DNA from: Myxococcales bacterium
Lineage (GTDB): Bacteria > Myxococcota_A > Polyangia > Fen-1088
Assembly: GCA_003142855.1 (NCBI GenBank)
Contig: PLNW01000069.1
Span: 1-64,000 of the forward strand
DNA length: 64,000 bases
Direction: 5' to 3'
The notes below the pieces were generated by a model. It saw only the letters and a program-made list of their open reading frames with translations, made no database searches and was not told where the DNA came from. Position numbers and translations under genes: made by a program. Positions 1-64,000 of this stretch are shown here, piece after piece; the stretch's first letter is position 1; the number at the start of each line of letters is the position of its first letter.

Positions 1-303
1 GCGCTGACCCCCACCCCGGACAGTGCCGGGAACGTGACCCTGACCTGGACTCTGGTCGGCGGCGCGACGTCCTACAACGTCTCGCGCGGCACGACCAAGG
101 GCGGCCCATACACGGTTGTGGTGAATGGACTTTCGGCCACAAGCTACAAAGACAGTCCGCCCGTTCCCAGCAATGGAAGCGCCACCTTCTACTATGTGGT
201 GCGGGCCAACACCGGGAACTGCAACTCGCCCTACTCTCCAGAGGCGACGGCAACGGTCACGTCCGCGCGCATGGATGCGGCCGCGGACTCTGCCCGAGAC
301 TGA
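1..303 (+). CDS. C-terminal part of a fibronectin type III-like domain protein (5' end outside window)
   Basis: Open frame from the window start; VTLTWTLVGGATSYNVSRGTTKGGPYTVV...YYVVRANTGNCNSPYSPEATATV is FnIII-like. Confidence 0.75.
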   Translation, partial: ALTPTPDSAGNVTLTWTLVGGATSYNVSRGTTKGGPYTVVVNGLSATSYKDSPPVPSNGSATFYYVVRANTGNCNSPYSPEATATVTSARMDAAADSARD

Positions 304-1011
304 TCACCCGAAGACGTCGAGACACTGCCCAGTCATGGCCGCCGGTGCATCCGCGGCCAGGAACAACGCCACCCGGGCGACCTCAGTCGGCGTCATGTCG
401 GGCTTGGCACCCGGCAGTCCAAGGGTCAGCATCGCGGTGTCAACTGATCCCGGGCAAATGGCGTTCACGACGATGCCGTCCGGCCGCAGCTCCTCGGCCA
501 AGGCCCGCGTGAGGCCGACCACGCCGTGCTTGGCCGCGCAGTACGCGCCCAAGAGAGGTGTACCCCGACGGCCAGCGATCGACCCCATGTTGATGATGCG
601 ACCGCGGCCCCTGCCGCGCAGGGCGGGCAGGAACGCCTGAATCATTAGGAACATGCTCTTCAAGTTCGTGGCCAATACGTCGTCCCAGGTTTCCTCGGGC
701 AGTGTCTCGATGCTCGCCCGCGCCACGATGCCGGCATTGTTCACCAGGATGTCGGGGGCGCCCAGGCGGGCCAGCACCAAGTCGCGGAAGCGACTGACCT
801 CTTCGCGGAGTCGCACGTCACAGGCGGCGACCAGATGGCGCGCGCTTTGCGCGGGATCGACATCGTCGACAAAGTGACCGTTGCTCATCTGGCGGGCGCA
901 TCCCGCTACCGCTGCGCCCTCGCTCGCCAGCAACGTTGCGACGGCTCGGCCGATGCCCCGCGAAGCACCGGTGACAACCGCGACTTTGCCTTCCAGCTTG
1001 CCTGGGCTCAT
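304..1011 (-). CDS. SDR family oxidoreductase
   Basis: MSPGKLEGKVAVVTGASRGIGRAVA (TGxxxGIG), NNAG, YCAAKHG (YxxxK); start chosen at 1011, overlapping the folE stop. Confidence 0.88.
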   Translation of the reverse strand: MSPGKLEGKVAVVTGASRGIGRAVATLLASEGAAVAGCARQMSNGHFVDDVDPAQSARHLVAACDVRLREEVSRFRDLVLARLGAPDILVNNAGIVARASIETLPEETWDDVLATNLKSMFLMIQAFLPALRGRGRGRIINMGSIAGRRGTPLLGAYCAAKHGVVGLTRALAEELRPDGIVVNAICPGSVDTAMLTLGLPGAKPDMTPTEVARVALFLAADAPAAMTGQCLDVFG

Positions 1012-1592
1012 CGCACGCGCCCGCCCAAGTTCGCCGCTGCCAGCAGCCGCGCCTTGAGGTCGGGCCGCTCGCGCATCTCGCCCACGAAGGCACTGGTGAC
1101 CACGCCCGATTGATCGTGACGCTCGCCGGGCAGAGCCAAGCAAAGCTGCTCAGCCTCGATCACGCAGCCCGCGCCGCGCGCGCCCAGGCCGTGCCACAGA
1201 GCCTCGGCGATTTGGTGGGTGGCCCGTTCTTGCAGGGTCAGACGCTTGGTGAAGCACTCGACCAGATCGGCCAGGTGGCCGAAGCCTATCAGCTTTCCCG
1301 CCGGCAAATAGGCTACATGCGCGACCCCTCGATAGGGCAGAAGATGGTGGGGACACATGGCATGAAAGCGCAGGCCGCCCACCACCACAACGTCAGGGTC
1401 AGCCTCGCCCAGCACCGGCTCGCCGAGAATCCGTGCCGGATCCATGTCGTAGCCCGCGAGAAACTCGCGCTGCCACACCTCGGCCACACGCTCAGGCGTG
1501 CGCACCAGATCGGGATCCTTGTCCACGTCGCGGCCCGCAGCCCGAAGCAGGGCCGCCACCGCCGCACGCAAGGCTTTCGCATCAGAGGCCAC
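1008..1592 (-). CDS. folE: GTP cyclohydrolase I
   Basis: RTPERVAEVWQREFLAGYD, HAMCPHHLLPYRGVAHVAYLP, FTKRLTLQERATHQIAEAL are FolE motifs. Confidence 0.92.
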   Translation of the reverse strand: MASDAKALRAAVAALLRAAGRDVDKDPDLVRTPERVAEVWQREFLAGYDMDPARILGEPVLGEADPDVVVVGGLRFHAMCPHHLLPYRGVAHVAYLPAGKLIGFGHLADLVECFTKRLTLQERATHQIAEALWHGLGARGAGCVIEAEQLCLALPGERHDQSGVVTSAFVGEMRERPDLKARLLAAANLGGRVR

Positions 1593-1602
1593 GCTGCTCC
1601 CC

Positions 1603-2397
1603 CTAGAGCCCGCCGTCGAGGTGGACCAGCGAATAGCCAGCCGCGGTCCACGCGCTCATGCCGCCGGTGAGTTCACTGATGTTGCGATAGCCAAGGGCAA
1701 CCAGCGCGTTGCCCGCCGACTTGCTCATGCCGCCCATAAGACAGGTCAGCACGACCTTGGTATCGAGATCGGGGCCGATGAAGGCAACCAGGGCAGGTAT
1801 GTCGTCGTAGGCGATGCGCGCGTCGGTGCCCGGGATGCTTCCGGCGTTGGGGTAGTGCACGTCGATGAGCAAGAAATCCTTGTTGGCCAGGGCGGTATGG
1901 AGTTGCTGGGCCGACATCTCGCCCAGCGCAGCCGGCGCCAGATCGGTCGCGGCCATGTCGATCGTCATGGCGTCAGGCTTCGCAGCCTCGAAGCCAGCGG
2001 CATCCGGAACGCCTGGCGCCTCGGCCGCATCCACTCGGACGGCCGCCTCCTCCGCCTCAGCGTCGGTCAGGCTGTCGGGGGACGTGGGACCATCGAGAAA
2101 CGCGGGTGGCGAGTCCACGCTGGCGTCGGCCGACAAAGCGGCCATGTCGGCAGCAGCGACTGGCATGTCGGGCGAGACTGCAGCTTCGGTGACGTAGCTG
2201 GCATCAGCCGGCGCGGCCGCTTCGGCTCCAGCTGTCGCGCCGTCGGGAAGCGCAGTCAGACTGTCGGCCCCAGCGCGACTGCCCGATCCGCAGCCGGCCA
2301 GGCCCGCGCCAATGATCAGAACCAGCACCAATCCAGTGTTCGTGCTCAAGCGTTCCCTCACTGGCGCAAAGCCTAGCATTGAACTGCACCCAAGCAC
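1603..2397 (-). CDS. Rhodanese-like domain lipoprotein
   Basis: Lipobox-like GLAGCGSG; C-terminal FLLIDVHYPNAGSIPGTDARI...VVLTCLMGGMSKSAGNALVALGYRNISELTGGMSAW (rhodanese). Confidence 0.78.
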   Translation of the reverse strand: MLGCSSMLGFAPVRERLSTNTGLVLVLIIGAGLAGCGSGSRAGADSLTALPDGATAGAEAAAPADASYVTEAAVSPDMPVAAADMAALSADASVDSPPAFLDGPTSPDSLTDAEAEEAAVRVDAAEAPGVPDAAGFEAAKPDAMTIDMAATDLAPAALGEMSAQQLHTALANKDFLLIDVHYPNAGSIPGTDARIAYDDIPALVAFIGPDLDTKVVLTCLMGGMSKSAGNALVALGYRNISELTGGMSAWTAAGYSLVHLDGGL

Positions 2398-4503
2398 TCA
2401 CTCGCAGACGTCGTAGGTATCGAACTGCATGGTGTAGTTGGCGCGGCCCTGGGTGGCCGAGCGCAGATCAGTCGAGTACCCGAACATGCGACGCAACGGC
2501 ACCTTGGCAATGATCAGGCGCTGGGCGCCGCGCACGCCCACGTCCTCGATGCGGGCGTGGCGCGCATTGAGATCGCCGACCACGCCGCCCACGTTGACCT
2601 CGGGCGCGGTGACCTCGACCTTCATAATCGGCTCAAGCAAACGCGTGCCTGCCTCGCGCGAGGCCAGACGCAAGGCCTCGCCCACCGCGGCCCGCTGGCC
2701 AGCCGGGGTGGAGGCGTCGGGCCGGTATTCGATACCGATGACAGACACCTCGATGTCCTCAAAGGGATAGCCCTCCGGCCCGGAGCGCATGGCCTCGGTG
2801 GCGCCTTCCAGCGCGGCATCGAGAATCGCTCGCGGTGTGTCCGGGATGCGGGGCGCGCCCGGTAGCGACTCGACCTTGGCCAGGGCCAAACTGACGTGGT
2901 TGCCGCTGCCGCGCGGACGCGGTGCCACCCGCACGCGGGCCTGCCCGAACAGCTTCTCGTCCTCGATCTCGCGCTCGAAGCGCGCCTCGGCCTCGGCCGC
3001 CTTGGCCAAGGTCTCGCGGTACACCACCTGGGGCCGGCCCACATGCGCGTCCACGCCATACTCGCGGCGCAGGCGGTCCACCACGATGTCGAGGTGGAGC
3101 TCGCCCATGCCCCGGATGATGGTCTGGCCCGTCTCGGCATCCTCGCCGGTACGGAAGGTAGGGTCCTCGTCGGCCAGCTTGGCCAGGCCGAAGTCGAGCT
3201 TCTCCTTCTCTGCCTGGGTCTTGGGCTCGATGGCGCGGGCGATGACCGGCTCGTGCGCGGCGATGCGCTCAAGCAAAATAGGCGCCTTGGGCGAACAGAT
3301 GGTGTCGCCGGTGCCCGCGTCCTTGAGGCCCATGGCCACCACGATGGTGCCCGCCCCCGCGCGCTCGATGCGCTCGCGTCGGTTGGCATGGACGGAGAAG
3401 AGCCGGGTGATCTTTTCGTTGCGCCGGGTGCGCGGGTTCTGCACTTCGTCGCCTGCTTTCAGCACGCCCGAGTAGATGCGCAGGTACACCGTCTTGCGCC
3501 CCTCGTCCATGGCCACCTTGAAGGCCAAGGCGCAAAAAGGTGCGCTGTCGTCGGAGATTCGCGTGACGATTTCATCGCGGCCCGGCACATGTCCGGTGAT
3601 GGGCGGCACCTCGGTGGGCGAGGGCAGAAAGTCACAGACGGCGTCAAGCAACGGCTGCACGCCCTTGTTGCGCAGGGCCGAGCCAGCCAGCACCGGCACC
3701 AGCTTGCAGGCGAGCGTGCCCTTGCGCAGGGCCGCGACCAGCGCGGCTGTCTCCACCGGCTTGCCTTCGAGATAGGCGGCCGCGATGCTGTCGTCGAAGT
3801 CCGCCGCGGCTTCCACCAGCTTGTCGCGCGCGGCGGCCACCGCCTCGGCCATGGACGAGGGCACGCTGTCCTCGCGCGGCGGATCATCTTCTGCGCCGGA
3901 GAAGAAGATGGCGCGCTCGCGCACCAGGTCCACCACCCCGGCGAAATGGTCCTCGGCGCCGATGGGAAGCTGAACCGGCACCGGCCGTGCACCGAGGCGC
4001 GTGCGAATCTCATCGACCGCGGCCTGAAAGTCCGCGCCGGGGCGGTCCATCTTGTTGATGAACGCCAGGCGGGGCACGTGGAACTGATCGGCCTGGTGCC
4101 ACACGGTTTCGGACTGCGGCTCCACTCCGGATACGCCACAGAACACGACCACCGCACCGTCGAGCACGCGCAGCGAGCGTTCCACCTCGATGGTGAAGTC
4201 CACGTGTCCAGGCGTATCGATAAGATGAATCTCGTGCGTCTCGCCCGCGCGCTTCCATTCCAGCGTGGTGGCCGCCGCGGTGATGGTGATGCCGCGCTCG
4301 CGTTCCTGCGCCATCCAGTCCATCTGCGCCTCGCCGTCGTGAACTTCGCCGATCTTGTGGATGCGGCCAGCGTAGTACAAGAAGCGTTCGGTGACCGTGG
4401 TCTTGCCGGCGTCGATGTGGGCCACGATGCCGATGTTGCGCACGCGCGCCAGCCTCGACAGCTTGCGGGGTTTGGCGACGGGGCTTGGCGTTTCGTCGGA
4501 CAT
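2398..4503 (-). CDS. fusA: Elongation factor G
   Basis: [74 protein letters not shown]; full-length EF-G. Confidence 0.93.
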
Positions 4504-4597
4504 GGGAGCGCGGATTATAGGAAGTCGATCGTCGACAGTCGACAGGCAAGCGTCATGGTCATGCGGCCTGCGTCGTTCGGCAGTATAGTGGCGCCCC

Positions 4598-4999
4598 ATG
4601 ACCCGCACCGAGTTTCAAGCCGAGTTGCAACGCCTGCGCCGCGAGGCCGGCGCGACCGAAGCGAACGCGGGCAGCTTCCGCAGCGACGACTGCCGGGGCT
4701 GCCTGCGCTGCATGTTCTGCTCGGGCTGCACCAACTGCTACCGCTGCACCCACTGCACCGGATGTGAGGCCACCACAGGCAGCTCGCATTGCCTGCGTTG
4801 TACCGGCTGCCACGATTGTTCACACTGCCAGGACTCGCAGGGTTGCACCGGCTCGGCCTACCTGGTCCAGTGCGCTTCGTGCAGCGACTGCACCTACTGC
4901 ACCGGCTGCGTGGGTCTGGCCCGCAAGGAGTTCCACATCCTCAACCACGCCTACAGCCGCACCGAATACTTCGCGCTCATCAAGACGCTGTCGGGATGA
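4598..4999 (+). CDS. Cysteine-rich protein with C-x-x triplet repeats
   Basis: [25 protein letters not shown] and later Cx2C runs; complete ORF with ATG. Confidence 0.75.
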
Positions 5000-5216
5000 A
5001 TAGAACATTACCACCGCATACAACAGCCCCCTCTGCGTCATGCGCGACAAGGTGCCCAATCTCAAATAGCGATCACGGGGAGTGGGCGCACGCGCGGAAC
5101 AAACCCACATTTCTCCACGTGTCACCACGTCTCTGAATGTCCGATAGCGCACAATCTGTCGCCGACACCCTACGCCCGGATTGACGCCGGGCGAGTCATC
5201 TGGTGGGATCTAGGCT

Positions 5217-6197
5217 ATGAAGAAACATCTAGCCTTCCTTACGACTCTGGTATTTGCGACTCTGGTTGGACGTGCCTCGTTCGCATCGGTCTGCGTCCAG
5301 GTTGATGTCTCCCAGGACACGCTGTCCGAGGGGGATCAAAAAGCGAGCAAAGCCCTGCTGGAGCAAGCCCTGCGCGACCAGGGAGTGCAGGTCGATGTGA
5401 AAAACTGCACCGACACCTATCGCGTGTATCACATCAAGCTCGGCAACAGCATCACGGTCTTCATGCAGGGGCCAAAAGGCTACCGTCAGGCGACGGCGCG
5501 CTCGCTTGAGGACGTGCCGGCGGTCTACAGCCAGATGGTCCGCTCGCTGATTTCCGGTCGCCCGATGAACACCAGCAATGGAACCGTTGATCGCAGCAAT
5601 GTCACCTCGGCCCAGCAGGCTCCCAATCGGGTCGAGGCGGATTCTTTGTGGTACCTGCGCATCGGCTACGGTCTTGCGCTGGGCCCGACCACCGGCCACG
5701 GTGTGGCGTTCGGCTTTGGCTATCGCTACGAACTGGACGAGCTTGGCGTCGAGCTTTCGTTTCTGAACTTGGTGATCGGGAACAACAACAACAGCTCGGG
5801 GTCGGCGACGGTTACCGGCGACTGGGTCAAGATCATGGGCCTGTATTTCCTGAGTCCGATTTCCACGGGATCATTCTTTCTGGGCGGTGGACTTAGTTGG
5901 GGAATGGCGGCGGCCACCGGCAACGCGACGGGTGCGACTGGGTCGACGTCGTTCCAGACGTACACCGGGAGCGGGCTACAAGGGGAGCTCTCCGTGGGCT
6001 ACGAGTTCCTGCGCGCCAGCACCATCAGGATGTTCCTGCAAGCCGATGCCACGCTCCCGTTCTACACGGTTCGCCGCGAAACCTTTGACACCGCCTTGGG
6101 AGCGACGGTCGGTGGAAGTTCGTGGGTGCCCAGCCTGGCGTTCTCATTTGGAATCGGCTGGGGCAAGTCGATCACACGCGTGCACGTCGTCGAATAG
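5217..6197 (+). CDS. Secreted/outer-membrane protein of unknown function, beta-barrel-like C-terminus
   Basis: Signal peptide MKKHLAFLTTLVFATLVGRASFA; alternating aromatic/glycine strands in the C-terminal half. Confidence 0.7.
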   Translation: MKKHLAFLTTLVFATLVGRASFASVCVQVDVSQDTLSEGDQKASKALLEQALRDQGVQVDVKNCTDTYRVYHIKLGNSITVFMQGPKGYRQATARSLEDVPAVYSQMVRSLISGRPMNTSNGTVDRSNVTSAQQAPNRVEADSLWYLRIGYGLALGPTTGHGVAFGFGYRYELDELGVELSFLNLVIGNNNNSSGSATVTGDWVKIMGLYFLSPISTGSFFLGGGLSWGMAAATGNATGATGSTSFQTYTGSGLQGELSVGYEFLRASTIRMFLQADATLPFYTVRRETFDTALGATVGGSSWVPSLAFSFGIGWGKSITRVHVVE

Positions 6198-6284
6198 CGT
6201 TCCAAAGATCTCTTCATCGACGCGCGCAGATTTTGCCGCTGTGATAGAATTTTCTGAAGCCATGCACGGGAGCCCCGCCTGAAC

Positions 6285-7217
6285 ATGAGAATACGATTCT
6301 GGGGCGTCAGGGGTTCTTTGCCTGTCCCGGGACCGCGAACCGAGCGTTACGGCGGCAACACGTCGTGCGTCGAGGTCAGCTCCGCCGCCGGAACCCGCAT
6401 CATCATCGACGCCGGCACGGGCATCCGCCGCCTGGGCAAGGAGCTGATGCGCGGCGAGTTCGAGTCAGGCAAGGGAGCGGCCCACCTCCTTATCAGCCAC
6501 ACCCACTGGGACCACATCCAGGGCCTGCCTTTCTTCGCGCCATTCTACCGCGCCGGCAACAAGCTCTTCGTGTACGCTCGCCAGCGCGACGACCAGAACC
6601 TGCGCAGCGTGCTCTCCTTGCAGGTCGATTCCCCATTCTTCCCGGTTCCCTTTCACAAGGCGCGCGCCGACGTGGCCTTCCGCGAGCTTCACGACGGAGC
6701 CCACTTCGAAATCAACGATGTGGTGGTGTCCTGTGCTCGCCTCAACCATCCTTACATCGCGACCGCCTATGCCCTGTCCGCCGACGGCGCCAAGGTGGCC
6801 TATATCGCGGACACGGCGCCGTTCTCGGACATCCTGTTTGGTCAAGAGTTCATTGCCGGACCGCCGTCGCCGCACTCCCTGCTGAGCAAGACGGACCACA
6901 AGATCCTGCGGACCATGCGCAACCAGGTGGTTCGCTTATGCGAGGGTGCAGACCTGGTCATCTACGACACCATGTTCACGCCCGAGGAGTACCGCCAGAC
7001 GCCCCACTATGGCCACTCGCGGCCCTCGGACGCGGTCGAAATCTGTCGTGATGCGGGCGCCCGGACGCTGGCGCTGTATCATCACGCGCCCGATCGTTCG
7101 GACACGGAAGTGGACGCCCTGCTGGCCTCCACGCGCAAGGAGGCGAAGGTGACGACACCCAAGCTGGAAATCGTCGCGGGCTTCGAGGGGCTGGACTTGG
7201 CCCTGGGGAAGGGATGA
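6285..7217 (+). CDS. MBL-fold metallo-hydrolase
   Basis: MRIRFWGVRGSLPVPGPRTERYGGNTSCVEV, ISHTHWDHIQGLPFF (HxHxDH-like). Confidence 0.88.
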   Translation: MRIRFWGVRGSLPVPGPRTERYGGNTSCVEVSSAAGTRIIIDAGTGIRRLGKELMRGEFESGKGAAHLLISHTHWDHIQGLPFFAPFYRAGNKLFVYARQRDDQNLRSVLSLQVDSPFFPVPFHKARADVAFRELHDGAHFEINDVVVSCARLNHPYIATAYALSADGAKVAYIADTAPFSDILFGQEFIAGPPSPHSLLSKTDHKILRTMRNQVVRLCEGADLVIYDTMFTPEEYRQTPHYGHSRPSDAVEICRDAGARTLALYHHAPDRSDTEVDALLASTRKEAKVTTPKLEIVAGFEGLDLALGKG

Positions 7218-8068
7218 TGGACGTCACCTTCTGGGGCGTGCGTGGTTCCATCCCTTCGCCGGGACCGGGCACCGTGCGCTACGGCGGCAACACCGCTTGC
7301 GTGTCGGTTCGCCTGCCCCACGACGAGCTCATCATCCTCGACTGTGGTACCGGCGCACGCAACCTGGGGATCTCGTTGCTGGCCGGCCCCTTCGGCAAGG
7401 GCAAGGGTTCGGCCACGCTCTTGCTTTCGCACGCTCACTGGGACCACATCCAGGGCTTCCCGTTTTTCGGTCCCTTCTATGTCCCGGGCAACAACTTCAC
7501 CGTGTATGGCGGCAGCCGCGGCGAGCGTTTCCTGGAAGACGTGCTTGAGCGCCAGATGGCGGCCCAGTTCTTCCCCGTGCAAAGCTTTCACAACATGGGC
7601 GCCCGCATCGAGATGCGTCCCCTTCCAGAGGACAAGGACGTGCAGGTCGGTGGTGCGACTGTCCGTGCTCACGCCAATCCGCACGGACCCACCCCGGCGC
7701 TGGCCTTTCGCATCGAGGCTGGGGGAAAGTCTATGGCCTATGCCAGCGATGCCGGCTACGGGTCAGGCGGCCCGCCCCAGGCAGCCGTGGACCTGTACCG
7801 CGGTGTCGATTTGCTGATCCACGACAGCACCTTCACCCCCGAGGACCGGGCCTTGCGCCTGGAAAGGGGCCTATCGTCTCTCGAAGATGCGGTGGACTGT
7901 GCGGCGCGCGCTGGGGTCAAGAAGCTGGCGCTGTTCCACTATGACCAGGACTACACCGATCACGACGTGGACGAGCTCGTGGATCGAGGCCGACGCCGGC
8001 TGGATGGGAGCGCGGTCAGCGGGATCGAGGTGATCGGCGCAGCCGAGGGCCTCACCCTGTCACTGTAA
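7214..8068 (+). CDS. MBL-fold metallo-hydrolase (tandem paralog)
   Basis: MMDVTFWGVRGSIPSPGPGTVRYGGNTACV, LSHAHWDHIQGFPFFGPFY; start overlaps the previous stop. Confidence 0.88.
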   Translation: MMDVTFWGVRGSIPSPGPGTVRYGGNTACVSVRLPHDELIILDCGTGARNLGISLLAGPFGKGKGSATLLLSHAHWDHIQGFPFFGPFYVPGNNFTVYGGSRGERFLEDVLERQMAAQFFPVQSFHNMGARIEMRPLPEDKDVQVGGATVRAHANPHGPTPALAFRIEAGGKSMAYASDAGYGSGGPPQAAVDLYRGVDLLIHDSTFTPEDRALRLERGLSSLEDAVDCAARAGVKKLALFHYDQDYTDHDVDELVDRGRRRLDGSAVSGIEVIGAAEGLTLSL

Positions 8069-8071
8069 TGG

Positions 8072-8088
8072 GAACCCTCAAAGGGTTC
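8072..8088. other. Perfect inverted repeat just after a CDS stop
   Basis: gaaccct-caa-agggttc immediately 3' of the stop at 8066-8068; no T-tract. Confidence 0.45.
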
Positions 8089-8204
8089 GCTCCGCCCTTC
8101 GGCCCCCCACTCGCCACCTCCTCCCCGCTCGCTTTGCTCGGCCTCGCCAACCCCTCCCGCGATGGTCCGCGGCGAGCGGAGCTCGCCGGCTCCCCACGCG
8201 ATAT

Positions 8205-8223
8205 GGTGCGGAAAATCCGCACC
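8205..8223. other. Perfect 8-bp hairpin in the region upstream of the HU-like gene
   Basis: ggtgcgga-aaa-tccgcacc. Confidence 0.5.
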
Positions 8224-8412
8224 TGTCCGTCGGCCGGAAACCTCGCCGAAACGCGATCGTGTGGTTTTCCCGCGATTTTCATCGCACTCGACTCAAGAAA
8301 TCGGCTAGAGTCTCTTGCGAACGCCGGTTTTCGTGGTGTCGCGGGATGATGTCGTGTCCCCCACTGCGCAGAACAGGTGCTTCCAGGCCCACCCAAACCA
8401 GAAGGAGATACG

Positions 8413-8724
8413 ATGGCTAAAGGTCCTCTTTCCAAGTCTGCCCTAATCCAGATTCTCTCCGACAAGTCTGCCAACGAGCTCACCCGCAAGGACGTCAAGG
8501 GCGTTCTTGAGGCCATGGTCGGCGTCGGCCATGCCGAGCTGAAGAAGAGTGGCATCTTCGTCGTACCCGGGCTCGTGCGCATGGTCGTGGTCAAGAAGCC
8601 GGCCACCAAGGAGCGCAAGGGCATCAACCCGTTCACCGGGCAGGAGACAATCTTCAAGGCCAAGCCAGCCCGCAAGGTGGTCAAGGCGCGCGCCGTAAAA
8701 GCGGCCAAGGACGCGGTAGCGTAG
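8413..8724 (+). CDS. HU family DNA-binding protein
   Basis: MAKGPLSKSALIQILSDKSANELTRKDVKGVLEAM...GIFVVPGLVRMVVVKKPATKERKGINPFTGQETIFKAKPARKVV; gaaggag RBS upstream. Confidence 0.82.
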   Translation: MAKGPLSKSALIQILSDKSANELTRKDVKGVLEAMVGVGHAELKKSGIFVVPGLVRMVVVKKPATKERKGINPFTGQETIFKAKPARKVVKARAVKAAKDAVA

Positions 8725-8877
8725 GCTCGCTCATGCCCGCTTCGGCCGACCGGCTGGAAGTGGGCCAGGACCGACCGGGGCGCCGGGGCTCATACCGGGC
8801 GCCCGCGGTTGGTTGTGCTGTGGGAAGGGTGTGGTGGTGGCGCGGAGACGCCAGGCTCAGCGTCGGAAATAGTCACG

Positions 8878-9603
8878 ATGCTTGAAGCTGCGGTGATCCT
8901 GGACAGCGCCGGCAAGGAGTTTGGTGCCTTGCGCGCCGTCGTTGATCTGACCCTGTCGGTACAGCCGGGTGAGATCTACGGATTGCTGGGCCCCAACGGC
9001 GCGGGCAAGACTACCGCTCTGCGCATGCTGGCCGGCCTGCTGCAGCCGTCGAGCGGCCGGGCTCTCTTGCTCGGCCTAGATGCTGACTCGGCGCAAGCCA
9101 AGGGGCGCATGGGATTTCTGAGTGGCAGCACCGGTCTCTATGCCCGGCTGACCCCGCGCGAGACCCTGCAGTATTTTGGCCGCATTCACGGTCTGCCTGC
9201 GGCTGATCTGCGCCGCCGGATTTCCACTCTGGCGGGCTGGTTGGGCTTGCAAGAACTCCTCGACCGTCGCTGCGAGAGCCTGTCGAGCGGCGAGAAGCAA
9301 CGAGTGTCGTTGGCGCGGGCCGTGCTGCACGACCCGCCGGTTCTCATCCTTGACGAGCCGACCGCTGGCCTGGACGTGTTGGCCAGCCGTTCGCTGCGCG
9401 ACTTCGTGGGCAGCCAGCGCGCCCGCGGCAAGGCCGTGCTTTTTTCGACGCACTACCTGGCCGAAGCCGAGTTGCTGTGCGACCGCATCGGGCTGCTCTT
9501 TCGTGGCCGCCTTCTGCGTGAGGGTACGCCCGCAAGCATCCGAAGCGAATGCGGGGCGACGACGCTGGAAGAGGCCTTTCTCAAGCTGGTGGATCGCGAG
9601 TGA
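8878..9603 (+). CDS. ABC transporter ATP-binding protein (NatA-like)
   Basis: GLLGPNGAGKTTALRMLAG (Walker A), LSSGEKQRVSLARAVLHDPPVLILDEPTAGLD (signature/Walker B). Confidence 0.92.
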   Translation: MLEAAVILDSAGKEFGALRAVVDLTLSVQPGEIYGLLGPNGAGKTTALRMLAGLLQPSSGRALLLGLDADSAQAKGRMGFLSGSTGLYARLTPRETLQYFGRIHGLPAADLRRRISTLAGWLGLQELLDRRCESLSSGEKQRVSLARAVLHDPPVLILDEPTAGLDVLASRSLRDFVGSQRARGKAVLFSTHYLAEAELLCDRIGLLFRGRLLREGTPASIRSECGATTLEEAFLKLVDRE

Positions 9604-11525
9604 CTCGGTTGTCTCAGCGTCTGTCCCACGTGCTGCTCACCTTCGGCAAGGAGCTGCGAGAGTCTCTGCGCGACCGCCGCACGTTGGCGGTCATGATCCT
9701 GTTTCCCTTGGTGGTGTACCCGCTGCTCTCCCTGCTTGCGGCCCAGGTGGCGCTGTCCAGGGACAGGACACGCGAGGCTCGGCCTTCTTTGGTGGCGGTG
9801 GCGGGACCGGATGGTTCGCGCCACGATCTGGTGGCCCGAATTCGCGAGCGGCCCAAACTGCTCACCCTGATTGAGAGGGGAAGTCGGGACGATGTCGCCG
9901 CCGGCAGGCTGGACGGCATGGTTCAGCTCGCCGACGCTGGCGCCAGCCGCGCCGAGATCGTGTACGACGCTGGCCGCGAGGAATCCCGCGAAGCAGCCGA
10001 GCGGTTGTCCGACGTCGTCGCTTCGATCCTGCCCGAGGGTTGCGCGCCCCGCTTTTCACTGGAAAAGCGCAGCCTGGCCGCCCAGGCCAGTGTGGGTGGC
10101 TACCTTCTGTCCAAAGCACTCCCGCTGCTGGTCGTCCTCATGGTTCTACTGGGCGCTTTCTACCCGGCCATCGACGTCACCGCAGGCGAGCGCGAGCGGG
10201 GCACGCTCGAAACCATTCTCTCGTCGCCCATCCGGCGCTTTGACCTTCTGCTGGGAAAGGTTCTGGCGGTGACGGCCCTGGCCGCGCTCACCGGCCTGCT
10301 GAATCTCGCCTCCATGTCGGTGACCTTGATTCAGGTGATGCGGCTGGCGGATCCAGCATCGACCCTGCCCGTGCCCTGGACCCGCGCCGCTGCTGCCTCG
10401 GCCGTGGTGCTTCCGGCGGCGTTCCTTTTCGCGTCGCTCTTCGTGGCGGTGGGCGCCGTCGCGCGCGGATTCAAAGAGGCGCAGCACCTCCTCACCCCGG
10501 TGTATTTCCTGTCGATCGCACCGGCGGTTGCGGGCGCCGTGGGCGAGTATCGGCTGGCCGGCCTCGCCGCCTGGATCCCTTGCATGAACGTGACCCTGCT
10601 CGCACGCGAGCTGCTGCTCGGACACGCGCCCCTCTTGGGCGCGCTGGCGGCGCTCGCATCCACCGTGGCCTGCGGCTGCGCAGCGCTGGCGGTGGCTGCC
10701 CATATCTACGGTTCCGAGCGTTTCGTGGATCCCGGGCCGCGCGAACGGCGGTTTCGGGCAAATTCCAGCGCCCCCACGGCTGGCCAGGCCCTGTTTCTCT
10801 ACGCGCTGGCCTTCGTGCTCCTGTATTTCCTGTGGCTGCCTTTGCAGCGACGCAGTCTCGTGCTCGGGCTGCTGGCCTCGGAATGGGGCGGCCTTCTGGG
10901 CCTGGTGGTGCTCTTCGCGGTGTTCACACGCCGATCGCTTGCGGACCTGCTGCGCATCGTGCGCCCGCCGCCGCGCTGCCTGGCCGGCGCAGCCCTGGTG
11001 GGCCTGAGCGCGTGGGCCGGGGTGGCCATCCTGAGCGAATGGGTGAGCCCGGTACCCAAGGAAGTCATCGAGCAGCTTCGGCGCAGCCTGATTCCCACCG
11101 ACGGAAGCCGCGGTCTTTGGGCTACCCTGGCCCTGGTCGCGCTGACCCCGGCCATCTGCGAGGAAGCCTTGTTCCGCGGCCCCATCTTGCGCGGGTTGCG
11201 CACGCGCGCTGGCCCTGTGGCGGCCGTAGCCCTGACCGGCCTTCTCTTCGGCGTCTTTCACCTCGAGCTGTCGCGCATCCTGCCCACCGCCCTGCTCGGG
11301 ATCCTGCTCTCGCTGGTTGCCCTGGAGAGTGGATCCATTCTCCCCGCCATGCTGGCCCACTTCCTCAACAACGCCAGCCTGGTTGTGCTGGCCACCCTTC
11401 GCGTCGACGAGAAGCTGGCCGCGATCGGCGCCACAGCGTCCGCGCTGATTTTCGTGGCCTCCGCCGTGCTGACGGCGTTCGGCCTGCTTGTGGTGCACAG
11501 CGGCAATCGCCAGGCGAGATTGTAG
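9600..11525 (+). CDS. ABC-2 (NatB-like) permease fused to a CPBP/CAAX-type intramembrane protease domain
   Basis: N-terminal ABC-2 topology; C-terminal TPAICEEALFRGPILRGL...GLLFGVFHLELSRILPTALLGILLSLVALESGSILPAMLAHFLNN (EExxR, FxxxH); GTG start overlaps the upstream TGA. Confidence 0.85.
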   Translation: MTRLSQRLSHVLLTFGKELRESLRDRRTLAVMILFPLVVYPLLSLLAAQVALSRDRTREARPSLVAVAGPDGSRHDLVARIRERPKLLTLIERGSRDDVAAGRLDGMVQLADAGASRAEIVYDAGREESREAAERLSDVVASILPEGCAPRFSLEKRSLAAQASVGGYLLSKALPLLVVLMVLLGAFYPAIDVTAGERERGTLETILSSPIRRFDLLLGKVLAVTALAALTGLLNLASMSVTLIQVMRLADPASTLPVPWTRAAAASAVVLPAAFLFASLFVAVGAVARGFKEAQHLLTPVYFLSIAPAVAGAVGEYRLAGLAAWIPCMNVTLLARELLLGHAPLLGALAALASTVACGCAALAVAAHIYGSERFVDPGPRERRFRANSSAPTAGQALFLYALAFVLLYFLWLPLQRRSLVLGLLASEWGGLLGLVVLFAVFTRRSLADLLRIVRPPPRCLAGAALVGLSAWAGVAILSEWVSPVPKEVIEQLRRSLIPTDGSRGLWATLALVALTPAICEEALFRGPILRGLRTRAGPVAAVALTGLLFGVFHLELSRILPTALLGILLSLVALESGSILPAMLAHFLNNASLVVLATLRVDEKLAAIGATASALIFVASAVLTAFGLLVVHSGNRQARL

Positions 11526-11579
11526 TCTCCCTGACAATCTGGCTTGTCGGCTCTGCGTCGGGTCTGCTAAGGGATCCCC

Positions 11580-12275
11580 ATGGCTCACGCGGAAGAGAAG
11601 AGGATCCTGGGTATCTTGCGCAAGTCCCCGGTGCTGGCCGATGCGTCGGTGGAGGCGTTGGCCCGACTCGCGACGGCTGCTGAACTGCAAAGCTTTCAGC
11701 CCCGCCGGGTTGTCTTCCTGCCGGGTGACCGGGCCGTGGGCGTGCACTTTCTGGCCAGCGGTCGCGTGAAGATCTCGAAGGTCACCCGCGACGGCAAGGA
11801 GCTGACCCTGGCCTATCGGACCGCCGGCGATTTTTTCGGCGAGAGCGCCTTGCTCGAGGGCGGCCCGCGCGAAGAAATGGTGGAGGCGATGGAGGTCACC
11901 GCCACCGTCGAGGTCGAGCGGAGTGCCCTGGACAAGCTGCTGCAGACCAACGCCAGTGTGACCTACCAGTTTCTGCGCGCCATGATCAACCGTCGGCGCG
12001 AACTAGAGACCAAGGTCGAGCAGTTGGTGTTCAAGGACGTGGGCTCCAAGCTGGCCGAGCTGCTGCTGCGCCTGGGTTCGGAACACGGGCTGGAGCACAA
12101 GCGTGGCCTGGTGCTCGGCCTGAAGATCACCCATCAGGAGATGGCGAATCTCATCGGCTCAACTCGCGAAACCGTTTCGTTGACCCTGTCGCACTTCAAG
12201 CGCAACGGGCTCATCCAGACCGAAGGTCGCAAGGTGATCCTCGTCGACCGCGAAGCGCTGCGGTCGCTGGCATAG
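11580..12275 (+). CDS. Crp/Fnr family transcriptional regulator
   Basis: cNMP-binding GDFFGESALLEG; C-terminal HTH THQEMANLIGSTRETVSLTLSHFKRNGLI. Confidence 0.9.
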   Translation: MAHAEEKRILGILRKSPVLADASVEALARLATAAELQSFQPRRVVFLPGDRAVGVHFLASGRVKISKVTRDGKELTLAYRTAGDFFGESALLEGGPREEMVEAMEVTATVEVERSALDKLLQTNASVTYQFLRAMINRRRELETKVEQLVFKDVGSKLAELLLRLGSEHGLEHKRGLVLGLKITHQEMANLIGSTRETVSLTLSHFKRNGLIQTEGRKVILVDREALRSLA

Positions 12276-12291
12276 GAGGATCCTACTACTA

Positions 12292-12636
12292 CTACCAGCC
12301 GCCGTCGCGACGTCCGCCACCACCGCGGTCGCGATCGCGGCCGCGGCCACCGCCGCCAAATCCGCCGCCGCCGCCGCCACGAGCCGCGCGCTCGCGGGCT
12401 TCGCTCACACTAATGGGTCGTCCCTGGATCTCGCGCCCGCCTAGGGCTTCGATGGCCTGGGCCGCTTCCTGGTCGCTGCCCATCTCGACAAAGGCGAAGC
12501 CGCGCGGCCGCCCGGTGTCCCGGTCGAGCACGATTTTCACCTCGGTCACATTCTTTCCCCCTTCAGCGAAAACCTCTTTCAGCTCCGCCTCGGTCACGTT
12601 GTACGACAAGTTGCCAACATACAGCCTCTTTCCCAT
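12292..12636 (-). CDS. RRM-domain RNA-binding protein with Gly/Arg-rich tail
   Basis: MGKRLYVGNLSYNVTEAELKEVF...RPRGFAFVEM; GGGGGGFGGGGRGRDRDRGGGGRR tail. Confidence 0.9.
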   Translation of the reverse strand: MGKRLYVGNLSYNVTEAELKEVFAEGGKNVTEVKIVLDRDTGRPRGFAFVEMGSDQEAAQAIEALGGREIQGRPISVSEARERAARGGGGGGFGGGGRGRDRDRGGGGRRDGGW

Positions 12637-12960
12637 TTCGTTCTCCTGTTGCTTCTCAGATTGCCGCCGCTGGCCGGTATTCAGCGATCGGCCAGGTGGG
12701 GGATCCCGTGACTGGCTCTGGGTTCTCGGTCGAACGCGCGCCGCTCGAAACAAGGGCGTCGAAAAAATAACGGCAAGAACTCACCAGAGGAACTCGCTGC
12801 TGAATAGACAGTAGCAAGAACGCTGGCCTCCTGTCGAGTCTACCGATTCTCGCGAACCAGTCTTCCGGCGTGACGCACGAGGCGGAGCGGTCTTCCCCTT
12901 GTTCACTCACGCTCCGACGTGCTATCAGCGAAGATTGGATTGAAAGCGAAAGGCTGGGAT

Positions 12961-14028
12961 ATGAAATCGTACAACATCGCACTGATTCCGGGTGACGGCA
13001 CCGGGCCCGAGGTACTGGCCGAGGGCGTGAAAGTAGTGAATGCGGCCTGCGCCAAGTACGGCGTCAAGCTGAACTACCAAAGCTTCGATTTCGGTGGTGA
13101 GCGCTACAAGCGCACCGGCGAGATCCTGCCCGACAGTGCGATCGAAGAGTTCAAGAAACTCGATTCCATTTTCCTGGGCGCCATCGGCCATCCCGACGTC
13201 AAGCCTGGCATCTTGGAAGTGGGCATCCTGCTCAAGACGCGCTTTGCTCTCGATCAATACATCAACCTGCGGCCGGTGAAGCTGTATCCCAACGTGGAAA
13301 CCCCGCTCAAGGACAAGGGACCGGAGCACATCGACTTCGTAGTCGTGCGCGAGAACAGCGGCGGCATCTATACCGGCATCGGCGGCGTCACGCAGAAGGG
13401 AACGCCGCTTGAAGTGGCGACGCAAGTGATGCAGTACTCGCGTCCGGTGGTCGAGCGCTGTGTGAAGTACGCCTACGAGTACACGCGGCGCCGCAACAGC
13501 AAGAAGAAGATGCTCACTCTCGTGCACAAGTGCAACGTGCTCACCCACTGCGGTGACTTGTGGGTGCGCGTGCACAAGGAGATGGGCGACGCGCACTATC
13601 CTGAAATCAAGCAGGACTACAACCACGTCGACGCCTGCACCATGTGGTTCGTCAAGCAGCCCGAGTACTACGACGTGATCGTCACCGAGAACCTGTTTGG
13701 CGACATCATCACCGACCTGGCCGCCATCATTCAGGGCGGCCTGGGCATCGCGGCCGGCGGCAACATCAATCCCGAGGGCGTGTCCATGTTCGAGCCCATG
13801 GGCGGCAGCGCGCCCAAATACACCGGCAAGAACGTCATCAATCCGCTCGCCACCATCTGCGCCGGCGGCATGATGATGGACACCTTGGGCGAGCCGGCGA
13901 TCGCGCAAGCCATCGACAAGGCCGTGCACGACGCCCTGGCGTCCAAGCAGATCAAGAGCCTGGCCGCCGGCAAGATGGGCATGGGCACGCGCGAAGTCGG
14001 GGATCTGATCGCGAAGATGGTGAGTTAG
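12961..14028 (+). CDS. Isocitrate/isopropylmalate dehydrogenase family protein
   Basis: MKSYNIALIPGDGTGPEVLAEG, VVRENSGGIYTGIGG, NLFGDIITDLAAIIQGGLGIAAGGNI. Confidence 0.87.
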   Translation: MKSYNIALIPGDGTGPEVLAEGVKVVNAACAKYGVKLNYQSFDFGGERYKRTGEILPDSAIEEFKKLDSIFLGAIGHPDVKPGILEVGILLKTRFALDQYINLRPVKLYPNVETPLKDKGPEHIDFVVVRENSGGIYTGIGGVTQKGTPLEVATQVMQYSRPVVERCVKYAYEYTRRRNSKKKMLTLVHKCNVLTHCGDLWVRVHKEMGDAHYPEIKQDYNHVDACTMWFVKQPEYYDVIVTENLFGDIITDLAAIIQGGLGIAAGGNINPEGVSMFEPMGGSAPKYTGKNVINPLATICAGGMMMDTLGEPAIAQAIDKAVHDALASKQIKSLAAGKMGMGTREVGDLIAKMVS

Positions 14029-14043
14029 GCCGTAGGCTGGAGA

Positions 14044-14067
14044 CTGGAGGTCCGAGCCACCCTCCAG
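14044..14067. other. Inverted repeat downstream of the dehydrogenase gene
   Basis: ctggagg-tccgagccac-cctccag. Confidence 0.4.
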
Positions 14068-14079
14068 TGCCCGCGGCCT

Positions 14080-14163
14080 ATCGTGCGCGAGAACACCGGC
14101 GGCATCTACACCGGCATCGGCGACGTCACACAGCAGGAAACGCCAGTCGTCGTCACCGCGACG
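14080..14163 (+). pseudogene. Truncated remnant of an isopropylmalate/isocitrate dehydrogenase paralog
   Basis: IVRENTGGIYTGIGDVTQQETPVV, a near copy of VVRENSGGIYTGIGGVTQKGTPLEV in the intact gene upstream; no flanking homology. Confidence 0.65.
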
Positions 14164-14314
14164 AATCGGTCCACGCCAGGAAGTCGCGCGCGAGTTCGAT
14201 GAAGGCCGCACGGTCGAACGAGCCAGGCGGGACAACTCTTTCGTACCGAGCTTGAGTGGCGAGGAGGGTGAGCGTGTCCAAGTCGGAGAATTTTCTAGCT
14301 TCACAGGTAAGCAT
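14153..14314 (-). CDS. Possible small ORF, 53 aa (MLTCEARKFSDLDTLTLLATQARYERVVPPGSFDRAAFIELARDFLAWTDSSR)
   Basis: Clean ATG-to-TGA frame with protein-like composition; not in the supplied track because it is short. Confidence 0.3.
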   Translation of the reverse strand: MLTCEARKFSDLDTLTLLATQARYERVVPPGSFDRAAFIELARDFLAWTDSSR

Positions 14315-14331
14315 AAGCAAGCATGGCCTGC

Positions 14332-16179
14332 CTAGAAAACCTGGCGAAACCCGAAGGTCATGCGGCCGGGCCAGCCGGCGGGCATGCCGGGCACCGGCCG
14401 CAAGGGGAAAGCCCAGTCGGCGCGCAGCGAGTAGATATTGAGCTGGGGAATGAGCAGGCGCAGGCCGAAGCCCACGTCGCTGTAGAGGCTCAGACTGCTG
14501 GCGTCGGCGGCAGCGTCGCCGGCATCGAAGAACAGCAGGCCGCCCAGGCGCAGAAACGCCAGCTTCAGCGCCATGGTGCGCGCCTCGATGTGGCCCACGA
14601 CCTGCGCGCCGCAGCCCACGAATTCGCCCACGGGATAGCCACGCAGGACGCTGTCATAGGCCTGCAGCCTGCTGTTGGCGTCCTCGGGATAGCTGCCCAG
14701 ACCGCTGTCGCCGCCCACCGAGAACAAGCGCTTGCGCGTGTTCCGGTAGAGCAGACCCAGGTTGCCCGTGGCCACCACGCGCAGCACGCGCGCCAGCACC
14801 GGCGTGGCCAAGGTGACCCGCGCCCTGACCAGCTGGTCCGTCACTTCGCCGTCGCTCAGCCGCGCCTCCCATGAAGCGTCCACGCTATTCAGCCCGCCCA
14901 GGGCCTCTTGCACAAGGCTGGCTGATGCCTGAAATATGCTCAGATCGTTCTGCGATCCTATCCAGGTGCCAGCCTGGCCGGCCTTGAGCGACAGGGCGGG
15001 CCCGAGCCGTATGTCCTCGCGAAAATCGAAGGTATCGAGGTCGCGAAAGGTCCGGTAGCGGGGCGTGAACAGGTCGTAGCGCAGGAACAGGTCCGACACG
15101 CGTTCCGACAGTGGGAAAGCCCGGCTGGCGAATTGCTGGCGCTCCGACGAGCCTTCGGGATAGGGAAAGTCCGACGTGAACGACGGCCGCACCAGCCCGA
15201 TTTCGTGGCCAGCGGTCACGCGCTGGATGACCCACGGTGTGGGAAACGAACGCGTGACGGTCTCGCTGGTGTTCATCGTCCTCAACCCGTAGACCCACGG
15301 CACCGTGGGCACGCCCGGGGCCACGGTTGTGGGCACCGGGTCGCAGGTGCCGCGGGACACACCGTCCAGTGGAAATGGCCGCAGCTGCGTGCCTTCAAAC
15401 AAGCGGACCACCCCGTCGACATGGCTGAAGTCCGCGGCCGCGCCCCAGCGGCTGGCCAGCGAGTAGAGCGGGTACTCCAGGTGAAAGTGCGAAGAGGAGC
15501 CTTCGAGCGGGCCAGCGGCGATTTGTCCAATCTCGCGCTTCCAGATCAAGGAGTACGCCGCTTGCAGCCGAAGGCGCGTGCCCAGGATGTTGGGATCGAT
15601 ATACTGGGGTCCAAACGCCATCTCGCCTTGGTCCATCACGAACACGGCGGCCAGGTACTTGCGCCAGCCGAACAGGTTGTTTTCCGACAGCGACCCCGTG
15701 AAGTAGATGAGTTGGTTTTGCGCGGCTTCGAAATCCTCGTTGAAGCGCAGGCTCCACACATCGCGGGTGACAATCAACACGTCGACCATTCCTGGCGTCG
15801 ATGACTTCACCGGCAACACGGCCACCACATTTGACAGCGACGGATCTCGCAGATTGCGTGTGGTTTCCTCGGCCAGGTCCTGGTCGTAGCGATCGCCCGC
15901 CTGAAGCAGCGACTCGCGCCGGACGTGGTGCTCGCGCGTGGTGCGGTGGAAAATGTTGGCCCAGACCAGCGGGACGCGTTCGCGCGCCAGGAACACGTCG
16001 AGGTTGACCACGTGGACGGCGCCGATGATCTTCCCCTGCGGCGCGGGCTCGATGGTCAGGCCCCGCAAAGCCAACGCATCGTCCACCGATTCCCGTTCCA
16101 GCTTCCCCAGATCGACATAGCCCGACGCTGCGGCGGAAGCCGGCAGCAGGGAAAGCAGAAGCAGCCAAGCGCCGCGCAT
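14332..16179 (-). CDS. Omp85/BamA-like outer membrane beta-barrel protein
   Basis: Signal peptide; POTRA-like N-terminus; C-terminal RLGGLLFFDAGDAAADASSLSLYSDVGFGLRLLIPQLNIYSLRADWAFPL...MTFGFRQVF. Confidence 0.75.
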   Translation of the reverse strand: MRGAWLLLLSLLPASAAASGYVDLGKLERESVDDALALRGLTIEPAPQGKIIGAVHVVNLDVFLARERVPLVWANIFHRTTREHHVRRESLLQAGDRYDQDLAEETTRNLRDPSLSNVVAVLPVKSSTPGMVDVLIVTRDVWSLRFNEDFEAAQNQLIYFTGSLSENNLFGWRKYLAAVFVMDQGEMAFGPQYIDPNILGTRLRLQAAYSLIWKREIGQIAAGPLEGSSSHFHLEYPLYSLASRWGAAADFSHVDGVVRLFEGTQLRPFPLDGVSRGTCDPVPTTVAPGVPTVPWVYGLRTMNTSETVTRSFPTPWVIQRVTAGHEIGLVRPSFTSDFPYPEGSSERQQFASRAFPLSERVSDLFLRYDLFTPRYRTFRDLDTFDFREDIRLGPALSLKAGQAGTWIGSQNDLSIFQASASLVQEALGGLNSVDASWEARLSDGEVTDQLVRARVTLATPVLARVLRVVATGNLGLLYRNTRKRLFSVGGDSGLGSYPEDANSRLQAYDSVLRGYPVGEFVGCGAQVVGHIEARTMALKLAFLRLGGLLFFDAGDAAADASSLSLYSDVGFGLRLLIPQLNIYSLRADWAFPLRPVPGMPAGWPGRMTFGFRQVF

Positions 16180-16364
16180 GCCTTGCGCATTCTACGCGCG
16201 AAACCACCGCCGGCATCTGTGCCTGGTTTGGCTCTGCGCGGCGTGGTTGAAGAGAAAAAGTGACAAGCCGGGCACTTCAGGCGAGCATTCCGCCGGAAGC
16301 CGGAGACAAAGCCGGTGCATCCAAGGATAGCCAATTGTTGGCAACAATCTGGAGGGAACATTCG

Positions 16365-17039
16365 ATGAACAAGTTTCACGGGAAATTAGTTGCAGGTTTG
16401 GCCAGTGTCGCGTTCTTCGGCCTGCTGGGTTCGGCTCTGGCTCAGGAGCCAGCGGGCGCGGCTCCGGCCTACGCCCCGCCCCCGGCCCCGCCCCCGGCCC
16501 CCGCGGCCTCTGACAACATGTCAGGGCAGTTGGGCATCGGCGTGGGTGTCGGCGCCGGCGGAACCTCGCTCATTTCAACGAGGGACGCCGAAATCAACAT
16601 GAAGTACTGGCTCAGCGACACGCTGTCCCTCATGCCGCAGTTGGCGCTCGGCGTGTTCACCACAAGCGGCCTTTCCACCGGATATAAGATCGATCCTGCC
16701 GCGCTCATCCTGTACTGCCCATGGAAGACCACCTCAACCCGACTCAGTGTCGGCGGCGGTCTCGGGCTGGATTTCGAAAAGGTGCCGACGAGAACCCCAG
16801 GGACTCCCCCAGGGGCTCCCCCGACGGCGACGATACCCGCTAACGCCACCATCGGAATCACGCTGCCCATCTATGCGGGTGTGGAGCACTTCTTCACCAA
16901 GTGGTTCTCGATGGGAGTCGCCGTGCAAAACGACTTCTTGGCCTACAGGAAGAATGGTACCACCCACTCTTTCGATTTCGGCTTCGACACCACGGCCACC
17001 ACTCGGGCGGTCGGATTCCTCTTCTTCTACACGGACTAG
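16365..17039 (+). CDS. Outer-membrane beta-barrel family protein
   Basis: Signal peptide MNKFHGKLVAGLASVAFFGLLGSALAQ, Pro/Ala-rich linker, beta-strand pattern. Confidence 0.68.
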   Translation: MNKFHGKLVAGLASVAFFGLLGSALAQEPAGAAPAYAPPPAPPPAPAASDNMSGQLGIGVGVGAGGTSLISTRDAEINMKYWLSDTLSLMPQLALGVFTTSGLSTGYKIDPAALILYCPWKTTSTRLSVGGGLGLDFEKVPTRTPGTPPGAPPTATIPANATIGITLPIYAGVEHFFTKWFSMGVAVQNDFLAYRKNGTTHSFDFGFDTTATTRAVGFLFFYTD

Positions 17040-17079
17040 AAGATCAGCGGTCAGGCCCGGCCTGACTGAATAGCTTATC

Positions 17080-17115
17080 AAGGCGGGATCCTTCGGGGTT
17101 CCGCCTTTTCTTTTG
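17080..17115 (+). terminator. Rho-independent terminator (possibly bidirectional)
   Basis: aaggcgggatcc-ttcgg-ggttccgcctt followed by ttcttt, between converging genes. Confidence 0.75.
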
Positions 17116-17124
17116 GCTGAGTGT

Positions 17125-18183
17125 CTACAGCGCTTCGAGCACAGCCTGGCCAGCCTGCACCGTGGTGGCCGCAGGAGCGCCGGCGGGCACCACGTCGGCC
17201 GTGAGCACGCCGCGATCAATGGCGGCCGAAACCGCGCTCTCGACCGCCAAGGCTTCTTTCTCCAGCCCCAGCGAGTAGCGCAGCAGCATGGCCACGCTCA
17301 GGATGGTGGCGAAGGGATTGGCGATCCCGCGGCCGGCGATGTCGGGCGCGCTGCCATGAATCGGCTCGTACAGCCCGCGCGGTCCGTCGCCCAGCGACGC
17401 CGAGGGCAGCAGGCCCATGGATCCAGCCAGCACCGAGGCTTCGTCGGTGAGAATGTCGCCGAACATGTTCTCGGTCACGATCACGTCGAAGCTGGCCGGC
17501 CGCCGTGCCAGGTACATCGAGCAGGCATCGACCAGCACATGTTCGAGCTGCAGGTCGGGATATTCCCTGCGCACCAGCTCGTCGGTGACCCGGCGCCACA
17601 GGCGCGAGCTTTCCAGCACGTTGGCCTTGTCCACCGAGGTGAGTTTCTTGCGCCGGCCGCGCGCCAGCTCGCAAGCGCGGCGGACCACGCGACGAACCTC
17701 GTCGCCGCTGTACGCGCACACATCGCTGGCCCAGTCTGTCCCGCGCTTTTTCTCGCCGAAGTAGATGCCGCCGATCAGCTCGCGCACCACCAGCAGGTCC
17801 ACGCCCTTGAGGATCTCCGGTCGTATGGGCGACGCAGCCACCAGTTTGGGGTGGACGGTGACCGGCCGCAGGTTGGCGTACAGGCCCAGTTCCTTTCGGA
17901 TGGCGAAGAGCCCCTGCTCCGGTCGCACGTCGCCCGAGGGATTGTCCCACTTGGGACCGCCCACCGCGCCCAGCAGAACCGCGTCGCTCGCATGCGCCAG
18001 GGCCAAGGTCTTGGCAGGAATCGGGGTGCCCGTGCGATCGATGGCGATGCCGCCCAGAAGCCCATCGGTCAGCGTGAAGGTGTGGCCGAACTTCGTGGCG
18101 ACAGCGCGCAACACGCGGGTTCCCTCGGCCGTGACCTCGGGCCCGATGCCGTCGCCGGCCAGAACCAGAATTGAAGCTTTCAT
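17125..18183 (-). CDS. leuB: 3-isopropylmalate dehydrogenase
   Basis: [61 protein letters not shown]. Confidence 0.92.
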
Positions 18184-18232
18184 GGGGCGGAGGTTTACCA
18201 CAGGGCGGGCTTGAGGAGTTGATCACCGCGAT

Positions 18233-18290
18233 AGCCGCCCTCCGTCGAGAACGCAGAGGTGACAGGGGAGGCCACAGAGTCGGAAGATTC
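18233..18290. repeat. Dispersed intergenic repeat, copy 1
   Basis: gagaacgcagaggtgacaggggaggccacagag closely matches 38450-38482. Confidence 0.6.
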
Positions 18291-18327
18291 ACGGCGCGCC
18301 CCGAATACATAGTGGCGGCGTTTCCGA

Positions 18328-20457
18328 TCAGTCGTTGATGCCGTCGCTTGAATAATGAGGATTCACCGCCAGCGACAGCTCGAAGGGCTGGCCGTACAGC
18401 CAGAGATAGTGCGCGTACACGGCCAGCACGCGCTTGATGTACTCGCGCGCCTGATCGTAAGTGACCAGCTCCACGAATTCGTCGAGCGGTCGGCTGCCCC
18501 ATTGGTCACACCAGCGCGTCATGGCGTGTGAGCCAGCGTTGTACGCGCCCGCGGCCAGGGCGATCTGGCCGCCAAATCTCTTGAGCAGTTCGCCCAAATA
18601 CGCAGCGCCCACGCGGATGTTGACCTCGGGATCGAAAAGCTCGTCGGTGAAAAGCGGCACGCCCAGGTGCTTGGCGACCTCCTGGCCAGTGGCCGGGATG
18701 AGCTGCAGCAGCCCGCGTGCATCCGAGGGCGAGAGCGCGTGAGGCAGAAACGACGACTCCTTGCGCATGATCGCGTAGACGAACAGGTCCGGCGTGCCGG
18801 CCGTCGCGGCCAGCGGTTCCACCATGTCGCGGAAGGCGCGCGGATAAGCCGCCTGCCAGAAGATGCGTGCAGGCCCAGTTGCCGCCGAAGCCAGGGCCGA
18901 GGCGCCGTGGCTCTCGGCCAGGTGCAACGCTTGATGGAAGGCGCGCATGCGCGGGTATTCTTCCAGGAGCACGGCCAGCCCTTGCGACTTGCCCAGGTGT
19001 TGCATCACGCTGGCTTCGGCCCGCCCCAGCTCCTCGCCCGCCTCAACGTCGAGTCCCGCGGCAAGCAACTCGCGCGCGCGTTCCAGCACCGGATCGCGCG
19101 CGGACTTGGCCTTGTCCGCCGACGCGGCCGGAGACCACACCGGCCAGTCGATGGTCACCTTCTCGCCCGACTCGCGCAGCCGCGCGGCTGCCAGAAGTCC
19201 GTAATAGCCGAGCGGCGAGCGGTGCACGCACTCGTGCAAGGAGCGCTGGGCTTCCTCGGCCTGCCCGGCTTGGGCGGTAAAGCGCGCCCGCCAGTAGCGC
19301 ACGCGCATGCCCGCGTCGTTGTTGCTGTGGGACAGGCTCTCGTAGTGCTCGAGCGCCCGCAGGGCTTCAGCCGGCTCGCCCAGCAGGTGGTGTGCCAGCG
19401 CGAGATACCAGGCGGCGTCGTCGGCAAACGGGCTGTGCGGGTAGCGCGCCAGGGTGGCTTGCAGGCTGGGCAGGGCCTCGCGAAAACGACCGCGATTGAC
19501 ATCCAGCCAACCGGAACGGAACTGGGCTTCGGCCGCCCATTTCGACGTGGGGTAGCGCTCGACCACCTGGCGATAGCCGGCAATGGCCTCGTCGTTGCGC
19601 TCGATGCGCGAAAGCGCGCGCGCACCGTGAAATGCCGCAAAGGCCGCTTTCTCGCCGGCTAGCTGGGACGCCACCTTCTGCAACAAAGCCGCTGCGCCGG
19701 CATAGTCGCGCCTCATGTTGTACTTGGCCATCCCGATAGTGAAGTCGCGCTCGATGGCCAGGTCTGCAGGCAAGGCCGCGGGCAGCAAGGCCAGCTCGTC
19801 GAGCGCGGCCTGATACTCGCGGCCATCGGCCAGCTTGTCGGCCCGGCGCAGCCGCTCGACCGGCGAGAGCACTGCGACCTCGGGCGCGGCCGCGCTCGCG
19901 GCGCCCAGAATCGCCGCGCGTTTGACCGCCTCGCCGGCCAACGGGTGGGCGGGGAAGTCCAGGTGCACCTGCAGGTAGAGGTGGCGCGCCTCCTGGGCCG
20001 CGGCACCTCCCTGCGACGCCGCTCCCTCGGCAGCGAACTCCGCCAGGCGAAAACGCGCCACCGCCTGATCCGTGCCCGGCGTCTTTCCGGCCAGCAGCCG
20101 ACGATACGCTTCAGCGGCATCTTTGCGCTGGCCCTGCATCCACTGGCAATCCGCTGCGCGCCAGGCCGCGATAGCAGCGAAGCGCGAAGGCCGCAGCTTG
20201 GCCAGCTCGGAAAAGGCAGCCCGCGCCTTGGCGTAGGAGCCGTCGTAGAAGAGGCTTTCGCCGAGCAAGTAGAGGGCGTAGTCCCGGTTGCGCGGCAGCC
20301 TTTGCGGCAGACCATCGAGCGCGCGCGCCGACTCGTGGAAGTCGCCCGCGCGCAGGGCGAGAAAGCCGCGCGCCAAGTCGGCCACCGGACCACGCGCAGC
20401 CGGCGCGGTCGTAGCAGCGGCCAGGGCAATGCAAACGCCCAGCGTTGAAATCGCCAT
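18328..20457 (-). CDS. Soluble lytic murein transglycosylase-like protein (Slt) with TPR-like N-terminal region
   Basis: Start MAISTLGVCIALAAA; C-terminal IMRKESSFLPHALSPSDARGLLQLIPATGQEVA...NIRVGAAYLGELLKRFGGQIALAAGAYNAG. Confidence 0.9.
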   Translation of the reverse strand: MAISTLGVCIALAAATTAPAARGPVADLARGFLALRAGDFHESARALDGLPQRLPRNRDYALYLLGESLFYDGSYAKARAAFSELAKLRPSRFAAIAAWRAADCQWMQGQRKDAAEAYRRLLAGKTPGTDQAVARFRLAEFAAEGAASQGGAAAQEARHLYLQVHLDFPAHPLAGEAVKRAAILGAASAAAPEVAVLSPVERLRRADKLADGREYQAALDELALLPAALPADLAIERDFTIGMAKYNMRRDYAGAAALLQKVASQLAGEKAAFAAFHGARALSRIERNDEAIAGYRQVVERYPTSKWAAEAQFRSGWLDVNRGRFREALPSLQATLARYPHSPFADDAAWYLALAHHLLGEPAEALRALEHYESLSHSNNDAGMRVRYWRARFTAQAGQAEEAQRSLHECVHRSPLGYYGLLAAARLRESGEKVTIDWPVWSPAASADKAKSARDPVLERARELLAAGLDVEAGEELGRAEASVMQHLGKSQGLAVLLEEYPRMRAFHQALHLAESHGASALASAATGPARIFWQAAYPRAFRDMVEPLAATAGTPDLFVYAIMRKESSFLPHALSPSDARGLLQLIPATGQEVAKHLGVPLFTDELFDPEVNIRVGAAYLGELLKRFGGQIALAAGAYNAGSHAMTRWCDQWGSRPLDEFVELVTYDQAREYIKRVLAVYAHYLWLYGQPFELSLAVNPHYSSDGIND

Positions 20458-20607
20458 AGAGGAAAGCACTATATCGCGGCCCAGGCACGAAACCCGAAGA
20501 CCGGTTTGCCGATACTCTCGTGCACCAGGCGAAGCGGTGATTGACCCCCCGCTTGGAAAGTGAAAGAAGAAACTCAGGGCCGCCACAGGCAAGGAGGCAA
20601 GAACCCC

Positions 20608-21090
20608 ATGGGCAGCGTCAACAAAGTCATATTGGTTGGAAATCTCGGGGCCGACCCCGAGCTCAAGTACACGCCGAGCAACCGAGCGGTGTGCAATCTG
20701 AGCGTCGCGACCAACGAGGTGTGGAAGGACAAGAGCGGCCAGAAGCAGGAAAAGACCGAGTGGCATCGCGTGAATGTGTGGGGCGAGCAGGCCGAGAACT
20801 GTTCGAAATTCCTGTCCAAGGGCCGCATGGTTTACGTCGAGGGCCGGCTGCAGACCCGTTCCTGGGACGACAAGGACGGCAAGAAGCGCTACAGCACCGA
20901 GGTGGTCGCCGACCGCGTGGTCTTCCTGGGCGGTGGCGCGGGTGCCGAAAATGGCGGTGGCGGCGGTGGTCGGCGCGCAGGTGGCGGCCGTCCAGGCTGG
21001 GGCGAAGAGACACAGCAGCCGCCCAGCGAGCCCAGCGACGGAGGCGGGAGCGGGCCTCCGCCCGCCGGCGACGACGAAATTCCCTTCTAG
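20608..21090 (+). CDS. ssb: Single-stranded DNA-binding protein
   Basis: [39 protein letters not shown]...ddEIPF acidic tip DDEIPF. Confidence 0.95.
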
Positions 21091-21165
21091 GCCCTGCTGC
21101 GATTCCTCACCGACGCACGCTAAAGCAGCGGGAAAATCCGCCGTTTGATATGATCGTGGCGGATC

Positions 21166-22094
21166 GTGCTGCGAGTAAGCGTTTCGGTCTTTGCGATGAT
21201 GATGCCGCTGTGCCTGTCGGCCAGCGGCGGGGGAGAGACGCCCGAAGCGCCACGCCACGCCGGGACCGCTTCGGTCAGCGGCGCCGAGCGCGGGCTGGCA
21301 CTCGGCCCTGCCGATCGGCGCCAAGCTTCCAAGAGCGCGCCCGGCGCGCCGGCCCAGGCGTCACCGCCCTCCGCGACTTTTCCGCGCTACTTGGTTCCAC
21401 TGCCAAGTGAAGCGCCAGCCCCTGTCACGCACGGACCCGCAGAGCGTCTGGTGCTGCTCACCTTCGACGACGGCCCGGACTTGCAGGGGACGCCGCTGAT
21501 TATGGACGAACTGGATCGCCGAAGGTTGAAAGCGGTGTTCTTCGTCATGGGCCAGCACATCGTGCGCAACCGGCCCGAGGATCTGGCGCGTCGCGATCTG
21601 CTGCGCAAGCTGGCGGTGCACGGGCACCATGTGGGTAACCACACCATGAACCACAAGGATCTGTGCCGGAACCCAGGGGCTTTGGCCGAGGAAGTCGACC
21701 ACGCCGCCGAGATCATCACCTACGCCACGGGCGTGCGGCCGTTGCTCTTTCGCTCGCCCTACGGCGCCCGCTGCCGGTCGCTGGATCGCGCGCTGGCAGA
21801 GCGCGACCTCACCCAAGTCGGCTGGAATGCCGATCCGCGGGAATGGCGTGGCAACAGCGAGAAGGCGATCTTCACCTATGTCACCAACTTGCTGGCCCAC
21901 GCCAGCGCGCCCGTGATTCTGCTCCTGCACGACAAGAACATGGCTGCGGTGCAAGCCCTGCCGCGTATTCTCGACTGGATCGAACAGGAACAATCCCGTG
22001 TGGCACGTGAAGGGGGCGTTCCCATCCGCATCGTGGATTACTCTGTGCTGCTGCCCGAGCGGGCTGCGCACCCCCTGGTTGAATCGGTGAGCCC

Positions 22095-22098
<4 letters not shown>
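21166..22098 (+). CDS. Polysaccharide deacetylase (NodB-like)
   Basis: LVLLTFDDGPDLQGTPLIMDEL, GHHVGNHTMNHKDL, LLFRSPYGAR. Confidence 0.9.
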
Positions 22099-23534
<1,436 letters not shown>

Positions 23535-23591
23535 GCGACCACGAGCACGAGGGGGCTTCGCAACGGGCGGCCTTCGTGCTACCGATCATAT

Positions 23592-24089
23592 ATGCCCGAG
23601 CGAAAGGCGCGTGCCAAAGCGGCCGTGCAGGCGTCCAGCCAGAAGATCGAAAAGATGCTGGGGGACAATCCTGCCTACCGCAAGGTTGAGGAAGGCTTCT
23701 TCGTCATCAAGCAGGGGTCGTCGCGCGTGATGATTCGCGTGCACCCATGGAAAGACCACGCCGTGATTCGCCTGGCCGCTCAGTTGGTCAAAGGCGTGAG
23801 AATGGAGGCGCCGCTGGCCCTGGAGCTGCTGGAGCTGAACGCGGTTCTGCGCTTCGGATCGTTTGCCTACGTGCCGGCCGGCGAGGCCGTGATCCTTTGC
23901 TACACCCTGGTCGACCGCGAGCTGGCCTCGCGCGAGGAGTTCTTGGAAACCATCCGCGACTTCGCCTTCGTGGCCGACGAGTACGACGATCGCATCGCCG
24001 CTCGCTATGGCGGCCAGACCATGGAAGATCTGCTGGAAGAAAGCGTGCTCGAGCACTTGCGCGAACCGGGCGGCCCGGAGCCGCGATAG
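23592..24089 (+). CDS. YbjN-like / type III secretion chaperone-like protein
   Basis: KIEKMLGDNPAYRKVEEGFFVIKQGSSRVMIRVHPW...LELNAVLRFGSFAYV..AVILCYTLVDRELASREEFLETIRDFAFVADEYDD. Confidence 0.6.
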   Translation: MPERKARAKAAVQASSQKIEKMLGDNPAYRKVEEGFFVIKQGSSRVMIRVHPWKDHAVIRLAAQLVKGVRMEAPLALELLELNAVLRFGSFAYVPAGEAVILCYTLVDRELASREEFLETIRDFAFVADEYDDRIAARYGGQTMEDLLEESVLEHLREPGGPEPR

Positions 24090-24360
24090 TTGGCCAATCT
24101 TCGGAAGCCAGGATCAAAGCGTCTTCAGCGCGGTTCGTCGCAAGCCCTTTGCCGATGCTTGTCTGATCGATGAAGCGAGATGGTGGCGCCGCGCGTTTGG
24201 CGCACGGCAACAGGGGCAACTTCCAAGGTTCTGTCTCCGTGCTCTCGCTTTTTGAGTAATTTCCGGCTAGACGACGTACTAATTCGCTAGAGTTCCGCGG
24301 GCCAGGGTTTCCCGATCCTGGGTCCAAGACTGTTTTCGGTTTGATTAAGGAGGTCCCCGA

Positions 24361-26478
24361 ATGACTTCTCGTGCAGCACGTGACAACAATATCTTTCGCC
24401 TGCTCTTCATGCCCGCCTTTGCCATAGGGCTGGTGGCTGGGTGCGCCCCCGCCTCGAGCGGGGGTGGCGGTGGCTCCGTCGCCGGACAGGCAGGCGGTAG
24501 CAACGGCGGCAACATCATCCAGGGCGGAGACACTGGCAGCCCAGCAGGAAACGGTCCAGCAGGCAACGGTCCAGCGGGCAACGGGCCAGCGGGCAACGGC
24601 CCAGCCGGGAACACCGGCAGCCCCGGCGGCATGACCAGCAACCCTGCCGGCAACACTGGTAACCCGGGCGGCACGACCAGCAACCCAGGCGGCATCACCG
24701 GCAACCCGGGCGGCACGACCAGCAACCCAGGTGGCACCACCGGCAACCCGGCCGGCAACACCGGCAACCCAGGCGGCACCACAACTTCCACCGGCGGTAC
24801 CACCAAGGCCTCGGGTGGCACCACAACTTCCACCGGCGGCACCACCAAGGCCTCGGGCGGGACCACCACCTCTCCAGGCGGCACCACCACATCCTCCGGC
24901 GGTACTACCTCTGCCGGCGGCACCACCGGTTCGAGCGCCGGGAGCACTGGCAGCACGGGCAACCCGCCTGGGTGGTGGCAGACCTCGGACTGGGGTGTTA
25001 CGTCGGCAAACTGGCACGGCTGCGTGTGGACAGGTGTCGACTGCAAGTCTAACTGTTCTGCCGGCATCGTCGCCGTCCCGAACAGCACGACGTCGATCAC
25101 GCCCCTAGATTTTACGGCCGCTACCACGGAAGGCGGCCCGTACGAGGTCACTGGCACCGTGTTCAACGACTACAACTCGGTAGCTCTTCTCGGGTTCGAC
25201 CTGACCGACACGCCGAGTGGCGACACTCAGCAGTGCAGCAGCGCGAAACGCAACCCTGCGGCAGATGGACCACCCGCGATAGCCATGCCCTCTGGCGCGA
25301 CCGGCATTGCGATCAACTGGAGCGCCAAAATAGCGCCAGTCACCTCGTTCCGCATCCAGATTCAAGGCGTCAAGGGCGCCACCGATCCGACCGCTCGGTG
25401 GTGCGCGACGATTACAGATGCGTCGGGACCAAGCTTTGTGAAGCTCTCGGACTTCTACCCCTCGTGCTGGTATGTGGGCGTCGCTGGCCAGAATCCAGGC
25501 ACGGCGTATGCTGGCCAACCCATCGACGCTGTGGTCTTCCTCGTGCCTGGCACGACCACCGCGAAGGCGCCGTTCGATTTCACAATCGTTGGCTTCGCGC
25601 CCGGCACCAGCGCCGCGGACGCGCCTGGTAAGGCTGCGGCATGCGGCACAACGACCGGCACGGTTGGCTCCACCACTCAACTGTCTGGCCAGCCGGCCAT
25701 CGACGCGTCGATGCAGCGCGCGGCGGTGACCGGAACGGACTGCAAGAAATACATCATCAACAACAACAACTGGGGAAATGAGAGCACTACCTATCAGTCC
25801 CTTAGCTACACCGGCAACACCTTCACCGACACGGTCACCAGCGGCAGCGGTGGCGGCGCCAACGTGGTGTCGTTCCCGTCGATCTACATTGGCGCCAACG
25901 GCCAGATTGGCGGCGGTACGTTCAACACATGGGCTGACAGCGGCTTGCCGAAGCAGATCAGCACCATGACCAGCGTCAAGACCGAGTTCAAATGGTCCGG
26001 TGGCACGAGCGGGGGCAACTACAATGCAACCTACGACGTGTGGTTCGCCAAGACCCAGCCCACTGCGGGCGGCTACAACGACGGCGTTTCCGGTCTCCTC
26101 ATGGTTTGGCTCTATAAGCCAGGGGCTTCCCAACCCATCGGCAGCGCTGGGAACACTCGCACCGCGACCATTGCCGGTCACACCTGGACCGTGTGGAGAG
26201 GACCACGAAACACCACCGCGACGGGGACAGATGGGACCGGCAGGCCGGTCATTTCCTACGTTGCCAATGACTCGCCCGTGAAAGACTTGAATTTCGATCT
26301 CAAGGATTTCATTAACGATGCGGTGACGAACGGCAGCGCCGACATGAGCGCTGGCGGCGGGATCACCCAGGCCTTTTCCAGCAGTTGGTGGCTGACGGAT
26401 GTGTTCGCTGGCTTCGAGATCTGGAACGGCAGTGATGCCAAGGGTCTGCAAGACACCTTCACCTGCGTAGTCAAATAG
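24361..26478 (+). CDS. Lipoprotein with low-complexity G/N/P/T linker and GH12-like C-terminal domain
   Basis: Lipobox GLVAGCAP; NNNNWGNE...YNATYDVWFAKT...SGLLMVWLYKPGASQPIGSAGNTRTATIAGHTWTVWRG resembles GH12 endoglucanases. Confidence 0.72.
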   Translation: MTSRAARDNNIFRLLFMPAFAIGLVAGCAPASSGGGGGSVAGQAGGSNGGNIIQGGDTGSPAGNGPAGNGPAGNGPAGNGPAGNTGSPGGMTSNPAGNTGNPGGTTSNPGGITGNPGGTTSNPGGTTGNPAGNTGNPGGTTTSTGGTTKASGGTTTSTGGTTKASGGTTTSPGGTTTSSGGTTSAGGTTGSSAGSTGSTGNPPGWWQTSDWGVTSANWHGCVWTGVDCKSNCSAGIVAVPNSTTSITPLDFTAATTEGGPYEVTGTVFNDYNSVALLGFDLTDTPSGDTQQCSSAKRNPAADGPPAIAMPSGATGIAINWSAKIAPVTSFRIQIQGVKGATDPTARWCATITDASGPSFVKLSDFYPSCWYVGVAGQNPGTAYAGQPIDAVVFLVPGTTTAKAPFDFTIVGFAPGTSAADAPGKAAACGTTTGTVGSTTQLSGQPAIDASMQRAAVTGTDCKKYIINNNNWGNESTTYQSLSYTGNTFTDTVTSGSGGGANVVSFPSIYIGANGQIGGGTFNTWADSGLPKQISTMTSVKTEFKWSGGTSGGNYNATYDVWFAKTQPTAGGYNDGVSGLLMVWLYKPGASQPIGSAGNTRTATIAGHTWTVWRGPRNTTATGTDGTGRPVISYVANDSPVKDLNFDLKDFINDAVTNGSADMSAGGGITQAFSSSWWLTDVFAGFEIWNGSDAKGLQDTFTCVVK
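24520..24960 (+). repeat. In-frame tandem low-complexity repeats (GNPGGTTS / TGGTTKASGGTT)
   Basis: Repeated ggcaacccgggcggcacgaccagcaac and accaccaaggcctcgggcggc units. Confidence 0.9.
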
Positions 26479-26490
26479 GCAGTCGCTCCT

Positions 26491-26534
26491 AGCAGAAAAG
26501 GGCCGCGCGGTACACGCCTCGCGGCCCTTTTGCT
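26491..26534. terminator. Strong terminator-like hairpin
   Basis: aaaagggccgcg-(12 nt loop)-cgcggccctttt, 12-bp perfect stem ending in T-run, just after the stop at 26478. Confidence 0.85.
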
Positions 26535-26563
26535 ATCTGCCTTGCGCGGGATAGATTGCGGCG

Positions 26564-27106
26564 ATGGCATCCCTGCGTCAGCCCATCCCGCTCAAGCGGC
26601 GACCGTTTGACATGGTCCTGCTGGGCTTCTTTGGCATCAACCTGCTCCTGGTCACCTACGTGATCAGCCTGGAGCAGATTGTCATCGACACGCCTTTTGC
26701 CTACGCCCCGCCGGCCTGGCCACCGCAGTTTCTGCTGACGATCATCCATTGGTGGGAGAAGACGTTTGATCCCTTGCTGTGGGCTCGGCCGGCCTGGTAT
26801 CGCGCGACCATCTGGCTGGACGTGTTGGTGTTCGGCCCCTACTACGCCGCCGCCCTGTACGCCTTTGCCCGTGGCCGCGACTGGATCCGCATCCCCAGCG
26901 TCATCTGGGCGTCCATCATGTTCACCAACGTGTTCATCATCCTGTTCGATGAGCTGGGCGGCGTCCACGCCAGTCCGCACCCGGCGGTGGTGGTGATGGC
27001 CAACGCCGCGTGGTTGCTGGCACCCTTCATCGTGGGGTGGCGTGTGCTGCCCAAGCAACACCCGTTCACCGAGGAGGTCCTCCCGCCGTCGGGGACAGGC
27101 GCATGA
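26564..27106 (+). CDS. EXPERA-domain-like multi-pass membrane protein
   Basis: RPFDMVLLGFFGINLLLVTYVISLEQIVID...WYRATIWLDVLVFGPYYAAALYAFARGRDWIRIPSVIWASIMFTNVFIILFDEL. Confidence 0.6.
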   Translation: MASLRQPIPLKRRPFDMVLLGFFGINLLLVTYVISLEQIVIDTPFAYAPPAWPPQFLLTIIHWWEKTFDPLLWARPAWYRATIWLDVLVFGPYYAAALYAFARGRDWIRIPSVIWASIMFTNVFIILFDELGGVHASPHPAVVVMANAAWLLAPFIVGWRVLPKQHPFTEEVLPPSGTGA

Positions 27107-27915
27107 ATGATTGGCGGGAGCGCTACGGCCCTTGGGCTTTGGTCGCCGGCGCGTCGGTGGGACTGGGCGAAGCCTTCGCGCGCTGCCTGGCCGAGCGCGG
27201 CCTCAACTTGCTCCTGATCGCGCGCCGGCCAGATGCATTGGAGCAGCTCGCCGCTGATCTGCGCGCCCGGAATTCCGTCGACGTACGAACCCTGGCCGCA
27301 GACCTAGGCCAGCCCGATCTGCGGGCAGTGGTGGAACGCACCGTGGCTGGTCTGACCGTGGGACTTCTCGTGTACAACGCCGCCTATTCGGTGATCGGGC
27401 CGTTCGTCGACCAGTCGCTCGACGAGCAGCTGCGCGTGCTGGATGTCAACTGCCGTGGCCCACTGGTGCTGTCGCACCTGCTGGGCAGGGCCATGGCGGA
27501 ACGCGGCCGCGGCGGGATCGTGCTCATGACTTCGATGGCCGGATCGCAGGGCGGGCCCTGGCTGGCCTCGTATGCGGCGTCCAAAGCCTTCAATCTGGTG
27601 CTGGCCGAGGGGCTGTGGGACGAGTTGGGTGAGCGAGGCGTGCATGTCGTCGCCTGTCGAGCCGGCGCCACGCGCACGCCAGGCTACGCGGCTTCGCGGC
27701 CCCGGCCCAGCCGGGTTCCCCTGCTGGAGCCCGACCATGTGGCGCGCGTCGCGCTCGACGCCCTTGGCCGCAAGCCTTCGGTTGTTCCCGGCGCGTTCTA
27801 TCGATTCTCAGCCTTTGTCATGAACCGCCTGCTGCCCCGCCGGACGGCGGTGCGAATCATGGGCCGCGCTACGCGACGGCTGTATGCTGGCCGCGATGGC
27901 AACCCCAAGTCCTGA
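27103..27915 (+). CDS. SDR family oxidoreductase
   Basis: WALVAGASVGLGEAFARCLAERG, YNAAYS, SMAGSQGGPWLASYAASKAF; ATGA overlap with the upstream gene. Confidence 0.88.
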   Translation: MNDWRERYGPWALVAGASVGLGEAFARCLAERGLNLLLIARRPDALEQLAADLRARNSVDVRTLAADLGQPDLRAVVERTVAGLTVGLLVYNAAYSVIGPFVDQSLDEQLRVLDVNCRGPLVLSHLLGRAMAERGRGGIVLMTSMAGSQGGPWLASYAASKAFNLVLAEGLWDELGERGVHVVACRAGATRTPGYAASRPRPSRVPLLEPDHVARVALDALGRKPSVVPGAFYRFSAFVMNRLLPRRTAVRIMGRATRRLYAGRDGNPKS

Positions 27916-28774
27916 CCGACGCCGGCGCGACCTTGGGCGTGTGGCGCTGGCCTACGCCGCGGCCCTGGCAGTGGCGCTGGCCGTGGGATGGGCTCTGCGC
28001 GATCACCATCCCATCTTTGTGGCAGGCGCGGCCGACTTGGTCGCCACCGTGGTCGTGTTCGGCTTCAGCGTGAAGTACAACAACTCCAGCCTCTATGATC
28101 CCTACTGGAGCGTGGCTCCGCTGCCTATCGCCCTTTACTGGTCGGCTGCGGGCGCGTCGGGGGTGCAGCAGCTCTTGCTCCTGGCGCTCGTCGCCCTGTG
28201 GGGCGCGCGCCTGACCGCCAACTGGATGGCGCGCTGGCGTGGAATGGGTGACGAAGATTTTCGCTATGTGGAGATCCGTGGCCGCACCGGCCGCCTGTAC
28301 TGGCCCGCGAGCTTCGTCTCGATTCACCTCATGCCGACCATTTGGGTTTTCCTCGGTTTGCTGCCCTTGTATCCCGCGCTGGCTCGGCCGAGCCCCTTCA
28401 CGGCGTGGCAGTTGGTGGGACTGATTGTCACCACGGTGGCCATCGCGATCGAAGCCACGGCTGATCGGCAGTTGCGCGTCTTCTTGCGCACCCGGCGCGA
28501 TGCCGAGGCGATTCTCGACAAGGGTCTGTGGGCGCTCTGCCGGCACCCCAACTATCTCGGCGAGATCCTGTTCTGGTGGGGTCTCTACCTGTGCGGCCTG
28601 GCGACTGCGCCGACCTGGGCTTGGGCGGGCGTGGGCCCGCTTTCCATCACCCTGCTCTTCGTATTCATCAGCGTGCCCTGGATGGACCGACGCCTGTTGC
28701 TTCGACATCCGGCCTGGGCGCAGACCATGAAGTCCCGACTCGCCTTGCTGCCTTGGCCACGCCCAAAGTCGTGA
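27896..28774 (+). CDS. DUF1295 / steroid 5-alpha-reductase-like membrane protein
   Basis: NNSSLYDPYWSVAPLPIALYW, RLTANWMARWRGMGDEDFRYVEIR, LWALCRHPNYLGEILFWWGLYL. Confidence 0.83.
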   Translation: MATPSPDRRRRDLGRVALAYAAALAVALAVGWALRDHHPIFVAGAADLVATVVVFGFSVKYNNSSLYDPYWSVAPLPIALYWSAAGASGVQQLLLLALVALWGARLTANWMARWRGMGDEDFRYVEIRGRTGRLYWPASFVSIHLMPTIWVFLGLLPLYPALARPSPFTAWQLVGLIVTTVAIAIEATADRQLRVFLRTRRDAEAILDKGLWALCRHPNYLGEILFWWGLYLCGLATAPTWAWAGVGPLSITLLFVFISVPWMDRRLLLRHPAWAQTMKSRLALLPWPRPKS

Positions 28775-28814
28775 CGTCACGGGCAGCGACGACGATGTAT
28801 CTTTCGTCGTTCCG

Positions 28815-30137
28815 ATGACCGACGCACCTGCACCCTCATACCGACCACTGACCGCCTTCTTCATCCCGCTGGCCCTGCAGTCGGCATCGCAAAGCTTGAC
28901 CTACCCGCTGGTCGCCATGGTGGCTTCGCATGGCCCGGGCGGCACCCTGAACCTGGCGGGCGTGGCTCAATCGAACATCGTGATGTTTCTCGTGGGAGCG
29001 GTCGGTGCGGGCCTGGTCACCGCGGGAATGGTCTATGGCAAGTCGCGCCTGGGATTTTCCCGCTTCTTCGCCGTCAACAACCTCATGGCGGTCATCGCCG
29101 CACTCGTGCAGGCCGCGATTTGCATTCCGGCGGTGGGCCATGGCGTGTTCGGCGCCCTGCTCGGCCTGCCGCCTTCCATCGAAGGCCCCGCCCGGCAGGC
29201 CTTCCCGCTGACCATCTTGCTCAACGTCCTGTTCTTCGCCCGCAACCCCTACGAGGTCTTGCTGCTAAACAACGGCGCTTCCGGGCGCGTGAGCGCGGCC
29301 ACCTTCGCCCGCATCGCGCTCACTCTCGCGCTCGCGCCGCTCTTCGTCCGGGCCGGCCTGGTTGGTCCGCGCTGGGCCGTCGTCTGCCAATCCATCCCGG
29401 TGGGCGTCGAGGTGGCCGTCGCCTGGTACTTCAGTCGGCCGTTCGCGTCGGTGTTTCCTCAAGTCGACGACAACGTGCTCAGGCGCCGCGCGATCGTCTG
29501 GTTCAACCTGCCGCTCTCGCTGGGCGGGTTTCTCATGACCCTGTCGGGGATGCTGTTGGGCGCTGTCATCGCAAGATCAAACCAGCCCGAGCGCATGTTG
29601 CCCGCTTACTATCTGGCTGTCGGCTTGGCCAACCCCATGGCCTACGCAGCCACGCGCCTGCAAAACGTCGTGCTTCGCTTCCCTCCGCGATCCCGCACAG
29701 ACAGGCTCACCCGTCGATTCGCCCTGCGTGCGGGCACGATCGTGTCGTTCGTCCCGCTGGTTTTCTTGCTGCCCGCGCTTTCCCACTGGTACTACGTTTC
29801 GTTGCAGCGCCTGGCCCCCGCTGACCTTTCCCTGGTCACCGTGTCCGCGCTGCTGCTGGTCGGATATCCGTTCACCTCGGGCTTGCGCGCGCACTGGGAA
29901 GGATTGGCGGCGCTGGCGCGTCGGACCTCGACCATCCTGGCCGGCAACATCGCCTTCGTCGCAGCGCTGGCCATCACCGCACCAACTTGCCTGGCGCTGA
30001 AAGTGTCCGGCAACATGATCGGCCCCATCGCCCTGGTCATCAGCAACCTGGCCGGCCTGGGCGCGCTCGTGCTCTTGCAGTCCTTGCCCGAAGGCCCGGG
30101 TCCCGTGGAAGTGATCGACGTGCACGAGCGTGGCTGA
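28815..30137 (+). CDS. Multi-pass membrane protein, MATE-like transporter
   Basis: About 12 predicted hydrophobic segments; MATE/flippase-like layout. Confidence 0.55.
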   Translation: MTDAPAPSYRPLTAFFIPLALQSASQSLTYPLVAMVASHGPGGTLNLAGVAQSNIVMFLVGAVGAGLVTAGMVYGKSRLGFSRFFAVNNLMAVIAALVQAAICIPAVGHGVFGALLGLPPSIEGPARQAFPLTILLNVLFFARNPYEVLLLNNGASGRVSAATFARIALTLALAPLFVRAGLVGPRWAVVCQSIPVGVEVAVAWYFSRPFASVFPQVDDNVLRRRAIVWFNLPLSLGGFLMTLSGMLLGAVIARSNQPERMLPAYYLAVGLANPMAYAATRLQNVVLRFPPRSRTDRLTRRFALRAGTIVSFVPLVFLLPALSHWYYVSLQRLAPADLSLVTVSALLLVGYPFTSGLRAHWEGLAALARRTSTILAGNIAFVAALAITAPTCLALKVSGNMIGPIALVISNLAGLGALVLLQSLPEGPGPVEVIDVHERG

Positions 30138-30173
30138 CCAAGCGGCTGGCCGCGAAGAAGCTCCGATTCACTG

Positions 30174-30860
30174 CTACGGCTTGTCAGCCTTCTTCTGCGC
30201 CTTGACTGGCCAGGGCTTGCCAGCCAGCGACTGGCAGGTGGTGCCCGCCGGAACCGGGCGGTAGGCCAAGGTTCCGCGCTGGGTTTCGCTGCTGTCGCCC
30301 GCCATGGCCCGCAGACACAGCCCGCTCGCTCCGAGAATCTGCTGTTTCTCCACAACCTGAAGCTCACCGGAAAGGCCATTGCTGTCGAGCTGCGCCCGCT
30401 CGACGGTGTAGTGCGACTGGCTCGAAACGTAGACATCACCCGAGCAGAAGGTCCCGCTGACCGTGAGGGTTGCACCCGGCTTCCCGTCGCCATCCATGTC
30501 TTCGCGTCCCCAGTCCACCTCCCAGGGCGCGATTTTCGCCTGGCCGTCGGCGGCCACGTCGATGATCACCGTCGAAGTGGGCATATGAGACACGGCTGCG
30601 TGCGAGAACGCGACAGTCACGCCCTTGATCGGCTTGCTCTCGACACGACAGAAGTGCTGGCGCAACTCGATGCGATCACCCCGTCGCTGTACCTTCGCGA
30701 GAACGAAGTTCTCCGCCTCGTCGAGCACGTCGCTGTGAAGGGGCACATGGCGCATCCCGCGCAGGATGTGATGGCCGGCCCATAGCTCAACCGGTGATGC
30801 CTCGACGGGCGGCGTTTCGCCGAGAAGGAGGAGAGCGAGCAGGGGAGCAAGGATGAACAT
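30174..30860 (-). CDS. Secreted protein of unknown function
   Basis: Signal peptide MFILAPLLALLLLGETPPVEA; complete ORF. Confidence 0.6.
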   Translation of the reverse strand: MFILAPLLALLLLGETPPVEASPVELWAGHHILRGMRHVPLHSDVLDEAENFVLAKVQRRGDRIELRQHFCRVESKPIKGVTVAFSHAAVSHMPTSTVIIDVAADGQAKIAPWEVDWGREDMDGDGKPGATLTVSGTFCSGDVYVSSQSHYTVERAQLDSNGLSGELQVVEKQQILGASGLCLRAMAGDSSETQRGTLAYRPVPAGTTCQSLAGKPWPVKAQKKADKP

Positions 30861-30867
30861 GAGAGAT

Positions 30868-30905
30868 TGCAGATGTCACCACAAAGTGCGCGGAGTTCAC
30901 AGAAA
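30868..30905. repeat. Possible dispersed intergenic repeat
   Basis: gtcaccacaaagtgcgcggagttcacagaaaggaa; resembles the CACCACAGAG..CGGAGTTCACAGAG-type elements in many bacterial genomes. Confidence 0.35.
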
Positions 30906-31105
30906 GGAATGCTGTCTTCCTGCGCAGCGAATCTGGATCAGATTTACTTCCGAGACCCGGCCGACAAGCCGGCCCGATGACGAAGCCGGCGCGAGCACCG
31001 GAGCGGAGCATACACACGGTATGTGAGCACCGGAGCGCAGCGACGGCACAGTCAGCGGGTCGGATCGTCGGCCGTCGGTGAATCGAAGAACTGACGTGGA
31101 AATTG

Positions 31106-33604
31106 TTAACTTCCTGTGGCCGCTCGCTGGTCGGTCTGCGACGACGGGGCGCTGAGGTAGTCGGGCAGCGTTCGCCCGGCAACCTGCAACCACGTGCGCG
31201 CCAGCCGCCGGCCGAGCACCCGGTCGGCCGAGGTGAGCATGCGGTAGGCCGCCTCGCGCACCAGCTTGTTGCGCACCCGGTACGCCACCTCGCCGCCGTC
31301 CGCTTGCCTCTGCACCAGGTCGCGCATGACCAGGTTCTCCAACCACTCGCCCATCTCGCGCCGGCTGGCCTCGCCCAACACCGCGACCAGCGCCTCGGCC
31401 GAGAAGAACTTGTCACCATACAGGCTCGCCGCGCGCAACACCCGCCGTACCTCGGGGGACAGGCAATCGAAACGCGCTTCGACCGCGGCCAGCACCACGT
31501 CCGGCACTCCCGCCCGGCCCACTGCGATGGCGTCCGCCATCTCCTCCAGGAACATGGGATTGCCTTCCCAGCGCTCGAGCACGAAGTGCTCGGCCTCGGC
31601 CGTCAGGGGTGGAGTACGCAGGCGCAGCAGGTTCTGCCCGGCCTTGCGTGGCAAAGGTGCCAGGCGGATGTACTCGACCATGCGTTCGCCCCACAAGCCG
31701 GGGAAGCGCTCCTCCACCTCCGGCCGACCCAGGGCCAGCACCAACAGCGGCTGATCCGAGAAGAGACCCAACACCTCGTCCATGACCTGCACGCTGGCCG
31801 CATCCGCCCACTGCAAGTCCTCCAACACCACCACCGGAGCGCCGGCCGAGCCCTTGCCGCGCAGCCACTGTACGAATCCCCGCTTGATTTCGGCCGCCTC
31901 GCGTCCCGCGGTCTGGATGCCGGCAGCGGCCAGCAAGGAGGCCAGCAGCGAGAAATCTGCTTCGGGCCGAACCAGCGTTCCCGTGCAGCGAACAATGTTC
32001 CCGGGTAGCTCCCCCGTGAGAGAAAGGAACTCACGCGCCAAGCGCGTTTTTCCGGTGCCGGCCCCGCCTATCGCCAGTGCCGCGCGCGCCACCCGTTCGC
32101 GCACACATTCCTCGCGCAGCGACATCAGCAAGTCCAGCTCCCGCTCCCGTCCCACCAGCGGGATCACCTGACCGCCCACGCTGCGTGGCCGCTCTGGCCC
32201 TGCCCCACCAGTTTCGGCAAACAGCAGCGCGACTCCATCCGCATCTCCCACGACGAAGCGGGCGGGCAAGAGGCGCCGCGTGGTCTCATCGATCCGGACC
32301 GTCCCGGCCTGCTGGTTTTGCATGAGCGCGGGCAAGGAATCCATGAGACGGCCAGCCGGAACCCGTGCCATGAAAGCCGCCCGGCCCGCCCCGATCGCGA
32401 TCTTCGCGTCCGGCTCCATATCGCGCAGCACGAGAGCGGCGCGCGCAATCTGCGTGGCCTGCTCACGCGCCGTCCCCACGGCCGGCGCGGTCACCAGAAG
32501 CGTGCGATCAATGAGACGGTCCATCTCGCCACCCAGCGCCCGTATCGCTGCCTCCAAGGCGGCCACGCGCTCCGGGCTGTCGTCCTTGACTTCAGCCGTC
32601 TTGAGCGCGGCCTGCCAGGGGAATGCCGCGCGGGGTCCGAGGCGGCGGTCCCGCACCGTCCGCCGCGAACCATCGACCGGCGGCCGCCGCCCCAGCGAGA
32701 TCAGCATCGCGCAGATGGTGCGCTCCTCGGATTCGCTGATGCAGCTGGGCCGCAACGGGGAAGGTGGCTTGGCCGAGGCGGTTTCCTCGCCCAGATCGCC
32801 CAGCCGTTGCGCCAGGGCGCGAAACTCGCCCGCCACTATGCCAGCCGACTGAGGCCGCGCGTCCGGATCGGGAGCCAACATGCGGTGGATGATCTGCTCC
32901 AGCTCAGGCGGCACGTTCGATCGGCGCGACGACAGCGGTACCACTGTGCCCGCGCACACCTTCTGCATCACCTCGGTGGCATTGTCTCCGGTAAAGGGCG
33001 GTTCACCGGTCAGCGCCTCGTACAACACACATCCGAGAGAGAAGATATCGGCCCGGCCATCCACGTCGTGACGGCCGCGAGCCTGCTCGGGCGATGCGTA
33101 GAGCGGCGTCCCCACGGTCGAGCCCTTGTGCGTGAATCGCTTGGGGTCGAGCACGCGGCGGGCGATGCCGAAATCGAGGATGCGCGTGTTGGTGAGCCGC
33201 CAGCCCACCAGAAAGATGTTGCTTGGTTTGATATCGCGATGGACCACGCCGCGCTCATGGGCAGCGGCCAGCGCGTCCAGCACCCGATAGGCCACGTGCG
33301 CGACAGCCGCCGGTCCCAGAGAGCCGCGCGACAGGCGATCTTCCAAAGTCTCGCCCTCGAGCCACTCCATGGCGATGAAGGGCGATCCATGGGGTGCTGT
33401 CCCTCGATCGAAATAGCGGACGATGCCCGGATGTAGCAATTCCGCCAGGAGGTGCGCCTCCTGATCAAAACGCGCACTTTCAGTGGCGGTCCGTACGTGA
33501 AGCACCTTGAGAGCAACCACCATCCCTGTCCGCCGATCGATCGCCTGATACACGGTACCCATCCCACCCGTGCCTGCCTCGCTTTTTATCTCAAAGCGAT
33601 CCAT
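31106..33604 (-). CDS. Serine/threonine protein kinase with C-terminal AAA/STAND-like ATPase
   Basis: RFEIKSEAGTGGMGTVYQAIDRRTGMVVALKVL, GVVHRDIKPSNIFL, DFGIA, GTPLYASPEQARG; IGGAGTGKTRLAREFL, VVVLEDLQWAD. Confidence 0.9.
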   Translation of the reverse strand: MDRFEIKSEAGTGGMGTVYQAIDRRTGMVVALKVLHVRTATESARFDQEAHLLAELLHPGIVRYFDRGTAPHGSPFIAMEWLEGETLEDRLSRGSLGPAAVAHVAYRVLDALAAAHERGVVHRDIKPSNIFLVGWRLTNTRILDFGIARRVLDPKRFTHKGSTVGTPLYASPEQARGRHDVDGRADIFSLGCVLYEALTGEPPFTGDNATEVMQKVCAGTVVPLSSRRSNVPPELEQIIHRMLAPDPDARPQSAGIVAGEFRALAQRLGDLGEETASAKPPSPLRPSCISESEERTICAMLISLGRRPPVDGSRRTVRDRRLGPRAAFPWQAALKTAEVKDDSPERVAALEAAIRALGGEMDRLIDRTLLVTAPAVGTAREQATQIARAALVLRDMEPDAKIAIGAGRAAFMARVPAGRLMDSLPALMQNQQAGTVRIDETTRRLLPARFVVGDADGVALLFAETGGAGPERPRSVGGQVIPLVGRERELDLLMSLREECVRERVARAALAIGGAGTGKTRLAREFLSLTGELPGNIVRCTGTLVRPEADFSLLASLLAAAGIQTAGREAAEIKRGFVQWLRGKGSAGAPVVVLEDLQWADAASVQVMDEVLGLFSDQPLLVLALGRPEVEERFPGLWGERMVEYIRLAPLPRKAGQNLLRLRTPPLTAEAEHFVLERWEGNPMFLEEMADAIAVGRAGVPDVVLAAVEARFDCLSPEVRRVLRAASLYGDKFFSAEALVAVLGEASRREMGEWLENLVMRDLVQRQADGGEVAYRVRNKLVREAAYRMLTSADRVLGRRLARTWLQVAGRTLPDYLSAPSSQTDQRAATGS

Positions 33605-33728
33605 GAAGTCCGTGCCGCCCGCTGGTGTTCGAGACTTCACTGGTCACCTAATCGGCACGAAGATTGGCTCTCTTGAGGCAGCTTGACAAGGACTCAAGTA
33701 TCATTAATCGTAACATCAGGATTGCCGG

Positions 33729-34726
33729 ATGGGTACAATCGCATCAGCCGTTGATCTACTTCGCCTTTTCGGTGACTCTACACGTCTGCGCCTGGCTTCT
33801 CTGCTTGAAAAAAACGAGCTGACCGTTGCGGAAATAACCAAGATTACTCAGCTTCCCCAGTCGCGGGTGTCGACTCATCTCGGTAAGCTTCGGGACGCCG
33901 GTGTGCTGCGCGACCGGCGCGAGGGCGCGTTGGCCTACTACACGATGAACGGCGGCAGTGCACCGGCCAGCGTGCACCGGCTGTGGACCCTGCTGGGCCG
34001 CGAGCTGGACGAGCCACTTCTGCGCAGCGATCGGGAGCGCTGCCAGGCTGTGCTGCGCGCGCGGCAGGGTACCGCCAACTGGCCCGACGCCGTGGCCGGT
34101 GAGATGGAGCGGCACTACTCACCAGGTCGGACCTGGGAGGCTACCGCGATCGGCATGCTGGGCCTGTTGCACCTGGGCGAGGTGCTCGACGCCGGGTCGG
34201 GCGACGGGACCATCGCCGCCCTCTTGGCTTCGCGCAGCCGGCGCGTGACCTGCCTGGATATCAGCCCCAAGGTGCTGCAAGCCTGTCGCAAGCGGCTGCA
34301 AGGCCTGGACAACGTGGAGTTTGTGCTGGGTGACGTGCAAGGGTTGCGATTCGCGGATGCGAGCTTTGACCAGGTGCTGCTGCTCAACCTGCTGACCTAC
34401 GCGACCGATCCTGCGCGGGCACTGGCCGAGGCGGCTCGCGTGCTTCGACCGGGTGGCGATCTGGTCGTGACCACGCTGGCAGCCCATGAGCAGCGCGAAG
34501 TGACCGCCGGCTACGGCCACGTGCAGGCGGGCTTCCGGCCGCAGGCGTTGCGGGATTGGTTGACCGAAGCCGGGCTGGTCGTGGACCGCTGCGAGGTAAC
34601 CTCGCGGGAAAAGCGAGCACCCCATTTCGCCGTGGTAAGCGCCTTTGCGCGCAAGGCTGCGCGCCGGACGGGCGCGCGCAAGCCGACAGATGAAACCGGA
34701 TCGCCCGTCGAGAAAGAGGAGCCCTC

Positions 34727-34730
<4 letters not shown>
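33729..34730 (+). CDS. ArsR-family HTH fused to a SAM-dependent methyltransferase
   Basis: N-terminal [51 protein letters not shown]-terminal [20 protein letters not shown]...[35 protein letters not shown]. Confidence 0.88.
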
Positions 34731-38407
<3,677 letters not shown>

Positions 38408-38432
38408 CCAAGGCCGCTAGACCGTTCGTCTC

Positions 38433-38495
38433 GGCGGCCACCCACAGCCGAGAACGCAGAGGTGAGAGGGGAGGCCACAGAGCCGGAGAAGCCGC
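38433..38495. repeat. Dispersed intergenic repeat, copy 2
   Basis: ccgagaacgcagaggtgagaggggaggccacagagccggaga matches the copy at 18233-18290. Confidence 0.6.
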
Positions 38496-38578
38496 AGTCA
38501 TGTTCTGTCGCGCCTAATGAATCTCCGCGGCTTGCGAAGAAATGCGGGCTTAGTACCATTAGAGGTCGAGCGTGTTTG

Positions 38579-39280
38579 ATGGATGTTGAGATTGCCTTCC
38601 GCCTCAACCTGGTGCACGGCCGGTGTGTGGGCGTGCGCATACCAAGCGAGGTGGATGAGAAGGTCTTGGCAGAGTTGGTTCCCGAGGAACGCAGCTTCGT
38701 ATCAACCCTGGCTTCTGGCCGTCACCCAAGCTGGGTCGCGGGCCGGCTCGCCCTGCGTGAGGCGTTTCGCGACCTCGGCATCGAGCCCGGCCCGATCCTC
38801 GCCACCCGGCGTGGCGCACCGGCGCTGTCGTCTGACCTGGTCGGCTCCATTAGTCACAAACGCACGTTGGCGGTCGGGCTGGCGGGCCGCCGGGAGGGCG
38901 GCGCCAGCATCGGGGTAGACCTGGAAACCTGTCCCCCGGCCCTTTCGTCGGTGCAGGAGGTCAACTCCCAGGCGCGGCCGGACGTACGCACGCGCGTGCT
39001 CACCCCGAATGAGCTGGCTCGGCTCGAGCGCGTGCCGGAGGAGCACCGCCGGCGCACGGTCATCTTGCACTTCTCGCTCAAGGAGGCCCTGTACAAAGCC
39101 ATCGATCCGCTGGTGGGTCGGCACGTGGCGTTTCACGAGGCCAGCATAACCCCTTTGCCCGACGGGTCCGCCTCCATCGCGTTGGCCTTGTCCGAGAACG
39201 ACGGGACCTTCGCCTCCACCGCCTTCTGGACCGAGGTCGAGGATCACTTCCTCACCACGGCCCGAGTGCAGCGACAGTAG
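38579..39280 (+). CDS. 4'-phosphopantetheinyl transferase superfamily protein
   Basis: VGSISHKRTLAVGLA, GVDLE, LHFSLKEALYKAIDPLVGRHVAFHEA. Confidence 0.85.
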   Translation: MDVEIAFRLNLVHGRCVGVRIPSEVDEKVLAELVPEERSFVSTLASGRHPSWVAGRLALREAFRDLGIEPGPILATRRGAPALSSDLVGSISHKRTLAVGLAGRREGGASIGVDLETCPPALSSVQEVNSQARPDVRTRVLTPNELARLERVPEEHRRRTVILHFSLKEALYKAIDPLVGRHVAFHEASITPLPDGSASIALALSENDGTFASTAFWTEVEDHFLTTARVQRQ

Positions 39281-39283
39281 CGG

Positions 39284-39425
39284 TCAGCGGATCACGCGAA
39301 ACTGGGCGCCGAACTGCTTCCAGTCGAGATCAAGCGGACGCGCCTTGCCGGGCCAGTTCGCCGACGCCTGTTCGGATAGCTGCACGCGCTCGTCGAAGCC
39401 AGGGTGGGTGCTGATGTACTGGATC
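39284..39425 (-). pseudogene. 3' remnant of an M48-family metalloprotease gene
   Basis: Only IQYISTHPGFDERVQLSEQASANWPGKARPLDLDWKQFGAQFRVIR-stop remains; STHPGFDER resembles the M48 C-terminal motif. Confidence 0.5.
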
Positions 39426-39472
39426 ACGGGTGGCAAGATTCTGTCAACCGATGGTGCTAAAAGAATGGCGCC

Positions 39473-39781
39473 ATGCCGCGCATTCAACCCGACGAGGTCC
39501 GAACCATTGCGACGCTCGCCCGCCTGCGCCTGTCGCCGGAGGAGATCGAGCGCATGACCCATGAGCTGGACGCGATCCTCGAATACATCGACACGGTGAA
39601 GAACCTGGACACGGACAACACCGAGCCGATGACCCACGCCGTGCCCTTCGACTGTCCCCTGCGTGATGACCAGCCCGCGCCGTCGCTGTCGGTCGACGAA
39701 GCTCTGCAAAACGCGCCCCGGCGACGCGACTCCTTCTTCGAGGTGCCGCGCATCGTGCCCGGCGCCGGTGAGGGTTCCTAG
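39473..39781 (+). CDS. gatC: Asp/Glu-tRNA amidotransferase subunit GatC
   Basis: VRTIATLARLRLSPEEIERMTHELDAILEYIDTVKNLDT...MTHAV...LRDD. Confidence 0.92.
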   Translation: MPRIQPDEVRTIATLARLRLSPEEIERMTHELDAILEYIDTVKNLDTDNTEPMTHAVPFDCPLRDDQPAPSLSVDEALQNAPRRRDSFFEVPRIVPGAGEGS

Positions 39782-39783
39782 CC

Positions 39784-41259
39784 ATGGCGGCGCCACAAGT
39801 CGTGGGTGCTTCCATCGCCGAACTGGCCGATGGCGTGCGTGCGCGCAAATGGAAGGCCCGCGAGTTGGTCGAGTCCTATCTGGACCGCATCATGCGCCTG
39901 GATGGACGGCTGGGTTGCTACTTGCTGGTCGACGGCGACGGGGCGCGACGGCGCGCGGACCAAGTCGACGCCACGGTCGCTGCGGGTCGAGACCCGGGCC
40001 TGCTTGCCGGCGTGCCCGTTGGCCTCAAAGACATCTTCGTGACCCGGGGACTGGAAACCACGGCCGGGTCGAAGATCCTGCGCGGCTTCGTGCCGCCCTA
40101 TGAGTCGACGGTCTCCGCGCGCTTGGCTGCGGCGGGCGCCATTGCCCTGGGCAAGCTCAACATGGACGAGTTCGCCATGGGCTCGTCCAACGAGAACAGC
40201 GCCTTCAAACCCGTGCACAATCCCTGGGATCTGGAGCGCGTGCCTGGTGGATCCTCGGGCGGATCGGCGGCTTCGGTGGCAGCGTCGCTGTGCGCGGGCA
40301 GCCTGGGCACCGACACGGGCGGCTCGATTCGACAGCCGGCCTCGCTATGCGGTGTCGCGGGGATGAAACCGACCTACGGCCGCGTGTCCCGCTATGGCGT
40401 GATCGCGTTTGCCTCGTCGCTGGATCATCCGGGTCCCTTCGGCCGAACCGTCGAGGACGTGGCTACGCTCCTGGAAGTCATCGCCGGCCACGACCCCTGC
40501 GACGCGACCTCGATTCCCTCGCCGGTGGGCCGCTACCGGCAGGCCTGCGCCGCCGGGCTGGCCGGCATGCGCGTGGGCGTGCCCGAGGAGTACTTTCAGT
40601 CTGGCATGGATCCCGAGGTGGAGGCCGCTGTACGCGGGGCCATCGACGAGATCGCGCGCGCCGGTGCCAAGCTGGTACCGGTTTCGCTGCCTCACACCCA
40701 GTACGCGGTCGCGACTTACTATCTGGTCTGCATGGCCGAGGCCTCGTCGAACCTGGCGCGCTACGACGGTGTTCGCTACGGCCATCGCACGGCCGAGGCC
40801 GCGTCGCTGGACGAGCTGTACAGCAAGACCCGCGGTGAGGGTTTCGGCGCCGAGCCCAAGCTCCGGATCATCCTTGGCACCTACGTGCTGCGCTCGGGCT
40901 ACTACGAGGCTTACTACGGCAAGGCACTGCGCGTGCGGCGCAAGATCGCCGACGATTTCCGCGCGGCGTTCGGCCAGTGCGACGTGCTGGCCACGCCCAC
41001 CTCACCCACTGCCGCCTTCAAGTTGGGCGAGCGCATGGCCGACCCGCTGCAGATGTACCTGGCTGACATCTACACTGTGGCGCCGGCGCTGGCCGGCGTG
41101 CCTGCCCTGTCCCAGGGCTGCGGATTCACCAAAGGCAGCCTGCCCATCGGGTTGCAGCTCATCGGACCGCCGCTGGGCGAAGAAGCCGTGTTCCGCGTGG
41201 CGGGCGAATACCAGCGCCGCAGCGACTGGCACAAGCGACTGCCCAGGGATCCGTCATGA
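39784..41259 (+). CDS. gatA: Asp/Glu-tRNA amidotransferase subunit GatA
   Basis: AGVPVGLKDIFVTRGLETTAGSKIL, GGSSGGSAASVAA, GTDTGGSIRQPASLCGVAGMKPTYGRVSRYG. Confidence 0.96.
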   Translation: MAAPQVVGASIAELADGVRARKWKARELVESYLDRIMRLDGRLGCYLLVDGDGARRRADQVDATVAAGRDPGLLAGVPVGLKDIFVTRGLETTAGSKILRGFVPPYESTVSARLAAAGAIALGKLNMDEFAMGSSNENSAFKPVHNPWDLERVPGGSSGGSAASVAASLCAGSLGTDTGGSIRQPASLCGVAGMKPTYGRVSRYGVIAFASSLDHPGPFGRTVEDVATLLEVIAGHDPCDATSIPSPVGRYRQACAAGLAGMRVGVPEEYFQSGMDPEVEAAVRGAIDEIARAGAKLVPVSLPHTQYAVATYYLVCMAEASSNLARYDGVRYGHRTAEAASLDELYSKTRGEGFGAEPKLRIILGTYVLRSGYYEAYYGKALRVRRKIADDFRAAFGQCDVLATPTSPTAAFKLGERMADPLQMYLADIYTVAPALAGVPALSQGCGFTKGSLPIGLQLIGPPLGEEAVFRVAGEYQRRSDWHKRLPRDPS

Positions 41260-42695
41260 GCCTCGATCGATATGAAGCCGTCATTGGACTGGAGGTGCAT
41301 GTGCACCTGGCCAGCCGTTCCAAGATCTTCTCGTCGTCGTCGACCGCGTTCGGCGAGGAGCCAAATTCCTGCACCGATCCCGTGTGTCTGGGTCTACCGG
41401 GTGCACTGCCGGTGCTCAATCGGGCCGTGGTGGACGCAGCGGTGCGCCTGGGTCTGGCCGTGGGTTCGCACATCCGGCCGCGCTGTCGTTTCGCGCGCAA
41501 GCACTACTTCTATCCGGACTTGCCCAAGGGATTTCAGATCTCGCAGTACGAAGAGCCGCTGTGCGAAGGCGGCACGGTTGAGTTTCGCGTGGCTGGCGAG
41601 CCACGGCGCGTCCGCCTGACCCGCATCCACCTGGAGGACGACGCGGGCAAGAACATCCACGACGATTCGGGCGTCAGTTTCGTGGACTTCAACCGCGCGG
41701 GCGTGCCGCTGGTCGAGATCGTGAGCGAGCCCGACATTCGCTCGTCGGAAGAAGCGGCCGAGTACATGCGCGCGCTGCGCACCCTGGTGCGAACCCTGGG
41801 CATCAGCGACGGCAACATGGAAGAAGGATCGCTTCGTTGCGACGCCAACGTGTCCCTGCGATTGCACGGCGCCGAGAAGCTGGGCACCAAGGCCGAACTG
41901 AAGAACATCAACTCGTTCAAACACGTGCGCGAGGCCATCGAGCACGAGATCCGGCGCCAGACCGCTGTGTTGGATCGGGGCGAGGCGGTGGTGCAGGAAA
42001 CCCGGCTGTGGGATCCGGAGCGCGGCCTCTCGCAATCCATGCGCAGCAAGGAGCACGCGCATGACTACCGCTACTTCCCCGAGCCCGACCTGCCGCCGCT
42101 GGCCGTGGATCAAGCCTGGATCGAGCAAGCGCGGGCATCGCTGCCCGAGCTGCCCGAGAACCGTTACCGCCGCTACACCCGCGACCTGGGGCTTTCCGCG
42201 CAGGACGCGGGGGTGCTGATCTCCGAGCGCGAAATCGCTGACTACTTCGACGACGCCGGCAAGGCCTGCGCTGCTCCGGCAAAGAAGGTGGCCAACTGGA
42301 TCATCAATGAAGTGCTGGCTCGCGTGGGTGATGCGCGCGGGCTGGCTGCCGCAGACCTGCCGGTGCCTGCAGCGGCGCTGGCCGAGCTGGTGGATCTGGT
42401 CGAGAAGGGCACGCTTTCGGGCAAGCTGGCCAAGGACGTATTCGGTCGCATGTGGCAGGAGAAGCGACGGGCCGGCGACATCGTGGCCAGCGAGTCAGTG
42501 GCGCTGGTGTCCGATGCCGGCCTCATCGAAGAAACCTGCAAGAAGGTTGTGGCAGGATACCCGGACGAGGTGGCGCGTTTTCGTGCCGGCCAGAGCAAGC
42601 TGCTCGGCTTCTTCGTGGGCAAGGTGATGAAGGAAATGGGCGGCAAAGCCGACCCCAAGACCGCGAACGAAATCCTGCAGCGGCTGCTGGGTTAG
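41256..42695 (+). CDS. gatB: Asp/Glu-tRNA amidotransferase subunit GatB
   Basis: EAVIGLEVHVHLASRSKIFSSS, CLGLPGALPVLN, KHYFYPDLPKGFQISQYEEP. Confidence 0.96.
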   Translation: MSLDRYEAVIGLEVHVHLASRSKIFSSSSTAFGEEPNSCTDPVCLGLPGALPVLNRAVVDAAVRLGLAVGSHIRPRCRFARKHYFYPDLPKGFQISQYEEPLCEGGTVEFRVAGEPRRVRLTRIHLEDDAGKNIHDDSGVSFVDFNRAGVPLVEIVSEPDIRSSEEAAEYMRALRTLVRTLGISDGNMEEGSLRCDANVSLRLHGAEKLGTKAELKNINSFKHVREAIEHEIRRQTAVLDRGEAVVQETRLWDPERGLSQSMRSKEHAHDYRYFPEPDLPPLAVDQAWIEQARASLPELPENRYRRYTRDLGLSAQDAGVLISEREIADYFDDAGKACAAPAKKVANWIINEVLARVGDARGLAAADLPVPAAALAELVDLVEKGTLSGKLAKDVFGRMWQEKRRAGDIVASESVALVSDAGLIEETCKKVVAGYPDEVARFRAGQSKLLGFFVGKVMKEMGGKADPKTANEILQRLLG

Positions 42696-42770
42696 TACCG
42701 GGGCCGGGGCCGGCTGCCGGAGCCGGTTCCGTATCCGGTACCGGACGCCGACTCCGGCTCCCCTTCGGGG
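42696..42770. repeat. CCGG-rich degenerate short repeat
   Basis: Repeated ccgg units: taccggggccggggccggctgccggagccggttccgtatccggtaccgg. Confidence 0.6.
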
Positions 42771-42848
42771 ACTTCGGGACGGACAGCCCACCCTGCCCGC
42801 CCCGCGCGCTTTGCGCGCGCCCTCGCCGGCTACCGGCCACCGGATCCC

Positions 42849-43901
42849 CTAGTCGCACACCCCGATTTCCGAGATCGTGGTCTCGACCGCGAAGTCGGAC
42901 CCGGTCACGTGCCGCTCGGCGAAGAAGATGTTCATGGGGTAGATCTCGCCTTTGCTAAGGCCGAGCGTGGCGGCCTGGGCATCGAGATCCACGGTCTGGC
43001 TCTCGGTCTCGTGAATGCCGCCCAGATCGATCGCGAGCTTGCGGTTGATGAACACCCAGACGTCGTCGTCTCCGGAGAAAGTGAAGGTTTCACCGCCCTG
43101 GTAGCGAAAGCGGGTCGGTATCTCGACGGTGAAGTGATAGTTGTGCGGCTCCCCTTCGTTGCCGAAAAGCTGATTGTCGATGGGGAAGAAAGCCATGTCT
43201 TGGTAGGCATAGACGCCCGGCTGGGTCGGCGATGGCGAAAGCGGCAGACTGATGGTGGTCGAGAGGTTCACGCCGGGCACATCCCTGTACCACTCGTTGA
43301 AGGTATCCGGGCCGCTGACCGAATGCGAGACCCCGCTGTAGACCGGCTTGTCGTCTGGCCCCAGGTCCGGAGCCACGATGCCACGGTCGTCGTACAGCCA
43401 TTGCAGCGGTTCCATGTCCGGGAAGCTGGTGTGGAAGTCGCGAATCGTGGCGACCAGCGTGGGTTGCTTGGGCAGCGGTGCATCGCACGCGCCCCACAAG
43501 TTGTTGGTGCAGGTCCGGTTGCCGCTGCCGCAGACGCTGGTACAGGTCTCCACAACCGGCGCGACCTCACAGATTCCCGTTTTCTCGTTTTCGCAAAGCT
43601 GCGTGCCCTGGCCGCAGTCGTTCGTACAAGGAAGCCGGGTGCTGGGGATGACGCAGGCCTTCCACTGCTCGTTCTCGCATTCCTGGGTCCCCTGCCCGCA
43701 CACGCCTTGGCACGAACGCGTAACGGGAGGTACCTCGCAAACCTGCCAGGCGCCGTTGTGGCAGGGTTGCAGGCCTTCGCCGCATGTCGTCGAACACGGG
43801 CGCGTCTGGCCGTCTATTCCGCAGAAGTTGATGTGCAAGCCTCGATGGTCGCAGGCGACGCCAATCAAGGCCATCAACAACGCCAGACGGGGGGCTTTCA
43901 T
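42849..43901 (-). CDS. Lipoprotein with Cys-rich tandem repeats and a fibro-slime domain
   Basis: Signal/lipobox LMALIGVAC; CGQGTQECENEQW repeats; IRDFHTSFPDMEP...FTFSGDDDVWVFINRKLAIDLGGIHETESQTVDLD. Confidence 0.85.
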   Translation of the reverse strand: MKAPRLALLMALIGVACDHRGLHINFCGIDGQTRPCSTTCGEGLQPCHNGAWQVCEVPPVTRSCQGVCGQGTQECENEQWKACVIPSTRLPCTNDCGQGTQLCENEKTGICEVAPVVETCTSVCGSGNRTCTNNLWGACDAPLPKQPTLVATIRDFHTSFPDMEPLQWLYDDRGIVAPDLGPDDKPVYSGVSHSVSGPDTFNEWYRDVPGVNLSTTISLPLSPSPTQPGVYAYQDMAFFPIDNQLFGNEGEPHNYHFTVEIPTRFRYQGGETFTFSGDDDVWVFINRKLAIDLGGIHETESQTVDLDAQAATLGLSKGEIYPMNIFFAERHVTGSDFAVETTISEIGVCD

Positions 43902-44037
43902 GACGGATCAGGATACTCCCCCGAGCGAAGAAGTCCCCATGTCAAACTGCCACCCTGTTCTCTGGTGAACGTGTACACTACGTTTCGTCCGGACGAGGGC
44001 CGGGCCAACCAAACGTAACGAGACGAGGAGAGAGAAC

Positions 44038-44652
44038 ATGAGAACTGTGTGGCGACTGCTGCCGATGCTGCTGGTGATGGGGCCTGCGCCGAATGCCATC
44101 GCGGGGTCGAAGACAACAGCGGATGAACCCCAGCTCAACGCGTGCGGGTGCTACAAGAACTCGGCGGGGGTTTGCCTTTGCGGAAGGAAGGCCAAGTGCG
44201 AGTGTCCGGGCGAGTGCGAACCCAAGGGCTGCGCCGAGAAACGCGAGAAGGACTACGACCGAGAGATTCAGGCGGAGACCAAGCGCGCACAAGAGGCCGA
44301 GAAGAAGCAACAGGAAGAGGCAGCCGAGAAGAAGAAACGCGAAGCTGAGGCACCGACTGAAGAAATCGTTTCCCCTGAGGTCGTCGCCGATGGCGAGGCT
44401 GCCTCTGACGGCAGCGGGGCCGCAGACCCGAATCAGCCCAAGGACAAGAAAGGCAAGGACGGCAAGAAGGGCAAGAAGATCGAGAAGACCGAGAAGAGCA
44501 AGAAGACCGAGAAGGTTGACAAGACCGACAAGACCGAGAAGGCTGCGAAGACCGACAAGACCGACAAGACCGAAAAGACCGAGAAGACCGAGAAGACCGA
44601 GAAGACCGAGAAGACCGAGAAGACCGAGAAGACGAAGTCAGACGTCCCGTAG
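44038..44652 (+). CDS. Secreted Lys/Glu/Thr-rich repeat protein
   Basis: Signal peptide MRTVWRLLPMLLVMGPAPNAIAG; Cys-rich segment; KTEKTEK repeats. Confidence 0.7.
   Translation: MRTVWRLLPMLLVMGPAPNAIAGSKTTADEPQLNACGCYKNSAGVCLCGRKAKCECPGECEPKGCAEKREKDYDREIQAETKRAQEAEKKQQEEAAEKKKREAEAPTEEIVSPEVVADGEAASDGSGAADPNQPKDKKGKDGKKGKKIEKTEKSKKTEKVDKTDKTEKAAKTDKTDKTEKTEKTEKTEKTEKTEKTEKTKSDVP
44481..44634 (+). repeat. 9-bp tandem repeat encoding (K-T-E)n
   Basis: gagaagacc repeated many times. Confidence 0.92.
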
Positions 44653-44679
44653 ACCCAGCTCGGCCAAGCGAAGCAGCCC

Positions 44680-45204
44680 ATGACCAACGCCAGAGCCGAC
44701 CAGGCGCCAGCCCGCTCGGCGATTGGCTTGCCTTCGGCCTGCACGCTGGTCGCGACGCTCGGCCTCGCGCTGGTCGCCGCGCCAGGCCTTGCCCGTGCCG
44801 CCGAAACAGCGGATGGGGCAAGCCTCCCGCAAGACCGGCACGTACTCGCGCCTGCGCCGGTGATGACCGGTGCGCCCTCGCTGAATTCTGTCGCGGGCAC
44901 AGCCGCCCCTTCACGCTGGGCGCGCGTTCCACTGTGGCAGAAGATGCTGGGTGTGGGCGCGAGCTTGGCCGGTCTGGCAGCAGTGGGAAGCGGGGCTTAC
45001 CTGCTCTGGCGGGACGGCCAAGCGGCCTGCTCGCCTCCCAGCGGGACATGCGCTTACCATCATCAAACCGCTTTGGCCGGCTGGCTGCTCGTGGCAGGAG
45101 GCACCGCCGCCTCCTTGGGCGGGGTCACGCTGCTTCTCTTGCCTCCCATCGGCGAATCGCGTGGCCACGCGGTCGCGCGACTGGCGGTGTCGGCGCGTTT
45201 CTAA
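44680..45204 (+). CDS. Small membrane protein of unknown function
   Basis: Two hydrophobic segments (MLGVGASLAGLAAVGSGAYLLW; GWLLVAGGTAASLGGVTLLLL). Confidence 0.6.
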   Translation: MTNARADQAPARSAIGLPSACTLVATLGLALVAAPGLARAAETADGASLPQDRHVLAPAPVMTGAPSLNSVAGTAAPSRWARVPLWQKMLGVGASLAGLAAVGSGAYLLWRDGQAACSPPSGTCAYHHQTALAGWLLVAGGTAASLGGVTLLLLPPIGESRGHAVARLAVSARF

Positions 45205-45205
45205 T

Positions 45206-45314
45206 GTCGCTACGCCGCCGCGGTGTCCGCGCTGGTAGCCGGCGCACTCGCGGGCGCCGCGCCCAAACGCGCGTTCTCGGCCTTGCGTTGCTCGACCAGC
45301 TTGTCTCGTAGCTC
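45206..45314 (-). pseudogene. recA: recA 3'-end fragment (about 109 bp), copy 1
   Basis: [34 protein letters not shown]-stop; near-identical to 53599-53707. Confidence 0.8.
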
Positions 45315-45376
45315 TTGGTGTCCAGAAACAGATCGCTGGAATTCTTGCACAGAATCGCGGAGATGCGCAGCTTGAA

Positions 45377-46655
45377 TCTGCGTGTCTGAGCGGGCAGCGT
45401 GGCCATCAATGCTTCCGGCAACGCTGCAATTTCTCATCACGATGATCGCATGCGCGATCAACGAGAGAATGCAGCGCAAGCTGGACTACACTCAGGAAGA
45501 GGTCCGGGTTCTCAGGGACGTGCTGAAGGCTGCCACGGGCAGCGATAGGATCGTATTCACAGCCGACCACCGTCGTCGCCTCGCCGTCGCCGGCAAAGCT
45601 TTGAGCCCGGAAGAGCGGAAGAAGTACTGCCAGATCGTGAAGCCTGGGACGCTCTTGGGGTGGTTTCGCCAGATGGCGGCGCAGAAATACGACAGCTCGA
45701 AGAAGAAGGTCGGTCGACCACGGAAGAAGAAGGACATCCGCAAGCTGGTGATCGCTATGGCCCTGGCGAATCTGGGCTGGGGATATACGAAAATACGCGA
45801 CGCCCTTCGGACCGGATTGAAGATCGAGATCGGACGAACGACGGTGGCCAACATCCTGCTGGAAGAAGGGATCGAGCCGGCACCGGAGCGCGAGAAGAGG
45901 CGGACATGGAAGCAGTTCATGAAGAGCCATTGGGACACGCTCTACGCCTGCGATTTCTTCAGCGTGGAAGCCTTGGGGCCATTCGGCACGGTTCGGTACA
46001 TGGTGTTCTTCGTCATCGAGATCAAGAGTCGCGCCGTCGAGATCGCCGGGATTGCCGTTGACCCAGGCGAAGCGTGGATGAAGCAGGTGGCTCAAAATTT
46101 GACAGATCCGGTTGATGGGTTTCTTCGTGGCGCGAAGTACCTGATCCATGATCGGGACCCGTTGTTCACGGAGGGGTTCGTCGCGATTCTCGAAGCGGGA
46201 GGCGTGAAGAGCGTGAAGATTCCGGCGCAAAGTCCAAATTGCAATCCATACGCGGAGCGCTTTGTAAAAACCATCAAGTACGAGTGTCTCAATCACTTCG
46301 TCATCTTCGGCGAGCGACATCTGCGTCACTTGACAAAAGAATTCGTCGAGCACTATATGACCGAGCGGTTCCACCAGGGCATCGGTGGCCAACTCATCAG
46401 AAAGCAGGTTGGACCGACGAATGACAACGGGACAGACGGCAGGGTCGCCTGTCGCTCGCGCCTCGGCGGGATGCTGAACTACTACTATCGGGAGGCCGCA
46501 TGAGCCTCGGCGATCAGTTTTCGGACAGCAAGGGTGTTCGCGCCGAAGGATGTGCCCAGGTTGCGGACGGCACTCTCACGTGCTCTGGCCCAGTGAATGC
46601 GGCCTGTGCGGGAAGCTGGTGACGCGCCCTCGCCTACGAATGAATGACACGCAGA
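45377..46655 (+). mobile_element. Candidate IS-like element carrying an rve-type integrase
   Basis: Integrase ORF bracketed by a 10-bp inverted repeat tctgcgtgtc (45377-45386) / gacacgcaga (46646-46655); end assignment is tentative. Confidence 0.35.
45382..46503 (+). CDS. Integrase core (rve) domain protein / putative transposase
   Basis: ACDFFSVEALGPFGTVRYMVFFVIEIKSRAVEIAGI, LIHDRDPLFTEGF, SPNCNPYAERFVKTIKYECLNH; DDE-type layout intact. Confidence 0.88.
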   Translation: MSERAAWPSMLPATLQFLITMIACAINERMQRKLDYTQEEVRVLRDVLKAATGSDRIVFTADHRRRLAVAGKALSPEERKKYCQIVKPGTLLGWFRQMAAQKYDSSKKKVGRPRKKKDIRKLVIAMALANLGWGYTKIRDALRTGLKIEIGRTTVANILLEEGIEPAPEREKRRTWKQFMKSHWDTLYACDFFSVEALGPFGTVRYMVFFVIEIKSRAVEIAGIAVDPGEAWMKQVAQNLTDPVDGFLRGAKYLIHDRDPLFTEGFVAILEAGGVKSVKIPAQSPNCNPYAERFVKTIKYECLNHFVIFGERHLRHLTKEFVEHYMTERFHQGIGGQLIRKQVGPTNDNGTDGRVACRSRLGGMLNYYYREAA

Positions 46656-46664
46656 AACTTCGAT

Positions 46665-47480
46665 TCAGATCCTACACGCCACCCCGATTCCGAGGCCGAC
46701 CCTGGTCAGAAGTCCTTCCAGGGCATTGCGTGACGACGTCACCTCCATGACGTCGCAGCGACGGATGCGATACCCCACGCCCACGCCCATCAAAAGCTCC
46801 GAGTGCTCCGAGGTAAATGACGTGCTTCCGGAGTAGTGGGGTGCCGTAATCAGCCCAACGTACAGCGCTTGGGTGAGATTCGCCCACAAACGTACGGGCA
46901 CCCCGAAGCCCGGCTCAAGGACGGTGCCGCCCGCGAACCAGTGCCAGGTGAAGACGCCATTGAACCCGACATCCAGGCGCGCCCGCCGCCACATGTGCAG
47001 CGACGTCCACGCACCTATCACCTCCGCTAGCTCTCGCTCGGCTTCGAGCGGAGGCACAAAACGGTCCTCTAGGCCGGCCTCTCCCCAACGCCAACGATAG
47101 GCGCGCCAGCGCACCCGTAGCTCGGGATTCGGGAAGTTGTCCAGGCCGGTCCCGTAGGTTTCGGTATCATCCAGACGCGCAATTTCGTCCCCACGCATTC
47201 CGCTGCCGGCAGCCACGAGTCGGTGACCCACGCGCGCCCCGACCTCAATGCCAGCCCCGACACCGACCGCACCCTCAAGGTTCAAGCCGCCGCCGCCTGA
47301 ATAGTACGTCTGGCCGTTGAGAAGTTCGACCGAGAGCAGGCCCATTCCCAGTCCGGCTTGCAAACGTATGTGACGGGCAGACAGAACGCCTTCGTCGTCC
47401 ACCCAAGGCTCTTCGCAAAACGCCACACCACAATGAAAGACGCACCACAAGGCAAGGCAGACGCCAAGTCGCAGGATCAC
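46665..47480 (-). CDS. Secreted/outer-membrane protein of unknown function
   Basis: Signal peptide MILRLGVCLALWCVFHCGVAFC; beta-barrel-like pattern. Confidence 0.6.
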   Translation of the reverse strand: MILRLGVCLALWCVFHCGVAFCEEPWVDDEGVLSARHIRLQAGLGMGLLSVELLNGQTYYSGGGGLNLEGAVGVGAGIEVGARVGHRLVAAGSGMRGDEIARLDDTETYGTGLDNFPNPELRVRWRAYRWRWGEAGLEDRFVPPLEAERELAEVIGAWTSLHMWRRARLDVGFNGVFTWHWFAGGTVLEPGFGVPVRLWANLTQALYVGLITAPHYSGSTSFTSEHSELLMGVGVGYRIRRCDVMEVTSSRNALEGLLTRVGLGIGVACRI

Positions 47481-48955
47481 TGATCAGCTCCGCCCTGCAC
47501 CGGCCGGAACCATAGACCCGCGCCCGACTTCATGAAGAAACCATCTGCGCTGGCGTTGATATTTTGGAGGTGAAGCACGCTCCCTTGGGTGACGGAGAGC
47601 GTTTGCGTGGCCCCCGAGTGAATGGGCACGCAAATTGCCGACGGATCGCAGCTGTCACAATAAGTCAAAGTATTGCGAACTGACGCTGGAAGAGATGGGT
47701 CGTCGGCGAAGCCCAGCGCAATCGGTGTGAGATCGTAGGACTTGCCGACAGCCCCAGTCAGGCGGATCCAGCCGCTGATTCCGTCAACTGAGGGGAGGTC
47801 GATCTGGGTCGCAAGCTGCTCGTCGAGTTGAACCTCGCCCGCTGTCTCGCACGCCGGTCCCAGAAACGGAGCGGGCACGTAAGACTTGACTTGCAGATCC
47901 GCCGGTCCCCACAACGTGAGCGTATACGTGCCCGGGTCCATCAGGATCCAATGAACTGCGCTGAGGTCGGTGGGAGCGGGATCGTCGTGGATCAAAAGAT
48001 ACGGCCCGGCATCCTCCCAGCAGGTTTTCCACACCGCAAGATCGCTTCCACTCTTCAAGAAAACCACCCCGTTTTGACCGTCGGCAACCGTCATTGTGCG
48101 ATGAAATCCATTCGCGCAGTCTTGGGCCACCTCCTCGCCGAGGCCCAGTGGAGGACCCGTCGTCCAACAATCCCAGTCGCCGAAGCATCCACTTAGCCCC
48201 GAATCAAGTCCACCTGCCTTGCTGGCGCTTTGCCACGCCTGGTCCATGGACAAGGGGTAAAGACGAGCGAATTCTGCTTCAAAATCTGCGGCGTCAGCTT
48301 CGTCGGGAACCGCGTGGTAGAGCTGGCTGAACTTCTGCATTCCGTACTGCCGGATCAGGTAGGCAGCCAATCTGCCGGCTAGGGCGTACCCGGCATCTGA
48401 GTCCGCATGGACGTGGAGAAGGTCTCGCCAATCGTAGGAAGCTAGCGCCAGACTGTCCATTGGGTCGCACGACAGGGCGACCGCAATCCCTTCTCTTAGG
48501 AGGCCATTGGAAGGCCAATCACCCCAGGCCCGGTAGACATAGGCATGAACCAGCTCGTGCGGTTCAAAGTAGTTGAACGAGTACACTGAATCACCGATGC
48601 ACAAACCGCCCGAGCCAGGGAAATCCTCGATGTATCCCTCAAGACTCTCATACCGGTAGTATCGGAAGGGCCGCGCATCCGGGTTCAAGGACAGTCCGAC
48701 CAGCCCGCCAATCATTTCAGCGTGCTTGTCGAGCAACGAAAGGAGGCCTGGGCACAGCGACTCGTTCACCTGGTCGTGGTACTCAAAGTACTGCGATCGG
48801 GTCACGTCGCCAACAAAAGCTGCGGGTGCATCTTCGCAGGCCGCAACGATTGACGACGCGAGTGTCACTGCAAAAACGGCGCACCCCTTCCCCCGCAGGA
48901 ATAGTCGCTGGGGATCCGGCCTCCGCATGGCACCCCTAAGGGTAGCACTGCTCAT
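47477..48955 (-). CDS. Secreted putative gluzincin-like metallopeptidase
   Basis: Secretion signal; NYFEPHELVHAYVYRAWGDWPSNGLLREGIAVALS (HExxH plus downstream Glu). Confidence 0.55.
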   Translation of the reverse strand: MSSATLRGAMRRPDPQRLFLRGKGCAVFAVTLASSIVAACEDAPAAFVGDVTRSQYFEYHDQVNESLCPGLLSLLDKHAEMIGGLVGLSLNPDARPFRYYRYESLEGYIEDFPGSGGLCIGDSVYSFNYFEPHELVHAYVYRAWGDWPSNGLLREGIAVALSCDPMDSLALASYDWRDLLHVHADSDAGYALAGRLAAYLIRQYGMQKFSQLYHAVPDEADAADFEAEFARLYPLSMDQAWQSASKAGGLDSGLSGCFGDWDCWTTGPPLGLGEEVAQDCANGFHRTMTVADGQNGVVFLKSGSDLAVWKTCWEDAGPYLLIHDDPAPTDLSAVHWILMDPGTYTLTLWGPADLQVKSYVPAPFLGPACETAGEVQLDEQLATQIDLPSVDGISGWIRLTGAVGKSYDLTPIALGFADDPSLPASVRNTLTYCDSCDPSAICVPIHSGATQTLSVTQGSVLHLQNINASADGFFMKSGAGLWFRPVQGGADQ

Positions 48956-49115
48956 GCGACATCGCTAGGAACAGACAGGAACACTCCAGCAAGCGCGACA
49001 GCACGCCATGCTCTTGGGCGCTCGTTTCAGGTAGACCGGTCTGCCTCCGGAATTCTTGAAGAAGGGGCAGGCCGCCGCTGCGAGGCGACAGCCTGCCCAG
49101 TTTCTGCCTAGCCGC

Positions 49116-51257
49116 TCAGCCGTTACCCCACCAACGCAAGGAAATTGAGCCAGCTCCGTTTCCGCCAAGCTTGACGAGTGTTGGGCATCCTGCACTCACT
49201 GGACTGGTTGAACCCTGTTGCCATGGACCGGGCAATGAACCGCTGCCGTGGTTCGAGGTGCAATTGGCATAGGTGAAGGAGATTGGCCACCCAACACCAT
49301 CCGCCTGCGGCTGGATGATGATGGTGTGCATATACTGACCCCAATTGGGGTACTTCGTGACCTCGAGACAAGCGTTGTTCTTGACAGTTGACATATTGTG
49401 CTCAACTCCGAGATCCGTCGCAGCCGAGACCGTGACCTTCTGTTTGTAGGTGGCGCTGTCTCCCATGCTATCCGTGGCGGTCCATGTCACCGTGGTGGTT
49501 CCAACGGGGAATGTCGATGCGGCGTTGTTGGTAACCTTGAGCGCACTGCCACAAATGTCGACGGCCGTTGCCGTGCCGATGCTAGTCGGGGCGGGATCGC
49601 AGGCCGTGTAGCTAATGTTTGAAGGTGTTAGAACGAACTTCGGCTGTCCGGCGACTGTGACCCTCTGTTTGTAGGTCGCGGTGTTCCCTGAGGTATCCGT
49701 GGCCGTCCAGGTCACCGTTGTCGTGCCAAGTGGAAAGGTTCCCGGAGCGTTGTTGGTGATTGCCACTGGCGTGCCACTGCTGCAATTGTCAACCGCCGTC
49801 GCCGCGCCAAGGTTAACTTGTCCGCCACAAGCGGTAGTCTTCACATCAGGAGGCGTCCTGGCGAACTGCGGTGGCGTCCCGTCGGTGACCACCAGCGTTT
49901 GATACAGGTTGTCGTAGCCCCCTTTCCCGTCATCGACTTGCACGAAGATCTGATGCTTCCCAACGGACATGTTGGCACTGAACGCCGCGGTGCCGCCCGC
50001 AGTTGCACCTCCCGAGTACAAAACGTTCCCGGACACCTCAGCCACGTAGAACGTGAGGCTGTCGCCGTCGAGATCTGTGGCTGGAATGGTGAAGCTGACC
50101 TGTGACGCGCACGTGCTCCCAGTCGTTACGGTGTTAGCAAAAGTTGGGGTGCCGAGGCGCGGCGCCCGATCTAGCACTGTACCCGTTGTCACGGTGCCAG
50201 TTAGCGTGGCCGTAACACCGGCTAGTGTGCCAGTTAGATACAACTGCGCGGTGAATACGCCCTCGTCTACATTGTAGGTTCCCGTGACAGGCTGAAAACT
50301 CGTGAGACTCAGCCACTGGTCCGTATTGTCCACCTTCGCATAGCCGCCGAAGATTGCGCCGACGGGCAGAGTGTACTGAAAATTCGAGCCGTCCAACGTG
50401 ATGATTGCCTCCACGCCGACTGGGGCTGGTATGGAGATCGTCACAGATTGAACCGGCTTTCCCTTGACGACGAGATTGTCGAATGTGGTGGAAACGAAGA
50501 AGGAATTCAATGCGCCGGGCGCGCACGGAGCGCCACTTCGGCAATACGGGTCGTTGGAACCGAAGTCCAGCATCCCCGCTTGCACATCTCCTTTAGGAGT
50601 TTCACCGTCGATAGACGCAGTGAGCGTTCCTGTGACCTGTGCCCGCAACGCGGTTGGAAGAACGTGGTAGACCCTGGGCAATGGTTGGTCGGTCGTGCAC
50701 ATGTTGCCGCTTGTTCCAGGTGAGATCCAGTCAGGTTGTGTTGTCGAAAATGGAGTTGCCTTGCATGTCGAGGTATCTGGAACCGACGTACTCGACAGGA
50801 ACCCATTGGTGCAGAGCTGCGCGCACGCCAACGCTCCGGTGGGGAAGAGCTGTCCGACAGTGTTTCCAGCATCGTTCTTGCCGTTGCAGGTGTTATCAGC
50901 AGATTGACAGAAGCATGTCGCTTGGGCCGTCTGGGTCACTGGCGTGGTGGAGTATGCTCCCGTTGGCCCTTTGGCGCATTGAACCGTGCTGGTATTGCAG
51001 CAGGTGGAGCAGTAATTGCCGGCCTGAGCTTCGCTGGTAGTTTTGATGAGGACGCCACCATTGCCTTGGCAGTTCATTATGCAGGTGGTGGTGTTGTCTC
51101 CGCACTGATAGTAGTTACACTCGCCATAGGAGATATTGCAGAAGGTTTCGTCCGGGGTAGCAGGCGGACTCGGGTGAGAGGTGTCGCAACCATCGCAGCC
51201 CGCGGCGATGGATGATAGCAGCAGTGCGATTAGGGCGAATTTTTCGGTTCTGTCCAT
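49116..51257 (-). CDS. HYR-domain secreted protein with Cys-rich N-terminal region
   Basis: Lipobox SIAAGCDGC; two HYR repeats (AATAVDNCSSGTPVAITNNAPGTFPLGTTTVTWTATDTSGNTATYKQRVTV). Confidence 0.8.
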   Translation of the reverse strand: MDRTEKFALIALLLSSIAAGCDGCDTSHPSPPATPDETFCNISYGECNYYQCGDNTTTCIMNCQGNGGVLIKTTSEAQAGNYCSTCCNTSTVQCAKGPTGAYSTTPVTQTAQATCFCQSADNTCNGKNDAGNTVGQLFPTGALACAQLCTNGFLSSTSVPDTSTCKATPFSTTQPDWISPGTSGNMCTTDQPLPRVYHVLPTALRAQVTGTLTASIDGETPKGDVQAGMLDFGSNDPYCRSGAPCAPGALNSFFVSTTFDNLVVKGKPVQSVTISIPAPVGVEAIITLDGSNFQYTLPVGAIFGGYAKVDNTDQWLSLTSFQPVTGTYNVDEGVFTAQLYLTGTLAGVTATLTGTVTTGTVLDRAPRLGTPTFANTVTTGSTCASQVSFTIPATDLDGDSLTFYVAEVSGNVLYSGGATAGGTAAFSANMSVGKHQIFVQVDDGKGGYDNLYQTLVVTDGTPPQFARTPPDVKTTACGGQVNLGAATAVDNCSSGTPVAITNNAPGTFPLGTTTVTWTATDTSGNTATYKQRVTVAGQPKFVLTPSNISYTACDPAPTSIGTATAVDICGSALKVTNNAASTFPVGTTTVTWTATDSMGDSATYKQKVTVSAATDLGVEHNMSTVKNNACLEVTKYPNWGQYMHTIIIQPQADGVGWPISFTYANCTSNHGSGSLPGPWQQGSTSPVSAGCPTLVKLGGNGAGSISLRWWGNG

Positions 51258-51306
51258 TGGATATTCCTTTCATCTGGGTACGGGGTGGTTTGGTCCTATT
51301 CCTGTC

Positions 51307-51876
51307 CTATTCCGAGGGATCTTCTGGTAGCAGGATGCTCACCACGTGCTCGCGGGCGAAGATGTCTCGCTCCACCTTGGAGAGCTGTAGGAGAATTCTG
51401 GTCTCCGCGTCCTTGCGGACGCGGCCTGGAATCAATGAACGGACGGTCGGGTCGTTGCTGCGCTTCGCGGACTCTGTGTTGACCTGAGTGAGCGCCAGTA
51501 TTTCCGCAATTCTGATCCTCTTTTCGGCCGGGAGGTCGGCCGCTGCGGCAAATGCTACGAAGCTCGGCGCGTCGAGCACTTCGCTCGTGGCGGTCTGAAC
51601 TGGGTTTGCAGAATTACGGCCAGCTGGCTTGGGATCTGCGCCCGGTGTTGGATCATTCTGGCGGGTCAGTTTCGGGGGGTTGAGCTGCGGGGTGGGGCCG
51701 CTTGCGTTTGGAAGGATCGCTGATGCGCGGGCGTCGGGTTCTTGGCACTCTTCCGGGTGGGCAAGGGCAATGCCCGTCTTTTCGATGACCGTCTTTCTGG
51801 CAAAGAAGAGGAGGAAGACGGCCGCACATGCGATTGAGGCGACAATTACGATCGGAGCGATTCGCGGAGACTTCAT
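51307..51876 (-). CDS. Membrane-anchored protein of unknown function
   Basis: MKSPRIAPIVIVASIACAAVFLLFFARKTVIEK N-terminal TM segment; complete ORF. Confidence 0.55.
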   Translation of the reverse strand: MKSPRIAPIVIVASIACAAVFLLFFARKTVIEKTGIALAHPEECQEPDARASAILPNASGPTPQLNPPKLTRQNDPTPGADPKPAGRNSANPVQTATSEVLDAPSFVAFAAAADLPAEKRIRIAEILALTQVNTESAKRSNDPTVRSLIPGRVRKDAETRILLQLSKVERDIFAREHVVSILLPEDPSE

Positions 51877-52554
51877 TTCATCCTCCATTGGGCTGATGCT
51901 GGTCGGGCGAAGCAGTCCGGCACTCGGGGTTGGGGGGCTGCCCTTTGCCACATCCAGGATTTGTGGCGCGAATTCAAGGCGTGCGCGTGTGGCTGCGGAC
52001 ATGTCGTGGAAGGCGGTGCGCCGGGAACTCCTCGCGCAGCCCGAGGTAGATCGATCTCCCCTGACCTTCGCACGCAACTCCTCGAATCTTGCTTCCGATC
52101 CATGAAGTCCCCCAAGAGGTGGAAGCGAGCCACTACCTATCTGGCGGGGAGGCCTATCGTAGATGCGCGACCCATGTCAAGCACAAGTACGTCACAGTAG
52201 CATCACAAGTGCTCGACATGCGGGGCGTTCGCAAGCACGGGTTGGGTACTTCAGTCTTAGTATATTGTAACGAATACGGCGGAATGTGATGGAATAGTAA
52301 CTTCCGGGAGAAGTCGCACTTGCCGCCTCTCGTATCGCGATTCCTTGTTAGATTTGAGCGTCGTCGTGATGGAGCGCGCTCAAGGAGGCGCCCTTTCGGC
52401 CGACTAGTTCTGCATGCCCTACCCTGTCGCCGCCCGACGAGCTTTGACGAGGGGGTGGATTTTCTTACAACGCGACGGCGCAAGAAATGTGCGCCGTCTT
52501 GCTTCGCGGCCGCGTCGAGAGCACCTCCGGGGCACATGGGAGCATCTCAGCTAG

Positions 52555-53445
52555 TTGGTGCCGCTGATGTCGAAGAGATCCTCTAGCCAATCCTCGATTG
52601 TCTCAGTCGCGATGAGGGATGCGCCCGCACCAGAACGCCATGGCTTCCGGGCCATGCAGTCCCGAGCGTGCCACCTGCGCAACTTGCGGATTGCGGAGAT
52701 GTTCGACGCCGGCAAGAGCGTCGCCGAAATCGCCAAAGCCGAACACCTCACGCCGACGTGGGTATGCTCCATTCTCGATGCGACCGGCGTGCGGCGAAAG
52801 CGCAAGCGCGGTCCGGGAATACCGTTGGGCGAAATGCCCGAGATCGTCCGGCTCAGCGCCAGCGGCTGGTCTCTGCGGGAGATCGGAGGGAAGTACGGAA
52901 TCAGTGGCGAGGGCATCCGGCAGGCGATCACCAGCTGGCCCAAGAGGAGGAGGAGGGTTGCCATCGCTAAGCGGAGAGCGGGCGCCAAGGTCGCAAGGAC
53001 GGCCGAGAAGATCCCCATTCTTTCGAGAACGACCGAGTACCCGGCGGATGGATCCTTGCCCGCGCAACGGCGAATCGGCCACAGGCGCCCTCGCCCACCG
53101 AGAGCAGGCGGAGAGACAATCGGCGCGGACTTGGTCGACCGTCTCTCGGAACGCCGGAACATCAGCCTGCGCAAGGCCGCGCCCTTGGTCGCCGCGTTCT
53201 TCGAGTGTATCGGCGGCGCCTTGCGTCGAGGCGAGCGTGTTGAGATCCGCGGCTTCGGTGTTTTCACGATTCGGAACCACAGGGGCTACCGGGGGCGAAA
53301 TCCGCGCACGGGGCAAGCCGTCGAGATCAGGCCCGGACGTGTAGTTCTCTTCAAGGCGAGCAGGGAGTTCTTGAAGCGCCTGAACGTAGGTCGAACCGGG
53401 AAGGAAGAGCGAATACAAACCGACGACGTGTCGGCCCAAGCGTGA
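52555..53445 (+). CDS. Two HTH-like segments fused to a C-terminal HU/IHF-type DNA-binding domain
   Basis: RIAEMFDAGKSVAEIAKAEHLTPTWVCSIL, EIVRLSASGWSLREIGGKYGISGEGIRQAI, then IGADLVDRLSERRNISLRKAAPLVAAFFECIGGALRRGERVEIRGFGVFTIRNHRGYRGRNPRTGQAVEIRPGRVVLFKASREFLKRL. Confidence 0.8.
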   Translation: MVPLMSKRSSSQSSIVSVAMRDAPAPERHGFRAMQSRACHLRNLRIAEMFDAGKSVAEIAKAEHLTPTWVCSILDATGVRRKRKRGPGIPLGEMPEIVRLSASGWSLREIGGKYGISGEGIRQAITSWPKRRRRVAIAKRRAGAKVARTAEKIPILSRTTEYPADGSLPAQRRIGHRRPRPPRAGGETIGADLVDRLSERRNISLRKAAPLVAAFFECIGGALRRGERVEIRGFGVFTIRNHRGYRGRNPRTGQAVEIRPGRVVLFKASREFLKRLNVGRTGKEERIQTDDVSAQA

Positions 53446-53602
53446 GAAATGGCTTGGGCGGCGCTCTTGCCGCGACGGACGCCGAAGTGCCGGCCATCAG
53501 TTCCCCATGCGCCGGCCAGGTTGATGATCCACGTCGAATGGTCGTGCTCAGCGGCGTCGCCGACCTCTGCGCCGCCAAGTCCGCCCCCAACGATGATCGT
53601 CG

Positions 53603-54080
<478 letters not shown>

Positions 54081-54082
<2 letters not shown>

Positions 54083-54258
54083 GCAGCTCCCAACGTGGGC
54101 AAACGGGCTTCCGCGTCACCCTGTCGGTGGAGGCATGACCTAGTGAATCATAGAAGTCCGAGGACGCACACGTGTACACCGCCGACGAAAACCCAAATGA
54201 TATTGGGGAGGTCGCTCTTGCGTATAAAAGTCGCGGGAATGTCTTCGCTCGCAGCTGT
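54081..54258. repeat. About 175-bp repeat with hairpin, copy 1
   Basis: ttgcagctcccaacgtgggcaaacgggcttcc...catagaagtccgagg...cccaaatgatattgggg...gtcgcgggaatgtcttcgctcgcagctg; aligns along its length with 56612-56789. Confidence 0.85.
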
Positions 54259-54283
54259 GCTGTTCACGCGGGTGGGATGTTGG

Positions 54284-56125
54284 CTAGGAGAATTTTCTGT
54301 GCAACCTTTCGCGCAGTTCTGCCAGGAACGAGTGCAGTCTGCGAACCAGTCGCAGGTACATCTCCTGGTAGTCCCCTGGCGAAGCCGGCACTCCGGAAAC
54401 CCCCAGACGTTCAAAGACTTTCTTCACGTCCTCGTAATTCTTGTCCGCGCCGTGGCCACCGCGTTCCAGATCGTGACAGAGCCATTTGGAACGGAGGAAT
54501 TTCAGATCCATCACCGCCTCAAACAGGTCCTCGGTTCTCCGAAAAACGCCGCACTCGCTGTTGCCCTCCTCGAATCGCAGATTCGGGCTGCCAGCGCCCT
54601 CGTAGATTAGGAGGTAGAGATGCTCGACAGCCTCCTTGAGGCAGATCAGATTTCGCGGCAAGAGCCATGGAAGCAGTGCGGACGCGCGGGCGGTCCTGTT
54701 TGTGTGCGAGAAGATGTCATCTTTGCCATGAAACCGAGCTGCTTCATTACAATCAACGACGCATGTGAGCAGCTCTCTTATTAGCGCAGCAAGCCGGACG
54801 ATGTCTGCACTCTCGGCGACCTTTGTTACCGATACGTCTTCGTCGAGCGCTGCCCGATTCACAAGCTCGTCGCGCTCCAAGTCGAGCAGGTCCAGTGGCG
54901 GAGCTGCCGGCTGTTCGGCCGATAGGCCGGTCGAGATTCTGTTTTCTTGAGCAAGCAACCGCGCCGTCACTTCGCTCGTGACCTGAAAATGGGTTGAGCC
55001 TAGCACTAGTGCGAGGTCGAGAACTTCTCGTCCTCGCGGAGTCGTTGCCCGCGCAAGGTCGCCGGTTCTTTCCATATAGGAAGTGAACGCGCGGCTCGGT
55101 TCTCTCACGATGGAGCCATAGGAAAGTGCATCGAGAGACCTTCCTGCGGCCATGCTTTCAATGACCGAGGCAAGACCATTTCCTGCAACGGCACGAGCGA
55201 TCTTAAAGTTTGGGATGCTTTCATCATAAACGTGAAGTCCCAACCATTGCAGCCGGTCCTCGCGAAACATGGTTGCTGTCGAAGTTCCCATCTTGTCTAG
55301 CAAGCTGAGGGCGCCCAATTTCTCCACCGGGTCGAGCATGCCCTTCGTCATGCTGGAGAGGACGTTTGGCTCGCGGAATCTCTCCGCGGCGGCGAGGATA
55401 CCCTTCGTCATGCCGGACATTGGATCACGGTATTGCTTCGCGGCGGCAAGCATCCCCTTCGTCATGCTGGACATTGGATCACGGTATTGCTCCGCGGCGG
55501 TGAGCATCCCCTTCGTCATGCTGGACATTGGATCACGGTATTGCTTCGCGGCGGCGAGCATCCCCTTCGTCATGCTGGACATTGGATCGCGGCATTGCTC
55601 CGCGGCGATGAGCATCCCCTTCGTCATGCTGGACATTGGATCACGGCATTGCTCCGCGGCGGTGAGCATCCCCTTCGTCATGCTGGACATTGGATCACGG
55701 TATTGCTTCGCGGCGGCGAGGATCCCCTTCGTCATGCCGCGAAGGCCGATCCGGGCGTCGAGTTCCTCCATCGGATCATGCAGCTCTTTCATGCCCCTGG
55801 AGACTGCACCGCGGGCGCCACGCTTTGCCACCGGCGCGCCTACTTTTTTCACAGCCCTGGAGATCAGCTCTATTCCGTCGATGGTCTCAGACTGCCGCCC
55901 GGTATGCTCGAATCCCTTTGACGCTTCTTCTTCCTGAATTGTCCCCGCCTGCTCAATGTCGAATCCAGGAGCAATGGTTAGTACATCCGCTCGTAGGATG
56001 CTCCATCCCTTCGCCTTCGCGAGATCAGCAGGGGCTGCTCCCGCCTGCCGAATGGCTTGAAGGCACTTTTGGTAGGCCCATCCGGTGATCTTCCGGAGGT
56101 TACGCGCCCGAGTCTTCAGGTTCAT
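54284..56125 (-). CDS. 613-aa protein with 18-aa tandem repeats and HEPN-like C-terminal region
   Basis: Repeats MTKGMLTAAEQYRDPMSS; C-terminal helical region with LKFLRSKWLCHDLE (Rx5H) and RRLHSFLAELRERLHRKF. Confidence 0.75.
   Translation of the reverse strand: MNLKTRARNLRKITGWAYQKCLQAIRQAGAAPADLAKAKGWSILRADVLTIAPGFDIEQAGTIQEEEASKGFEHTGRQSETIDGIELISRAVKKVGAPVAKRGARGAVSRGMKELHDPMEELDARIGLRGMTKGILAAAKQYRDPMSSMTKGMLTAAEQCRDPMSSMTKGMLIAAEQCRDPMSSMTKGMLAAAKQYRDPMSSMTKGMLTAAEQYRDPMSSMTKGMLAAAKQYRDPMSGMTKGILAAAERFREPNVLSSMTKGMLDPVEKLGALSLLDKMGTSTATMFREDRLQWLGLHVYDESIPNFKIARAVAGNGLASVIESMAAGRSLDALSYGSIVREPSRAFTSYMERTGDLARATTPRGREVLDLALVLGSTHFQVTSEVTARLLAQENRISTGLSAEQPAAPPLDLLDLERDELVNRAALDEDVSVTKVAESADIVRLAALIRELLTCVVDCNEAARFHGKDDIFSHTNRTARASALLPWLLPRNLICLKEAVEHLYLLIYEGAGSPNLRFEEGNSECGVFRRTEDLFEAVMDLKFLRSKWLCHDLERGGHGADKNYEDVKKVFERLGVSGVPASPGDYQEMYLRLVRRLHSFLAELRERLHRKFS
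55292..55735 (-). repeat. 54-bp tandem repeat (18-aa unit, about 6 close plus 2 degenerate units)
   Basis: Repeated catccccttcgtcatgctggacattggatcacggtattgcttcgcggcggcgag. Confidence 0.93.
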
Positions 56126-56396
56126 GGTTCTCCCCTGTTTTAGCCGAGCCGTCCCTCACATCGACTGGCCTTGGAGTCGAAGCCATGCCTGTGTAACCTT
56201 CCTCAATTCGGTTGCTGTCTTGCGGGGGTAATCCGCTTCTCCGCTCCGCCTTGGTGAGGGGCGCGCAGAGCATCTTGAATGCGTGACAACGACGCACAAA
56301 CAATACTAGCACGTTTAGCGCCCGTGCTGGCTACCCAGGGTATCCGCGCGAGATGACAGCGGAAACCTGAGACAACGGGCTCGACTGGCGTCGCCT

Positions 56397-56470
56397 TCCA
56401 CCGGCTCCATCCCGATCCGCAGGAGGTTCTCGCTCAGGGCCTCGAAGCCCCGGGCTCCGCGAACTGCGCG
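56397..56470 (-). pseudogene. Decayed copy of the small ORF at 59031-59204
   Basis: ARGFEALSENLLRIGMEPVEGDA versus ARGFEPLGENLLRIGMEMVEGDA; upstream part shifted to another frame. Confidence 0.45.
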
Positions 56471-56611
56471 GCGCCGTCGCCGGTGTCATGGCCAGGCCCG
56501 CCAAGAAGGCGAGCACCGGCCGCCGGCCGGCCTGGCCGCCGTGCAACACCTCGTCAACGGTCAGCGGACGAAGCCCACATGGCGAGCGGCGGCGTCGTAG
56601 TTGGCTATCTG

Positions 56612-56789
56612 TTGGCAGCTCCAACCGTGGGCAAACGGGCTTCCAGGTCACCCTGTCGGCGGAGGCATGACCTAGCGAACCATAGAAGTCCGAGGGCGCA
56701 CACGCCTATACCCGACGACAAAACATCAATGATATTGATGCGTTCGAGCTTGTGTACAGAAGTCGTGGGAATGTCTTCGCTCGTAGCTG
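56612..56789. repeat. About 175-bp repeat with hairpin, copy 2
   Basis: ggcagctccaaccgtgggcaaacgggcttcc...catagaagtccgagg...catcaatgatattgatg...gtcgtgggaatgtcttcgctcgtagctg. Confidence 0.85.
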
Positions 56790-57211
56790 AGATCACGTCC
56801 CGCACGCCATCTCGCGCCATGGCTGGCTTCCCCTCGCCGTGGATAATTGGCTGGGACGCGCGATTTCAGGCAGGCTTGCGCGATGAAGACGCCTCGGCGG
56901 CCACCCCGTCGGAAATCGGCGAAGCCCCGCGATCGGAGCCCGGGGATGGTGCGCACGCTGCGCTTCATGCTGTCGGGTACGACGAGTCCGCCCTGATCGG
57001 CGGGACGCCCAGCTCGCGCCCGGCGGCCCGGCATCCCCGGAGCCCCACCCTCAGATCCATGCCCGAGGCCCCGTGCGCGCCCATGGCCAACCCCCTCCCG
57101 ATCCATGCTCTCTGGCCTCCGATCCATGGTCCCCGGCCTCCGATCCCGGCCTCCGATCCATGCTTCCCATGCCCGCGCGTTGGCGATGTTCAGATCGCGC
57201 GTGACCGATGC

Positions 57212-58507
57212 CTACAACGGAACGGTATTCGCCCAGTGCTCGATCTCATCCCAGGTGGGGGGATTCTTGGTGGGGAGGTCAATCACGCCGCCGGTTTTGA
57301 TGTCTGCGGCCGTCTCGACATCGGGTTGCCCACCCAAGATTCTGAACGCCGACACGAGCCTACGAATGGTGGTCTCTGCTTGCTCGGTTATCCAACCCAG
57401 CAGAGTTAGATCCACGTTGCTGACGGAGACCGTTTCATCACCCGAGCCCTTCGTGATGTACTCGACAAACTGAGTTCGCCGCTCGGCGACGAGTTGGTTG
57501 TTCCGAAATGCCTCCAGGGTCCCGCCGAGTTCGATCAGGCATTGCAGAAGTGGACCGATCTTGTAGTTGTCCGCCTGGCCGTCGTGCTCAAGGAACTCTC
57601 CAGATCGTAGCGCCTCGTCGAGAAACCTGGTCTCAAGCTCTCTTGGCAGATTAAGCGTGCCGGCGATGAGCGTGTTCAATAGCCTTGCCTCAACCGGGCT
57701 GACTTCAGTCAGCTTCCGCTTTTCTTGAGAACCGGACTGCGCTTGTAGGATTGCCCAGGCGTCCCGCGCGCCCTGGTTCACGGGAACGATCTCGTTCTTC
57801 CGCTTCAGAAGCTTGCTGAGGTTCCGGATAAACTCTTGCCGTAATCCTAGGACAAGGGCACGTCGACGAAGGTTGCCCGTGATATGTAGGACCTGTCTGA
57901 GAGCTAGTGCGATGTCCTCGAACGTGTTGAAGACGTGAATCCAGTTCCCCTTTGGAAAATCCGCTCCAACCGTCACCGCTTGCTTCATCTCACTCGACCG
58001 TGCGACCTCCGCCAGAAAGGAGAATGTCGCCTCGGGGTTGTTGATTGCGCGGCTCGGATGGTTCGTCAGTGCCACAACATCCTGGTCCGACAGCTCGTGA
58101 TCCTTTTGGTACTCCTCACGAAGGACCCGTTCTAGGGTCCTGCGGTCTTCCCGCACGTCCCAGATCTCCTTGCGGACGAAGACGAGCAACTTCAACCGTC
58201 CCTGCTTGAGCCGTTCGTAGGCATGACGGTACTCCATCCGGGTGATGCTCGCGCCCTCTTGCTCGTTGAGGACACCGCCGGTTCGAGCCCCGATCAGCAG
58301 AACGAAATACTCGCAGTCATCAATGGCCTGAAGGCATGCGTTGTACGAGTTGGTGTCGAAGGGCTTTGCGAAATCGTTGAGTTCCGAGAGCATCACCTCG
58401 TACCCTAGCTCCGCTAGCCAGAATTTTAGGGCTGACCGGAGATCTCGAAAGTCGTGAATGGTAGAGGAAACGAAGATCCGGGGAGGACCTGATCGAGAAG
58501 CAAGCAT
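57212..58507 (-). CDS. DUF4062-domain protein
   Basis: PRIFVSSTIHDFRDLRSALKFWLAELGYEVMLSELNDF...SYNACLQAIDDCEYFVLLIGARTGG. Confidence 0.85.
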   Translation of the reverse strand: MLASRSGPPRIFVSSTIHDFRDLRSALKFWLAELGYEVMLSELNDFAKPFDTNSYNACLQAIDDCEYFVLLIGARTGGVLNEQEGASITRMEYRHAYERLKQGRLKLLVFVRKEIWDVREDRRTLERVLREEYQKDHELSDQDVVALTNHPSRAINNPEATFSFLAEVARSSEMKQAVTVGADFPKGNWIHVFNTFEDIALALRQVLHITGNLRRRALVLGLRQEFIRNLSKLLKRKNEIVPVNQGARDAWAILQAQSGSQEKRKLTEVSPVEARLLNTLIAGTLNLPRELETRFLDEALRSGEFLEHDGQADNYKIGPLLQCLIELGGTLEAFRNNQLVAERRTQFVEYITKGSGDETVSVSNVDLTLLGWITEQAETTIRRLVSAFRILGGQPDVETAADIKTGGVIDLPTKNPPTWDEIEHWANTVPL

Positions 58508-58734
58508 GCCTCAACTGTGGGGCGAAAACGGTGAAAAGTGAATGATTCAAGAGGGCATCTGGGGAACGGGCGGGTTGCCGGGATGTCCGTTCGACTCCGT
58601 TTCCGACCGATCTGCTCACCGGACGCAAATTCATGGGCGTGGAACCTGCCCCGCGTCTTCCAGCCTCCGTGCGGCCTTACTGCGGAATCAGGCCCGCGCA
58701 GGAGGCGGGTCCGGGCCACCGCCGCCGTCGCCGG

Positions 58735-58968
58735 CTACGTCCAGCCGTTCGCCCGCCTCCAGGCCGCGAGCTTGGCTCGCGCGTCGTCCGCGTCCTTGGC
58801 GTCCTCCCGGTACGCCTCCTCCGGCACCGGGACCATTCCGCCTTTGTTTGTCGGCCTCGGCCCCGTGATCACCGCCAGGCCGTCGTTTTCGCCACGGAAG
58901 CTCATCCGATAGTCGTGGCCGTCGGGAGATCTTGTCGTTCCAAGGAACTCGCTCTTTGGGAATTTCAT
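58735..58968 (-). CDS. Small hypothetical protein (77 aa)
   Basis: MKFPKSEFLGTTRSPDGHDYRMSFRGENDGLAVITGPRP...; protein-like composition. Confidence 0.5.
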   Translation of the reverse strand: MKFPKSEFLGTTRSPDGHDYRMSFRGENDGLAVITGPRPTNKGGMVPVPEEAYREDAKDADDARAKLAAWRRANGWT

Positions 58969-59030
58969 TTTGAACCTGCCTTTCAGGGCCTATTTGAACA
59001 CGGGTTCTAGCGCTAGCTTTATGGCCGGGC

Positions 59031-59204
59031 CTAGTTCGGCGATGTCGGCCGGCGGGCGGGCTCGATGCCCCCGGCGTCGCCCTCCACCATCTCCATGCCG
59101 ATGCGGAGGAGGTTCTCGCCCAGCGGCTCGAATCCCCGGGCCGCCAGGGCCAGGCCGGCCAGGCGGAGCAGGTCGCAACCTACCTCGAACATCGAGGGCA
59201 GCAT
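59031..59204 (-). CDS. Possible small ORF (57 aa), with a decayed copy at 56.4 kb
   Basis: MLPSMFEVGCDLLRLAGLALAARGFEPLGENLLRIGMEMVEGDAGGIEPARRPTSPN. Confidence 0.4.
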   Translation of the reverse strand: MLPSMFEVGCDLLRLAGLALAARGFEPLGENLLRIGMEMVEGDAGGIEPARRPTSPN

Positions 59205-59322
59205 TCCCCATTGTCGGCCGCGAACGGCCGAGGTTGCGTTAGGGCGGTCGCTATGACCTTGTCTGTGAGCCTGGCCGTGGGTTTCGAGGCCGGCGGCGAC
59301 CGCGCCCAATACCGGCCGGCGA

Positions 59323-59484
59323 CTACTTGGACCATGGCCAGTGTGCGATCAGGGCGGTGACGGCGGCGATGATGATTTTGGTCAGGGGCGCGGCCCACCA
59401 ACGTCGGCGAGGGGTATCGATCTGCTCCCGTCTCTGCTTCCTTCGGAACGGTTTTCGTCGAAGGATGCGTCTTCTGTTCGTCAT
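59323..59484 (-). CDS. Possible small basic single-TM protein (53 aa)
   Basis: MTNRRRILRRKPFRRKQRREQIDTPRRRWWAAPLTKIIIAAVTALIAHWPWSK. Confidence 0.4.
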   Translation of the reverse strand: MTNRRRILRRKPFRRKQRREQIDTPRRRWWAAPLTKIIIAAVTALIAHWPWSK

Positions 59485-59656
59485 GGTTTGCCTCGCTCGT
59501 ACTTCCGGGTGTGAGGTGGCAACGACCGCAACTGCAACCGCTGCGAGGCGGGAAAACACACGCTTGTATGAAGAGCCATGATTGGACCATGACGAATCAG
59601 ATCGCCCCTGGCGAAATGTACGTGCTGGCCGCGTTTCCCGGACGCTTCGTATATTT

Positions 59657-60385
59657 CTAGGTCTTCGTGCGGTGCCTCTTTGCCGTTGGGCTAACTGGCT
59701 GCTTGAAGCCTTTGGCCCGAAGGCGAGACAGGCGCGCGTTGACGGCCTTCTCACTTAGCGATTCGGCAGGAAAGCCGAGCGGATCGTCGATTTCTTCGAG
59801 TCTTCCCGAAGCGTCGACACGGGAAAATGCAATGGTTCCAGCACGTCGCGACTTCGTGGGGGGATACCCGAACATCTCGTGTAGTGAGTGGCTGATTTGT
59901 GCGGGCTTGAGCCCTCGTTCGGCCAAGGTGCGGACCACACTGTCAAGAACCGAGAATTTCTCGCGCTCTTGCTCATGTCGCCTGGTGCCTTCAGCAAGCA
60001 ACGGACGGATCTCTCGAATCTCCGCCTCGATGCCTTGAAGCTTTTGCTCCAAGCGTGCGCGCCGTTTCGACAGCTCGCTGAAGTCCTTCTTGTCGGATCG
60101 GGTTGGCCCCTTGTTGAAGCGCTCGAACTCCGCGAGCTGCTCTGGACATGGCGGCTGCCAATGTTCCCTCGCAGCCCTCAATTGCTCCTCCGACGGTGGC
60201 TTAGGGACGTTCTCGTCGGTGAACAGTCCACCGGCGCGAATACCTTTCACGCGGTTCAAAGCTGCACCTATCAGGCATTCCAAATCCTCAAACGCCTCAG
60301 CTTCGAGCGCCAGATTTGGTGGAATGAGGGCCAGCAGTTTCTTGGCGTGCGTGAGAACGGCGGCGGCCGGATTCCTCGTCTTCAC
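59657..60385 (-). CDS. Coiled-coil hypothetical protein
   Basis: Complete ORF; SELSKRRARLEQKLQGIEAEIREIRPLLAEGTRRHEQEREKFSVLDSVV central coiled coil. Confidence 0.6.
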   Translation of the reverse strand: MKTRNPAAAVLTHAKKLLALIPPNLALEAEAFEDLECLIGAALNRVKGIRAGGLFTDENVPKPPSEEQLRAAREHWQPPCPEQLAEFERFNKGPTRSDKKDFSELSKRRARLEQKLQGIEAEIREIRPLLAEGTRRHEQEREKFSVLDSVVRTLAERGLKPAQISHSLHEMFGYPPTKSRRAGTIAFSRVDASGRLEEIDDPLGFPAESLSEKAVNARLSRLRAKGFKQPVSPTAKRHRTKT

Positions 60386-60422
60386 AATTCACCTGCGGTG
60401 GGCGTACCCGCGAGGGGCTGAG

Positions 60423-61916
60423 TTAGTCTGGCGTGCCTTGGCCCAAAGCGTTGCCGCCCCAGCAGGTGACGGTGCCGTCCGTTCTCAAGCCGCAGGCGTA
60501 ATCATCTCCGACGCTGACGGATGAGAAGGTACCTGTCGGCATGGTCAGGCCGTACACGATGCCCCAGCAGACTACCGTCTTGTCTGTCTCTACGCCGCAG
60601 GCGAAGGTGGTACCTGCGCTAACAGACGAGAACGTACCCGTGGGCGCCGTGCTGACGGTGCCGGAGTCGTTACTTCCCCAGCACGTAACCGTGCTGTTCG
60701 TCGTCACGCCACAAGTGTAGCCCTGTCCGGCGCTGACTGACGACAGATACACGCCGATCTGATATGAAGCTTCGCCGAAAATGTTGTCGCCCCAGCACTG
60801 AACCTCATTGTTAGGCAAGACAGCGCAGGCGTGATCGAATCCGGCGCTCACAGACAGGAACGTACCAGTGATCGGTGTGGCCTGGCCGTAGGTATTGGAG
60901 CCCCAGCAGGCAATGGTGCCGTCCGTTCTCAAGCCGCACACGAAGACGTTGCCAGCGCTGACCGACGCGAACGTGCCGGCGGGTGGCGTGGATTCGCCGT
61001 AGGTATTGGAGCCCCAGCAGGTGACAGTGCCGTCCGTTCTTAAGCCGCAGGCGTAGTCATCTCCGCCGACGCTGACCGAGGTGAAGGTCCCTACGGGCGG
61101 CGTGGCTTCGCCCCAGGTGTTGTCACCCCAGCAGGCGATGGTACCATCGGCTCTTACGCCGCAAGTGCAGGACTCGCCCGCGCTGACGGTGGAATAGCGC
61201 GTGGCGGGGCTGACATCCATTGCGGTATCGATCACGCCCGTCCCTGCATCTCTCGCTTCCAGTGTCGGGTAGGCATCGGAGAAACTGGAAGACCCTGGTT
61301 CGACTGCTGGCTCCGAGCCCGACTCGGTACCGATCAAAGGGGCAGGTTCGACCGCCGGTTCCGGTGCAGGTTCCGCGGCGGGTGGGATATCGGAGCCAAG
61401 ATCGGTGAGGCTACTGGCGCGAACGTCGAGACCGGCATCTATTCCAGGCACCACGCACACGCACGCCGCGAACGTGCCTGCCGAGGTGCACGTCTGCGCG
61501 CCCTGCTGGCTGGCGGGGCACGCGCACGCAGCGCTGGCACCGGGGACGCACGCGGCCGGAGCGCTGGCATCGGGTGACGTATTGGGTGCCGAGCACACGC
61601 ACGCCGCAAAGGTACCCGCCGAGGTGCATGTCTGCGCGCCGGTCTGACCAGTGACGCACACACAGGCAACTGCGGCGCCGGGAATACAAAGAGGTGGTGT
61701 AGCGCTGGTGGCCGTGGCCAACTGGCCGCCAGTTCCGCCGCTACCTCCTCCGACTCCGCCCGGTCCCCCACCAGTTCCGGCAGAGCCGCCCATGTCGACC
61801 ACGATGGTTAGAGCGTCTTGGGAGCTGGTGGCGTGACTCCCGCCACCGCAACCGCCGAGGGACGCCACCAGAAGACACGAAAGCACGAAACGCAGTCTGG
61901 CTACCATGTGGACCAT
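60423..61916 (-). CDS. RCC1-repeat lipoprotein
   Basis: Lipobox ASLGGCGGG; repeats CGLRTDGTIACWGSNTYGQATPxxGTFxSVSAG. Confidence 0.85.
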   Translation of the reverse strand: MVHMVARLRFVLSCLLVASLGGCGGGSHATSSQDALTIVVDMGGSAGTGGGPGGVGGGSGGTGGQLATATSATPPLCIPGAAVACVCVTGQTGAQTCTSAGTFAACVCSAPNTSPDASAPAACVPGASAACACPASQQGAQTCTSAGTFAACVCVVPGIDAGLDVRASSLTDLGSDIPPAAEPAPEPAVEPAPLIGTESGSEPAVEPGSSSFSDAYPTLEARDAGTGVIDTAMDVSPATRYSTVSAGESCTCGVRADGTIACWGDNTWGEATPPVGTFTSVSVGGDDYACGLRTDGTVTCWGSNTYGESTPPAGTFASVSAGNVFVCGLRTDGTIACWGSNTYGQATPITGTFLSVSAGFDHACAVLPNNEVQCWGDNIFGEASYQIGVYLSSVSAGQGYTCGVTTNSTVTCWGSNDSGTVSTAPTGTFSSVSAGTTFACGVETDKTVVCWGIVYGLTMPTGTFSSVSVGDDYACGLRTDGTVTCWGGNALGQGTPD

Positions 61917-62209
61917 GGTCGCCCCATTCGGGATTCGCCGCAAACAGTTCCGGGGCCTGTCTGGACCGTGACGAAGACAACCCGCAGAACCTCGCGCCAG
62001 GCGAAGCGCTCTCACGCTGGCGCCTCGCAAGCGGACCTGCTGGGGCGAGAAAGGGCCATGGACGGCGCGAACGCAGCGGAGCGAAGCCCCTTGCTAGCGG
62101 AGTGGCGGCAGCGAGTGACCACCGCCGGCCACGCTCCGCTTGAGATCCCGCGCGTCGCGTTCCAAGGCGTCGAGATGGTTTCTCATGCGCAGGACCGAGC
62201 GCCACCTCG

Positions 62210-63856
62210 TCATGGTGGTGTTGACTCGCCAGCAGAGTTGTCGCCCCAGCAGGCGACCGTGCCGTCGGTCTTCACGCCGCAGGCATAGTAGTCGCCAACG
62301 CTGAGGGATACGAATGCGCCTGCGGGCGGCACATAATCATAGTTGTTCGATCCCGATGTCCAGAACGGCCCAAAGTCGCCCCAGCAGGCGACCGTGCCGT
62401 CGGTCTTCACGCCGCAGGTGAGGTTGCCGCCAGCACTCACCGATGAAAACGTCCCTGTGGGCGGCGTGGATTGGCCAGTATTGTTGAGCCCCCAGCAGGC
62501 GACTGTGCCGTCCGTCTTCACACCGCAGGTGTGGTAGCCGCCAGCGCCCACGGACGAAAAGGTCCCGGTGGGCGGCGTGGATTCGCCATAGTTGTTGTCG
62601 CCCCAGCAGGCGACCGTGCCATCGGTCTTCACGCCGCAGGCGTGGTAATCGCCAGCACTGACAGATACGAAGCTGCCAGTGGGCGGACTGGTCTGGCCGT
62701 ACCTGTTGCTACCTCCCCAGCACGCAAGTGGGCCATCGGTTCTCACACCACAGGCGTAGTCGCCGCGGGCGCTGATGGTTGACAGCGTGCCCGGACCCAC
62801 GTCCACGCTTCCGTAGAGAATGTCACCGCAGCACAAGAACGATCCGCCGGGTCGAACAGCACAGAGGAAACTGTCGCCAACGCCGACGGATGACACGGTA
62901 CCCATCACGGGCGGTGACACACCACCGCACGATATGGAAGCGATGTTGCCCCAGCAGGCGACCGTGCCGTCGGTCTTCACGCCGCAGGTGAGGTCGAGAC
63001 CCGCTGCCACAGAAACGTAGCGCGGCCCCAGCGCGGTTTCCGCGTCCGGCGTGAAAGGCGCGGCATCCGCTGCTGTGTCAGGCGTGGCCGTAGCGGTGTC
63101 ACGCTGGAGAAGCCCCGCGTCGGCAGCCCGCGTGGGGCAGTAGATGTCGCAAGGCAGCGATCCCCCTCCCGACGACTGGGGCAGGCAGATCACATTGCCA
63201 CCATTCCCACCGATGGACGAGTACGGAAACCCGCTGGTTCCGTCGTAGGTCAAGCATGGCTGGGCCGGGTTCACGGACTGGAGAGTCTTGGAGTCGACGC
63301 AGATCGAACAACGTATGGTGGTTCCGGGCCAGTAGGCACCACTGGCGCAGTAGCCGTTCGGTGATCCAGGGAAGACATCCAAAGACCCGCAAGTGCCCGG
63401 CTGGAAGCCAGAGGAGAGCGGCGAAGACGCATCCGGCCCGGTATCGACTGGGGGCTGGGCGTCCGGTGTGGGTGTCCCCGGCGCGTCGACCGTCGAGACA
63501 GCCGCCCCACCGTCAGCACTCGGCGTGTCCACGCACACGCACGCCGCGAACGTGCCCGCCGAGGTGCACGTCTGCGCGCCGGTCTGACCAGTGACACACG
63601 CACAGGCGACGCTGGCGCCGGGAATACAAAGAGGTGGTGTAGCGTTGGTGGCCCTGGCCGGCTGGCCGCCGGTTCCGCCGCCACCCCCTCCCACTCCGCC
63701 CGGACCCCCACCAGTTCCGGCGGAGACATCGCTGCCGCCCATGACGGTGGGAGCATCTGGCGGGCTGGTGGCCGGACTCCCGCCGCTGCAGCCGCCAAGA
63801 GACGCCACCAGCACACACGAAACTACGACGCACATCCTGGTTACCATGCGGACCAT
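62210..63856 (-). CDS. RCC1-repeat lipoprotein (tandem paralog)
   Basis: Lipobox ASLGGCSGG; repeats CGVKTDGTVACWGDNNYGESTPPTGTFSSVSAGGYHT. Confidence 0.85.
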   Translation of the reverse strand: MVRMVTRMCVVVSCVLVASLGGCSGGSPATSPPDAPTVMGGSDVSAGTGGGPGGVGGGGGGTGGQPARATNATPPLCIPGASVACACVTGQTGAQTCTSAGTFAACVCVDTPSADGGAAVSTVDAPGTPTPDAQPPVDTGPDASSPLSSGFQPGTCGSLDVFPGSPNGYCASGAYWPGTTIRCSICVDSKTLQSVNPAQPCLTYDGTSGFPYSSIGGNGGNVICLPQSSGGGSLPCDIYCPTRAADAGLLQRDTATATPDTAADAAPFTPDAETALGPRYVSVAAGLDLTCGVKTDGTVACWGNIASISCGGVSPPVMGTVSSVGVGDSFLCAVRPGGSFLCCGDILYGSVDVGPGTLSTISARGDYACGVRTDGPLACWGGSNRYGQTSPPTGSFVSVSAGDYHACGVKTDGTVACWGDNNYGESTPPTGTFSSVGAGGYHTCGVKTDGTVACWGLNNTGQSTPPTGTFSSVSAGGNLTCGVKTDGTVACWGDFGPFWTSGSNNYDYVPPAGAFVSLSVGDYYACGVKTDGTVACWGDNSAGESTPP

Positions 63857-63900
63857 GGTCGCCCCATTCGGGATTCGCCGCAATCAGTTCCGAGGCAACG

Positions 63901-64000
63901 CTATCCCGTGGGGCCAGCGGCCTTCGGGCGGAGCGGGACCACGTTGTCAGCCTCGGCCATGGCCAGGTAGTCGCCCCATGCCTGCATGATCTGGCGGCGC
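63901..64000 (-). CDS. C-terminal end of a probable tyrosine recombinase/integrase (continues outside window)
   Basis: Reading in from the right edge on the minus strand: RRQIMQAWGDYLAMAEADNVVPLRPKAAGPTG-stop; resembles P4-type integrase C-termini. Confidence 0.5.
   Translation of the reverse strand, partial: RRQIMQAWGDYLAMAEADNVVPLRPKAAGPTG

Follow-up and report, generated by a model that had tools for sequence, protein, structure and literature searches.

The window analysed here, the 64,000-nucleotide stretch of contig PLNW01000069.1 from a Myxococcales bacterium (assembly GCA_003142855.1), contains a gene that encodes two helix-turn-helix (HTH) units in tandem fused to a complete HU/IHF domain. 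The architecture is conserved among three species of one genus, and its HU domain groups with the HU proteins of the same family. Judging from these parts, we consider it somewhat better than an even chance (approximately 55%) that the product is a lineage-specific, sequence-targeted DNA-bending protein that acts as a transcription regulator or an architectural factor.

Architecture of the fusion protein

The open reading frame at 52555-53445 on the forward strand comprises 296 amino acids when read from TTG at 52555. However, alignment with two orthologues indicates ATG at 52567 as the likely start, yielding a gene at 52567-53445 and a protein of 292 amino acids (MSKR...), and no clear Shine-Dalgarno site was seen upstream of this ATG. 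Long antisense ORFs overlap the gene, and a chance ORF in GC-rich DNA was considered and excluded by the domain scores, by dN/dS ratios of 0.24-0.36 and by the fact that the length differences between orthologues are whole codons. The protein consists of a variable N-terminal tail, the first HTH unit, a basic RKRKRGPG linker with the second HTH unit, a longer basic linker and the HU/IHF domain. The first-pass annotation, which described an HTH-like front end, a basic linker and an HU domain in this frame, was borne out by Pfam, structure prediction and the orthologue alignment.

That annotation had also proposed two HTH-like segments. The first (52642-52794) matches Pfam HTH_23 at 34.5-37.5 bits (cut-off, 24.6) and forms three helices in the model. 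The second, with its preceding linker (52795-52941), is less clear in the window copy, where it remains below the Pfam cut-offs (DUF433, 19 bits; Sigma70_r4, 16 bits), but it is more distinct in the orthologues, with a best E-value of 3.5e-6 to Sigma70_r4 across the three. AlphaFold also predicted the N-terminal block as two three-helix units, the second with a pLDDT of about 85-89, so that both units are present, one by Pfam and the other through the orthologues and the model. The full-length model is of low confidence everywhere but in the HTH block.

The 55-residue linker that follows (52942-53106), already noticed as basic in the first pass, contains 18 K/R versus 3 D/E and is the least conserved internal part of the protein. 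The HU-type domain, placed initially at about 53115-53390, matches PF00216 at 53125-53385 with 81.3 bits (cut-off, 22.4), covering profile positions 4-90 of 90. All three orthologous copies keep the RGFG core and the RNP tip, and the RNP is invariant. The proline at the tip of the HU/IHF beta arm serves to kink DNA.

Distribution, conservation and origin of the HU domain

Full-length orthologues with 70-71% identity were found in two of the six other genomes of the genus (G006 and G002, both Myxococcales fen MAGs), making three carriers among seven genomes; the four in which the gene was not found (G001, G003, G004 and G005) are only 76-88% complete, which limits the meaning of that absence. 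A profile of the HTH block matched only the three carriers among 18 genomes of the family, and among 318 genomes of the class it retrieved the same three and weak matches only (E-values of 9.5e-4 to 0.009). In a sample of 379 genomes of the phylum, searched at an E-value of 1e-5, only the window's own genome was matched, G006 and G002 not being in the listed part of this sample. A widespread architecture was therefore rejected: the fusion was not found beyond the genus in these family, class and phylum-sample searches. The initial impression that the fusion is unusual holds, since among the genomes searched it is carried by only three, all of one genus. An origin as a phage, plasmid or virus gene was likewise rejected, because the phage search matched the HU domain only and the HTH block was not found in the plasmids and viral contigs searched. 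Our literature search found no paper on an HTH-HU fusion of this make-up.

The gene is under purifying selection. The dN/dS ratio given above applies to the whole gene; for the HTH and HU parts alone it is 0.17-0.34, and dS reaches about 0.6 among the three species in which the gene is open.

The genome to which the window belongs has 16 PF00216 matches. The window itself contains a second HU-like gene, at 8377-8724, of a short and divergent kind (47.8 bits to PF00216). In a tree of HU domains, the fused domain occupies a long branch within a clade of the family's HU proteins (support, 98/96); its exact sister is unsure because long branches were flagged in the tree. Because the fused domain groups with the family's own paralogues, the simplest history is that a surplus native HU paralogue probably gained the HTH front end within the genus.

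These data also bear on the possibility that the protein is a general nucleoid protein whose HTH block and basic linker add only affinity or bridging, possibly in heterodimers with ordinary HU and with no particular target. The density of basic residues in the linker and the number of possible HU partners in the same genome are consistent with such a role, and basic tails are common among HU proteins. However, in comparisons of the window copy with its orthologues, the HU domain is no better conserved than the HTH units, a degree of HTH conservation that exceeds what generic affinity would need, and we regard this explanation as unlikely.

Upstream of the gene by about 420-480 bp, a non-coding block (52089-52146) shows conservation in the three carriers alone. 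An inverted repeat, GTGTCAT...ATGACAC, is present upstream of the fusion gene in G006 (L021 1320-1354) and G002 (L022 1026-1058) and is absent from the window; no conserved operator common to all three copies was found. An Rfam search of the window yielded no match.

The recA locus and a serine-recombinase element

The fusion gene converges on recA. In the window, the neighbour is the 3' part of a recA gene (codons 199-357; 53603-54083, reverse strand) that has been displaced from its 5' part and does not belong to the fusion protein; in G006, the fusion gene is followed by a complete recA frame that contains a two-base assembly gap. A second copy of the recA 3' sequence is present in each of the three carriers; it may mark an island or, for G002 and G006, may reflect a binning error. 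Trees of the recA halves did not separate these readings, and they spoke neither for nor against a recA 3' half brought in by the element as a replacement. In the window genome, this second recA is split at about codon 200, with codons 1-200 on contig C53, and the sequence CAACCAG is common to both ends of the split gene. An intact recA paralogue is located on another contig of the same genome (C19, L057). In addition, a 106-bp piece of the recA 3' end at 45206-45311 is 96% identical to 53599-53704, lies on the same strand at a distance of 8.3 kb and adjoins an rve-type transposase gene (45382-46503).

On the C53 side (L097 7129-9289), the recA break abuts a gene for a 523-amino acid large serine recombinase with Resolvase, Recombinase and zinc-ribbon domains. 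If the C53 and window ends belong to one element, this element is at least about 39 kb in size and takes in the window from 54083 onward. We excluded the fusion gene as a part of it, since the start of the element, at 54083, leaves the gene outside. At this boundary, the first copy of an approximately 180-bp repeat (54080-54257), which ends at the recA junction, is 84% identical to a second at 56611-56789; no other full copy was found in the genome. Between them, on the reverse strand, lies an ORF for 613 amino acids (54284-56125), in which a repeat like SSMTKGMLAAAKQYRDPM occurs about seven times in tandem and no Pfam family reaches its cut-off.

Relatives of the recombinase in two other myxobacterial families sit with a recA broken at the same place. 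One (42% identity; G074:C448, L127) abuts recA codons 10-199. The other (46% identity) is encoded at 123655-125157 of a 385-kb contig (G134:C115; L119, L123 and L126), between recA codons 7-202 (58788-59375) and codons 205-336 (174805-175200), which are about 115 kb apart. A 16-codon recA piece is also present near 126454 in G134, and the 3' part restarts near codon 207 with a short stretch of recA repeated, which may represent a second insertion. In G074, provided that the half on C447 is the partner, the two sides of the junction have only AA in common. Serine integrases perform a two-base crossover, which such sharing would fit. No report of a recA-targeting serine recombinase was found in our narrow literature searches. 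A known island in recA, the RME of Vibrio cholerae, holds a phage integrase gene along with a full recA (PMC4405046), and the term 'serine recombinase' is absent from that paper.

The location raises the question of whether the fusion protein serves, like IHF or an excisionase, as an architectural helper for site-specific recombination in a hot spot of mobile elements next to recA. This is suggested by the adjoining recA copy, split in the same genome by the serine-recombinase element, and by the second recA 3' sequence in every carrier. However, the gene lies outside the element, G006 and G002 carry it with no detected homologue of the recombinase, the stretch of the window that separates the two recA 3' copies encodes no integrase, the additional copies of these two relatives could stem from faulty binning, and trees of the recA halves do not decide the matter. 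We therefore consider this role rather improbable. The first-pass annotation had suggested a sequence-specific nucleoid or recombination architectural factor, a role that would follow naturally from the parts of the protein. On the chromosomal side, the window contains no integrase gene linked to the fusion gene, which leaves a part in recombination with indirect support at most; in G002, two adjacent tyrosine recombinase genes are found downstream of the fusion gene among IS-like genes (L051 2831-4737).

In G002, the last ~85 residues of the fusion gene also occur as a truncated HU remnant (G002:C189; L089 540-794), convergent with a recA 3' part, and this genome has the full gene on another contig. 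This remnant and the restricted distribution could point to a transient, decaying gene with no present function, which is very improbable given a frame that has stayed open in three species at such synonymous divergence and dN/dS.

Relationship to known proteins and proposed function

The fusion resembles the HU/IHF family in its complete domain, RGFG core, RNP tip and position in the tree. It differs from the HU proteins of its relatives, which, where ORFs were cleanly read, are about 100-200 amino acids in length and lack the front end, in having 180 residues before the domain. Against the NCBIfam equivalogs for IHF alpha and beta, it reached at best 75.1 bits (cut-off, 111) and falls outside both. 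With HU-HIG (PF18291), in which HU is fused to a winged HTH, an Ig or a glycine-rich motif, it shares the combination of an HU domain and an HTH module. However, it scored 14.7 bits (cut-off, 26.2), its HU part is of the ordinary PF00216 kind, and its HTH units are HTH_23-like and two in tandem. Since the joining of HU and HTH is a type already named in Pfam, the present form is new as a variant, not in kind.

Among solved structures, those closest in fold to the HTH block include the bipartite DNA readers of Hsmar1/SETMAR, Tc3 and PAX-6, together with a CRISPR-repeat-binding protein. Like the Tc3/mariner transposases, PAX paired domains and Cbp1, the block has two small HTH units with a short basic linker between them, but none of the fold matches is significant (E-values of 0.19 or worse), the fusion has no catalytic domain, and it scored 18.6 bits against the model of the CRISPR-repeat-binding protein Cbp1 (cut-off, 140).

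The HU bending domain ordinarily binds with little sequence preference, and IHF favours certain sites for bending, mostly through indirect readout. The retained RGFG and RNP motifs and the nearest, though not significant, fold matches of the HTH block to bipartite readers lead us to propose that, after a native HU/IHF paralogue had acquired the two-HTH module within the genus, the protein would dimerise via its HU fold and bend DNA with its beta arms, and the HTH pair of each subunit would read a specific site, thereby placing the bend at chosen loci. Dimerisation, bending, sequence specificity and the presence of targets are inferred from this architecture. In favour of a sequence-targeted DNA-bending protein are the HTH_23 and PF00216 matches above curated cut-offs, the orthologue and model support for the second HTH unit, the purifying selection on both parts and the well-supported placement of the HU domain among the family's HU proteins. 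The sub-threshold second HTH unit in the window copy, the low-confidence full-length model outside the HTH block and the lack of a shared operator among the three copies count against it.

A more speculative extension, which we hold as tentative, is that the protein is a site-programmed HU: each subunit would carry two modules for reading sequence, and bends would be installed at defined sites, among them possibly recombination complexes at the recA hot spot. A naturally occurring HU whose reading heads are separate would offer a clean test of whether the placement of a bend suffices to regulate a gene or to assemble a recombination complex, and it would illustrate how fusion turns a surplus HU paralogue into a young architectural protein.
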